Assembly: GCA_001552775.1 (NCBI GenBank)
Contig: KQ959253.1
Coordinates: 50,594-97,793, forward strand
DNA length: 47,200 nucleotides
Direction: 5' to 3'
Source of the DNA: Bacteroidales bacterium KA00251
GTDB taxonomy: Bacteria; Bacteroidota; Bacteroidia; Bacteroidales; Porphyromonadaceae
Shown here one piece after another: positions 1 through 47,200 of the stretch (the stretch's first letter is position 1; each line of letters opens with the position of its first letter). The position numbers were made by a program, and so were the translations under genes. A model generated the notes under the pieces. The model saw only the letters and a program-made list of their open reading frames with translations, ran no database searches and was not told the DNA's origin.

Positions 1-117
1 TTCTGCTTGGCGCTGTCTCTCATCTCACATCTACTAAACATTTTCACTCCAACACGTCTAGTAATTCCGTTCCCAAGGATTGTAAGACGAGTTGGAGTGT
101 TTTTTGATCGTACCTCT

Positions 118-723
118 ATGAAGAATATTTATAAGACTTTGCTCGTATGCCTGCTCCTCTTGTTCGCTGGTCATCTGTCAGCGCAGCAAGTAGGGGCCAA
201 GGTCAATACGCTATATCTAGCCACCTCAACTCTTAATTTGGGTGTGGACTTTCGCATCGCTTCGCAGTGGAGCGGTTCAATCCTTTTGAGTTACAACTCG
301 TGGCAGTTTCCCAGTGCCCGTCAGGTGACGCTCTCCAATGGAGCTCAGGTGAATGCTAATCCCAAAGCGATGCACCTACTAGTTATGCCCGAGGTCAAGT
401 GGTGGCCCTGTAAGACTTTCCAGCGGCACTTCATTGGGCTGCATGGGATTTATGCTACCTATAACGCAGGTGGGTTGCCCCTCCCCGAGCAGCTGAAGAA
501 TCGTCGCTATGAGGGCAACCTTGTGGGGGTCGGTCTCTCGTGGGGCTACCAGTGGGCGTTTGCCAAGCGGTGGGGTGTAGAGCTCTCCCTCGGTGCAGGC
601 TACGTCTATACTCGTTATAAGCAGTTTGAGTGTGGTGCCTGTGGTACCCTCCTGTCGCAGGGTAGCAAAGGGCTCTTTGCTCCTACCAAGGTTGCGCTCA
701 ACATTATCTACTACATGAAGTAA
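118..723 (+). CDS. DUF3575-type outer-membrane protein, first visible gene of fimbrial operon
   Basis: Predicted 201-residue secreted protein. The reading frame is open further upstream, but the ATG at 118 is the better start because it begins a clear signal peptide (MKNIYKTLLVCLLLLFAGHLSAQ), with cleavage expected after SAQ. The mature part is rich in alternating aromatic and polar residues and ends in IIYYMK, as in small outer-membrane beta-barrels. The pattern fits DUF3575, a family often encoded at the head of Bacteroidota fimbrial loci. It precedes the DUF3868/OmpA gene by 14 bp, consistent with one operon. The family assignment is from recall of the family; a role in fimbrial assembly is inferred from context. 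Confidence 0.75.
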   Translation: MKNIYKTLLVCLLLLFAGHLSAQQVGAKVNTLYLATSTLNLGVDFRIASQWSGSILLSYNSWQFPSARQVTLSNGAQVNANPKAMHLLVMPEVKWWPCKTFQRHFIGLHGIYATYNAGGLPLPEQLKNRRYEGNLVGVGLSWGYQWAFAKRWGVELSLGAGYVYTRYKQFECGACGTLLSQGSKGLFAPTKVALNIIYYMK

Positions 724-737
724 GCCCCCCCCTATCT

Positions 738-2210
738 ATGAAGACATTCGTTACCTATATAAGTTGTCTCAGCTCTCTGCTATTCGTTGCTATCCTATCG
801 TCTATGACGATGGTGGCGCAGAGAGGTTTTCGGACCGATGCGATACATTATGAGAGCCTGCAGATGCGTACAAGTACTGGAGTCCTCTCCGTATCTTGTC
901 AAATTGTCATTTCCCAAGACGCTACGCCTCGGAGCAAAGCACTCCTCATACAGCCAATCTACAAGACGGCACAGGCTGAAGAGATCCTCCTACCCCACAT
1001 GGTCCTCAATGGTAAGTGGCAGGCACCCTACTACGAGCGCGAGGTGACTCTTCAGAGTTACGAGGGGAATGTGAATAATCGTCCTTATATTGTTGCTACC
1101 CTCTCAGGACAGCATGATGCAGAGCCACTCACCATCAACTATGAGGTCACTGAGGCACTACCTAAGGGAGATCTTGGAGTCCTAGAGATGCGCTACTACG
1201 GTATGGATTGCTGCGATACCGATTCACTGGGGCTAATCGCCTTGACTTCGGGTAAGCCTAGCCGCATCACTATTACTAAGGACAATCTCACCCCACTAAT
1301 GGCAGCTCAGTCCGAACCGATCAAGAGGCGTCAGGAGGAGATTGAGCTTCGGATCAACTACCTTGTTAATCGCTCAGAAATATTGACAAATTACGGACAA
1401 AACGAAGAGCAATTAACCACTTTACGCAATGCTTTAACTCCTATCCTAAAGGATCCGACAAGCTACAAAATTATCTTGGGGAGCATTACGGGCTATGCCT
1501 CTCCCGAAGGTCCAGAGCAACACAATAAGGAACTCTCCCAGCGTCGTGCTCAGAGTATCAAGCAGTACCTCATAGAGCAGTATGGCGAGACGCTCTTTGG
1601 TAGGATACGAGTAATCGGTGCCGGTGCAGACTGGATAGGACTTCGAGCGGTAATCGCTCGCTCTACAGGACGCACTGACCAAAAGGATGTGCTTGCTGTG
1701 CTAGATGCTGGTTATACCCCCGAGCGTCGTCAGGAGGAGCTTGCCAAGCTCCCCACTTATGGCGATCTGTTGCGCAATGTTTACCCACCCTTGCGTCGCT
1801 CTACCCTTCGTATAGAGTATGAGGTGCGTACCTTTACCTTAGAGGAGTCAATAGAGATTATGAAGACAAGACCGAAGGATCTATCGGTATCCGAGCTGTA
1901 TAGCATAGCGACTGCTTATAAGCAGCAAGGACGCAACGCAGACGAGGTCTACCGTATAGCAGCAACCTGCAATCCGACCAACGTCGTCGCACAGATCAAC
2001 TACAGTCGACTGCTCCTCCTAGAGGGGAAGCTTTCGGAGGCATGGCAGATCCTGCAACCTCTCCAGTCAGAGCCTGCTGCATACAATAATATAGGAGTCT
2101 ACTACATGCTCTCGGGCAATGAGCAACTGGCGAGGCAATACTTGCGCCAAGCGCTCACCACCTCAGACGCTGTGGTGGCTCGTAAAAATCTAGAGACTTT
2201 TGCTTTGTAA
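738..2210 (+). CDS. DUF3868 / OmpA-like C-terminal envelope protein of fimbrial locus
   Basis: 490 residues with an N-terminal signal sequence. The N-terminal half is beta-rich and fits DUF3868. The C-terminal half has an OmpA-like peptidoglycan-binding segment around residues 240-310, recognisable by GYASPEG followed by NKELSQRRAQSIKQYL, then a TPR-like helical tail (SIATAYKQQGRNADEVYRIA). Proteins of this architecture sit beside DUF3575 and Mfa2-type genes in Porphyromonas and Bacteroides fimbrial operons. Its stop codon overlaps the start of the next gene (TAATG), indicating translational coupling. Tethering of the fimbrial apparatus to the cell wall is an inference. Confidence 0.78.
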   Translation: MKTFVTYISCLSSLLFVAILSSMTMVAQRGFRTDAIHYESLQMRTSTGVLSVSCQIVISQDATPRSKALLIQPIYKTAQAEEILLPHMVLNGKWQAPYYEREVTLQSYEGNVNNRPYIVATLSGQHDAEPLTINYEVTEALPKGDLGVLEMRYYGMDCCDTDSLGLIALTSGKPSRITITKDNLTPLMAAQSEPIKRRQEEIELRINYLVNRSEILTNYGQNEEQLTTLRNALTPILKDPTSYKIILGSITGYASPEGPEQHNKELSQRRAQSIKQYLIEQYGETLFGRIRVIGAGADWIGLRAVIARSTGRTDQKDVLAVLDAGYTPERRQEELAKLPTYGDLLRNVYPPLRRSTLRIEYEVRTFTLEESIEIMKTRPKDLSVSELYSIATAYKQQGRNADEVYRIAATCNPTNVVAQINYSRLLLLEGKLSEAWQILQPLQSEPAAYNNIGVYYMLSGNEQLARQYLRQALTTSDAVVARKNLETFAL

Positions 2211-3238
2211 TGCTACGTATGATGAGTATAACACAAGGGAAGCCCTCTTTCCACAGCTTACCTAAGCGATGCCCTGGGGCACTATACCAGAGTGCCTTGC
2301 TCAGTCTGATACTCCTCTGTGGAGTGTTGCTGACTGGCTGTGTACCGCAAGACTCGCGCGATATATGCTGTAGCAAGGTTACCCTCGAGTATCGCTATGT
2401 GCGCAACAAGGTGGACGAGTATCCTACCGAGGTACAGCATATGCGACACTTCCTCTATGACGCTCAGGGCACACTCCTCAGAGAGATACCGCAGAGCACC
2501 TCTACGCCTCAGACGCTCTCCCTCTCGGGACTGCCTGAGGGGCGCTACACCATCCTCACCGTGGGCAATGCCTCCGAGGAGCATACGCTACTCAAGCCTC
2601 TGGTTAGGGGAAGTAATCTATCCGACATGACGCTCACTCTTCGCAAGCTCGCAGATGGGCGCTTCGCCTCGCAGGGAGACCAGCTTTTTTGGAATTATAA
2701 GACGATTGATATACAGTCAGTTGCCAACGATCACTACATCTGTGACCTTGCCAATATACATACGCACCTTTACTACAATGTTATTTGGGAGTCTGTACCA
2801 CCCTATGCCGATGGCTACACCGTACGCCTCTCAGGGCTGACGGAGCAGTACAGTCTCGATCCAGTGAAGGCGGATCTACATTTACTGGTCAACAACGATA
2901 TGCAAGTCACGCACGACTTTCCGCTACATGCTCATCAACTCATACAGTTGGAGGAGCATCCCAAGCTCTTTAACCACACGCTAGAGGGGAGCTTCATCTC
3001 GCTACGCTATCGCAACGACCGTATCCCAACCATTCAGGTGTGGCACGGCGATCAGGCGATTACCAAGCCAATAGACTTGACACGTGCTTTCCGCTCTTTC
3101 GGCTGGAACCCTGACCAGAGCCACGAGCAAATTTACCGCATCTTAATACGAATCAATGAAGATGGTAGTGTGACCGTTTTCCCCTATCTCAATGGAACAA
3201 TTGTAGACTGGGTACCTGGTGGCACAGTCGTGCAGTAA
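2210..3238 (+). CDS. FimB/Mfa2-family fimbrial anchor lipoprotein
   Basis: Up to 342 residues. The first ATG overlaps the previous stop codon; in-frame ATGs at 2219 and 2222 are alternative starts that would shorten the long N-terminus. A hydrophobic stretch ends in a lipobox (LLTGC), so the mature protein should be lipid-anchored. The body (CCSKVTLEYRYVRNK, then a beta-rich domain with LSLSGLPEGRYTILTVGNA) matches the Mfa2/FimB family, which anchors fimbriae to the outer membrane and limits their length. Its place directly before the fimbrillin genes agrees with this. The family call is good; which fimbrial type it serves is unknown. Confidence 0.8.
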   Translation: MLRMMSITQGKPSFHSLPKRCPGALYQSALLSLILLCGVLLTGCVPQDSRDICCSKVTLEYRYVRNKVDEYPTEVQHMRHFLYDAQGTLLREIPQSTSTPQTLSLSGLPEGRYTILTVGNASEEHTLLKPLVRGSNLSDMTLTLRKLADGRFASQGDQLFWNYKTIDIQSVANDHYICDLANIHTHLYYNVIWESVPPYADGYTVRLSGLTEQYSLDPVKADLHLLVNNDMQVTHDFPLHAHQLIQLEEHPKLFNHTLEGSFISLRYRNDRIPTIQVWHGDQAITKPIDLTRAFRSFGWNPDQSHEQIYRILIRINEDGSVTVFPYLNGTIVDWVPGGTVVQ

Positions 3239-3284
3239 CCACACACTATCTATTAGTATCTATAACGAAACCAACAACTAGAGT

Positions 3285-4754
3285 ATGAAAAAAACAATTG
3301 CAATTGCACCTCTACTCTTACTCGCCTCGATGCTCACATTGCTCGTAGGCTGTAATAGGAGTACGGGAGCCGAAGAGCCAACCCACAAGCAGGGGAAGCC
3401 CTCGCTCACCTTTACGCTACAGATGCCACAAGGAGAGCCTGTCACTTACCGCTCAGCAATACACGATGAGCCTGAGTGGACAATCAAGTCACTAACCATG
3501 TATCAGTTCAATGCTGATGGCTCCAAGCTTCTCAGTATTGACAATATTGATATGACAAAGTTGCAGAAGACGGCAGATGCTGAGTATAGCTACACGAAAG
3601 AATTTGCCGAAAGTGCTGTGGGCGTTTTTCAGTTCGTCTTTGTTGCCAATGAAAGTGTAGCAGGCGCTATCGTCAACACGACTTCTCTCGCAGATTTTGA
3701 AAAGATAATCACCGCCAAGCGGCTAAGCGATAACGGGACATCAAGGGATTTAGTTTCATCAGAGATAGCTGGTAGTACATCGGACTACACAATCCCGATG
3801 ACAGGCTTTGCAGAGCAGGGGAATAGCCGACTGATCGCCCTTACTGGCACTACAGGTCCTACGACAGTAACCCTTACACGCGTTTTAGCTCGTATCGACA
3901 TCTCTAACCATATTCCTAACCTCAATGTAACCAAAGTGTCCATAAAGAACGCTTACGACTGTACTAGCCTCTTTCCCTCTCGAGATCTCTCAGGAGAGAT
4001 CTCTTATGTGGCACCAGCAGGAGCAAGTCAAGTAACTATGAGTGCGGGTTTTGCAGAGTTGCCCAATCCTTTTAAGGGATCCACTGGTGTTAAGGGAAAC
4101 GAGCTCAAGAAAGCTTTTTACCTCTACGAGGGTACTCAGCCAACGGAGTCGGCACAACAGGATAAAGCTACGACAGTTGTCATAGAGGGAGAGCTAAGCA
4201 ACGGAAAGCATATTGTACTAGACATACCTTTCGTACGGAACTCCAATGCCTATACGCCTATCACGATCAAGCGCAACAACCTCTATCATCTGGTCTTGGG
4301 AAATAATAGCCCTATAGAAGAGAATAGCAAGATTGCCTTCTCTATTGAAGATACGCCATGGAATGCTATAATCCTCAATCATGAGATGCAACCTATTGAA
4401 ATCTCTTGTTGGGAAGCGGAGTCCTCTGTCAAGCATTGGGACCCTCTAACACATACGCTATATTCTCAAGCTCGAGATAAGTTTAAATTTAAGGTTACTA
4501 CTTTCCTAGCGAATCACACAGACTTTACTGTCAACATGATCCATTCAGACTCTGGTCTTCCGTATGCTATGGAGAAGAAGATGGAGGTAGACAAGCTCTT
4601 TTGGATTATTGGTACCTACCCCAATCTGTCAGGTACAGCCTTTAAAGACAAGGACACTGTAGTCTTTGAAATCAGTAGTAATGCTGCCCCAGAGATTAAA
4701 AGTTATCTCACATGGGTCTATGACCGCAACTATAAGAACCCCAATTGGAAGTAA
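3285..4754 (+). CDS. Fimbrillin-like lipoprotein A1 (first copy of duplicated cassette)
   Basis: 489 residues with a signal peptide and lipobox (LTLLVGC), followed by an N-terminal fimbrillin domain and a second domain ending near IKRNNLYHLVLGNN and IEDTPWN, features seen in the FimA/Mfa1 fimbrillin superfamily. A further C-terminal module of about 110 residues ends in WVYDRNYKNPNWK. In the known FimA/Mfa1 family the lipoprotein precursor is exported and an Arg-specific protease removes the N-terminal segment before polymerisation; candidate Arg residues follow TYRS. The large B1 gene starts 4 bp downstream. Its paralogue A2 (7049-8506) is nearly identical over roughly the first 100 codons and diverged afterwards. 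Whether it is a stalk or accessory subunit cannot be told from sequence. Confidence 0.78.
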   Translation: MKKTIAIAPLLLLASMLTLLVGCNRSTGAEEPTHKQGKPSLTFTLQMPQGEPVTYRSAIHDEPEWTIKSLTMYQFNADGSKLLSIDNIDMTKLQKTADAEYSYTKEFAESAVGVFQFVFVANESVAGAIVNTTSLADFEKIITAKRLSDNGTSRDLVSSEIAGSTSDYTIPMTGFAEQGNSRLIALTGTTGPTTVTLTRVLARIDISNHIPNLNVTKVSIKNAYDCTSLFPSRDLSGEISYVAPAGASQVTMSAGFAELPNPFKGSTGVKGNELKKAFYLYEGTQPTESAQQDKATTVVIEGELSNGKHIVLDIPFVRNSNAYTPITIKRNNLYHLVLGNNSPIEENSKIAFSIEDTPWNAIILNHEMQPIEISCWEAESSVKHWDPLTHTLYSQARDKFKFKVTTFLANHTDFTVNMIHSDSGLPYAMEKKMEVDKLFWIIGTYPNLSGTAFKDKDTVVFEISSNAAPEIKSYLTWVYDRNYKNPNWK

Positions 4755-4758
4755 CGAT

Positions 4759-6990
4759 ATGAAACATCTATATAAATATCTACTCTCTATTCTTTTCCTT
4801 CCCCTTGTACTATTCTCTTGTACATCAGATAGGATAAAAGACAACCTCACCAATAAACCTGGAGTAGTACGTTTTACTTTGGCGACTTCTGGACTTCGAG
4901 CTTCAGGAACTGAAAAAAGTAATCGTCCCACTCCTGCACTAGAGCGTGAGAAGAGTATCTCTAAACTATATGCAGTAGTATATCGTAAGTCTTCAGGCAT
5001 ACATTATAAGACAATAGAATGTACATCTGTAGGTACTGGAACAAATAGCTATGAATTTGACAACGAGAAGAGTGGAGACTTTTACTTCTTCCTCATTGCC
5101 AATCCAGACGATGCTTTAGAGACTGCTCTTAAAGCAGGACCTACGACACCTGATGACTTAGGACTCTTAGTAGCCACTCAAACTCCAGGCGAAGATAGTC
5201 AAGCGACAAACTTCCTTATGACCTCAAAGCAAGTTGATGTAACTGTCCAATCCAAAACAACGACAACCATCAGTGAGAAAATCAAGCTAGAACGTGTGGC
5301 AGCTCGTTTTGACTTTTACAATAAGGTTGATGGACTTGAGATCACTAAGATAACCTTTGGTCTACGATACACATCCACTCACCTCTTTGCTCAGGTCAAT
5401 AAGAGAGATGATTTAACAACTACATCTGATAAGGTCTATACGGGATCTCCTCTATTTGTTAGCAATGCTCTCACAGCTACCATCTATGGCTATGAGACCG
5501 ACAAACGTAGCGAGACTTTCTTTACCCTTGAAGCAACTTACAAAGGACATCCCATACAGCCTCAGACGATACGCCTTGAGAACTTTGCTATTAAGCGTAA
5601 CTATCTCTACAACATTATCCTTCACGACCTCGGAGGAGATGTCAAGCCCAATGATCCTCTGCACCCCTTCGGTCAGTTGAAGTACCAAGTACAAGTCGCA
5701 GACTGGAGTGACGATGGCGTAACCATAGGGGTAGAAGAAGACAAGCTCCCTAAGTCGCTAATGGTAGACTACGAGGCTGAGCTTGCTTATGCCCCCTATA
5801 TGACCCCTTATCTTAAAGACTCACAGAAGGAGATCTACACTATAACCAACAAAGCTACAGCAGTTACTCTCAAAGTAAATAGTTTTATCAGACAGGGATC
5901 ACTAGAGCTAAAGGAGGGCTATAATCAAGCTGGAGTCTCTCTGACTGAAGAGGGATCCTCAATTAAAGATTATGCTACGGGTCGTATTACTAGAGTTTAC
6001 AAACTGACGCTACCCCAGCAAGATCAGTTTGTAGCGATTAACCATTTCCAAGCAGATGACAAGCTAGGTCCGATTGAGTTTTTCGATGTTCCACTAGTTG
6101 CCAAAAACTTTTCGGGAGAGACCACCAAGGAGTTTATCGTACGACACGGGCGCATCAAAATGCCACTAGAGTACCTTTCGAAAGCTCCCCTCAATAAGGC
6201 TGGAGACGGCTTTACATCCGAGCCAAACAAGTTCAGCAGTGTAGGTTACTTTACACACGATACTGAAGCCGTCCCGAGGTTTGGGGAATGCGAAATACAA
6301 GGAAAGAGGTACCATATGCCAAGAGATTACTTTGAGTTATGCTCTCTTATACCACGCGGTACTACAGGGAGTATCCCTGCTGTGGGGCAAAATGGAGTCA
6401 GCGCCGATAACCAGTGGGAGTATGTCGTTATGCCCAGCTGGATTAAGGCAGGTGTCAATAGGAAAAACTATATCGCTGTCCTCGCCTCAGACTTTAGAAC
6501 AGATAAGAGTAAGTCCACCTCCTATGGGCTTAGATTTAAGCATGAGTCAAAAATGGGCTTTGGAAACAAGCTTTTAATCGCCTATAAGTACGAATGGCAT
6601 GGAGACTTCGCTCGTGTCAGGTCTAATGGTCCTGGAGTAGTCAACTCATACGTCAAGATTACCTGTCGCTACCTGGGAGAAAACTTTAATGGCCGAGTAG
6701 AAGACATTATGAATGAAGACTTTTGGGCTCAGAATAACGAAGGAGATGTCTCTCGCACTATCTATGCTATGGGTTCATACGACAAACGCTATGATACAGG
6801 TCCATACGATGAGACAGACGACCCTAGAGACCGAGACCTAGGCGTTGAGGCTTATATGATCTGCCTAAAAGTTGATAAAGGTGACCCTAGGTATGTTATG
6901 GCATCCGTCATAAATAGAGATAGTTGGATGAGTAACCATACTCTAAGTATTAACGACACTTACCCTATTTGGCTCTTCAGCAATGAGTAG
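4759..6990 (+). CDS. Large fimbrial tip-like lipoprotein B1
   Basis: 743 residues from the ATG at 4759; the frame is open upstream but only this start gives a signal peptide plus lipobox (LFLPLVLFSC) and sits 4 bp after the A1 stop. Residues about 30-330 resemble a fimbrillin fold (RPTPALERE, ERVAARFDFYN, ENFAIKRNYLYNIILHD, VQVADWSD). The remaining roughly 400 residues form an additional domain shared with B2, with KFIVRHGRIKMPLEY-type and RTDKSKSTSYGLRFK segments. Length and two-part organisation suggest a tip or adhesin subunit rather than the polymer-forming one; this is an inference. A1 and B1 form a pair that is repeated downstream as A2 and B2. Confidence 0.72.
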   Translation: MKHLYKYLLSILFLPLVLFSCTSDRIKDNLTNKPGVVRFTLATSGLRASGTEKSNRPTPALEREKSISKLYAVVYRKSSGIHYKTIECTSVGTGTNSYEFDNEKSGDFYFFLIANPDDALETALKAGPTTPDDLGLLVATQTPGEDSQATNFLMTSKQVDVTVQSKTTTTISEKIKLERVAARFDFYNKVDGLEITKITFGLRYTSTHLFAQVNKRDDLTTTSDKVYTGSPLFVSNALTATIYGYETDKRSETFFTLEATYKGHPIQPQTIRLENFAIKRNYLYNIILHDLGGDVKPNDPLHPFGQLKYQVQVADWSDDGVTIGVEEDKLPKSLMVDYEAELAYAPYMTPYLKDSQKEIYTITNKATAVTLKVNSFIRQGSLELKEGYNQAGVSLTEEGSSIKDYATGRITRVYKLTLPQQDQFVAINHFQADDKLGPIEFFDVPLVAKNFSGETTKEFIVRHGRIKMPLEYLSKAPLNKAGDGFTSEPNKFSSVGYFTHDTEAVPRFGECEIQGKRYHMPRDYFELCSLIPRGTTGSIPAVGQNGVSADNQWEYVVMPSWIKAGVNRKNYIAVLASDFRTDKSKSTSYGLRFKHESKMGFGNKLLIAYKYEWHGDFARVRSNGPGVVNSYVKITCRYLGENFNGRVEDIMNEDFWAQNNEGDVSRTIYAMGSYDKRYDTGPYDETDDPRDRDLGVEAYMICLKVDKGDPRYVMASVINRDSWMSNHTLSINDTYPIWLFSNE

Positions 6991-7048
6991 ATGCCAGTGC
7001 AATAAAAATGACCTATGATTAAAGTATAAATCAGATAATATAAAACCT

Positions 7049-8506
7049 ATGAAATGTAAACAAACAACTTTCATGTTACTCTTACTCGCCTCGATGCTCA
7101 CACTGCTCGTAGGCTGTAATAGGAGTACGGGAGCCAAAGAGCCAACCCACAAACAGGGGAAGCCCTCGCTCACCTTTACGCTACAGATGCCACAAGGAGA
7201 GCCTGTCACTTACCGCTCAGCAATACACGATGAGCCTGAGTGGACAATCAAGTCACTAACCATGTATCAGTTCAATGCTGATGGCTCCAAACTTCTCAGC
7301 ATTGACAATATTGATATGACAAAGCTACAGAAGACGGCAGATGCTGAGTATAGCTACACGAAAGAGTTTGCCGAGAATGAGGTCGGCACGACAAGTCGCT
7401 TCCTCTTTGTCGCTAACGATGAGATAGCAGATGTTGCTGTCGGAATAAGCCGTGCAGAATTTGAGCAGAAACTTATGAGCAAGCGGCTCTCAGCCGGCGG
7501 AACCTCAAAGGATATTCTTACAGGCTCTGCTCCCAACTACACCATTCCTATGTCTGGCGTAGCTAAGCAAGGCAATAGCGAGTTGATAGCACTTACGGGG
7601 ACCAACAAGGGAACCACCGTCACTCTCACCCGTGTCGTAGCTCGTATTGACATAGCCAATCACGTACCCAATCTGACCATCACGAAGATCTATATCACAA
7701 ACACTTATGACCGTACCACGACATTCCCTACTATGGAGGGTGGAAGGCAAACCTACAAAGCTCCTGCTGGTGCACAGAAGGTAACGATGAGTGCAGGCTT
7801 TGCAGAGCTCCCCAATCCCTTCACTGGAATTGCTGGTGTTGAGGGGAATGAGCTCAAGAAAGCTTTCTACCTCTACGAGGGTGAGCAGCCCGAAGTAGAG
7901 GCACAAAAGGCTGAAGCGACCACAATCGTTGTTGAGGGTAAACTAGCCAACAATCAAGATGTGAAGTATCTCATCCCCTTCACCCGTACGAGTGCGACTT
8001 ACAGTCCTGTAAATATTAAGAGAAACTACCTCTACAGACTAATCCTTGGAAATAATACCTCCCTAGAGCCAGGTAGCAAGCTGGTCTTTACTATTGAGGA
8101 TACACCGTGGAATACGATACTGCTCAATCACCATATGCCTCTCTTGGATGTAGAACTTGTGCATACTACAAATACTTCCAGCTGGAAGTTTGACTATGTC
8201 AATCATACTTTTTACTCTAAGTCTTTGGACGAATTTGAGTTTCGTATCACTAATCGGTTTAAGGACCACACCGCATACACGGTGAATCCGATTAATGCTG
8301 ACGCTAATCTGATGAGTTATGAGCTACGCACTGATGACGAGCACAAAGATGCTCAACTTAAGATAGACCTCCACAATAAGAATCAAAAATCTGACATGAC
8401 AAAACGAGTAGCGCAGTTTGAGATTTTCAGCGATGCTGCCCCAGAACTCAAGCGTATACTCACCATTGTCTACGATCCCGATTATAAGAATCCTGACTTT
8501 AAATAA
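7049..8506 (+). CDS. Fimbrillin-like lipoprotein A2 (second copy of duplicated cassette)
   Basis: 485 residues, paralogue of A1. The region 7078-7374 aligns without gaps to 3314-3610 in A1 with about eight base differences by eye, changing only one residue (GAEEP to GAKEP) in the shared coding stretch. Past that point the two proteins remain homologous (TLTRVVARIDIANHVPNL, IKRNYLYRLILGNN, IEDTPWN) but differ at many positions. It carries the same lipobox (LTLLVGC) and ends in DPDYKNPDFK. B2 begins 4 bp after its stop. Likely an alternative fimbrillin or accessory subunit; the sharp boundary suggests recombination or gene conversion between the copies. Confidence 0.78.
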   Translation: MKCKQTTFMLLLLASMLTLLVGCNRSTGAKEPTHKQGKPSLTFTLQMPQGEPVTYRSAIHDEPEWTIKSLTMYQFNADGSKLLSIDNIDMTKLQKTADAEYSYTKEFAENEVGTTSRFLFVANDEIADVAVGISRAEFEQKLMSKRLSAGGTSKDILTGSAPNYTIPMSGVAKQGNSELIALTGTNKGTTVTLTRVVARIDIANHVPNLTITKIYITNTYDRTTTFPTMEGGRQTYKAPAGAQKVTMSAGFAELPNPFTGIAGVEGNELKKAFYLYEGEQPEVEAQKAEATTIVVEGKLANNQDVKYLIPFTRTSATYSPVNIKRNYLYRLILGNNTSLEPGSKLVFTIEDTPWNTILLNHHMPLLDVELVHTTNTSSWKFDYVNHTFYSKSLDEFEFRITNRFKDHTAYTVNPINADANLMSYELRTDDEHKDAQLKIDLHNKNQKSDMTKRVAQFEIFSDAAPELKRILTIVYDPDYKNPDFK

Positions 8507-8510
8507 TAAT

Positions 8511-10772
8511 ATGAGACATACAATAAACTATATACTGAGCTTAGTCGCTCTATCACTCTGCTTAGTCTCTTGTAGTAGGGAAAAGGGAGTCAAGATGGAC
8601 GAAGGGGCAGGCAATACCGTACGATTCAGCATTGAGTCTTCGCTCCGTGCTGTAGGTAATGAAAACGTAACACGCCCCACACCAGCTCTTGAGCGTGAGC
8701 GCAAGATCGTAGACCTCTATGCGGTCGTTTACAAGACTTCCTCGGGTTTACATTACAAAATCATCAAGTGTATTGATTTAAACAATGGACAGTTTGAATT
8801 TGACAATGAGAAGAGTGGCGAGTTTTACTTCTTCCTTGTTGCCAATCCAGATCCAGACCTTGTCACCAAACTCATGGCTGGACCCTCTACGCCCGAGGAT
8901 CTAGGAATGCTTGTTGCTACCCAGACCCCAGGAGAGAACAATCAAGCTACAAACTTTCTGATGACCTCTGAGCGTCAGAACGTGACCGTCAAGTCCAAGC
9001 AGTCTACTACTCTAGCTCCAATCAAACTAGTACGAGTCGCTGCTCGCTTTGATATCTACAACACCATTGATGGACTAGAGATTACAAAAGTAACCTTTGG
9101 CAAGCGTCGTATCCAGTCACACCTCTTCGCACAGGTAGGCAAGATGGACGGTATTGAGGCCACAGAGAATCAAAAGGTCTATGAGGGTACTAGCTTTGAG
9201 AACAACACCCTTAAAGCAACCATCTATGGCTACGAGACCGATGTACGCGGTGAGACCTTCTTTACCCTAGAAGCTACCTACAAGGGCAAGCCCCTTAAGC
9301 CCGAGACTGTACGTCTAGAGAACTTCGCCATCAAGCGCAACCATCTCTACAACATCATCCTGCATGATGTGGGGGGTGCACACAACCCAGACGATCCGAC
9401 GAAGAAGTTTGGTGAGTTTGAGTACACAATCCGAGTTGTGGATTGGAATGATAGCGAGAAGAGTCTCAACCTCTCTGAAGACGACCTGCTCAAGCCCCTT
9501 TACGTAGACTACGCTGCACAAATTTCCAGTGCGCCCTATATGACTCCTTATCTAGTTAACTCTCCCGAGGAGATATACACAACTACTAAGAGAGCTAGCG
9601 AAGTAACCATTACGGTAGGAGGCTATACAGAGCCTGGTACACTAGCTTTTGCTGATGGATACACCAACCCGATCGGAGCAAGGCTAGAGGAGGTAGGTAA
9701 TGCTACAACAGATCCCAGGACGGGTAAAATCTCGCACCGCTACAAGCTCACAGTCCAAGCAATGGCAGACTTTGTTCCACTAGTTAAGAACGGAAATCCT
9801 GTTAGACCCATCTTTGAGGAGATCCCTCTCGTTGCTAAGAATTACTCGGGAGCCACCATCAAAAAGTTTATTGTCAAGCATGGTCGTATCAAGACGCCCC
9901 TAGAGTATGTTTCTGAGCATTATCTCGCACCTCACAATGAGGGAGAGCCCTTTACCCTATCTACCGATGAAACCAACATTGATAAAATAGGTTATTTCTA
10001 CGCTCTAGGCTTTCAAAAAGAGCATAAGAAGTTCACTATTGATGGTGAGGGCTATCATATCCCAGACAACAAGCTAGAGATAGCCAGCATAGTTCCATAC
10101 TCCAACAAACAATCGTCAGGCACTACAAAATTTAGTGTTGGCGAGGATTCTGGACCTGTAGATAATGCTAGTGAGCCGATTGTTATGCCTTGCTGGGCTT
10201 ACCTCGTCAGTGGTCAAAGTGCTGCTGCTGTCTTCGCAGCAGACTATCGTACTGACAAGACCAAGCAAGTCTCTTATGGCCTACGTTTGAAGAAGACGGA
10301 TGATGGCTTCAACAATATGCTTGTTACAGCTTATCGCTATCATTGGGTTGGAGATTTCACAGCCAAAGCGAAAACACCTCCAATCCCACCCCTCACCTCC
10401 TACGTAGAGATAACCACACGTTATCTTGGTCCCAATTGGAATGGTGGTGTCGAAGGTATTGCCAATGAAGCCTTTTGGGCTAATAATAAAGAAGAGGATG
10501 CAACGCGTCGTTTCTATGCAGCCGGTGTGATAGACGATATGAGCGGTGAGAGTCACAGAGAGGTCGGGGTTTCCGCTATGTTCATCACATCCGTTAGCGT
10601 TGATATAGATACAGGAAAGATAACGACTAATGATCAAGTAGTCTCAAGAGCAAGGGTTGCATATATGTCCAATAAGAAGGCTACGGCAAGTCTTGCTTGG
10701 ATTGCAAATCGTATAAAGAACGATTACTACAAGCATATTCGTATCCCAGTACGTCCCTTCAGTGACAAGTAG
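8511..10772 (+). CDS. Large fimbrial tip-like lipoprotein B2
   Basis: 753 residues from the ATG at 8511; the upstream extension in the same frame overlaps A2 and lacks a signal peptide. Signal peptide and lipobox are ALSLCLVSC. It is collinear with B1 along its length: shared blocks include RPTPALERE, FDNEKSGEFYFFLVANP, GPSTPEDLGMLVATQTPGE, ATIYGYETD and ENFAIKRNHLYNIILHD. The C-terminal domain (residues about 400-753) is clearly homologous but more diverged. It is the last gene of the fimbrial operon and is followed by a strong hairpin at 10816-10862. A tip or adhesin role is inferred from size and context. Confidence 0.72.
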   Translation: MRHTINYILSLVALSLCLVSCSREKGVKMDEGAGNTVRFSIESSLRAVGNENVTRPTPALERERKIVDLYAVVYKTSSGLHYKIIKCIDLNNGQFEFDNEKSGEFYFFLVANPDPDLVTKLMAGPSTPEDLGMLVATQTPGENNQATNFLMTSERQNVTVKSKQSTTLAPIKLVRVAARFDIYNTIDGLEITKVTFGKRRIQSHLFAQVGKMDGIEATENQKVYEGTSFENNTLKATIYGYETDVRGETFFTLEATYKGKPLKPETVRLENFAIKRNHLYNIILHDVGGAHNPDDPTKKFGEFEYTIRVVDWNDSEKSLNLSEDDLLKPLYVDYAAQISSAPYMTPYLVNSPEEIYTTTKRASEVTITVGGYTEPGTLAFADGYTNPIGARLEEVGNATTDPRTGKISHRYKLTVQAMADFVPLVKNGNPVRPIFEEIPLVAKNYSGATIKKFIVKHGRIKTPLEYVSEHYLAPHNEGEPFTLSTDETNIDKIGYFYALGFQKEHKKFTIDGEGYHIPDNKLEIASIVPYSNKQSSGTTKFSVGEDSGPVDNASEPIVMPCWAYLVSGQSAAAVFAADYRTDKTKQVSYGLRLKKTDDGFNNMLVTAYRYHWVGDFTAKAKTPPIPPLTSYVEITTRYLGPNWNGGVEGIANEAFWANNKEEDATRRFYAAGVIDDMSGESHREVGVSAMFITSVSVDIDTGKITTNDQVVSRARVAYMSNKKATASLAWIANRIKNDYYKHIRIPVRPFSDK

Positions 10773-10815
10773 TCAACTCGATCGTTAGTCTCCGAGAGGG
10801 GCTATACGAATAGAT

Positions 10816-10862
10816 ACAGCGAGGCGGTGTCTCCCTAGAGTGGAGAGGCACCGCCTCTGCTG
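10816..10862 (+). terminator. Hairpin terminator after fimbrial operon
   Basis: A GC-rich inverted repeat, GAGGCGGTG (10821-10829) with CACCGCCTC (10849-10857), extended outward by ACAGC and GCTGT with one unpaired base. It lies 44 bp after the B2 stop. No long T-run follows, so it could also act as an mRNA-stabilising stem. Confidence 0.6.
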
Positions 10863-11227
10863 TATATCAAGACATGCACTCCCGAAAGCTACATTTCCCT
10901 CAGAGTACCGTTCCAATGGAGAGGAAAGCTTGTAGGAGAGATGATAAAGGGCATCCTTCTGACCTTTATAGGCCACTGATTTTAAAGGATTGGGCAGTCA
11001 TGAATACAAGCTGTATCAAAGAAAGTAGGGAACGACGTGTAATTTCTATTTGAAGCTTGGAACATTGCCAATTAGACGTGCAAAATCGTATTTTGGCAAT
11101 CAACATAGGGATTAGAACAATTCCACAGAAAAAGGCCGTTCTCTATAATGCAAGAACGACCTTTTGTTTCTTAAGTTAGAGGGTAAGTTCACAACTTTTG
11201 CCATTGAGTGGCTTGTTGTCCTTTTAT
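10863..11227. other. Intergenic region with convergent terminator and minor inverted repeats
   Basis: No convincing gene here. Visible structure: an inverted repeat ATTGCCAA (11064-11071) with TTGGCAAT (11093-11100), and a terminator-like hairpin at 11129-11167. The plus-strand fimbrial operon and the minus-strand DUF6064 gene converge on this interval. Confidence 0.5.
11129..11169. terminator. Bidirectional-looking terminator hairpin
   Basis: AAAAGGCCGTTCT pairs with AGAACGACCTTTT across a loop of about 10 nt with a single mismatch. A-rich on the left and T-rich on the right, so it could stop transcription arriving from either of the two convergent operons. Confidence 0.65.
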
Positions 11228-11254
11228 GAGACTGTTGACTTTTGCAACAGTCTC
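11228..11254. repeat. 27-bp palindromic mini-element flanked by 5-bp direct repeat
   Basis: Stem GAGACTGTTG (11228-11237), 7-nt centre ACTTTTG, stem CAACAGTCTC (11245-11254). The same 27 bp recur exactly at 13686-13712 as the right end of a MITE-like element. Here it is flanked by TTTAT on both sides (11223-11227 and 11255-11259), as expected for a 5-bp target-site duplication. It sits directly at the stop codon of the DUF6064 gene (TAA from 11258-11256) and can also serve as its terminator hairpin. Confidence 0.7.
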
Positions 11255-11255
11255 T

Positions 11256-11984
11256 TTATAGATCTTGGGAGATTTGTACAAGTAGAGCCCATCCAAGAGC
11301 AATGCATGTACCAATGCAGACCAAGATTAAAAGGAGATTGATATATTTTGAGTTGGGCTTTGTGTCTTTGTGTAGGTCTAGTGCAAAGTATTCTCTAAAG
11401 AAAAGGTATAGTGCAGGAATTGCGGTGAGTACTAAAATGAAATCTTCGGGAATCCCGAAATACCAGGTTTTTGTGACGCCAATCATAGCCCAATTGAGCA
11501 GTAGAAGTACGATAAATATATTTACTCTCTTTGTGAAAAGTAAGAGAATCCCAATTGAATATATCGCAACTGTACAAGGCATCACAGGGGTAGTGATGTA
11601 AGGGAAAGAAAGTCCTCTTAGGAGCGAAGCTAAGGGGTAGAATAGAGGAAGTAACAACACAAAGAGAGCGAAGCCTTTGTACTTCTTACGAAGTGCAAAT
11701 TCTGTCCGTTTTTGGATTAGGTCTCTAATCCATGCAAGTGCTAAAATGGCCCAATAGATAGATAAAAGCGAGGAGTAGCTACGCTCCCTACAAAAGACAG
11801 CATAGTAGACAATGGAAATCCACAAGTATAGGACAATAAAGTATACCTTGGCAATGATTGTTGACCTATGTGAAGGGTACTTAATAAGAATGAAAAAGAT
11901 CCAAAAGGCAGCTAGAATGAAAGCAATTTGTACTGGCCAAGTGGTGGCATTATATTGTGCAATCGTATTCCAAAATGTATTCAT
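11256..11984 (-). CDS. DUF6064-family multi-pass membrane protein
   Basis: 242 residues with about seven hydrophobic segments (for example IAFILAAFWIFFILI, VYFIVLYLWISIVYYAVF, GFALFVLLLPLFYPLASLL, FIVLLLLNWAMIGV and a C-terminal LLLILVCIGTCIALGWALL). The N-terminus (FWNTIAQYNATTWPVQ) resembles DUF6064, a family of unknown function. It lies in tandem downstream of the ThrE-type exporter genes, with about 50 bp between. The stop codon abuts a 27-bp palindromic repeat. Function unknown. Confidence 0.65.
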   Translation of the reverse strand: MNTFWNTIAQYNATTWPVQIAFILAAFWIFFILIKYPSHRSTIIAKVYFIVLYLWISIVYYAVFCRERSYSSLLSIYWAILALAWIRDLIQKRTEFALRKKYKGFALFVLLLPLFYPLASLLRGLSFPYITTPVMPCTVAIYSIGILLLFTKRVNIFIVLLLLNWAMIGVTKTWYFGIPEDFILVLTAIPALYLFFREYFALDLHKDTKPNSKYINLLLILVCIGTCIALGWALLVQISQDL

Positions 11985-12033
11985 TATAAGAAAAGAGGTT
12001 AGTATGGGATAAGCTCTAGCTGTATGGGATCAA

Positions 12034-12525
12034 TTACTTTTTGCGAGTAAGTGAAAAAGTGGCTTTAGGAAATAGGAGAATGGGTAGAGTAGCCCCAACT
12101 GCTAATAAGAAGATGACAGTAATGGCAATGGTACTGTTGAAGAAAAACATTTCCATATACTTTTGGCGCGCTTCCAGGTTGTCTAGGTTTTGAAGAAACA
12201 TAATCTGTGCAAAAAAGAGATTGTAGGCATATTTTCCTGGAATCATTGGCAGTAGAGCTGGGATTGATAGGACTGTAATGGGAGCGTGTATGCGCTTGCC
12301 GAGACCAAGGGCACCAAATCCAATCAAGAGAGATGCACACAGCGAACCTATAGCAATGTTTACACCACATATGGTCATCAAGAAAAAGCGAAGGGCATGG
12401 CCTGCTGCAGCGAGAATGGCTATGCTACAATAAGCTCTTAACGGGGGGTCGGATATGGCACCAAAGCCCATTGCCGCTAATGCTGCAAAGAAGCCGTCAA
12501 GTAACACTTTTATTACGAGCATCAT
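12034..12525 (-). CDS. Threonine/serine exporter ThrE family, small (DUF3815) subunit
   Basis: 163 residues, mostly membrane-embedded, with the segment ITVLSIPALLPMIPGKYAYN typical of the C-terminal half of ThrE-like exporters (PF12821/DUF3815). In Corynebacterium ThrE the two halves are one protein; here they are separate genes, the common arrangement in Bacteroidota and Firmicutes. The start overlaps the end of the larger partner by 4 bp, implying translational coupling and a two-protein inner-membrane complex. The substrate is not established by sequence. Confidence 0.8.
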   Translation of the reverse strand: MMLVIKVLLDGFFAALAAMGFGAISDPPLRAYCSIAILAAAGHALRFFLMTICGVNIAIGSLCASLLIGFGALGLGKRIHAPITVLSIPALLPMIPGKYAYNLFFAQIMFLQNLDNLEARQKYMEMFFFNSTIAITVIFLLAVGATLPILLFPKATFSLTRKK

Positions 12526-13298
12526 AGTAGACTCTCCTTAAAAATAAAGAGGGTAATGGAAAAACCCGAGCCAATGCACCCTACAAGTAAAAAGGCCTCA
12601 ATCAGTCTGGCCAGTCCAGTTTGGACATAGCCTTCTACCAGATCTATGACACCATTGATGAGAGGCACGCCAGGGACTAAGTAGAGTACACTTGTCGTAA
12701 GGGCAACTTCTATGTTGGCATCGAAGATGAGGGAGACGCTAGCACAGAGAGAGGCAACAAATGCAGAGGCAATAAATGCGATGTAGTGGTTGACATGCTC
12801 CTCAATAAGCTTCTGTTTGCAGATAAATCCAACTATAGTAGCCCAGAAGACAATCCCCATAGCAGGAAGATCCCCCCCAAAAAGCCGACAAAAAGAAGCA
12901 TTGGCAATACCTACAAAAATGAGTACAAATAAAGGGTGTGTGCGAGGCCCTTTTAAAATCTTGTTGTACTTCTTTGTCGCTTCTTCAAGAGGGAGCTGGT
13001 TGTCCACAATGTCCCAGCTTAGCTCACTGAGACGTGCATTGTGCTCAAAGCTTATAGGCAAAGGGGGAATAGCCTCCATGGCGGAGTACTGAGTGTTTCT
13101 TTGAGGATTGTACAGCCTCAGTAAGACACTCTTTTGTACCATGCTTATAGTTACTGTGTATCCGTAGCTTTCTCCAATGCGTGTTGTGCAGCGAGCTACA
13201 CGAGAGGTGTGTACGCCACAGCCCATCATATGTGTTGCGTAACTTAATAAAAAGTCCCCCACGCTCTTTATATCGTTCTCATTTTGCTTATACTCCAT
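12522..13298 (-). CDS. Threonine/serine exporter ThrE family, large (DUF1212) subunit
   Basis: 258 residues. The soluble N-terminal part carries the family pattern DFLLSYATHMMGCGVHTSRVARCTTRIGESYG, followed by several membrane segments (LFVLIFVGIANASFCRLFGG, YIAFIASAFVASLCASVSLI, TTSVLYLVPGVPLINGVIDL). The segment LVPGVPLINGVIDL is a hallmark of PF06738. It is the first gene of the pair with the DUF3815 gene. A TAnnTTTG-like -7 element lies about 130 bp upstream (13427-13434). Confidence 0.82.
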   Translation of the reverse strand: MEYKQNENDIKSVGDFLLSYATHMMGCGVHTSRVARCTTRIGESYGYTVTISMVQKSVLLRLYNPQRNTQYSAMEAIPPLPISFEHNARLSELSWDIVDNQLPLEEATKKYNKILKGPRTHPLFVLIFVGIANASFCRLFGGDLPAMGIVFWATIVGFICKQKLIEEHVNHYIAFIASAFVASLCASVSLIFDANIEVALTTSVLYLVPGVPLINGVIDLVEGYVQTGLARLIEAFLLVGCIGSGFSITLFIFKESLL

Positions 13299-13426
13299 GG
13301 TGTTAAAATGAGCTTGAGTGTAAGTTTCGCCTTAATAGAAAGGCGTTGCTTTGAGAATTGTCCATGCCTCTGTGTAGACTAATTGTTTGCTATGGAGTCT
13401 CGAGTATGTAGTTCTGTTATTTGCCA

Positions 13427-13434
13427 CAAAGATA
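13427..13434 (-). promoter_or_regulatory. -7-like promoter element upstream of thrE-type pair
   Basis: On the minus strand the sequence reads TATCTTTG, matching the Bacteroidota sigma-A -7 consensus TAnnTTTG. No clear -33 TTG at the usual spacing, so the call is tentative. Confidence 0.4.
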
Positions 13435-13537
13435 CCGATTTTCTTTATTAAATACAGGAGAAACTCTTTTCTTTTGTTGCCCTAAAATCGGAGTAAGGGA
13501 ATAGCTTCTTCGGATATACAAAGGGTAGAACTTAGAG

Positions 13538-13712
13538 GAGACTGTTGCATAAAGGCGAATCGCTGTGTTGCTTCCGGGATTCGGCTTTGGTCACATACGG
13601 AGGTGTGCTCCCTTCTGACCCAACCCTCTGCGCCTTGCGCTTCATCCTTTCTGCAAGGTCTAGACAATCTTGCGAGCAAGATTGTGAGACTGTTGACTTT
13701 TGCAACAGTCTC
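13538..13712. mobile_element. MITE-like element, 175 bp, with 12-bp TIRs and TAGAG duplication
   Basis: Left terminal repeat GAGACTGTTGCA (13538-13549) is the perfect inverted complement of TGCAACAGTCTC (13701-13712). TAGAG lies immediately outside on both sides (13533-13537 and 13713-13717), a 5-bp target duplication. No transposase is encoded. The interior holds a hairpin (CAATCTTG/CAAGATTG around 13667-13685) and the right end forms the palindrome also found alone at 11228-11254. It is therefore probably a non-autonomous element mobilised by an unseen transposase; the family is not identified. Confidence 0.75.
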
Positions 13713-13765
13713 TAGAGGTGAGTATTGCGTAGTCCTATTACTTGCGATGAAAAGAGGGGATGAAC

Positions 13766-13815
13766 TCTAAAAAAAAAGAGAAGTCCAAATAGTGGGCTTC
13801 TCTTTTTTTTAGAGG
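13766..13815 (-). terminator. Terminator of trigger factor gene
   Basis: Long near-perfect hairpin: CTCTAAAAAAAAAGAGAAG pairs with CTTCTCTTTTTTTTTAGAG-like sequence around a 7-nt loop. On the minus strand it ends in an oligo-T run. It lies about 90 bp beyond the tig stop. Confidence 0.85.
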
Positions 13816-13906
13816 TTACTTGCCTTGAGAGAGTTTATAGTATACAGATTTCTATCACTTTCTCTCTTGTCTTTTCAACCCTAGTTCATGTTTTTTTACA
13901 CTACTC

Positions 13907-15337
13907 TTACTTTGAAGGCTCTTCACTCTTTTCTTCCACTGGTTGTTGGCTCTTTTCAAACTCGCTTACAATTTCGTAGAATTCTTTGGACTGCACTTGC
14001 TTATCCTCTCTTGAGATGAGGTCATAAGCCTTTTCTGCAATCAGCGTTTCCTTGAGTATGCCGATTGCAGAGTCGACATATTGTTCGTCTTTCATGCGAT
14101 CTTCAAGCATTTTGTCTGCAATGGAGTGCATGTAAGGTGTGTCGCCAAGCCCGTAGCGTTTCAAGTCTTCGATGATGTTCTTTTTAACTTGCTCTTCGAT
14201 CTGCTCTTTGGAGAGAGTAATATCTAGACTCTTCAAGAGCTGATTGATCACAGCGTTTGAGTAAATGTACTTGATGAAGCCTTCAACCTGAAAGTCAATT
14301 TCTTCATCTGTGAGCTTTTTCTGCTTTTCTTTTTCCTCTTCTTCAATACTTCCGCGTAAGATGTCTTTGATTGTTTCTCGGTCAACTTCGGGATGTTTCG
14401 CTTCTTTAAGTAAAGTGCTTAAGAGTTGGTTTCTGAAGAAGGTTTTTGCTTGGGCTTGATATTGTTCGTTGATATTGCGTGCAATTTCTTTGCGATAGCT
14501 TTCCTCGTCTAGTATGCTTGTTTCTTCGCCAAATACCTTCTTGTAAAACTCTTCACTTAGCGTGGCTGGCTCTAGGTGCTCAATCTTTTCTATTGTAAAT
14601 AGGAAGTCGCCCTTGTGTGCGGTAATATCCTCTTCCACATTTACATTAAAGACTCTTTTTAGCATAGCCTTATTACCTTCGTAAGCGACCATAGGGTTAA
14701 AGCGAATCTTAGCTCCCTTTTCAGCACCTGCGAATTTTTTTGTTTCTTCTTCGCTACGGAAGTAGTAAGGTATAATTAGAGCGTACTCGTTGGTAAGTCC
14801 ACCCTCAAGTGGTTCTCCCTCTTCATTGAGCTCTTCAAGCTTGCCTTGAAGGCTATCTTTTTCTCCCATTTTGTCCACTTCTACCGTAGTCGCTTGGGAC
14901 ATACGAAAGTGTTCATCGGAGTTGTTGATGTCTTCTTCGGTAGCTTCTATCGTATAGAAGGGGAGCTTAATGCTCTTGTCCAGTGTCACTCCCATATCAG
15001 GGGTAAGCGGGAATATATATTGGATATGGTATTTACCCTCTTCTCCTATAGCAAGGTCTTTGCGTAGAGGCATGGTAATTGAGTCGATTTCCTTCTCTTT
15101 GTAGAGACGTTGCATCTCCTCGTTGGCTTTGTCGCTAGCTACCTCATAGCGTACGGCTTCACCATATTTTTTTTCTATGAGACCCTTGGGTACTTTCCCT
15201 TTGCGGAAACCTGGCATCTCAATAGTTTTTCGCAGTTGGTCAATTTTTTTATCTGCTTCTTGTGCAATGTCTTCTGTCTCAAATTCTACAGAAATAATAC
15301 CTCTTAGAGGTTCTTCGACTGTGTATGAGCTGTTCAT
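13907..15337 (-). CDS. tig: Trigger factor (ribosome-associated chaperone)
   Basis: 476 residues, near the usual length for Bacteroidota trigger factors. The ribosome-docking signature GFRKGKVP is at residues 43-50. A central part corresponds to the PPIase-like domain (weakly conserved in this phylum), and a long charged helical C-terminal domain forms the substrate arms. The C-terminus is acidic and low-complexity (QQPVEEKSEEPSK). The protein binds the exit tunnel and shields nascent chains. The gene appears monocistronic, with its own terminator downstream. Confidence 0.9.
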   Translation of the reverse strand: MNSSYTVEEPLRGIISVEFETEDIAQEADKKIDQLRKTIEMPGFRKGKVPKGLIEKKYGEAVRYEVASDKANEEMQRLYKEKEIDSITMPLRKDLAIGEEGKYHIQYIFPLTPDMGVTLDKSIKLPFYTIEATEEDINNSDEHFRMSQATTVEVDKMGEKDSLQGKLEELNEEGEPLEGGLTNEYALIIPYYFRSEEETKKFAGAEKGAKIRFNPMVAYEGNKAMLKRVFNVNVEEDITAHKGDFLFTIEKIEHLEPATLSEEFYKKVFGEETSILDEESYRKEIARNINEQYQAQAKTFFRNQLLSTLLKEAKHPEVDRETIKDILRGSIEEEEKEKQKKLTDEEIDFQVEGFIKYIYSNAVINQLLKSLDITLSKEQIEEQVKKNIIEDLKRYGLGDTPYMHSIADKMLEDRMKDEQYVDSAIGILKETLIAEKAYDLISREDKQVQSKEFYEIVSEFEKSQQPVEEKSEEPSK

Positions 15338-15404
15338 TTCTTGAGGTTACTACTTATTCGAAAGGCAAAATTACAACATTTTGCCCTAACTAGGAATGTT
15401 GATT

Positions 15405-17114
15405 TTATAAAGTGCCTTTAGGCTTTTCTTGGGATTTCTTTTTCTGAGGGCGGAGGATCTGTAGGTAGCGATCGTGTTCCCTAAGTAGAGCTTCAGCCTC
15501 TTTGACTTCTGTATCTTGGGGAATAAGTCGCTCAAAAAAGCCTCTTCTGTAAAAATAGCGAAGGGCTAGAGCCTGCTCGAGATAATTTTTGATCTCTTTT
15601 TTGTACCGTTTTAGTTCTGTTGCTACCGAAGGTTCAGCGACCTTCCTCAGTGCATTAAGTTGCTCTTTCGTGTATGGAGCTTTTCCCTCGGCCTCAAAAA
15701 TTTCTTGGAGACGATCGAGCATCTGCGAACTTGCAGGTTTGTATTCAAAGCCTTTTTTCACTAGAAAGTCGGAGAACTTTCCATACTCTTCCTCCGAGAG
15801 CGTGAGAGCGGTTGCAGAAGAGGGCTTAGGTTGCGTGGCTACATACTCTTCAATGTAATCAGTTAAAAGCGTGTCGATCGCGATATAGCCTATTATGGCA
15901 GGGAGCTTTTCGACAGTTGTCTCGAGGTCGGGCAGGATACCATCGGCCGCGTACACTGTGCGTCCCGCTAAAGTGTAGTAGGGTGAGCCTAGGGAGTCTG
16001 TGGTGGTAGCTTTTTCTTCTAAAGGCTGCTCATTGAAGTGGTTGTAGGTGATCTTTTGGATATTTCTACCACTAGGAGTAAAGTACTGTGCTGTGGTAAG
16101 CTTGAGCAGACCACCTTTAGGTAAGGGTACTGTGCTTTGTACCAATCCCTTCCCATAGCTTTTATGACCCATTACTACAGCTCTATCAACGTCTTGTAGA
16201 GCTCCAGCTACAATTTCACTTGCAGAGGCTGATTCTTCATTGATCAGTACCACTAGGGGTACATCGGGAGCAATCGGTTGAGCGGAAGTGCGATAGTCTG
16301 CATTGCTTTCCTTTATCCTTCCCCTCACTTGTACTACATTGGTGCCTTGAGGGACAAAGTAGCTCAATACTTCAACGGCACTCTGTAAAACGCCCCCGCC
16401 ATTGCTTCGCAAGTCCAATATAAGGCCTTCAAGTGGACCTTTTTCTTGTAGTGCAGCAAGTTCTTTTTTTAGATCTTTCCCTGTCTCTCGCGTGAAAGAA
16501 GAGAGTCGCACAATACCAATATTCCCCTTAAGACGCCCCGCAAATGATACGGAGCTAATGGCTATATTTTTCCTTTTAAAGCGAAATGTTAATGGTTGAG
16601 GATGCTTTTTCCTTTGTACGACCACCTCAATATCTGTGCCTTCATGACCGCGAAGTGCAGCACTCACTTCTGGCGTGGTAGACTTAGAAAAGTCCTTTCC
16701 ATCAATCGTTAGAAAATGGTCGCCAGGTTTCAATCCAGCTTTGTCTGCTGGAAGCCCTTCAAGGAGTTCGTTGACAACGACTTTTCCACCATCTCTCTGA
16801 CTGATGATCGCCCCAATCCCAGCATAAGCTCCATCTGTAGCCTCCATAAAGCTTTTGGCATTCTTTTCATTCATATACTGGGTATAGGGATCAAGCCTTG
16901 TGAGCATGGCATTAAGCGCGATGTCATTGACTTTGGAAAGGCTTATAGTGTCTATAAAATAGAGCTGAATATTGGAGAATACAGCCCCTGTAGTAATTAG
17001 GGCGTCTCGGTAGTCCTTTTTTTCTCGCTCTTTTCTCTCTATGCTTTGTGCTTCAAGAGAAAGTGATACAAGGAGCGTAAGTAGCGTAAAAGCTATTAAG
17101 CGAAAATTTTTCAT
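15405..17114 (-). CDS. S41-family C-terminal processing protease with PDZ domain
   Basis: 569 residues with an N-terminal signal peptide (LIAFTLLTLLVSLSLEAQ). A PDZ domain spans residues about 85-170 (GIGAIISQRDGGKVVV, GLKPGDHFLTIDG). The protease core shows the catalytic serine region NEESASASEIVAGALQD and the catalytic lysine region GHKSYGKGLVQ, the Ser/Lys dyad of CtpA/Tsp proteases. A charged helical C-terminal extension follows. Predicted to act in the periplasm on envelope proteins. A TAnnTTTG-like motif (17119-17126) lies only a few bases before the start codon. Confidence 0.9.
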   Translation of the reverse strand: MKNFRLIAFTLLTLLVSLSLEAQSIERKEREKKDYRDALITTGAVFSNIQLYFIDTISLSKVNDIALNAMLTRLDPYTQYMNEKNAKSFMEATDGAYAGIGAIISQRDGGKVVVNELLEGLPADKAGLKPGDHFLTIDGKDFSKSTTPEVSAALRGHEGTDIEVVVQRKKHPQPLTFRFKRKNIAISSVSFAGRLKGNIGIVRLSSFTRETGKDLKKELAALQEKGPLEGLILDLRSNGGGVLQSAVEVLSYFVPQGTNVVQVRGRIKESNADYRTSAQPIAPDVPLVVLINEESASASEIVAGALQDVDRAVVMGHKSYGKGLVQSTVPLPKGGLLKLTTAQYFTPSGRNIQKITYNHFNEQPLEEKATTTDSLGSPYYTLAGRTVYAADGILPDLETTVEKLPAIIGYIAIDTLLTDYIEEYVATQPKPSSATALTLSEEEYGKFSDFLVKKGFEYKPASSQMLDRLQEIFEAEGKAPYTKEQLNALRKVAEPSVATELKRYKKEIKNYLEQALALRYFYRRGFFERLIPQDTEVKEAEALLREHDRYLQILRPQKKKSQEKPKGTL

Positions 17115-17270
17115 GCCACAAATGTAGTGAAAAGTAATGAGTCGTGAAGTGCGATTTTGTCTCAGAGTCTCTTTTAGAAAGAGGATATACTGGAGCTTGC
17201 AATTTTACAATAATAAAGCCTGAATCCTCTTGCTTGGAGTAAGTTTTCGTAGCATCCTATGCTTTTAGGT

Positions 17271-18122
17271 TTAGGTGTGATTCGCAATTGTAGCTAGAGT
17301 GATAGCTGTGGCCACGGCTACGTTGAGCGACTCTCCATGACAGGTGGGGGATAAGCTGGGGATAGTAATTCTTCTTGTGCAATAGGAGGCGACGCTTTCG
17401 CTTATACCCTTTCCCTCATTGCCTAGGACAAGGAGAGAAGGCGTGGAGAGTGTGGGTAAAGGTCTCTTTGGAAGGAAGATGTTTTCGCCCTCCAAAAAGG
17501 TGCCTACGATGGGGAATCCTCTTTTTTTATACTCATGAAGATGGGCTGTTATTCCCTCTTGGGTTAAAGGTTTTAGAGCAAGGTGGGCAATGCTACCCAT
17601 TGAAGCTTGCACTACCTTTGGCGAAAAAGGGTCTGCCCCTTCCATAGAGATAAGGAGCGAAGTGATCCCAAACCAATCGGCTGTACGTATGATACTTCCT
17701 ACATTACCAGGGTCTTGAACGCCATCAAGTAAGAGTGTCATTCCTTGGGGTTGCTCTAGTTGCTCGGATTGAACATGGGGAAGCTTGAAAAGTGCGACAA
17801 GAGGGCGGGGTGACCGTAGCTGACTGATGGACGAAAAGTCGTAGCTGGAGGGAAGGAGAATCCTTCTTTCAATATTTGATAAGGCTTCCGCTAAGGGAAG
17901 GACTCCTTCATGTGAGTAGACGTGCTTTAGCTCACAAAGTCCTTCTTCGGACATAACCAACAGCTGGCATGGAAAAGATAAAAGACACTCTGCAATAGTC
18001 TTGGCACCCTCTGCGAGGAAACAGGAGGTCTCCTTGCGCACCTTTGCTCGAGCCATTGCCTTGATTAGCTTTCTTTCTGTAAGGCTAATCTTTTCGCTGT
18101 GTGGAGAGGGAAGAATATTCAT
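17271..18122 (-). CDS. SpoU/TrmH-family RNA 2'-O-methyltransferase
   Basis: 283 residues. N-terminal substrate-binding part (ERKLIKAMARAKVRKE...FLAEGAKTIAE) followed by the SPOUT knot: motif 1 LLLDGVQDPGNVGSIIRTAD, motif 2 LVLGNEGKGIS, motif 3 IPSLSPTCHGESLNVAVA. These are the three SpoU motifs that bind S-adenosylmethionine and methylate ribose 2'-OH in rRNA or tRNA. The RNA target cannot be read from sequence. It follows the relA gene by 16 bp on the same strand, so the two are probably cotranscribed. Confidence 0.88.
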   Translation of the reverse strand: MNILPSPHSEKISLTERKLIKAMARAKVRKETSCFLAEGAKTIAECLLSFPCQLLVMSEEGLCELKHVYSHEGVLPLAEALSNIERRILLPSSYDFSSISQLRSPRPLVALFKLPHVQSEQLEQPQGMTLLLDGVQDPGNVGSIIRTADWFGITSLLISMEGADPFSPKVVQASMGSIAHLALKPLTQEGITAHLHEYKKRGFPIVGTFLEGENIFLPKRPLPTLSTPSLLVLGNEGKGISESVASYCTRRITIPSLSPTCHGESLNVAVATAITLATIANHT

Positions 18123-18138
18123 GGGAAAGGTCTAAATG

Positions 18139-20361
18139 CTAAGCTCGTGATACGGAGAGTACGCCCTTTGTGCTTAAAAGTTTATTGCGTAGGGTGTTGA
18201 TGGCAGGCAGAGCTCCTTCGAATGTAAATTCAGCTTCTATTTTGCCCAAAGAGGATTTAATGTTGTATGAAAGTAATGTAGTACCCTCATTGAGCTTACA
18301 TAGAGAGACAACCCTTCCTGATGTTTCAGTGTCGTCCACAGCCTCTATATAGAGGTTGGTGCGTGTTTGATCTTCAAGGCTTTTCCAATGAGCGGGGAGT
18401 ACACGACTGCGAAAGTTTTGGAATATGTCTTTTGCGTTAGGACAGTCGTATCGGTGGATTCGTATGCCAAATCTAGAAGGGTATGCAAAGATAGCATCAC
18501 CATACTGTGGCGTACAGCATTTTGCCAGTTCATAGTAAATGGATCCTTTTACACCTTCTACTGCGACAGAGCGATCTGTAGCATTAGGATTTTCTTCGGC
18601 TCTTGTTTTCTTTTTTTGGGGTGATGTTTCCTTGCTAGGACTTTCTATCTTCTCTTGCGGAGCAAGTTTTGCTTCATAGGTTTCTAATAGCCGACTCACA
18701 TCGCACTTACCTTCTACTACAGCCGTGTAGAAGCTGTTGTAGTCGTGGTATCCTAGCTGATTGAAGCTTTGGACTAGTATTTTTTCATCCAGGGGAATTT
18801 TTCTGTTTTTGAGCCTTCTTTCGATTTGTTCCCTAATCTCAGCAAAGGAGCCTTCACGTTCCTCTCTAAGGAAGCGTTGTATCTTGTTACGGGCCGAGCT
18901 ACTGACAGCTATTTTAAGCCAGTCTTTATTGGGAGATTGATTGCGATCTGTAATTACCTCTACAGTATCTCCGCTTTTCAGCACGGAGCGAATAGAGGCA
19001 TTTTTGCCATTGATTTTTCCTCCTTTTGTATGGTATCCTACATTCGTATGAATGGCAAACGCAAAGTCGAGTAGCGTGGCGTTGGGAGGGAGCTTGATGG
19101 GTTTTCCCATCGGCGTAAAGGCATACGTGTGTTTTGCCTTTGCCATCTTAAAGCGAGCGTCCTCTTCAGAGGAGGTCTCTTTTTCTTCGAGTAAGGTGCG
19201 AGCGTGGGCAAGAGCGCTATCTATGGTCGTCTCTCTTCCTAGTCCTTTGTAGCGCCAGTGTGCAGCCACTCCATGCTCGGCAACTTCATCCATTTCCTCT
19301 GTGCGTATCTGTACCTCCACATACTTATCGTCTGGACCCTTAACTGTAATTTGTAGGGATTGGTATCCATTTTGCTTAGGAACGGAAATCCAATCTCTGA
19401 GCCTTTGAGGATTGGGCTCAAAAAGATCAGTGACGAGTGAGTAGAAGTACCAGCAAGCCTCTTCTTCCTCTTTTTTGTCCGCATCAATAATGATTCGCAA
19501 CGCAGCAAGGTCGTAAATGTCGTCAAAGGCAACTCCCTTTTTTTCCATCTTGTTGTAAACAGAAAAGATCGACTTGGTACGAGACTTTATGGTGTAGCTC
19601 CAGCGTACTTTTGCTTTGTCAAAACGGTCTTCGATCAGCCTTACGACTCTTCTCATGTAGTTGTTGCGCTCTACTTTTTTCTCTCCGAGTTTAGTCTTGA
19701 TTTCGTAAAAGGCTGTGGGCTGAGTGAACTTAAGGCTTAGATCTTCCAACTCTCCTTTCACCGCATAAAGACCTAGCTTGTGAGTGAGAGGAATAAAAAA
19801 TCTGCTTGTTTCCTCGCCAAGCTTATAGGCCTGATCGGAAGAGAGTAATTTTTTTCCATTGCGTAGCAGAAAGAGCCGATAAGCGATCATTATAAGCAGT
19901 ACTCGTACATCTCCAGCACTGCTGACAAGTAGCTCACGTACCTCTTCATCACTAGCCTCTTTTCCCTTTTCAGAAAAAATCTTTTGTGCTGTAAGAAGTT
20001 GCTGAAGAAGAGAGAAAGCTTCTGGAGAGGCTTTTAGTGGAGGAGAGTCTATGGCGTTCTGCTGTTGAACAAAAGGAAAGTATAAAAAGAGAGCCTCAAC
20101 GGAAGTCTCAGAAAGTCGAAAGTCTTCAGTCAAGATTGTGGCTACTTGAAGACAAAAAGAGAGGGCAGTCATCCCATAATGTTTGGAATACCCTCCCTCA
20201 GATAGAAGTTGCAAAGAGTAGAAGAGCGCACGAAGGGAAAGCTTTGTAGAAAGCAAATCAAGAGCTGCTGTAAACTCTTGGTGCTCTTCAGGAGGAAGAT
20301 TCGCTAAAAGTCTTTCCTTAAATAGAGCATCGGAAGGATGCTTTTCTTGCTCAGTACACAC
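18139..20361 (-). CDS. relA: RelA/SpoT-family (p)ppGpp synthetase with degenerate hydrolase domain
   Basis: 740 residues, GTG start. Order: pseudo-HD domain (about 1-200), synthetase (about 230-370: SRTKSIFSVYNKM, FDDIYDLAALRI, NGYQSLQITV, EVQIRTEEMDEVAEHGVAAHW), TGS domain (about 412-475: YAFTPMGKPIKLPPNATLLDFAFAIH) and a C-terminal ACT domain. The HD hydrolase motif is missing: where the family has LLHD-x-x-ED this protein reads FLYFPF, and the later ADRLHNMR motif reads AYRLFLLR. It should therefore make but not degrade (p)ppGpp, the alarmone of the stringent response; this is inference from missing residues. A divergent HPPK-like gene lies 16 bp upstream. Confidence 0.87.
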   Translation of the reverse strand: MCTEQEKHPSDALFKERLLANLPPEEHQEFTAALDLLSTKLSLRALFYSLQLLSEGGYSKHYGMTALSFCLQVATILTEDFRLSETSVEALFLYFPFVQQQNAIDSPPLKASPEAFSLLQQLLTAQKIFSEKGKEASDEEVRELLVSSAGDVRVLLIMIAYRLFLLRNGKKLLSSDQAYKLGEETSRFFIPLTHKLGLYAVKGELEDLSLKFTQPTAFYEIKTKLGEKKVERNNYMRRVVRLIEDRFDKAKVRWSYTIKSRTKSIFSVYNKMEKKGVAFDDIYDLAALRIIIDADKKEEEEACWYFYSLVTDLFEPNPQRLRDWISVPKQNGYQSLQITVKGPDDKYVEVQIRTEEMDEVAEHGVAAHWRYKGLGRETTIDSALAHARTLLEEKETSSEEDARFKMAKAKHTYAFTPMGKPIKLPPNATLLDFAFAIHTNVGYHTKGGKINGKNASIRSVLKSGDTVEVITDRNQSPNKDWLKIAVSSSARNKIQRFLREEREGSFAEIREQIERRLKNRKIPLDEKILVQSFNQLGYHDYNSFYTAVVEGKCDVSRLLETYEAKLAPQEKIESPSKETSPQKKKTRAEENPNATDRSVAVEGVKGSIYYELAKCCTPQYGDAIFAYPSRFGIRIHRYDCPNAKDIFQNFRSRVLPAHWKSLEDQTRTNLYIEAVDDTETSGRVVSLCKLNEGTTLLSYNIKSSLGKIEAEFTFEGALPAINTLRNKLLSTKGVLSVSRA

Positions 20362-20377
20362 TCCTCGTAATGTTCTT

Positions 20378-20758
20378 TTAGAATTCGTCGATCTCTTCTA
20401 GCCCCGATACCATGTAGGGGCGAATAAAGTCTCGAGGCTTTAGCACATCTTCATTCCATTTAATAAGATCCAAGTCAATTGGGATGATCCCTTCTTCTTC
20501 GTCATCATCGTCTCTTCCGAGATCTTCTTCAATGCTTTTTAGCTGCGATACAAACTCTTCTTTATCAAGATTTGTAGGCACCATTGCAACGAGATTGAGG
20601 AAGGCTTTTGCACCTTCTGGTAAGTCAATCGGATCTGTAATCTCTGGCGTTGAAAATCTGCTGCGAGGGTAGTTTGCCTGCAAGATCTCTATAACCTTTT
20701 GGATATTTTCAGTTCGATTAGTATTGCTACCAATACTTATAATTGCTTTATTGTCCAT
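20378..20758 (-). CDS. Divergent HPPK (FolK)-like protein
   Basis: 126 residues, shorter than FolK (about 160). The N-terminus SIGSNTNRTENIQKVIEIL and the segment IPIDLDLIKWNEDVL align with the HPPK fold (GSNxGxR..., PIDIDIL). The long variable loop is replaced by an acidic run (EEDLGRDDDDEEEG), the arginine/histidine-rich catalytic loop (HRPGESYTDRP in the canonical copy) is gone, and the PHPRMQERDFVLTPL block is reduced to IRPYMV. A canonical folK is present at 29695-30186, so this one has probably lost or changed its activity. It sits between DAHP synthase and relA on the same strand. Confidence 0.7.
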   Translation of the reverse strand: MDNKAIISIGSNTNRTENIQKVIEILQANYPRSRFSTPEITDPIDLPEGAKAFLNLVAMVPTNLDKEEFVSQLKSIEEDLGRDDDDEEEGIIPIDLDLIKWNEDVLKPRDFIRPYMVSGLEEIDEF

Positions 20759-20800
20759 AGCAAAATAGGTTGCTCTATGTTCTGGCTAGTATGTGATGTT

Positions 20801-21919
20801 CTAAAAGTTTCTCTCTTTATCGAGTATGCTATTTTCCGCTTTTTTCGCTTCTTCAAACTGTACCTTTGTCGAAAGCTCATGTATCTCAGTGAAAAGGTGA
20901 TAAACAAAGTCTGTCGGGAGCTCAAGTTTTTTTGCCCGTTCTAAATTGGTTTTCAAAACGTTTGAAAAGTGTTCCATCTGTAAAATGGGGATCTCGTGCG
21001 AATCTTTATAACGTCCAATTTCGCGTGCTACTTCTATTCTTTTTGCCAAAGTAGAGAGAAGGGCATCGTCGATTTCAGAAAGGAGTTTGCGGTAGGTCTC
21101 TAGCTCTAAAGAATAGGGTTGTGTCGTGCGGCGCGACCTCCATGCTGTCTGTAAGATCTTCCGCAACATGGTAGGCGACACTTGCTGTGAGGCATCGCTT
21201 TTGGCCTCGTCGGGCTGAATGTGCGTCTCAATCATTACGCCATCAAAGCCTAGCTCAACAGATTTTTTGCAAAACTCTTCCACGTCACTCCGCTTGCCTG
21301 TGATATGGCTGGGATCACAAATAATAGGAAGATGGGGCATGATTCGCTTCAGTTCAAAAGCGACACTCCAAGAAGGGGTGTTGCGATACCCAAGCTTACT
21401 GCTGTACATGGGAGAAAAACCGCGGAAAATGGCTCCCAAGTGCTGAACATTAGCACGAGATAGTCTTTCAATAGCTCCAATCCATAGGTTGATATCGGGA
21501 CTGATAGGGTTTTTTACGAAAATAGGGATTGTACATCCTTTGAGTGCATCTGCAAGGTTTTGTACGGCAAAAGGGTCTGATACGGTACGTGCTCCTATCC
21601 AGAGTGCGTCAAAGCCTGCTTTGAGAGTTTCCTCCACATGATGGGGTAGAGAGACCTCTGTGATGATTTTTAGCTTAGTCTTCCGTTTTACTTCTTGTAG
21701 CCAAGCAATGCCTTTTGTGCCTACACCTTCAAACGCACCAGGACGCGTGCGCGGCTTCCATAGCCCTGCACGAAAATAGCTAATAGGCATTCCTTGAAGA
21801 GCTTTAGCTGTATCCAAAATTTGCTCTTGGCTTTCAGCACTGCAAGGACCCGCTACTACTAGCAGATTTTTGCTAGAAGGAGGTAAGTCTTGAGGGGGTG
21901 CGTCGGTGAGATCACTCAT
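20801..21919 (-). CDS. Bifunctional DAHP synthase / chorismate mutase (type II)
   Basis: 372 residues. The N-terminal part (about 1-265) is a 3-deoxy-7-phosphoheptulonate synthase of the KDPG-aldolase-like class: VVAGPCSAES, FRAGLWKPRTRPGAFEGVG, FVKNPISPDINLWIGA, LPIICDPSHITGKR. The C-terminal part (about 275-360: SEIDDALLSTLAKRIEVAREIGRYK) is an AroQ-type chorismate mutase helix bundle. The fusion catalyses the first step of the shikimate pathway and the branch step to phenylalanine/tyrosine and is common in Bacteroidota. Allosteric control through the mutase domain is known for such fusions in other bacteria and may apply here. Confidence 0.9.
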   Translation of the reverse strand: MSDLTDAPPQDLPPSSKNLLVVAGPCSAESQEQILDTAKALQGMPISYFRAGLWKPRTRPGAFEGVGTKGIAWLQEVKRKTKLKIITEVSLPHHVEETLKAGFDALWIGARTVSDPFAVQNLADALKGCTIPIFVKNPISPDINLWIGAIERLSRANVQHLGAIFRGFSPMYSSKLGYRNTPSWSVAFELKRIMPHLPIICDPSHITGKRSDVEEFCKKSVELGFDGVMIETHIQPDEAKSDASQQVSPTMLRKILQTAWRSRRTTQPYSLELETYRKLLSEIDDALLSTLAKRIEVAREIGRYKDSHEIPILQMEHFSNVLKTNLERAKKLELPTDFVYHLFTEIHELSTKVQFEEAKKAENSILDKERNF

Positions 21920-21997
21920 TTACTATTGGGGTTTCTTAATCGGAGTATTGTGAGCAAAATTCTCTTCTTGTATCGTTTATGCAGAAATTGAGGTTTA

Positions 21998-23425
21998 TTA
22001 CTTAGGCTTCGTCTGCTCTATTCGGGAAGGTGTAGAGCAAGAGGCTCGCCATACCTTCTCCGTAAGACGGGCAAAAGCACAAGCAATATTTTGCCTTGTG
22101 AAGTGTTGAACATATGCTCTATCCGCATTTTCAGTGCAAGTATAGCCATTTTTTTGCCAAGAGCGATAGCAAGCCTTTAAGAACTGCATAACTTCGTCGC
22201 TAGAGGAGCAAGATGTACCTACATTTGCTCTTTGGAGTATGGCATCTGAGATTGCACCATCTCCAGGGATTGAGAGAATAGGCTTTTGCATAGCCATGGC
22301 CTCAAAAATCTTTGTGGATACAATGCCATGGGGGCCATTGGACTCTTCGCGATTGTTGAGTAAAAGAATGAGTGAAGACTCTGACAAAACCTTTGGAACC
22401 TGCTCAAATGGCACCATAGGACAAAAGTGCTGGAGTCTCTGTACACTTTCAGGGTAGGATGCTAAAAGATGTCGTAGAAGTTGCTTGGAGTGGTCATCTA
22501 CATACCAGTATATGCCTAACTTTTGCGCACTTACCAGCTCTTGCAGTTCAGTAGAGGCGAGAGCATCGAAGAGAAGGTGAGGATTTCTCATTCCCAACGA
22601 GAGGAGTCTTCCCGTAAAGACGATTTTGAAGTGATCATTCGTCTCCTGTGTAGGTACAAAGAGCGTCTCTTCATAGCCATTGAAGAGACAATAAACATGA
22701 GGTGTCGCACCTTGAACTCCTTTAGATAAAATGTGTTGGTGCCAAGGCGAAACCGTAGTGATGGCTTGTGCCTTTCTGAGAATTTTGTTGCGGGAGTGCA
22801 CAAGATGCTTTAGCAGAAGTTGTAGCGGAAGGTGCCACAAGGGAGAAACTCTTTCAGGGAGTCCTGCAAGAAAGGCATAGGCATTGTATTGCTCATAGAT
22901 GTCTCTACAGTCTACAATCAGAGGCTTGTGGTACTTTTGCGCTAATAGCAGAGCTGCTTTTAGTGGAAATTGTGAAAAAGTAAAGGCAAGGATAAGATCG
23001 TATTCTGATACTCTTGTGAGACGATCGATCTTTTGTGCAAAGAGAGAGTCCTTTACTTGCCATAGAATTTGCTTTAGCGATTCTATCTTGTTGTAGTGCT
23101 TACGTAAAGGAATACGGCAAACGGGACAAGGATCTTCTATCTGTTCAAAGATGCGTCCATGAGCTTTGTCTCTTACTCTTTTGATATCCTCAGTGAAGAC
23201 ATTGCAGGAGGCTCCCCATTTGACAAAGTAGCGTACGATCGAAACGATGCGCGGTGCAAAGTGAGGGGGAAAAAGATCTGTAAGTATCAAGATTCTCTTC
23301 CCTTTTAAGACCTCCTTTGGGTCAAAGCTATCCTCTATTTTAAGAGCAGAGAGAAACGAATCTTCCCAATTGTCAAGAGAAAGAATATTTGCCGATTCTT
23401 GTTGCTTTACTCGATGGGGTGCCAT
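21998..23425 (-). CDS. GT4-type glycosyltransferase
   Basis: 475 residues. After an N-terminal extension it shows KGKRILILTDLFPPHFAPRI, a typical opening of GT-B family 4 transferases, and in the C-terminal half FKIVFTGRLLSLG and a donor-binding region SLILLLNNREESNGPHGIVSTKIFEAMAMQKPILS (with the usual E-x-x-x-x-x-P arrangement: KIFEAMAMQKPI). It overlaps the upstream deacetylase-like gene by 19 bp, so the pair is translationally linked. Likely builds a cell-surface polysaccharide or lipopolysaccharide; donor and acceptor are unknown. Confidence 0.82.
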   Translation of the reverse strand: MAPHRVKQQESANILSLDNWEDSFLSALKIEDSFDPKEVLKGKRILILTDLFPPHFAPRIVSIVRYFVKWGASCNVFTEDIKRVRDKAHGRIFEQIEDPCPVCRIPLRKHYNKIESLKQILWQVKDSLFAQKIDRLTRVSEYDLILAFTFSQFPLKAALLLAQKYHKPLIVDCRDIYEQYNAYAFLAGLPERVSPLWHLPLQLLLKHLVHSRNKILRKAQAITTVSPWHQHILSKGVQGATPHVYCLFNGYEETLFVPTQETNDHFKIVFTGRLLSLGMRNPHLLFDALASTELQELVSAQKLGIYWYVDDHSKQLLRHLLASYPESVQRLQHFCPMVPFEQVPKVLSESSLILLLNNREESNGPHGIVSTKIFEAMAMQKPILSIPGDGAISDAILQRANVGTSCSSSDEVMQFLKACYRSWQKNGYTCTENADRAYVQHFTRQNIACAFARLTEKVWRASCSTPSRIEQTKPK

Positions 23426-24792
23426 GGCTTGTGACCTTCGCTTGTATGTTCCCTAATAGGATCTTCGTGGCTAGGCTCTAAACGAAAGATTGTACGCAAT
23501 AGTTCGCGATAGAGTTTAGAGTATAGAGGACTTATCTCCTTAGCCAGCGAGTCGTTGTGAAAGAGTAGGGTGAGCTCCCCCCGATGCTTGGCCACTTCTT
23601 CAAGGAGAGACTCTGCATAGCAAAATGCTTCTTTTTCTCCAAGATTCATATAGTTTGGACGCGTAAGGGTGGCTTCCATTAAGGTAAGAGGATGCAGTGT
23701 AAGTGATGTAAGCTCTCCTCTATTGGGCGAGATAAATCGCACAGGACGGCAGGTACCCAAGCGAAATCCCGCCACATCGGCGTAACCCATAGAGTAGTCC
23801 TCTCTTATGCCAAGGCTAATGAGGAGCGAGGTGTCTTCTGGCTCTCCTGCAGCTAGGTAGTGGTAGCGAGCTTTAGAAATATTCTGCTTGAGATCTTGTT
23901 CTAGCAGTTGCAGGCTTTTTGTTCTCCTATTAGGATTTTGAGACAAGGATAGAGGTACATGCCATCCCTCTTCAGCTCCGAACTTAAGTGCGAGTTCGTG
24001 AATTCTGCTAATCGGATATTTATTGGCACGATAATTGGGTCGGTCTTCCTTCCACTTTCCTGGAGTTTTGTAAAATAGGATGGTAGAGCACTTCGTCGGA
24101 TACTTTCTTGCCACTTCTCTATTCCATTCAAGAAAGCGTGGAAAGCTCCAAAAGCGATCCTTTAAGACATTCTGAAAAGCAAGTTTTAAAGCCTTAGGTA
24201 GTGCAATTTTTTCTTTTATCCATGCTCTAAAAAAGCTCCTTACGCCATTGTATTCATAGGGGCGATCAATGTCGTGTGTAAGGTTGATTTGAGAAAAACC
24301 TTGCTGTGGGTAGCTTACTATGCATCCTTCTTGCTCTAGAAGCTCCATAAGGTTGCGTCCATATTCCTCTATGATGGGACGATGGATAAAGCCAGCTCGA
24401 TAAGGGTAGCTGGATTTGCCTGGAAATCTATTGTAGTCGTCTCGGTCATCTCTTCGGATCATCTCTTCGTAACGCGAAATCAGAAAGTAAGTAGAGGCTA
24501 CAATATCGGCATATAGAATGAGAGGTCCATCCTCTGTAATTTTTTCTGTTTGTGGCAATCCAAAAAGAAGAGGGGTGCCTTTCCACAGCGGAGGGGAAAG
24601 AGGTGGAAATGCTGCTTCTGTGGCGTATGTATCTACATCAAAGAAGCTAGAGGGGTAGATTACTACCTTGTACTGTTTCATCTCTTCAGGATCTCGTGTG
24701 TACCCTACGAGTGGCGACAGACTTGGCTGAGGGTCCGATTCCTCTCGAAGAAGAAACGAAATAATATAGTCGCTGAATCCTTTGTAGTTCAA
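23407..24792 (-). CDS. Polysaccharide deacetylase-like protein (DUF7033 type)
   Basis: 461 residues, TTG start (24792-24790); no better upstream start is seen and the start sits 20 bp before the end of the FemAB-like gene. The motif LTHDIDRPYEYNG near residue 170 resembles the metal-binding THDVD of NodB-type carbohydrate esterases, and later GWHVPLSLSQNPNRR and a C-terminal LLFHNDSL fit the same fold. The N-terminal about 130 residues match the accessory region called DUF7033. It is sandwiched between a glycosyltransferase and a FemAB-like protein, pointing to modification of a surface glycan. Catalysis is inferred only. Confidence 0.72.
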   Translation of the reverse strand: MNYKGFSDYIISFLLREESDPQPSLSPLVGYTRDPEEMKQYKVVIYPSSFFDVDTYATEAAFPPLSPPLWKGTPLLFGLPQTEKITEDGPLILYADIVASTYFLISRYEEMIRRDDRDDYNRFPGKSSYPYRAGFIHRPIIEEYGRNLMELLEQEGCIVSYPQQGFSQINLTHDIDRPYEYNGVRSFFRAWIKEKIALPKALKLAFQNVLKDRFWSFPRFLEWNREVARKYPTKCSTILFYKTPGKWKEDRPNYRANKYPISRIHELALKFGAEEGWHVPLSLSQNPNRRTKSLQLLEQDLKQNISKARYHYLAAGEPEDTSLLISLGIREDYSMGYADVAGFRLGTCRPVRFISPNRGELTSLTLHPLTLMEATLTRPNYMNLGEKEAFCYAESLLEEVAKHRGELTLLFHNDSLAKEISPLYSKLYRELLRTIFRLEPSHEDPIREHTSEGHKPWHPIE

Positions 24793-24812
24793 AGTAGCAA
24801 GGGGGTTATAAA

Positions 24813-25790
24813 CTAAAACTTAGATAACTTCTGATAGTGCCATCTCAGACGAAGGCGATCAAAGAGGCTAGGGCTACCCTTTTGCATTTCTATAAAGAGA
24901 TTTTGCTCTCCTCCTAAGGAGCGAAAGACAGGCTCTACACCTTGGAGCATGCTCCCTTCGAAGTCGAAGGTGTGAATACCGCGACTCCTAAGTTCAATAA
25001 GAGTCTTGTATAGAAGAGCTGTATTGGCAAATGGGAGGTCCTCTTTTGTGGCAGTGGCCATTGAATATCCCACACCACTTGCTAGTGCAATAAAATAAAC
25101 TGCCAGATACTCTCCGCTAGAAGATAAAAGCCCTGCAGTAAGACCATTTCCTCGATCAATAGCCACTGTTGCACACCTTAAAATAGTCTCACAAAAGACT
25201 GGAGCAATTCTCCTCTTTTTGTAGAAGTCGTGGAGGAAGGGTGCAATCGTTTCTAGGGGAATATCAAAGATTACCTTGCATTGCCTTGATTCACTCTCTT
25301 TTACTTTCCTTCGTACTAGCCTATTTACTTTGTTCTCAAAGGGATCTTCCTCATTTTTGAGATCAAGCATATAGTTGTAGCGCACTTTTAGGGAGAACCC
25401 ATCCCAATAAAAAGGGAGGGCATCTAGCGTATCTGAAGAAAGAGATATGTGAGCATAGCGAATAGACTTTTGCTGCTCTAATAGAAGTTCCATTGCTTGA
25501 CGCCGATCTTTAAATAAAAGAGGCGAAAGCGATGCAGATCGATATGCTTTTGCAAAGTATAGTCCCCCATGCTGGCAACAGGGAGGCAAAATCCAAACCT
25601 CTTTAAGGGGATGATATAGAGGGCAGAGGGCCACCAATTCATTACCCTTTGTGAGAGTAGCGTAGCGGAAGCAACCTTCTCCGCCTGCAGTCTCTAGCCA
25701 AAAGGGGTAGGCATAGATAGGTAACTCTTCTTCTAATGCGAGTCGTTCAAACTCTTGACGAGAGATCAAATTGAAAGAGAGTGAGGCCAT
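24813..25790 (-). CDS. FemAB/GNAT-like acyltransferase
   Basis: 325 residues. Two-lobed GNAT-like protein: N-terminal EFERLALEEELPIYAYPFWLETAGG, followed by RRKVKESESRQCKV, then a C-terminal lobe with GLTAGLLSSSGEYLAVYFIALASGVGYSMATA, NTALLYKTLIELRSRGIHTFDFEGSMLQGVEPVFRSLGG. The last block resembles the FDFEGS...F..SFG signature of FemAB-like N-acyltransferases found in glycan loci. It probably transfers an acyl or aminoacyl group onto the glycan made by the neighbouring genes; substrate unknown. Confidence 0.7.
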   Translation of the reverse strand: MASLSFNLISRQEFERLALEEELPIYAYPFWLETAGGEGCFRYATLTKGNELVALCPLYHPLKEVWILPPCCQHGGLYFAKAYRSASLSPLLFKDRRQAMELLLEQQKSIRYAHISLSSDTLDALPFYWDGFSLKVRYNYMLDLKNEEDPFENKVNRLVRRKVKESESRQCKVIFDIPLETIAPFLHDFYKKRRIAPVFCETILRCATVAIDRGNGLTAGLLSSSGEYLAVYFIALASGVGYSMATATKEDLPFANTALLYKTLIELRSRGIHTFDFEGSMLQGVEPVFRSLGGEQNLFIEMQKGSPSLFDRLRLRWHYQKLSKF

Positions 25791-25854
25791 CTATCAAAAG
25801 TTTGCGATGAATAGAGACGACAAATGCTGAGCCAATATTGCTTCCCCCCTACTA

Positions 25855-25887
25855 CTACAAAAGGGGAATTTATTTCCCCATTTGTAG
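25855..25887 (-). terminator. Terminator hairpin after recA
   Basis: CTACAAA-A-GGGGAA pairs with TTCCCC-A-TTTGTAG with a short loop, about 30 bp beyond the recA stop. It separates recA from the FemAB-like gene, so the latter probably has its own promoter. Confidence 0.7.
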
Positions 25888-25915
25888 CCTAATGATGGTA
25901 AATAAAGACTAATCT

Positions 25916-26998
25916 CTACTTGTTGTTAACGTGACTTTGCTCCAAGATTTTTTGATAGAGCTCGTTGACCAGCTCAGGGTTGTCTTTGAGTACGGTACGT
26001 ACAGCATCTTTTCCTTGTCCTAGACGAGTTCCTTCATAGCTGTACCAAGATCCACTTTTGCTGATAATGCCAAGTTCAGTTGCTCTATCTATAATTTCAC
26101 CTTCTTTAGAGATCCCCTCTCCATAGATGATATCAAAGCTAGTCTCTTTAAAAGGAGGTGCAACTTTGTTTTTTACCACTTTTACACGCGTTTCATTTCC
26201 GACGGGTTGATCGCCATTCTTAATCTGTTGTTTCCTGCGAATGTCGAGTCGTACAGAGCTGTAAAACTTTAGTGCATTCCCACCAGTAGTGGTCTCTGGG
26301 CTTCCATAAAAAACACCAATCTTTTCGCGAAGCTGATTAATAAAAATGCAAACTGTATTGGACTTGCTTACAGCTGAAGTCATTTTGCGAAGAGCTTGAG
26401 ACATAAGGCGAGCCTGTAGCCCCACATTTTTGTCTCCCATATCTCCTTCTATTTCTTGCTTAGGCGTGAGTGCGGCTACCGAGTCAATGACCACCACATC
26501 CATAGCGGATGAGCGAATTACCTGTTCGGCGATCTCAAGAGCTTGCTCCCCATTATCTGGTTGAGAGATCCAGAGGCGATCAAGTTGTACACCAAGATTT
26601 TGAGCGTATGAGGGATCAAAAGCATGCTCTGCATCAATAATGGCAGCTAGACCACCGAGTTTCTGAGCTTCTGCAATTGCATGAATCGCAAGAGTAGTTT
26701 TACCACTACTTTCAGGTCCATAGATTTCTATAATACGACCTCGTGGGTAGCCTCCAACACCCAAGGCTATGTCAAGCCCTATACTTCCTGTAGGAATTAC
26801 ACTTACTGGCTCTGGATCGTTGTCAGCCATATTCATAATAGACCCGCTACCATAGGTTTTCTGGATTCTCTCCATGGCCACCTTTAGAGCTTCTTTTTTA
26901 GCGTTGTCAATCTCCTTACGAGGAGGTTGTGCTGGCACTCCTTGTTCTAGGTCTTGAGGTGTCTCCTCGGGGGCGGTATCTGGTTTCTTTGTAGCCAT
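25916..26998 (-). CDS. recA: Recombinase A
   Basis: 360 residues, full length. Walker [12 protein letters not shown], the MAW-like element [22 protein letters not shown], loop L2 region [30 protein letters not shown] and the C-terminal domain are all present. An N-terminal tail of about 28 residues rich in E, P and Q precedes the conserved core. RecA forms filaments on single-stranded DNA for strand exchange and SOS activation. It is 19 bp downstream of bcp on the same strand. No LexA-box-like sequence was recognised upstream. Confidence 0.97.
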
Positions 26999-27017
26999 AT
27001 TCTTGTAGCTTATGAGT

Positions 27018-27488
27018 CTATCTTTGAAGTTTTTGAATTGTTTCTAATACTTGTGCCGCATGTTCTGCTGTGCTAATTTCTTTGCCTTCGAGCTTTGCTA
27101 CGATCACTCCATTGGGATCTATGAAAAAGGTGGTCCTACGTGTGCCGATCACATCCTTTCCGTACATTTTTTTAGGATAAAGCACTCCCATTGCTTCATG
27201 GAGGAAGCGATCTGTATCGGCAATTAGGGGAAATGGAAGTTGATACTTTTCTTTAAATCGAAGGTGCGATGAGGCAGTATCTTTGCTTACTCCTATTATT
27301 TTGTATCCCTTTTCTGCAATTGTAGCCATGCCATCTCGTAGAGAGCAGGCTTGAGCCGTACAGCCAGAAGTGTTGTCTTTGGGGTAGAAGTAAAGAATCC
27401 AATTCTCTCCACGGAGCATTGATGTAAGCCATTCTTTTCCGTTTTCATCAACGCCCAATCGTTCAGGTATTTTGTCACCTATATTCAT
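27018..27488 (-). CDS. bcp: Thioredoxin-dependent thiol peroxidase (Bcp/PrxQ)
   Basis: 156 residues from the ATG at 27488; a TTG four codons earlier is a poorer start. The peroxidatic cysteine motif is in [15 protein letters not shown] with the second cysteine five residues on, as in atypical two-cysteine PrxQ/Bcp proteins. The later segments [17 protein letters not shown] and [12 protein letters not shown] complete the thioredoxin-like fold. It reduces hydrogen peroxide and organic peroxides in the cytoplasm using thioredoxin. It lies immediately upstream of recA, and tRNA-Arg lies upstream of it. Confidence 0.93.
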
Positions 27489-27565
27489 TATGCGATACAA
27501 TTATGTCTTTTTTATAAGTTGAAGACGATAGCCAAAGCAGACCTCCCTTTAAACTTAATGTTTAG

Positions 27566-27637
27566 TACCTCCGAAGGGAATCGAACCCTTATTTTCGGTT
27601 TAGGAAACCAACGTTCTATCCGTTGAACTACAGAGGC
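27566..27637 (-). tRNA. tRNA-Arg (anticodon CCT)
   Basis: 72-nt cloverleaf on the minus strand: acceptor GCCTCTG pairs with CGGAGGT, discriminator A; anticodon stem TTGGT/ACCGA around the loop TTCCTAA, giving anticodon CCT, which reads AGG arginine codons; T-arm AAGGG-TTCGATT-CCCTT. CCA is not encoded. A promoter lies about 60 bp upstream. Confidence 0.95.
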
Positions 27638-27698
27638 AAGTAAGTATACCTTTTTTGCAAGCACACGACCCTTGCTTGGGTGGGTATCTCAACTTTTA

Positions 27699-27729
27699 CA
27701 AAAGTAATGATTTCTAGCCGATAAAGCAA
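27699..27729 (-). promoter_or_regulatory. tRNA-Arg promoter (TTG-N20-TACTTTTG)
   Basis: On the minus strand a TTG (27729-27727) and TACTTTTG (27706-27699) are separated by 20 nt, matching the Bacteroidota -33 TTG / -7 TAnnTTTG arrangement. It precedes tRNA-Arg by about 60 bp. The bases just downstream (TAAAAGTTGAG) recur at the promoter of the orphan-repeat RNA. Confidence 0.75.
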
Positions 27730-27918
27730 CAACTTTCTCCCATGTCTTTCTCCTTTCTATAGCTGTAGTTGTTCCATTTTATCTCTAGGTGTTGCTCCCA
27801 AGACGAAACTTCTCTCTATCTAGTTAACTTTTGTGTTGGGACTTGCTTTTGCTTGCAATGGAACAATCTATTCCCTCCCTATTTATCCGTAAGATACCAT
27901 GTTCTCCCCCCCCACTAC

Positions 27919-27963
27919 AAAAAAAGCAAGACCCTCTGACGAAGCAGAAAATCTTGCTTTTTT
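27919..27963. terminator. Strong bidirectional terminator, 3' end of orphan-repeat RNA
   Basis: AAAAAAAGCAAGA (27919-27931) pairs with TCTTGCTTTTTT (27952-27963); after a symmetric 3-nt internal loop on each side an inner stem TCTG/CAGA (27935-27938 and 27945-27948) closes a small loop. Oligo-T tracts occur on both strands. Confidence 0.85.
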
Positions 27964-27978
27964 GAGAAATTACTGTCA

Positions 27979-28008
27979 ATCTACTATAGTAGAAATTATT
28001 AAGTTGAC
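27979..28008 (-). repeat. Orphan Cas12a-type CRISPR repeat (30 nt)
   Basis: Read on the minus strand it starts GTCAAC and ends AATTTCTACTATAGTAGAT. The array repeat starts GTCTAG and ends AATTTCTACTATTGTAGAT. The distal 19 nt match at 18 positions; the middle is shorter by 6 nt and diverged. No second copy lies within 200 bp on either side. TGTCAA/TTGACA (28009-28004 and 27979-27974) flank the hairpin as an outer inverted repeat. Confidence 0.75.
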
Positions 28009-28045
28009 ACTCTCCAAAATCTATTTTGTGAAGACTCAACCTTTA

Positions 28046-28053
28046 CAAAGGTA
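28046..28053 (-). promoter_or_regulatory. -7 promoter element of orphan-repeat RNA
   Basis: TACCTTTG on the minus strand matches TAnnTTTG. The surrounding TTACCTTTGTAAAGGTTGAG matches the tRNA-Arg promoter region TTACTTTTGTAAAAGTTGAG at 18 of 20 positions. The -33 region (around 28074-28079, TGTTAG) is weak, with no clean TTG. Confidence 0.55.
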
Positions 28054-28267
28054 AGATTAAAATTCCATCCTACCTAACAGGCTATCCACATTAGAGAAAG
28101 AACACATCTCATTTCTTGTAGCTCGCGTTGTCTAAGTTGTGAAACTTATTTAGAGTGACACGCTAAAACTATTTTATACCATCTGGCAATAATAACATAG
28201 AGAAAGTGGGTTTCTCTTCCCCTCTCAGCTCACTGAGTCTTGTTTGAATATTGTTGCTAATTGGGTC

Positions 28268-29674
28268 TTACTTTCCGATGCAGAAGTGGGCAAATATGTG
28301 GTGAAGAACTTCCTCACTTGTGATGGTGTCTCCCGTAATCTCACCCAAAGCCCTAATCGCATCGCGGAGGTCTCCAGAAAGAAGGTCGCTAGAGAGCCCC
28401 TCTTTTAATCCCTTTTCCAATCTTTTTAGGGAGAGGAGAGCCTCTTCAAGTAGCCTTAAGTGACGAGCATTTGTGATTAGCGTTTCAGCACTTACAGACT
28501 TATATCCTGAGCGGTGGACTAATGCTTTTTGGAGCTCCTCAATACCTGTTCTTTGCTTCACAGAAAGCGAAAGTACTTCTCCTTTTGTTTGAGATTTGAC
28601 TTCCAAAAGAAGTTGCTCTTGTAGCTCTTGAGAAATGAGATCAACCTTATTGAGAAGGAAAAGTGTATCCTTGCATCGCGAAGAGACTGGTATGGTAGCG
28701 AGTTGTTTCTCAAGAGGAATGCTTTGCAAAGAGACCGCATCAATTACAAAGAGTACGAGATCGCTTTTTTCTAAGTATTCAATGCTTTTTTCAACCCCCA
28801 TTTGCTCAATAGGATCTTTTGTCTGTCGAAGCCCTGCTGTATCAATAAAACGAAAAGGTACGCCTCCTATATTCGCTGTTGCACTAATCGCATCACGAGT
28901 AGTGCCAGCAATATTGCTAACGATAGCCCTATTTTCTCCTAGCAGTAAATTGAGTAACGAGCTTTTGCCACTATTGGGAATCCCAACTAAGGCTGTTTGC
29001 ACTCCTTGCTTAATCTTCCTCCCTGTCTCAAAGCTATCCACGAGCCTATTAATATGAGTGATGAGATTTTGGCATAGAGAAGTCAATGCCGAACGATCCG
29101 CAAATTCCACGTCCTCTTCGCTGAAATCCAATTCAAGCTCTAAAAGAGATGAAAATTCTATAAGTTTCTTGCGAATAGTTCCCAACTCCAAACTCAATTC
29201 TCCACGAAGCTGAGTAAGAGCCACATTAAGCTGGGCTTCACTCTCCGCGGCAATGATATCCGCGACTGCCTCCGCTTCTGCCATATCTAGTTTACCATTG
29301 AGGTAACTTCTAAAGGTAAACTCCCCTGGCTTTGCCATTCTAGCCCCCTTTTTGAAAAGCAGCTGCATCAAGCGAGAGACGATATAAGGTGAGGCGTGAC
29401 AAGTAATCTCTATTGTGTCTTCGCCTGTGTAGGAAGCTGGAGCTTGGTAGTAGACAAGGGTAACTTCGTCGAGAGGCTTATCGCCATCATAGAGGTCGCC
29501 AAAGTAGACATGTCGCGGATGTAGCGAAGGCGTTTCCCCTCTTTTTGTTTTAAATATTCCTTTTATAGAGTTGGAGCACCCTTCACCAGAGACTCTAAGC
29601 ATTACCACTGCCCCCCCTAAAGGAGATGTGGGAGCCACAATAATATCTTTGTCGTAAAGCAATGTAGAGGGCAT
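28268..29674 (-). CDS. mnmE: tRNA-5-carboxymethylaminomethyl-2-thiouridine GTPase MnmE (TrmE)
   Basis: 468 residues. N-terminal tetrahydrofolate-binding domain (IVAPTSPLGGAVVMLRVSG), helical domain, and an inserted G domain: GIPNSGKSSLLN (P-loop), TTRDAI, DTAGLR, LNKVD. It ends with the conserved CIGK whose cysteine is required for tRNA modification. With MnmG it modifies U34 of tRNAs reading split codon boxes. It is followed by the orphan-repeat RNA and preceded by folK, with a 20-bp gap. Confidence 0.96.
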   Translation of the reverse strand: MPSTLLYDKDIIVAPTSPLGGAVVMLRVSGEGCSNSIKGIFKTKRGETPSLHPRHVYFGDLYDGDKPLDEVTLVYYQAPASYTGEDTIEITCHASPYIVSRLMQLLFKKGARMAKPGEFTFRSYLNGKLDMAEAEAVADIIAAESEAQLNVALTQLRGELSLELGTIRKKLIEFSSLLELELDFSEEDVEFADRSALTSLCQNLITHINRLVDSFETGRKIKQGVQTALVGIPNSGKSSLLNLLLGENRAIVSNIAGTTRDAISATANIGGVPFRFIDTAGLRQTKDPIEQMGVEKSIEYLEKSDLVLFVIDAVSLQSIPLEKQLATIPVSSRCKDTLFLLNKVDLISQELQEQLLLEVKSQTKGEVLSLSVKQRTGIEELQKALVHRSGYKSVSAETLITNARHLRLLEEALLSLKRLEKGLKEGLSSDLLSGDLRDAIRALGEITGDTITSEEVLHHIFAHFCIGK

Positions 29675-29694
29675 AAACGAAACCCAGTCTAAGT

Positions 29695-30186
29695 CTATTG
29701 GTTATTGGATGAAACCTGGATCTTTTTCTGTAAGTCTTTTATGGTACTGTGAAGAATAGGATGCCACGCTAGAGGGGAGATAGAGGTTAAAGGGGTAAGC
29801 ACAAAGTCTCTCTCTTGCATTCGAGGATGAGGAATCTGTAAGAAGGGATCTTCTTGATTGATAACCTCCTCCCCATAAAGCAAAATGTCGATGTCTATAG
29901 GGCGGTCGGTATAGCTTTCCCCTGGTCGGTGCTTCTTCTTGCGTCCTAGGCTCTTTTCAATCTCTTGCGTGACCAGTAGAAGCTCAAGTGGAGGAAGAGG
30001 CGTTTTCATTACTAGTGCTCCATTAAGAAACGGATGCGAAGATATAAATCCCACAGGTAAGGTCTCAATAAAAGCAGAAATAGCCACGATTGAGCCTACC
30101 TTTTCTTGAAGGGCATGCATAGCATGAAGTAGAAGGTCTCTTCTATTTCCCTGGTTACTCCCTAGAGCAAGTGCTACCTCTACCAT
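29695..30186 (-). CDS. folK: HPPK, 2-amino-4-hydroxy-6-hydroxymethyldihydropteridine pyrophosphokinase
   Basis: 163 residues, standard length. Motifs: ALGSNQGNRRDLL at the N-terminus, FLNGALVMKTPLPPLELLLVTQEIEKSLGR, the arginine-rich loop KKHRPGESYTDRPIDIDILLYG with catalytic aspartates in DIDIL, and PHPRMQERDFVLTPL. It transfers pyrophosphate from ATP to the pterin in folate synthesis. Preceded by queA (31-bp gap) and followed by mnmE on the same strand. A degenerate paralogue lies at 20378-20758. Confidence 0.94.
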   Translation of the reverse strand: MVEVALALGSNQGNRRDLLLHAMHALQEKVGSIVAISAFIETLPVGFISSHPFLNGALVMKTPLPPLELLLVTQEIEKSLGRKKKHRPGESYTDRPIDIDILLYGEEVINQEDPFLQIPHPRMQERDFVLTPLTSISPLAWHPILHSTIKDLQKKIQVSSNNQ

Positions 30187-30217
30187 GATTCCCTAACTCT
30201 TTTTTTTATGTGGGTGA

Positions 30218-31300
30218 TTAATCTGTGATAAGCATGGCATCGCCATATGCACCAAATTGATATTTCTCCTTCACTGCCACATCATAGGCATTCATTACCT
30301 CTTCATAGCCGCCCATTCCAGCTGTCATCATAAGTAAAAGAGAGCAGGGCATATGAAAGTTTGTCAAAAGATCATTCACAAAGAGGGGCGTGTAGGGGGG
30401 GTAAATGTATTTATTTGTCCACCCTTCGTACTCCTTGATAAAGCCATCTGTGCTGACTACCGTTTCCAAGGCTCTAAATGTAGAGGTGCCTACAGCTACG
30501 ATGCGTTTCCCTAACTCTTTACTTTTCTTTGTGATCTCACAACAAGCAAGGGGCACATTGATCTCCTCATTGTTTTTGCGATGCTTAGAGGGGTCTTCAA
30601 TATCTTGGTTTTCGTAGTTGCCAAGTCCATTATGAAGGGTAAGGAAGGCCATTCGAATATCTTTAAGCTCCATTCTCTTCATCAAAATCCTGCTAAAGTG
30701 AAGCCCTGCAGCAGGCGCCACTACAGCCCCCTCTCTTTTAGCATAGATTGTTTGGTATCTCTCAAGGTCTTCCTCGTCGGCTTTTCTCTTCATGTAATCT
30801 GGAATGGGAGCTGTACCAAGAGAGTAGAGGAGTTGTTTAAACTCTTCGTGCGTACCATCGTATAGAAAGCGAATCGCTCTTCCACCATTGATGGTATTGT
30901 CTACTACTTCCGCAGTAAGATTAGCTCCTGAGCCGAAAAGAATCTTATTGCTTATTCTTATCTTTCTGGCTGGGTCCACAAGCACATCCCACAATTTGAT
31001 ACTTTCGTTGAGTTCTCTAAGTAAGAAGACTTCAATTATAGCGTCGTTTTTCTCTTTTGAACCATAGAGCCGTGCTGGAATAACCTTTGTGTCGTTAAAT
31101 ACAAAACAGTCGTCCTTGCCGTAATAGTCAATAATATCTTTAAAGACCTTATGCTCTATAGATCCATCGCTTTTGTGTAGGATCATAAGCCTAGACTCAT
31201 CTCGCTCCTTGGCAGGGCGTGAGGCAATCAATGCCTCGGGCAGGTGAAACTTAAAGTCCGATACTCTAAGTCCCGATAGATTAACTTTTCTCTTAGCCAT
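30218..31300 (-). CDS. queA: S-adenosylmethionine:tRNA ribosyltransferase-isomerase
   Basis: 360 residues. FKFHLPEALIASRPAKERDESRLMIL at the N-terminus, VFNDTKVIPARLYG, APAAGLHFSR, VGTSTFRALET and FHMPCSLLLMMTAGMGG are characteristic of QueA, which attaches the epoxycyclopentane part of queuosine to tRNA using the ribosyl group of SAM. It heads the queA-folK-mnmE cluster, two of whose products act on the tRNA wobble base. Confidence 0.96.
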   Translation of the reverse strand: MAKRKVNLSGLRVSDFKFHLPEALIASRPAKERDESRLMILHKSDGSIEHKVFKDIIDYYGKDDCFVFNDTKVIPARLYGSKEKNDAIIEVFLLRELNESIKLWDVLVDPARKIRISNKILFGSGANLTAEVVDNTINGGRAIRFLYDGTHEEFKQLLYSLGTAPIPDYMKRKADEEDLERYQTIYAKREGAVVAPAAGLHFSRILMKRMELKDIRMAFLTLHNGLGNYENQDIEDPSKHRKNNEEINVPLACCEITKKSKELGKRIVAVGTSTFRALETVVSTDGFIKEYEGWTNKYIYPPYTPLFVNDLLTNFHMPCSLLLMMTAGMGGYEEVMNAYDVAVKEKYQFGAYGDAMLITD

Positions 31301-31653
31301 AATAGATAATTGAGCATATGTCGCAAGAAGATCTTTGCATTAGATGTTTTTTTTTCTTGCTTCAATGTTTCTGTTTGCTTTAATTGGGGAAAGTATACAG
31401 CTTTCCCAAAAACAATACTCATTCTTTATAACAGATTCATGCCGCATAAAGTTCACTGAATCTGAATATGGTAATTCCTCTTTTTCCTGAGGGAAAGGCT
31501 CTGTATACTTTAGCGAGAAGTTGCCTGATTATGGTGGTGAAAGATCATAAAAAATATTGCCCCACCTCCTCTTTTTTGAGAAGAGGGAGTGGGGCAACAC
31601 ACTAAATTGTTGTCGCTTCTAGCTGATGCTAGGAGCTAAAGAGAATAAATTTC
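31301..31653. other. 353-bp intergenic region upstream of queA
   Basis: Holds the queA upstream region, a modest hairpin CAGATTCA/TGAATCTG (about 31433-31463), and the terminator of the small lipoprotein gene (31557-31597). No gene seen. Confidence 0.5.
31557..31597 (-). terminator. Terminator of small lipoprotein gene
   Basis: TTGCCCCAC pairs with GTGGGGCAA at the base of a long hairpin with CCTCTT/AAGAGG higher up; on the minus strand it is followed by ATTTTTT. It lies about 55 bp beyond the stop at 31654. Confidence 0.85.
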
Positions 31654-32112
31654 TTATTCTACAACCTTTGTATAAACGTAATCTACATCGTCCTGTGTAG
31701 CACGTGTGCCATCTTCATTGAGGACGTAAAGCTTACCATCTGCAAATTCAAGTTGACCATTTTCACCAAGAACCACTTTGTTGGCATCAAGAGTGTAGTC
31801 AGCATCTGTTACGTTGAGAAGTTTTGAAGCATCTGTTTCAGCTTGAGCTTCTACAAGGTCAAATTTGTTGTCAGCCTTGAAAGTAAGTGTGTAAGTAGCT
31901 TTCTTACCACTATCAGCAACAGGCATTGTAGCAGTCCATACACCTACGAGCTGAGCAGCGATTTCTTCTTGAGCTGCAGCTAGTTGATCTTGGCCTTCTT
32001 CTACCATTTCTTGACCTTCAGTAGCTTCTTCGTCAGCATTCTTTTTTCCATTGCAGCTAGCAAGTAGTAGAGATGCTGCAGCAATTGCGATCAATGCAAA
32101 TACCTTTTTCAT
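31654..32112 (-). CDS. Small lipoprotein, lipocalin-like
   Basis: 152 residues. Signal peptide and lipobox (AAASLLLASC) followed by an acidic, glutamate/glutamine-rich helical linker (about 25-50) and a C-terminal beta-rich domain: LVGVWTATMPVADSGKKATYTLTFKADNKF, which resembles lipocalin-like or NlpE-like domains of Bacteroidota. Monocistronic, with its own promoter and terminator, suggesting an abundant envelope protein. Function unknown. Confidence 0.75.
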   Translation of the reverse strand: MKKVFALIAIAAASLLLASCNGKKNADEEATEGQEMVEEGQDQLAAAQEEIAAQLVGVWTATMPVADSGKKATYTLTFKADNKFDLVEAQAETDASKLLNVTDADYTLDANKVVLGENGQLEFADGKLYVLNEDGTRATQDDVDYVYTKVVE

Positions 32113-32211
32113 TTCAATTAGTGATTAGATTGTTATTGTTCTTATTCTTTTTACCTTTTATTTTATCAAAGTTTGGATTCTTCAACTCCTATAGAGTTTT
32201 GAATAACGCCA

Positions 32212-32219
32212 CAAAGATA
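32212..32219 (-). promoter_or_regulatory. -7-like element of small lipoprotein gene
   Basis: TATCTTTG on the minus strand matches TAnnTTTG, about 100 bp before the start codon. No clear -33 element at normal spacing. Confidence 0.45.
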
Positions 32220-32349
32220 GTGTATTTTTTTGAATCCGCACTCTTTTGCCCAAAATCTCTATTAAGATCTTTTCCATTTTAGGACACCTCACTCTTAAAA
32301 AGATAGTGCAAGGTAGTTTTTTACTCTTTGTCCCCTATGAATGAAAGCG

Positions 32350-34458
32350 TTATTTTTCCTCTCCTTTGAGCCACTTATCAAGCCATTCAAAGAATGTACG
32401 TTGCCATAAAACAGCATTTTGAGGCTGGAGTATCCAGTGGTTTTCATTGGGGAAGATTAGCATTTCTGCAGGAACGCCGTGCATTTTAGCCGCATCAAAA
32501 GCCATCATTCCTTGTGAGGCTAGAATACGGTAATCTTTTTCCCCATGGATTACAAGGATAGGCTTATCCCATTTGTCAACAAACTTATTAGGGGAAAGTC
32601 TAAAGGTACGTTGGGCAGTAGCATTGTCTTTTTCCCAGGGAGCTCCGCCCATGTCCCAGTTGGCAAACCACTTCTCTTCGGTTTGGTAGTATTGTGCCTC
32701 CATGTCAAAAATACCTGCATGTGCAATAAAGCAGGCAAAACGATTCTTATGATTGCCCGCAAGCCAGTACACGGAGTAGCCACCATAGCTAGCACCCACA
32801 CACCCCATTTTATCCTTTGCGATATAGGGTTCCTTTTTCATCTCATCTGCTGCAGTCATGTAGTCCTTCATGTTTTGCCCAGGGTAGTCTCCACTGATTT
32901 GCTCGTTCCATGCCTTCCCAAAGCTAGGTACACCATGGCGGTTAGGGAGAATTACGATGTAGCCATGCTCGGCCATGATTCTAGGATTCCATCGATAGGA
33001 CCAAAATTGGCTGATTGTACCTTGAGGCCCACCTTGACAGTATAAGATAGAAGGGTACTTTTTAGCAGGGTCGAAATTGGCTGGATACATTACCCACACG
33101 AGCATATCTTCATTGCTTGTGGTACGCATAATTCGTTTCTCGCAGCGCACATCTCCAAGCTTTTCAAGGATCGCTTTGTTTTCTGCGGTAATTGCCTTAG
33201 CTTCTCCTCCTTTTAGGTTTACTGAATAGAGATCTGTCGGGACGAGCATTGAGTGTCGAGCAGCTAGCAATTTACCATTTTTCAAGTCAAAGCCTACATA
33301 GTCGTTCACCCCTTTAGTGATAGGCGTAATCTTCTTGCTTTTAAGGTCTATTTTGTAGATGTCTGTAAGGGCTTTTACGCAACTTACGAAGAGTATCGAC
33401 TTCCCATCTGGCGTCCAGGTCGGGCTTTCTACATTGCACTCAAACCCTTCGGTGAGCCACACTCTCTTTCCAGTTGCAAGGTCTGCAATGAAGAGGCGCA
33501 CAAGATCGCTTTCGTAGCCATCTCGTTCCATGCTACACCATGCGATCCGCTTTCCGTCGGGAGAAAATGTGGGGTGTGTATCATAGCCCATCATCCCCTC
33601 TGTAAGGTTGTAGGTGCTGTTTTCTCTTATATTATAGATGTAGATGTCGCTATTGGTAGAAAGACTATATTCTAGTCCTGTTTTCTTTCGGCATGCATAG
33701 GCTATGAGGTTGCCATCGGGAGAGAAAGAAAAGTCAGAAAGGTCTCCAAATGGTTTCATTGGGGCCTCATAGGGCTCGCCTTCCAATATATCCTTACCCT
33801 GAGAAAAGGGCAGATCTCCTAGTTGCACCAAGAAGGGGTGAGGAATAGTCGATACCCATTCATCCCAATGCTTGTACATAAGGTCTGTAACAATGCGCCC
33901 TGTAGACTTTGGCAAGTCTGGATACTTGTCTTGTACGGTCTCTCCATACTTGATATCTTTTGTGTAAATAAGGCGCTTTTCATCTGGAGAAAAAAGGAAG
34001 CCTGTAATTCCCCCATCGACAGTAGACAGTTGCTTTATTTGAGAGTCACTTAGCCTAAAGGTAAAGAGTTGCATCTCACCTTGGGCATCTTTTGCCATGA
34101 GTGCTATTTTCTTTCCTCCATCAATCCATATAGGGCTAGTCACTCCTTGCAGAGACGTAGCGATCTCGTGCCGATTAGTTCCTTCCATTGAAACTAAAAA
34201 CAGCTTAGTCGTGCTACGATTTTCTTGAATGCTAGGATACGATATGGTGTAGACGACCTGTTTCCCATCGGGCGAAAGGGAGAATCCTCCAACTCTTGCC
34301 ATTGTAAGCAACATTTCTGGTGTCATAGATACGGTGTTTTTAGTGCCCTTTGGGGCTGTTTTGGATACACTTTTGCCGTGGTCTGTAGCCCATGCTGAGG
34401 AGCCCAGCAAAAGGAGTCCCAGCAGAGAAGACAGCAGTTTGTAAAATCCTTTATACAT
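32350..34458 (-). CDS. S9-family dipeptidyl peptidase, DPP5-like
   Basis: 702 residues from the ATG at 34458. This start follows a GGAG ribosome-binding site by about 9 nt and begins the signal peptide (LSSLLGLLLLGSSAWA). A beta-propeller (FSPDGKQVVYTISY, FSPDGKRIAWCSMERDG, WTPDGKSILFVS) precedes an alpha/beta-hydrolase domain with nucleophile GASYGGY, aspartate in HGEKDYRI and histidine in NENHWIL. Domain order and length resemble Porphyromonas DPP5, a periplasmic peptidase that releases dipeptides for amino-acid fermentation. The start codon lies just beyond the end of the ABC-F gene (20-bp gap). Exact specificity is inferred. Confidence 0.85.
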   Translation of the reverse strand: MYKGFYKLLSSLLGLLLLGSSAWATDHGKSVSKTAPKGTKNTVSMTPEMLLTMARVGGFSLSPDGKQVVYTISYPSIQENRSTTKLFLVSMEGTNRHEIATSLQGVTSPIWIDGGKKIALMAKDAQGEMQLFTFRLSDSQIKQLSTVDGGITGFLFSPDEKRLIYTKDIKYGETVQDKYPDLPKSTGRIVTDLMYKHWDEWVSTIPHPFLVQLGDLPFSQGKDILEGEPYEAPMKPFGDLSDFSFSPDGNLIAYACRKKTGLEYSLSTNSDIYIYNIRENSTYNLTEGMMGYDTHPTFSPDGKRIAWCSMERDGYESDLVRLFIADLATGKRVWLTEGFECNVESPTWTPDGKSILFVSCVKALTDIYKIDLKSKKITPITKGVNDYVGFDLKNGKLLAARHSMLVPTDLYSVNLKGGEAKAITAENKAILEKLGDVRCEKRIMRTTSNEDMLVWVMYPANFDPAKKYPSILYCQGGPQGTISQFWSYRWNPRIMAEHGYIVILPNRHGVPSFGKAWNEQISGDYPGQNMKDYMTAADEMKKEPYIAKDKMGCVGASYGGYSVYWLAGNHKNRFACFIAHAGIFDMEAQYYQTEEKWFANWDMGGAPWEKDNATAQRTFRLSPNKFVDKWDKPILVIHGEKDYRILASQGMMAFDAAKMHGVPAEMLIFPNENHWILQPQNAVLWQRTFFEWLDKWLKGEEK

Positions 34459-34478
34459 AGTTATATCTCCAGTTTGAA

Positions 34479-36113
<1,635 letters not shown>

Positions 36114-36146
36114 TTAGCTCGATTTCTATATTCAGTTTATAAAGTA

Positions 36147-37076
36147 CTAAAACCACTTCATCCTACGAAGGATAAGGAAAGTAACCACGGCAATTACAAG
36201 GGAAATAACCGTTACAATCCAAAATAGTCCTTTGATTTCTTCCCATCCTGAAACGAGGTTCATCCCAAAGATACTCGATATAAGGGTTGGTAAGACAAAA
36301 ATAAAGGTGATACTCGTCATACGCTTCATAATGGTATTGACGTTGTTGTTGATTACGCTTGCAAAGGCATCCATCGTACCTGTTAGGATTTCCGCATGGA
36401 TCGTAACTGTGTTGTATGCCTGCTGCAGTTCAATCACCATATCATCAACGACATCTTGGTCGTAATTACCTTTTGTTTTTGAAGCCAGTATTTTGTTGGC
36501 TACCGACTCATTGCCCTTTATTGAGGTGGAAAAATAGACAAGGCACTTCTGAAAAGACATCAATCTCAGTAAGTCGTCATTTTGAATGCTTGTCTGTAAT
36601 GCTTCCTCTGCCTCCATTACCAAAAAGCTTATTTGCTTCATATACTTCAGGTACCATACTGAAGAGCTATGAATCAGTCGGAAGATAAAGTCAGTATCGC
36701 GATTAACAACAATCTTCTTACGTCTTGAGTGACGAATGAAGTCGGTAAGCATCTCATTCGGATGATAACAGATGGTTGTCAGTAAATCACGACTAGGAGA
36801 ATAAAGAATACCTACAGGACAGGTATTGAAGGAGATTGAGGAGTCGGGGGTAGAAATAGGGATGCGAATAATAGTGAGCACCCATCCCTCCTCAGCATCA
36901 ATACGAGGCCTTTCATCGCTGTCGGCAACGTCGGCGATGAAAGATTCAGGAACTCCAAGCGTCTCAGTAAGAAACTCTAAGTCTTCCGTATTGGGGCTGT
37001 CTATCTTTATCCAGCACCCCTTCCTCATTTCGTCGTCTTCGGCGAAAGCTTCGTGAGGGTAATAATATCGGCGCAT
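36147..37076 (-). CDS. corA: CorA-family divalent-cation transporter
   Basis: 309 residues. Long soluble N-terminal domain, then two C-terminal membrane helices separated by the selectivity signature GMN: MTSITFIFVLPTLISSIFGMN and GLFWIVTVISLVIAVVTFLIL, ending in RRMKWF. The homopentamer transports Mg2+ (also Co2+ or Ni2+ in some members). A -7-like element (37373-37380) lies about 300 bp upstream. A 54-bp gap separates its end from the ABC-F gene start. Confidence 0.9.
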   Translation of the reverse strand: MRRYYYPHEAFAEDDEMRKGCWIKIDSPNTEDLEFLTETLGVPESFIADVADSDERPRIDAEEGWVLTIIRIPISTPDSSISFNTCPVGILYSPSRDLLTTICYHPNEMLTDFIRHSRRKKIVVNRDTDFIFRLIHSSSVWYLKYMKQISFLVMEAEEALQTSIQNDDLLRLMSFQKCLVYFSTSIKGNESVANKILASKTKGNYDQDVVDDMVIELQQAYNTVTIHAEILTGTMDAFASVINNNVNTIMKRMTSITFIFVLPTLISSIFGMNLVSGWEEIKGLFWIVTVISLVIAVVTFLILRRMKWF

Positions 37077-37549
37077 ATTCTCTTGCTTTATTGGGAAAGA
37101 TTATGTCCCCTTGGGCTGAAAATAACCTTGCTCCCTATTCAAATGAGTGTGCAAGAGACTGTCGCAAGCGATCTTAAAGTGCTGAGTCCTCTATAGATAT
37201 GAAGAAGCAACACTCATACACTGCTCTCTTGCTCACCTCTTCTCGATAGGAGCATTGGCTTCCGCTACTCGGCGGAAGACTATCATCGGCTTGGGATTGT
37301 GACGTGGCTTCTTTCATGGTTAAACACTTTGCAGACTCTTTGAATCTGTGAGCTGTCTGCTAAAACTCCGTACAAAGGTACATCTTTTTATTTACATCAT
37401 GCCGCAAGGTAGTTGTAAAGTGAACCCCCAACAGAGATAAGTGAATATTAGAGAGGGTGTCCTACCGAGAGGGTCTGTAGTCGTAGTGTGGCGGTGCACC
37501 ATTCATAGCCTTCTCCATTTCAAGAAAGATGAAACGATGCCAGAGGAGA
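37077..37549. other. 473-bp intergenic region upstream of corA
   Basis: Seen here: GAGACTGTCGCA (37155-37166), one base different from the MITE terminal repeat but with no partner end; a compact hairpin CTTCCGC/GCGGAAG (about 37258-37280); a GCAGAC/GTCTGC pair (about 37331-37360); and a -7-like TACCTTTG on the minus strand (37373-37380). No credible coding sequence. Confidence 0.45.
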
Positions 37550-39397
37550 TTAGGGGGCGTAGAGAGCTTCAATAAGGGTATGGTAATGCTCCTCGATTAC
37601 GCCTCTTCTAAGCTTCAGCGTAGGGGTAAGCTCCCCGTTCTCTTCCGATAGAGGTGCTACAAGTAGAGCAATTCGTTTGACCTTTTCAAAGGTAGCAAGA
37701 CCTCCTTGTAGCTGTTCAATACGTGCCATAAGCATTTTCTTGAGGGCTACATTGCGACAGAGAGTCTCTGGAGGCTCTACTCTTTGTATAATCCCTCTCT
37801 GCAGAGCCAAATCGGTAAGAATCTTCCATTCGGGATAAATCAACGCACTGACAAAGTGGCGGTCGTTGGCAATGCATACCACTTGAGAGATATAGGGATC
37901 TGCTAGCAAAAGACTTTCGATCTGCTGAGGTGCAATATATTTCCCGTTGGCAGTTTTAAATAAATCTTTGATCCTTTCTTGGAAGTATAGTGTACGGCCT
38001 TCTAGTCTACCCCGATCCCCAGTTTTAAACCAACCGTCGGCGGTAAAGGCCTTTTTCGTCGCTTGTGGATCTTCAAAATATCCCTCTGTGATGGAGTCCC
38101 CCTTCAGTTGAATCTCTTGAGTTGCGGGATCAATACGCACTTTTACATTATCAATTACTTTCCCCACACTGCCAATGATGTAGCCTTGTTGAGGATAGGC
38201 AGATACCGTGGCACAGCTCTCACTAAGTCCATATCCTACGATAATCGGAAATCCACACGCCTGGAGGAAAGCATTGATCGTATCACTAAGGTATGCACCT
38301 GCTGTGGGAAAGAAATATCCGCGCTGTAATCCTAGTCTGAGCTTGATATTGTGAAAGAATAATCGCTGCGTGATGCGATAATAGAGAGTAAGCAAAAGCG
38401 GTGCTCGTCGCCCTTCGTTGCGGAAAGATAGACGGTATCTTTTCGCCTTACGAATAGCTTCCCAAAAGAGTTTCTGCTTCCATCGGCTTTCCTTTTGTAC
38501 CTTTTCTAGAATACCCGCATAGATTTTCTCCCAATAGCGAGGTACATTGCACATTACAGTGGGTTTTATATGAGGCATAAGGAATTGCACACGATGGGGA
38601 TCTGAAATAATAGCAATGGTTACTCCACGTAAAAGACAAAAGTAAACCCACATCTTTTCAAAGATATGACTTTGTGGAAGAAAGTCTGCAGACACATCGC
38701 CCCGTCCAATAAAAGAATACAATGCTTGGTGAGCATTGAGCTGCGAGACAAGCATACTATGCTTGATGATTACCCCCTTCGGCTCTCCAGTAGTACCACT
38801 TGTAAACATATACAAAGCTGTATCTTGTAGGAGGCACTCTCCCATACGCCGCTTCACTTCAGTCTCATTTCGCATGGCATCGCCTAGCCTCACAAATTCA
38901 TCGTAATAGATGGAGGTGGTATCACCAAACTGCTTTACCACGCGATGGTCAAAGATGACAATTCGTTCAATCTGTCCCTTCTCGCATTGCACTTGGTAGG
39001 CATTGTTGTACTGATACTGCTCTCCTACGAAGATTAGCTTAATCTGTGTACGACGGCAGATATACTCTACTTGCTCTGGAGAAGATGTAAAGTAAAAAGG
39101 AACGCATATGCCACGAATCGCATAAAGCCCTAGCTCGCAATAGAGGATCTCCTGTCTGTTAGGCGAGTAAATACCCACCGCTTCCTCTGGGGTAATCCCA
39201 AATGCAACAAGTGCCTTTGCTGCATCAATGCATTTTGTCGCAAACTCTGCGCCCTCAATCTCTTTCAGTTTATCTGTCTTGTAAATAGGGTAGGAGAGAA
39301 GTGGCTCCTTGCGGTATCGCTCTGCTGCAATAGCGATCAAATCTACTGTATGGGAGAAAGGTATTTGCTTGTTACTATTTGTAGACCACAGTTTCAT
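37550..39397 (-). CDS. Long-chain acyl-CoA synthetase (AMP-forming)
   Basis: 615 residues. AMP-binding P-loop YMFTSGTTGEPKGVIIKH, LPQSHIFEKMW, YGLSESCATVSAYP and the hinge region GWFKTGDRGRLEGRTLYFQERIKDLFKTANGKYIAP identify the long-chain acyl-CoA ligase group. It activates fatty acids to acyl-CoA through an acyl-adenylate intermediate. Ends 473 bp before corA. Chain-length preference is not readable. Confidence 0.9.
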   Translation of the reverse strand: MKLWSTNSNKQIPFSHTVDLIAIAAERYRKEPLLSYPIYKTDKLKEIEGAEFATKCIDAAKALVAFGITPEEAVGIYSPNRQEILYCELGLYAIRGICVPFYFTSSPEQVEYICRRTQIKLIFVGEQYQYNNAYQVQCEKGQIERIVIFDHRVVKQFGDTTSIYYDEFVRLGDAMRNETEVKRRMGECLLQDTALYMFTSGTTGEPKGVIIKHSMLVSQLNAHQALYSFIGRGDVSADFLPQSHIFEKMWVYFCLLRGVTIAIISDPHRVQFLMPHIKPTVMCNVPRYWEKIYAGILEKVQKESRWKQKLFWEAIRKAKRYRLSFRNEGRRAPLLLTLYYRITQRLFFHNIKLRLGLQRGYFFPTAGAYLSDTINAFLQACGFPIIVGYGLSESCATVSAYPQQGYIIGSVGKVIDNVKVRIDPATQEIQLKGDSITEGYFEDPQATKKAFTADGWFKTGDRGRLEGRTLYFQERIKDLFKTANGKYIAPQQIESLLLADPYISQVVCIANDRHFVSALIYPEWKILTDLALQRGIIQRVEPPETLCRNVALKKMLMARIEQLQGGLATFEKVKRIALLVAPLSEENGELTPTLKLRRGVIEEHYHTLIEALYAP

Positions 39398-39476
39398 TGC
39401 AAAAGCTTGTTAATGCCATTTTCTGCAGATAAATATAGGGGTATTCCCTGAAAGGTTTTCCTCAGAATAGGCGCAG

Positions 39477-40049
39477 CTAACGATGTACTTTATCGGGATT
39501 GTTGCGTACAAAGTCTTCCCAGTTGCGATTGACACGATCGCCTAGAGAGAGAGGGTTGGAGCTTTGAAAGTAGTGACATAGGGCCACGGCAAGAGCATCG
39601 GTAGCATCATATTTAGTAGCCTTTACCGATTCTGGAATCTTGAGAATGCGGTGTAGCATTTCAGCGACTTGGTCTTTAGACGCACTTCCACTCCCCCCTA
39701 CAGATTGTTTGACTCTTCTTGGAGAATACTCCGTTACAGGAATATCTCTAGACAAAGCAGCTATCATAGCCACCCCCTGTGCTCGTCCTAATTTGAGCAT
39801 GACTTGAGCATTTACACCTAGGAAGGGGGCCTCAATAGCTACTTCATCGGGAAGAAACTCCTCTATAATCCCACTTATTCGTTCAAAAATCCGCTTAAGA
39901 GTGAGATAGTGGTCGCCAAGCTTGGACAGCTCAATTATGCCCATGGCCAGAAATTGCGGCTTATTGTTGCTTACGCTGATCAATCCATACCCCATTACTA
40001 TGGTGCCAGGGTCTATACCTAGTATAATTCTTTCTTTTTTTCCTTTCAT
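39477..40049 (-). CDS. ruvC: Holliday-junction endonuclease RuvC
   Basis: 190 residues. [16 protein letters not shown] at the N-terminus carries the first catalytic aspartate; [47 protein letters not shown] and [14 protein letters not shown] carry the remaining acidic residues and the DNA-binding segment. A dimer that resolves Holliday junctions with RuvAB. It follows zupT by 9 bp, so the two are probably cotranscribed. Confidence 0.96.
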
Positions 40050-40058
40050 GAGAAAGTC

Positions 40059-40916
40059 TTAAAGTAAAACAAGACTGGCTGCCATTACCAGCATCCCTGC
40101 TATTACTCCATATATTGCGAGATGGTGCTTGCCGTATTTTTCGGCGGCTGGAAGCAATTCATCAAGCGAGATAAATACCATAATGCCTGCAATAAAAGCA
40201 AATATTACACCATACACGGTATTGTTGAGGAAAGGTGCTAGTACAAGATATCCCAGCCCCCCCCCTACAGGCTCGGCTAGTCCAGATAGAAAACTGATCC
40301 AAAATGCCAATCGCTTATTGTCTGTAGCATAATAGATCGGTACCGATACAGAGATCCCTTCGGGAATGTTGTGAATGGCTATTGCCACCGTAATAGGAAT
40401 AGCCAATTGTAGCTCTTCTAGTCCAGAGAGAAAGGTAACCATACCCTCGGGAAAATTGTGTATAAAGAGCACGAGTGCTGTAATTAGTCCCACGCGCAAA
40501 ATACGTCTTTCATGCGCCTTCATGCCAGCATTTGATTTTCCTAAGAACTTCTTCTTATGAGAGCTGCTTTTGGCATAGCTTCGTATATCTTGAGGGTTGG
40601 GCATTTCATGAGGATTTTCCGCACTTGGTACGAGCCTGTCGATAAGGGCAATGAGCCCAATACCTCCAAAAAAGCTCAGCGTAGCATAAAGGTCTGCCCA
40701 TTTACCGACCACTCCTGTTTTTGCAAAGTAGGTTAGTGATTGGGGAAAGAGCTCCACAAAGGAGACATAAATCATTACTCCTGCTGAAAAGCCGAGCGAT
40801 AAACATAGAAAACTAAAGTTCGTGCGCTTGGCAAAGAAGGCTATGGCAGAGCCAATCCCTGTAGAAAGCCCTGCTATTAGAGTGAGAGAAAATGCTAAAA
40901 CTACCTGATAGTCCAT
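40059..40916 (-). CDS. zupT: ZIP-family metal transporter ZupT
   Basis: 285 residues, about eight membrane segments. Signatures HNFPEGMVTFLSG and AIAIHNIPEGISVSVPIYYA supply the histidine/glutamate metal site of ZIP transporters. A cytoplasmic loop of about 50 residues with His, Lys and Ser (SSSHKKKFLGKSN) lies between helices three and four. Expected to import Zn2+ and possibly Fe2+ or Mn2+. Pairing with ruvC is probably incidental. Confidence 0.92.
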   Translation of the reverse strand: MDYQVVLAFSLTLIAGLSTGIGSAIAFFAKRTNFSFLCLSLGFSAGVMIYVSFVELFPQSLTYFAKTGVVGKWADLYATLSFFGGIGLIALIDRLVPSAENPHEMPNPQDIRSYAKSSSHKKKFLGKSNAGMKAHERRILRVGLITALVLFIHNFPEGMVTFLSGLEELQLAIPITVAIAIHNIPEGISVSVPIYYATDNKRLAFWISFLSGLAEPVGGGLGYLVLAPFLNNTVYGVIFAFIAGIMVFISLDELLPAAEKYGKHHLAIYGVIAGMLVMAASLVLL

Positions 40917-40994
40917 AGCTATACAATGGTCTTATTGGCAACTTAAAGAAAGGTTTTTTGAGTTTTATCGAAGGGTGACCCTAGGGGTCGTGAG

Positions 40995-41020
40995 TTATCC
41001 CCTTTTTTAGTGGGGAATAA
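40995..41020 (-). terminator. Terminator-like hairpin after aguB
   Basis: TTATCCCC (40995-41002) pairs with GGGG(A)ATAA (41012-41020) with a loop of about 9 nt, 6 bp past the aguB stop. T-run is weak on the minus strand. Confidence 0.55.
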
Positions 41021-41025
41021 TAAAG

Positions 41026-41898
41026 CTAGCCATCGAATCTTTTTGTCAAATCTTCGAAGGCGTCTATGCGACGATCGCGAAAGTAAGGCCACCAGCGTCG
41101 TACCTTCTCTGTGCGTTGCATATCTACCTCTACGAGAGCGATCTCCTCTTGCTCCCCTAGTCGAGCTAAAAATTCGCCTTGTTGACCTACTACAAAGCTA
41201 TTTCCCCAGAAGGAAATGCCTTTTGTGGCGCCTGAGGGATCCTCTTCCAGTCCTACACGATTTACTGCCACTACGGGAAGATTGTTGGCAATAGCATGCC
41301 CCCGTTGCACCGTAATCCAAGCCTCTAGTTGACGAGCTTGCTCTTCAGTCGTATCGCTACTTTCTGTACCTATGGCGGTCGGATAAATAAGGATCTCCGC
41401 GCCTCTGAGAGCCATCAAACGAGCCGCTTCGGGAAACCATTGATCCCAGCATACCAGTATACCTAGTTTGCCCAAAGAGGTGGATATGGGGTAAAACCCC
41501 AAGTCCCCTGGTGTGAAGTAAAACTTCTCATAGTAAGCAGGATCATCGGGTATGTGCATCTTGCGGTAGAGACCTGCAATAGATCCATCGCGTTCGATGA
41601 CCACAGCTGTATTGTGGTAGAGTCCAGCCATACGACGCTCAAAAAGCGACAAGACTAAAACACAGTCCTGTTTTTTTGCCAGCTCACCAAAGAATTGTGT
41701 CGAAGGTCCTGGAATAGGTTCTGCCTGATCAAATGTATCAACATCCTCCGTTTGACAAAAATAGAGACCATTGTGTAGCTCTTGTAGCACAATGAGTTCC
41801 GCTCCTTTAGCTGCAAGTGCTTCAATTTTTGTTGCAAGCCTTGCGAGGTTGTCTTCAATTAGAGGGGAGTTGGATTGCTGTATAATGCCTATTTTCAT
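41026..41898 (-). CDS. aguB: N-carbamoylputrescine amidase
   Basis: 290 residues from the ATG at 41898, where the conserved nitrilase start KIGIIQQS begins; the frame extends 11 codons upstream without family similarity. Catalytic triad of the nitrilase superfamily: Glu in LIVLQELHNGLYF, Lys in YRKMHIPDD and Cys in GILVCWDQWFPEAARLMAL. Hydrolyses N-carbamoylputrescine to putrescine. Located 48 bp downstream of the agmatine deiminase gene, which makes its substrate. Confidence 0.93.
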   Translation of the reverse strand: MKIGIIQQSNSPLIEDNLARLATKIEALAAKGAELIVLQELHNGLYFCQTEDVDTFDQAEPIPGPSTQFFGELAKKQDCVLVLSLFERRMAGLYHNTAVVIERDGSIAGLYRKMHIPDDPAYYEKFYFTPGDLGFYPISTSLGKLGILVCWDQWFPEAARLMALRGAEILIYPTAIGTESSDTTEEQARQLEAWITVQRGHAIANNLPVVAVNRVGLEEDPSGATKGISFWGNSFVVGQQGEFLARLGEQEEIALVEVDMQRTEKVRRWWPYFRDRRIDAFEDLTKRFDG

Positions 41899-41946
41899 AA
41901 GGATTTTTAAGGGAGTGTAGGAGATTAGCAAAATGTGGGGCTAAAA

Positions 41947-42993
41947 CTATAAAAAGTCTTTAGCGATCTGCATCGTTGCACAGTGAATACTACCATGCCA
42001 TTGGATAAGAGTGGTCGCCTCTACAGGGATGATCTTGTACGAGGGGAAAGCCTTCTGGAAGAGAGCAAGTACCTGTTCATCCAAAGTCTTTTTTCCATAG
42101 GTGGGTACAATGATTCCCCCATTAACAAAAAGAAAATTGGCATATGTAGCTGGGAGTAGCTCTCCATGCTCATTTTCAAGAGCTCCTACATCGGGTAGAG
42201 GAAGAAGTTCAAAGGGCTTCTCTTCCAAGTTTTTCAATGCTTTTACTTGCTTTTCAAGAAGAATAAGGCTTTTATAATTGGGGGATAAAGGATCACTCGG
42301 TGCTACGTAGGCTAAGCAATCCGACGAAACAAAGCGGACAATCGTATCAATATGTCCATCGGTATCGTCGCCTTCTAAAGGAGGGCAATCCACTTCAATT
42401 ATTTTTTTGACTTCAAGACTATCACGGATCGACTCTTTCAACTCGTCCTGTGTATAGCCTTCATTGCGATTGGAAGCCTCTAGCCAATAGCGATTAACGA
42501 GAAGTATTCCCTCCCCATTACTCTCGATACCGCCTCCTTCTAGAGCGAATCGTCTGTCCTGACGAGAAGGTGCAACATCTGGCTTGAAAAAGTCTTTATG
42601 AAGGAGTCTGTAGGTGACCTGGTTGTCGAGGTAAGAAGGGTACTTCTGTCCCCATCCATTGTAGGTGTACTGCACCAATTGCTTCCCGCGACTACTTGCT
42701 TTGCATAGAGGACCGTAGTCTCTTATCCAAGTGTCGTTGGTAGGAATAGGAATGAAAGAGACTGGATAATGTGATCCAGCAAAGCAACCTCTTGGAGGAT
42801 GCTCTTCCAGTTCCTCAGGGCAGATCACAAAAACAGGTTCAAATTTGGCAATTGCCAAAATCAACTCAATATATTGAGCGTGTGCTTGAGCTAAAAGAGG
42901 AGCCCAATCACTATGGCTATGAGGCCACACAAGAAGTACTCCTGCCTGAGGAGTCCACTCGGGTAATAAACCTTGACAACCTTTCTTATCCAT
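41947..42993 (-). CDS. aguA: Agmatine deiminase
   Basis: 348 residues from the ATG at 42993 (MDKKG); the longer frame of 16 more codons lacks family similarity. Conserved motifs: WPHSHSDWAP, NDTWIRDYGP, ALEGGGIESNGEG, EVDCPPLEGDDTDGHIDTIVRFV and the catalytic cysteine in WHGSIHCATMQ. Converts agmatine to N-carbamoylputrescine and ammonia; aguB downstream completes the route from arginine-derived agmatine to putrescine. A TAnnTTTG-like motif (43000-43007, minus strand) almost touches the start codon, so the transcript may have little or no leader. Confidence 0.94.
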   Translation of the reverse strand: MDKKGCQGLLPEWTPQAGVLLVWPHSHSDWAPLLAQAHAQYIELILAIAKFEPVFVICPEELEEHPPRGCFAGSHYPVSFIPIPTNDTWIRDYGPLCKASSRGKQLVQYTYNGWGQKYPSYLDNQVTYRLLHKDFFKPDVAPSRQDRRFALEGGGIESNGEGILLVNRYWLEASNRNEGYTQDELKESIRDSLEVKKIIEVDCPPLEGDDTDGHIDTIVRFVSSDCLAYVAPSDPLSPNYKSLILLEKQVKALKNLEEKPFELLPLPDVGALENEHGELLPATYANFLFVNGGIIVPTYGKKTLDEQVLALFQKAFPSYKIIPVEATTLIQWHGSIHCATMQIAKDFL

Positions 42994-43204
42994 ACTATAC
43001 AAAGTTAGTGACTTATTCTTTAATGACGGTAGTGTGTGCACAAGAAGAGCGCGGACATTTTGCTCAAAATGATCACGATCTTTTCAGCAAAGCTTAAGGA
43101 GCTTTTGTTTCCTTCTTTCCAAGAATGCCCCCTGTAGGTGAATATGCACCATTTTGCAGAGGTGTGGGTCTCTGTATGTACCTATAGGTTCTCTTAAATG
43201 TTGC

Positions 43205-43212
43205 TACCTTTG
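43205..43212 (+). promoter_or_regulatory. -7 promoter element of prfB
   Basis: TACCTTTG matches TAnnTTTG, about 80 bp before the prfB start. No clear -33 TTG at normal spacing. The 42994-43293 interval between the divergent aguA and prfB genes otherwise shows nothing recognisable. Confidence 0.5.
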
Positions 43213-43293
43213 TACATTGGGAATTTTAGGCTTTTGTCGTCCTTTTTGTTGCGACAAAGCCCCCTTTCTCAAAAGACTATAAGGCAAGAAAAA

Positions 43294-44403
43294 ATGATCA
43301 CAGCAGACCAACTCAATGACCTTTTACAACGAACAGAGGCTCTGAAGGGGTACTTCGATGTTGACAACCAGAGGATTGTGCTAGAAGAAGAGGAGTTGAA
43401 AACGCAAGACCCTCACTTCTGGGACGACTCCAAGGCTGCAGAAGCCCAAATGATTAAAATAAAGGGTATCGCTCAGTGGATAAAGTTTTACGATGAAGTG
43501 GCTACACTCGTCGAGGAGGTCAAACTTGCATTTGACTTCTTCAAAGAGGGGCTTGTGGAAGAAGCCGACGTTGACGCGGCGTACCAAAAAGCCTTAACCC
43601 TGCTTGAGGATGTCGAACTCAAAAATATGCTCCGACAAGAGGAAGATCGCTTGGGGGCTGTACTCAAAGTAAACAGTGGTGCAGGAGGTACTGAAAGCCA
43701 GGATTGGGCTGCTATGCTCTTCAGACTTTACTGCCGATGGGCAGAAAAGCATAGTTTTAAAGTGACGATTACCAACTACCAAGAAGGTGATGAGGCAGGC
43801 ATCAAGACGGCTACATTGCAGATTGAAGGCGACCTCGTCTATGGATTCCTTAAAAGTGAAAATGGAGTGCATCGTCTCGTGCGTGTATCGCCCTATAATG
43901 CTCAAGGTAAGCGAATGACTTCTTTTGCATCGGTCTTTGTTACTCCTCTTGTGGATGACACGATTGAGATTGAAATCAATCCTGCATTTCTATCCTGGGA
44001 TACCTTTCGCTCTAGTGGCGCAGGTGGACAAAATGTAAACAAAGTGGAAACTGGAGTACGTCTACACTATAACTACAAAGATCCCGATACAGGAGAAGAA
44101 CAAGAGATCGTGATTGAAAATACAGAAAGTCGCTCGCAAATGGGTAATAGAGAAAATGCCCTTCGACTACTAAAAAGCCAACTCTATGAAATTGCACTCG
44201 AGAAAAGACGTGCTGCGGCAGCGGAAGTGGAGGCTGGTAAGAAAAAAATTGAATGGGGTAGCCAAATCCGTAGCTATGTCTTCGATGACCGTCGCGTAAA
44301 AGACCACCGTACAAACTACCAAACAAGCAATGTAAATGCTGTAATGGATGGAGAAATTGACGACTTCATCAAAGCCTATCTTATGGAGTTCGCTCGAAAG
44401 TAA
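43294..44403 (+). CDS. prfB: Peptide chain release factor 2
   Basis: 369 residues from ATG 43294 (MITADQLNDLL); the frame is open upstream but this matches the family start. GGQ is at residues 244-246 (SGAGGQNVNK) and the stop-recognition region reads RLVRVSPYNAQGKRMTSFAS, with SPY where E. coli RF2 has SPF; I recall this variant from Bacteroidota. Recognises UGA and UAA stops. Codons 18-23 read CTG AAG GGG TAC TTC GAT: the position of the usual programmed +1 frameshift (AGG GGG TAT CTT TGA C), but here without an in-frame TGA, so RF2 is made by plain translation. Confidence 0.94.
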   Translation: MITADQLNDLLQRTEALKGYFDVDNQRIVLEEEELKTQDPHFWDDSKAAEAQMIKIKGIAQWIKFYDEVATLVEEVKLAFDFFKEGLVEEADVDAAYQKALTLLEDVELKNMLRQEEDRLGAVLKVNSGAGGTESQDWAAMLFRLYCRWAEKHSFKVTITNYQEGDEAGIKTATLQIEGDLVYGFLKSENGVHRLVRVSPYNAQGKRMTSFASVFVTPLVDDTIEIEINPAFLSWDTFRSSGAGGQNVNKVETGVRLHYNYKDPDTGEEQEIVIENTESRSQMGNRENALRLLKSQLYEIALEKRRAAAAEVEAGKKKIEWGSQIRSYVFDDRRVKDHRTNYQTSNVNAVMDGEIDDFIKAYLMEFARK

Positions 44404-44433
44404 TTTATCTCTTGCTCTTTTGTATTACACCCT

Positions 44434-46272
44434 ATGATCCTTTGTATCGCCGAAAAGCCTTCCGTCGCTCGTGACCTTGCCAAGCAGCTCAAGGCCTTCT
44501 CTATGAAAGAAGGATATATTGAGGGGAATGGCTATGCCGTGACATGGACATTTGGGCATCTCTGTATGCTGAAAGACCCCGAAGACTACCACTCGTGGTG
44601 GAAGCAGTGGGACAATCGGATGCTCCCGATTATACCTAAACGCTTCGGGATTAAGCCGATACCCCAAAAAAGCTATGAACGTCAACTGGACATCATTACA
44701 GAATTGGTGGCCAAAGCTGAATATGTGATCAATTGTGGTGATGCCGGACAAGAAGGAGAGCTAATCCAGCAGTGGGTATTGCAATTGGCAAAGTGTAAAG
44801 TACCCATCAAGAGATTGTGGGTCTCCTCGCTAACAGAGGAAGCCCTTGCAGAAGGCTTCCAAAATCTCCGTACCAACGAGGAGATGCAGCCCCTTTATCA
44901 TGCAGGACTAGCTCGGGCAATTGGCGATTGGATCCTTGGCATCAATGCTACCCGTCTATACACCACTCGTTACCGCTCCTATGCAGCATCGCGGCAACCT
45001 CTTTCTGTAGGGAGGGTGCAGACCCCCACTTTGGCACTGATCGTAGATCGTCAAAAAGAAATAGAAAACTTCGTACCACAAACCACGTACGAAATTCGTA
45101 CCCTCTATCGGCAAGTCGTTTTTCGACAGATAGACGAAGCTTTCCCAACTGAAGCCGAAGCGCAACATAAACTCCAACTTCTTGAAGAAAAACCTTTCGA
45201 AGTGACGAAATTGGAGGTAAAGCAGGGGCGAGAATATCCCCAAAGATTGTTTGACCTTACTGCACTTCAAGTAGAGGCCAACAAACGCTTCAAATTCAGT
45301 GCTGGGGATACGCTAAATACCATTCAGAGCCTGTACGAGAAAAAACTCACGACTTACCCACGCGTGGATACCAACTATCTCCCTGAAGACCTGTGGCCAA
45401 AGATCCCTAGTATCCTCCAAAACCTACAAAAGATTGCAGAGTATACGCTATTTGTTGAGCCTTTACTCTCTAAGGGAAAACTCTCCAAAACAAAAAGGGT
45501 CTTTGACAATAAAAAAATTACCGACCACCATGCAATTATCCCTACAGGGGTAGTGCCTACTAGTACGCTTTCGCCACAAGAACAAAAGATATACGACCTC
45601 GTAGTAAGACGCTTTCTGGCTGCTTTCTATCCTGAAGCTAAAATATCAACCACCTCTGTCGAAGGTCAAGTGGACTCTTTTGGCTTTAAAGCTACTGGCA
45701 AGCAGGTCCTCTCCGAAGGTTGGCGTGTGGTGTACCAACCCAATGAAGAGGAGGACACCGATGAGCCTGCAACACCCAAAGAGGGAAAAGAAAGTAGTAA
45801 AGTGGAGGAAAAGGAGCAGATTATGCCCAACTTTACGAAAGGAGAGCAAGGACCTCATCTTCCCGAAGTAAAAAAGAAAACCTCTCAGCCTCCGAAGTAC
45901 TATACAGAGGCAACTCTGCTCCGCACTATGGAAACTGCAGGCAAACTGGTAGAAGATGAGGCTCTAAGAGACGGACTCAAACAAAATGGTATTGGAAGAC
46001 CCTCCACAAGAGCTGCCATTATAGAAACACTTCTAAAGCGAGGGTATACTCAAAAACAAGGAAACTCACTCCGTGCTACGGAGCGTGGAATTGCGCTCAT
46101 TGATCTAATTAAAGACACTACCCTCAAAAGCGTTGAGCTAACTGGTGCATGGGAGTGTAAACTTAGAGCAATAGAACGGGGAGAATATAGTCCTAGTCTC
46201 TTCCTCAATGAGCTCAAACAGCAAATCCACCTCATCGTAAACGAAGAGATGCAAAGTCCCTATTCCAAATGA
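44434..46272 (+). CDS. topB: DNA topoisomerase III (type IA)
   Basis: 612 residues. Toprim domain at the start (LCIAEKPSVARDLAKQL, NCGDAGQEGELIQ near residue 105), LWVSSLTEEAL, SVGRVQTPTLALIVDR and the active-site tyrosine near residue 308 in TTYPRVDTNYLPEDL. An acidic and lysine-rich insert (about 430-470) lies before EATLLRTMETAGKLVEDE and GIGRPSTRAAIIETL. The protein ends soon after the core, with no C-terminal zinc-ribbon or basic tail of the E. coli type. Relaxes and decatenates DNA. Starts 30 bp after prfB. Confidence 0.93.
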   Translation: MILCIAEKPSVARDLAKQLKAFSMKEGYIEGNGYAVTWTFGHLCMLKDPEDYHSWWKQWDNRMLPIIPKRFGIKPIPQKSYERQLDIITELVAKAEYVINCGDAGQEGELIQQWVLQLAKCKVPIKRLWVSSLTEEALAEGFQNLRTNEEMQPLYHAGLARAIGDWILGINATRLYTTRYRSYAASRQPLSVGRVQTPTLALIVDRQKEIENFVPQTTYEIRTLYRQVVFRQIDEAFPTEAEAQHKLQLLEEKPFEVTKLEVKQGREYPQRLFDLTALQVEANKRFKFSAGDTLNTIQSLYEKKLTTYPRVDTNYLPEDLWPKIPSILQNLQKIAEYTLFVEPLLSKGKLSKTKRVFDNKKITDHHAIIPTGVVPTSTLSPQEQKIYDLVVRRFLAAFYPEAKISTTSVEGQVDSFGFKATGKQVLSEGWRVVYQPNEEEDTDEPATPKEGKESSKVEEKEQIMPNFTKGEQGPHLPEVKKKTSQPPKYYTEATLLRTMETAGKLVEDEALRDGLKQNGIGRPSTRAAIIETLLKRGYTQKQGNSLRATERGIALIDLIKDTTLKSVELTGAWECKLRAIERGEYSPSLFLNELKQQIHLIVNEEMQSPYSK

Positions 46273-46297
46273 GGATGCACCCAAGACACCTGTTAAA

Positions 46298-46651
46298 GTG
46301 AAAACAATTTGGTACTATGATACCGAGTCTGGAGAGGTATACAATACAAACTATGTATATAGTATAGTGACTTTTGATGAGGATTTCCCCTCTGAACTAG
46401 GAGAAGGGGAGACTGCTGAAATTATGGCTCTCGCTGGATTCACACGTGTTCCTGAAAAAGACTATAATAGTTATGTGACAAATACGAAAGTCTATGTGTA
46501 CGAAAATCGAAAAGACATGGTAACGATTGATCTAAATAGGGGCATGGGTAAGAAGATAGAGATGCAGGTTCGTAAACTTGTGGATAGACCCAATGAGACA
46601 ACTCTTTTGCATCGCAAAAGAAGTGAGTTACTTCGTGCAAAAGCGCGCTAA
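46298..46651 (+). CDS. Small protein of unknown function
   Basis: 117 residues with a GTG start at 46298; no in-frame ATG occurs early enough to replace it. No signal peptide or membrane segment. The N-terminal half is acidic and aromatic (WYYDTESGEVYNTNYVYSIVTFDEDFPSELGEGE); the C-terminal half is basic and ends in LLHRKRSELLRAKAR. It follows topB by 25 bp, and a terminator lies about 120 bp downstream, so it probably belongs to a topB transcript. I do not recognise the family. Confidence 0.6.
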   Translation: MKTIWYYDTESGEVYNTNYVYSIVTFDEDFPSELGEGETAEIMALAGFTRVPEKDYNSYVTNTKVYVYENRKDMVTIDLNRGMGKKIEMQVRKLVDRPNETTLLHRKRSELLRAKAR

Positions 46652-46974
46652 ACAGCTATGATGCTTTTATCAGCATACTTATAGAGCGGTAAGCTTCAAG
46701 CCAATTACCCATAAAAACAATAAAATCTCTACTTAGAGAACAGGATTCAAAGTAGTACTTCTCTCCTAGTTAAAGGACGGATCTCATTTTAAGATCCGTC
46801 CTTTTCGCTATAGAAGGTCTGTCTCTCTCTCTCTGCACCAATAATAGAGAGAAGAAACCTGATTAGTACCAAGATTTACTCTAAGTCAAATAGAGGTGTG
46901 CTTTAAATGGGAAATAGTCTTCAACGCTAGTTGTAGCCTATTATCCGACAACAGAAACAAAGAAAATAATAGGA
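46652..46974. other. 323-bp intergenic region between topB unit and CRISPR array
   Basis: Contains a strong terminator (46771-46806) and, next to the array, an inverted repeat CCTATTAT/ATAATAGG (about 46937-46974) with a loop of about 20 nt that could end the array transcript coming from the right. Nothing coding is seen. Confidence 0.5.
46771..46806 (+). terminator. Rho-independent terminator after topB unit
   Basis: AAAGGACGGATCT (46772-46784) pairs perfectly with AGATCCGTCCTTT (46792-46804) around a 7-nt loop and is followed by T residues on the plus strand; the A-rich left arm allows function on the minus strand too. Confidence 0.88.
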
Positions 46975-47200
46975 AACTACAATAGTAGAAATTAAAATGG
47001 TAATCTAGACTTTTTGCGCGTGTGCGTTGCAAATCGCGTGATCTACAATAGTAGAAATTAAAATGGTGATCTAGACAGAAAGAAGATAACCTCTCGCAAG
47101 TTGGATCTACAATAGTAGAAATTAAAATGGTGATCTAGACAGGGGCAAGATATAGGCACCCACGGGGGATCTACAATAGTAGAAATTAAAATGGTGATCT
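46975..47200 (-). CRISPR. Type V-A (Cas12a-type) CRISPR array, distal end, cut by window edge
   Basis: Four 36-bp repeats: 46975-47010, 47041-47076, 47105-47140 and 47169-47200 (last one truncated by the window). Spacers are 30, 28 and 28 bp (47011-47040, 47077-47104, 47141-47168). Read on the minus strand each repeat begins GTCTAGAT and ends AATTTCTACTATTGTAGAT, the conserved Cas12a crRNA handle, so the array is transcribed right to left. The first repeat in plus-strand order has two base differences from the others, as expected for the oldest, leader-distal repeat. The leader and cas12a/cas4/cas1/cas2 are expected right of the window but are not seen. Spacer targets are unknown. Confidence 0.95.

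What the first reader, a model, noticed from the sequence alone, without database searches (positions are those of the whole stretch)
27919..28053. Stand-alone RNA gene built around a single Cas12a-type repeat, 19 kb from the CRISPR array
The minus strand has, in order, a TAnnTTTG promoter element, about 30 nt, a 30-nt repeat-like segment ending in AATTTCTACTATAGTAGAT, about 15 nt, and a strong T-tailed terminator. The final 19 nt differ by one loop base from the repeat of the type V-A array at the right edge, far beyond chance in 47 kb. Established: Cas12a recognises this hairpin and cuts just 5' of it; crRNA-like RNAs that direct Cas effectors to repress promoters, and solitary repeat RNAs that act as decoys, have been described for other systems. 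Inference: this locus may encode a crRNA-like regulator or Cas12a decoy located outside the cas locus, between tRNA-Arg and mnmE.
Basis: partly seen in the sequence, partly recalled or inferred. Interest (0 to 1): 0.85.

Follow-up and report, generated by a model that had tools for sequence, protein, structure and literature searches.

The report
Distant guide RNA for Cas12a self-repression
A small stand-alone RNA gene appears to load into the bacterium's own CRISPR nuclease and steer it to the promoter of the nuclease gene, so that the immune system would turn itself down; RNAs of this kind are known, but this one lies about 26,000 bases from the gene it seems to control.

Summary
The minus strand at 27919-28053 carries a Bacteroidota-type promoter box, one Cas12a crRNA handle (19 nt, one loop base from the array repeat), 15 nt, and a T-tailed terminator, among core chromosomal genes.

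In the held 1.86-Mb genome TGACAGTAAT occurs three times: in this RNA, once without a PAM, and once behind a TTTA PAM upstream of cas12a, 26 kb away. A weaker copy (TTTC PAM, 6-nt seed) lies 26 bp from it, over the predicted -7 box. Of 957 array spacers in 55 Cas12a loci, 0 reached 9 nt beside a TTTV in their own cas12a upstream region. Two other genomes carry the same design beside cas12a, with 15-nt and 9-nt matches.

Best reading: a CreR-type crRNA-like RNA. Cas12a processes it, binds its own promoter through a match too short to cut, and represses itself. The kind is known; the distance and the paired sites look new. There are no expression data, and no close relative was held to test conservation. 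A decoy role is less likely but not excluded.

The parts
28046..28053 (-). Predicted promoter -7 box TACCTTTG (TAnnTTTG type); start site expected near 28041
   Evidence: Sequence. The stretch TTACCTTTGTAAAGGTTGAG resembles TTACTTTTGTAAAAGTTGAG before the neighbouring tRNA-Arg. The consensus is recalled, no start site was mapped.
27998..28041 (-). Leader of the predicted transcript, unrelated to the 5' half of the array repeat
27979..27997 (-). Cas12a crRNA handle AATTTCTACTATAGTAGAT, stem TCTAC/GTAGA with loop TATA
   Evidence: Exact match, next best in the window are the array repeats; hairpin predicted
27964..27978 (-). 15-nt guide TGACAGTAATTTCTC; first 10 nt match a TTTA-flanked site upstream of cas12a, first 6 nt a TTTC-flanked site 26 bp from it (both outside the window, L011:7110-7133 and 7084-7107)
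27919..27963 (-). Intrinsic terminator: hairpin and run of 7 T directly after the guide
   Evidence: 19-bp stem predicted
46975..47187 (-). Leader-distal end of the type V-A CRISPR array (four handle copies in the window); array, cas2, cas1, cas4 and cas12a continue to the right of the window

Best explanation
A free-standing CreR-type RNA acting in trans. It is transcribed from its own promoter as an RNA of about 120 nt (inferred). Cas12a recognises the handle and cuts just 5' of it (established for Cas12a handles, inferred here). The complex carries a 15-nt guide, of which 10 nt (11 of the first 12) match a TTTA-flanked site upstream of cas12a (shown). A second site (TTTC, 6-nt seed, 9 of 12) lies 26 bp away in the same orientation, over the predicted -7 box (shown). 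So short a match should allow binding but not cutting, so the complex would block RNA polymerase and Cas12a would hold down its own expression (inferred). When array crRNAs or inhibitors occupy Cas12a, repression should ease (inferred from CreR).
For: TTTA-TGACAGTAAT upstream of cas12a; the 10-mer occurs 3 times in the held genome and only this site has a TTTV PAM; of 3 sites with TTTN and an 8-nt seed it is the only one with TTTV. Controls: 21 of 94,376 window 12-mers, the true guide included, reach a 10-nt run beside a TTTV in that 808-bp region; 0 of 957 array spacers reach 9 nt, 1 reaches 8. The same design beside cas12a in L117 (15-nt match behind TTTA, terminator straight after the guide) and L102 (9 nt behind TTTA), weaker in L097 (5 nt, 8 of 12). 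15-nt Cas12a spacers bind but do not cut (PMC11919711, passage). CreR autorepression is stated for I-B, I-E and V-A (PMC13131331, passage; PMC12737573, passages). Guide not followed by a further repeat, and capped by a terminator.
Against: No expression, binding or repression data. One genome only: no relative with this locus, and three family members with cas12a (G019, G030, G036) show no solitary handle within 2 mismatches. The promoter is a consensus reading, and an 85-aa ORF lies between the sites and cas12a, so that the sites serve cas12a is inferred. The second site is weak (about 1-3% by my own estimate). Repression with 15-nt spacers was weak or absent in human cells (PMC11919711). The original CreR paper was not read.
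Confidence: 0.86

Rival explanations
1. A Cas12a decoy (Racr-like): the solitary handle soaks up Cas12a, and the match upstream of cas12a is chance.
For: V-A Racrs exist and inhibit Cas12a of Moraxella bovoculi (PMC10651486, passages). Solitary handles are frequent in viral contigs: 79 handles, 6 with another within 110 nt. The TATA loop of this handle is also found in 10 viral stretches.
Against: The locus lies among core genes (recA, peroxiredoxin, tRNA-Arg, mnmE, folK, queA) with no phage gene recognised among the ones tested. A 10-nt PAM-flanked match is rare in controls. The solitary handle beside an integrase gene in G221 has no such match to its cas12a upstream region.
Confidence: 0.07
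2. A relic: the last unit of a decayed array or an old V-A locus, not expressed.
For: G022, which has no cas12a match, keeps a solitary TATA handle near two decayed repeats, so relics occur in the genus.
Against: The handle is intact while the 5' repeat half is gone; promoter box, handle, guide and terminator are in working order; no second handle in the neighbourhood; the guide matches upstream of cas12a.
Confidence: 0.03
3. An antitoxin of the CreA type: Cas12a with this RNA silences a toxin gene, perhaps the unassigned 85-aa ORF just downstream of the sites.
For: CreA RNAs have the same build and silence a toxin promoter (PMC12737573, passages). The 85-aa ORF (L011:6714-6971) lies between the sites and cas12a.
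Against: Cas12a itself is the next gene on that strand. The ORF has no Pfam or PHROGs match and no relative in the loci held. Toxicity untested.
Confidence: 0.04

Closest known systems
CreR, cas-regulating RNA of type V-A (Liu et al. 2023, cited in PMC12737573; original not read)
   Same: crRNA-like RNA with the cognate handle and a partial, PAM-flanked match to the cas promoter
   Different: Encoded about 26 kb from the target instead of beside the cas genes as in L117, L102 and L097; two sites in tandem
RacrVA, RNA anti-CRISPRs of phages (PMC10651486)
   Same: Solitary V-A repeat unit behind its own promoter
   Different: Chromosomal core-gene setting; guide matches upstream of cas12a
CreA of CreTA modules (PMC12737573)
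   Same: crRNA-like RNA steering the effector to a promoter by partial match
   Different: Target is upstream of cas12a; no recognised toxin gene
tracr-L of Cas9 systems (recalled, no call)
   Same: Natural RNA that turns the effector into a repressor of its own promoter
   Different: Cas9 and tracrRNA-derived; unrelated RNA

Membership tests
CreR (type V-A) | RNA gene with the handle of the host's Cas12a repeat, outside the array | tested here: met
CreR (type V-A) | Guide partly matches the cas promoter beside a PAM | tested here: met
   TTTA + 10 nt upstream of cas12a; controls. That this stretch is the cas12a promoter is inferred.
CreR (type V-A) | Match too short for cleavage | tested here: met
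   15-nt guide before the terminator, 10 matching nt; 15-nt spacers do not cut (PMC11919711). By sequence only.
CreR (type V-A) | RNA with Cas12a represses cas expression | not testable with these tools
   Needs expression or reporter data
CreR (type V-A) | Encoded beside the cas genes (typical in the cases seen here; not part of the definition in the review passages read) | tested here: not met
   26 kb between RNA and site
Racr (RNA anti-CRISPR) | Carried by a phage or other mobile element | tested here: not met
   Neighbouring genes tested are core genes; not every ORF of the window was scanned
Racr (RNA anti-CRISPR) | Inhibits CRISPR immunity | not testable with these tools
   Needs an infection or interference assay
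CreA (CreTA) | Guide matches the promoter of a toxin gene | tested here: inconclusive
   The only TTTV site with an 8-nt seed lies upstream of cas12a, but an 85-aa ORF of unknown function is between

The most novel reading that the evidence does not exclude
A phage-style solitary Cas12a handle was taken over by the chromosome and became a distant autoregulator with paired operators. Its TATA loop, seen in 0 of 1117 array handles but in stand-alone units of G022, G221 and viral contigs, would be a trace of that origin. Freed from the cas locus, it could also serve other promoters with weak seeds.
Probability: 0.15. Interest if true: 0.8.

Novelty: new variant of a known kind. Interest (0 to 1): 0.62.

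Why it matters
If true, RNA-guided autorepression of Cas12a occurs in Porphyromonadaceae and need not be linked to the cas locus, so surveys that look only beside cas genes would miss such RNAs. It also gives a simple genome test, a solitary handle plus a PAM-flanked seed upstream of the effector gene, that helps to tell self-regulators from decoys.

Tried and rejected
Rfam: of 6 matches with E up to 1 only the tRNA passed the gathering score. A search of 61 genomes (own plus 60 relatives) with 171 bases of the locus: 8 of 61 match, the own genome in full and 7 by 21-32 bases.

Conservation: 24 of 26 genus genomes have MnmE. In the up to 1500 bases downstream of it (three of the 24 shorter), only the own locus has tRNA-Arg and an exact handle; several others show only handle-like matches with up to 3 mismatches. 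G009 has mnmE and cas12a about 24 kb apart, but no convincing solitary handle and, in the stretches fetched, no other window gene at E 1e-10. In G007 queA, folK and mnmE stay together.

G003 has a solitary handle upstream of cas12a, but its best TTTV match is 5 nt, 9 of 12, which is within the range of controls. L097 is also weak.

Seed masking by the leader: seen in the fold from 28038, not in the fold from 28041 without the terminator, where the leader pairs with itself; there 376 of 2000 shuffled leaders fold as well. Dropped.

Strict pattern (exact handle, then six T within 24-54 nt): 5 of 57 genomes, 3 of 393 Bacteroidales, 2 of 26 further genomes; the own genome is in the first two counts, and G088 and G152 give the same place. 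Apart from the own genome, G095 (=L117) and G221, the matches are array members or ends (G082; G484; G088/G152, G100), and G478 has one full repeat with a repeat-like second copy. The pattern misses divergent handles such as L102. The last search covered 26 of the 80 loci and one search covered 50; the remaining four (L070, L071, L080, L128) were not given again: the first three are G019, G036 and G009, which were given, and L128 shares its assembly prefix with L096.

Rows dropped: one search screened 84 loci (79 with at least 300 bp upstream) but printed only rows with at most 2 mismatches or a run of 7; one search was given 72 loci, 55 with arrays, without most loci of short upstream sequence. 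One search covered 87 loci, three genomes twice (L070/L066, L071/L068, L080/L065); one search held L080 and L065 both. The 80 loci are the best 80 of 275.

Literature: searches. The original CreR paper was not in the listings. I found no paper describing this RNA or a distant V-A CreR in these searches; weak evidence of absence, as subscription papers are missing.

Full report
What is there. On the minus strand at 27919-28053 lie a TAnnTTTG box (TACCTTTG), a leader, a 19-nt Cas12a handle, 15 nt, and a terminator with seven T. The handle is one loop base from the usual array repeat; five handle matches with up to 3 mismatches occur in the window against 0.02 expected. The full array repeat is GTCTAGATTACCATTTTAATTTCTACTATTGTAGAT, and only its last 19-20 nt are shared. 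Folding supports the handle stem and the terminator. The stretch at the promoter resembles the one before the neighbouring tRNA-Arg, TTACCTTTGTAAAGGTTGAG against TTACTTTTGTAAAAGTTGAG. Neighbours are recA, a peroxiredoxin, tRNA-Arg, mnmE, folK and queA.

The cas locus. The window is G000:C8:50594-97793 of a 1.86-Mb genome in 34 contigs, 95% complete. Beyond the right edge, on the minus strand in order of transcription, come cas12a (1242 aa, five Cas12a-type Pfam domains), cas4, cas1, cas2 and the array. An 85-aa ORF without recognised relatives lies directly upstream of cas12a.

The decisive test. It does: TTTA-TGACAGTAAT at L011:7110-7123, 11 of the first 12 bases equal, about 437 bp before the cas12a start. 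A second site, TTTC-TGACAG at L011:7084-7093, 9 of 12, has the same orientation, and its 20-nt stretch covers a TACATTTG box that I read as the -7 element (the consensus is recalled). In the held genome the 10-mer occurs three times: in the RNA, at C8:62707 (preceded by AAGA, no PAM) and at the cas12a site. TTTN plus 8 nt gives three sites: two with TTTT, of which one lies in cas12a and one at C32:170688, and the site upstream of cas12a. The RNA gene itself has AGAT, no PAM, before the guide.

Controls. Of 94,376 12-mers of the window, both strands and the true guide included, 21 reach a 10-nt run beside a TTTV in the same 808-bp region, which holds 50 usable TTTV sites and 100 masked bases. 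Of 957 array spacers in 55 loci, each tested against the 850 bp upstream of its own cas12a, 0 reached 9 nt and 1 reached 8 (72 loci given). The chance of the second site alone is about 1-3% by my own estimate, so I treat it as suggestive.

Comparison. The best 80 of 275 Cas12a loci were fetched, and 84 loci screened for solitary handles whose guide matches the cas12a upstream region. Two cases are clear: L117, handle 217 bp before cas12a, 15-nt match behind TTTA and a terminator straight after the guide; L102, handle 163 bp before cas12a, 9-nt match behind TTTA. L097 is built alike but weaker, 5 nt, 8 of 12. G003 has a solitary handle without a convincing match. Three family members with cas12a (G019, G030, G036) show no solitary handle within 2 mismatches, so the RNA is not general in the family. 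The strict handle-plus-T6 pattern matched 5 of 57 genomes, 3 of 393 Bacteroidales and 2 of 26 further genomes; besides the own genome only G095 (=L117) and G221 were clearly stand-alone, G478 being a single repeat with a repeat-like second copy.

Mechanism. Shown: the anatomy, the PAM-flanked match, the short guide ended by a terminator. Inferred: transcription, processing by Cas12a, binding at the two sites, block of polymerase. Reviews state that CreR RNAs mediate autorepression in types I-B, I-E and V-A by partial promoter match (PMC13131331, passage) and respond to crRNA abundance and anti-CRISPRs (PMC12737573, passages). 15-nt Cas12a spacers do not support cutting, although repression by them was weak or absent in human cells (PMC11919711, passages).

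Rivals. A decoy is the main one, since V-A Racrs exist (PMC10651486, passages) and viral contigs hold many solitary handles: 79, of which 6 have another within 110 nt. Against it stand the core-gene setting and the target match. G221 offers a contrast: a solitary handle with a terminator beside an integrase and a repressor-like gene, in a genome with Cas12a, and no PAM-flanked guide match in the 6.6 kb around cas12a. A relic and a CreA-type antitoxin are less likely.

A caution about chance. When 64 distinct viral guides were tried on the cas12a upstream regions of all kept loci, 3 of 5184 pairs reached 10 nt or more, two of them through a guide that itself holds a promoter box. So a 10-nt match can arise by chance when many pairs are tried; here one guide was tried on one pre-named region.

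Limits. One genome; no close relative with this locus; no expression data; promoters by consensus; original CreR paper not read; that published V-A CreRs lie beside cas genes is recalled and seen here in three loci. Verdict: very probably a CreR-type RNA, unusual in its distance from the target and its paired sites.

Noticed in passing
L183 1499-1572 (G221:C32:13409-13482): Solitary Cas12a handle (TATA loop) behind TAACTTTG and followed by a terminator, beside an integrase and a repressor-like gene, in a genome with its own Cas12a; Racr-like candidate, guide without match at its cas12a.
   Followed up: partly
L219 (IMGVR_UViG_3300025154_002798), 292-310(-): Viral solitary handle between two copies of TCGTATATTTG; read as guide it matches TTTA-flanked sites upstream of cas12a in L071 (11 nt, at -61) and L143 (12 nt, at -473) and its own promoter. 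Could be a phage-borne cas12a repressor, or only a shared promoter box.
   Followed up: partly
L189-L198 and L204-L269 (viral contigs): 79 V-A handles with loops TATA, TATT or TATG, 6 with another within 110 nt; L197 has two in tandem, each behind a TnTTTGTTAAA stretch.
   Followed up: partly
window 27979-27997 and 87 loci: Loop TATA makes TCTACTATAGTAGA a perfect palindrome; 0 of 1117 array handles have it (three genomes counted twice), whereas the solitary handles of the window, G022 and G221 do.
   Followed up: partly
L117, L102, L097: CreR-like RNAs just upstream of cas12a; L117 is labelled Bacteroidales but its promoter-like boxes look sigma-70-like (TTGACA), so the bin may be mislabelled.
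   Followed up: partly
L069 5169(-), 5399(-), 7483(-) (G022): Solitary TATA handle and two decayed repeats in a genome without a cas12a match: likely remains of a lost V-A locus.
   Followed up: no
L064 2416 (G003): Solitary handle AATTTCTACTATGATAGAT 480 bp upstream of cas12a with no convincing target.
   Followed up: partly
L011 6714-6971(-): 85-aa ORF between the two sites and cas12a, without Pfam or PHROGs match or relative in the loci held.
   Followed up: partly
window 41947-43041(-): Gene of the Porphyromonas-type peptidyl-arginine deiminase family, PF04371.
   Followed up: no
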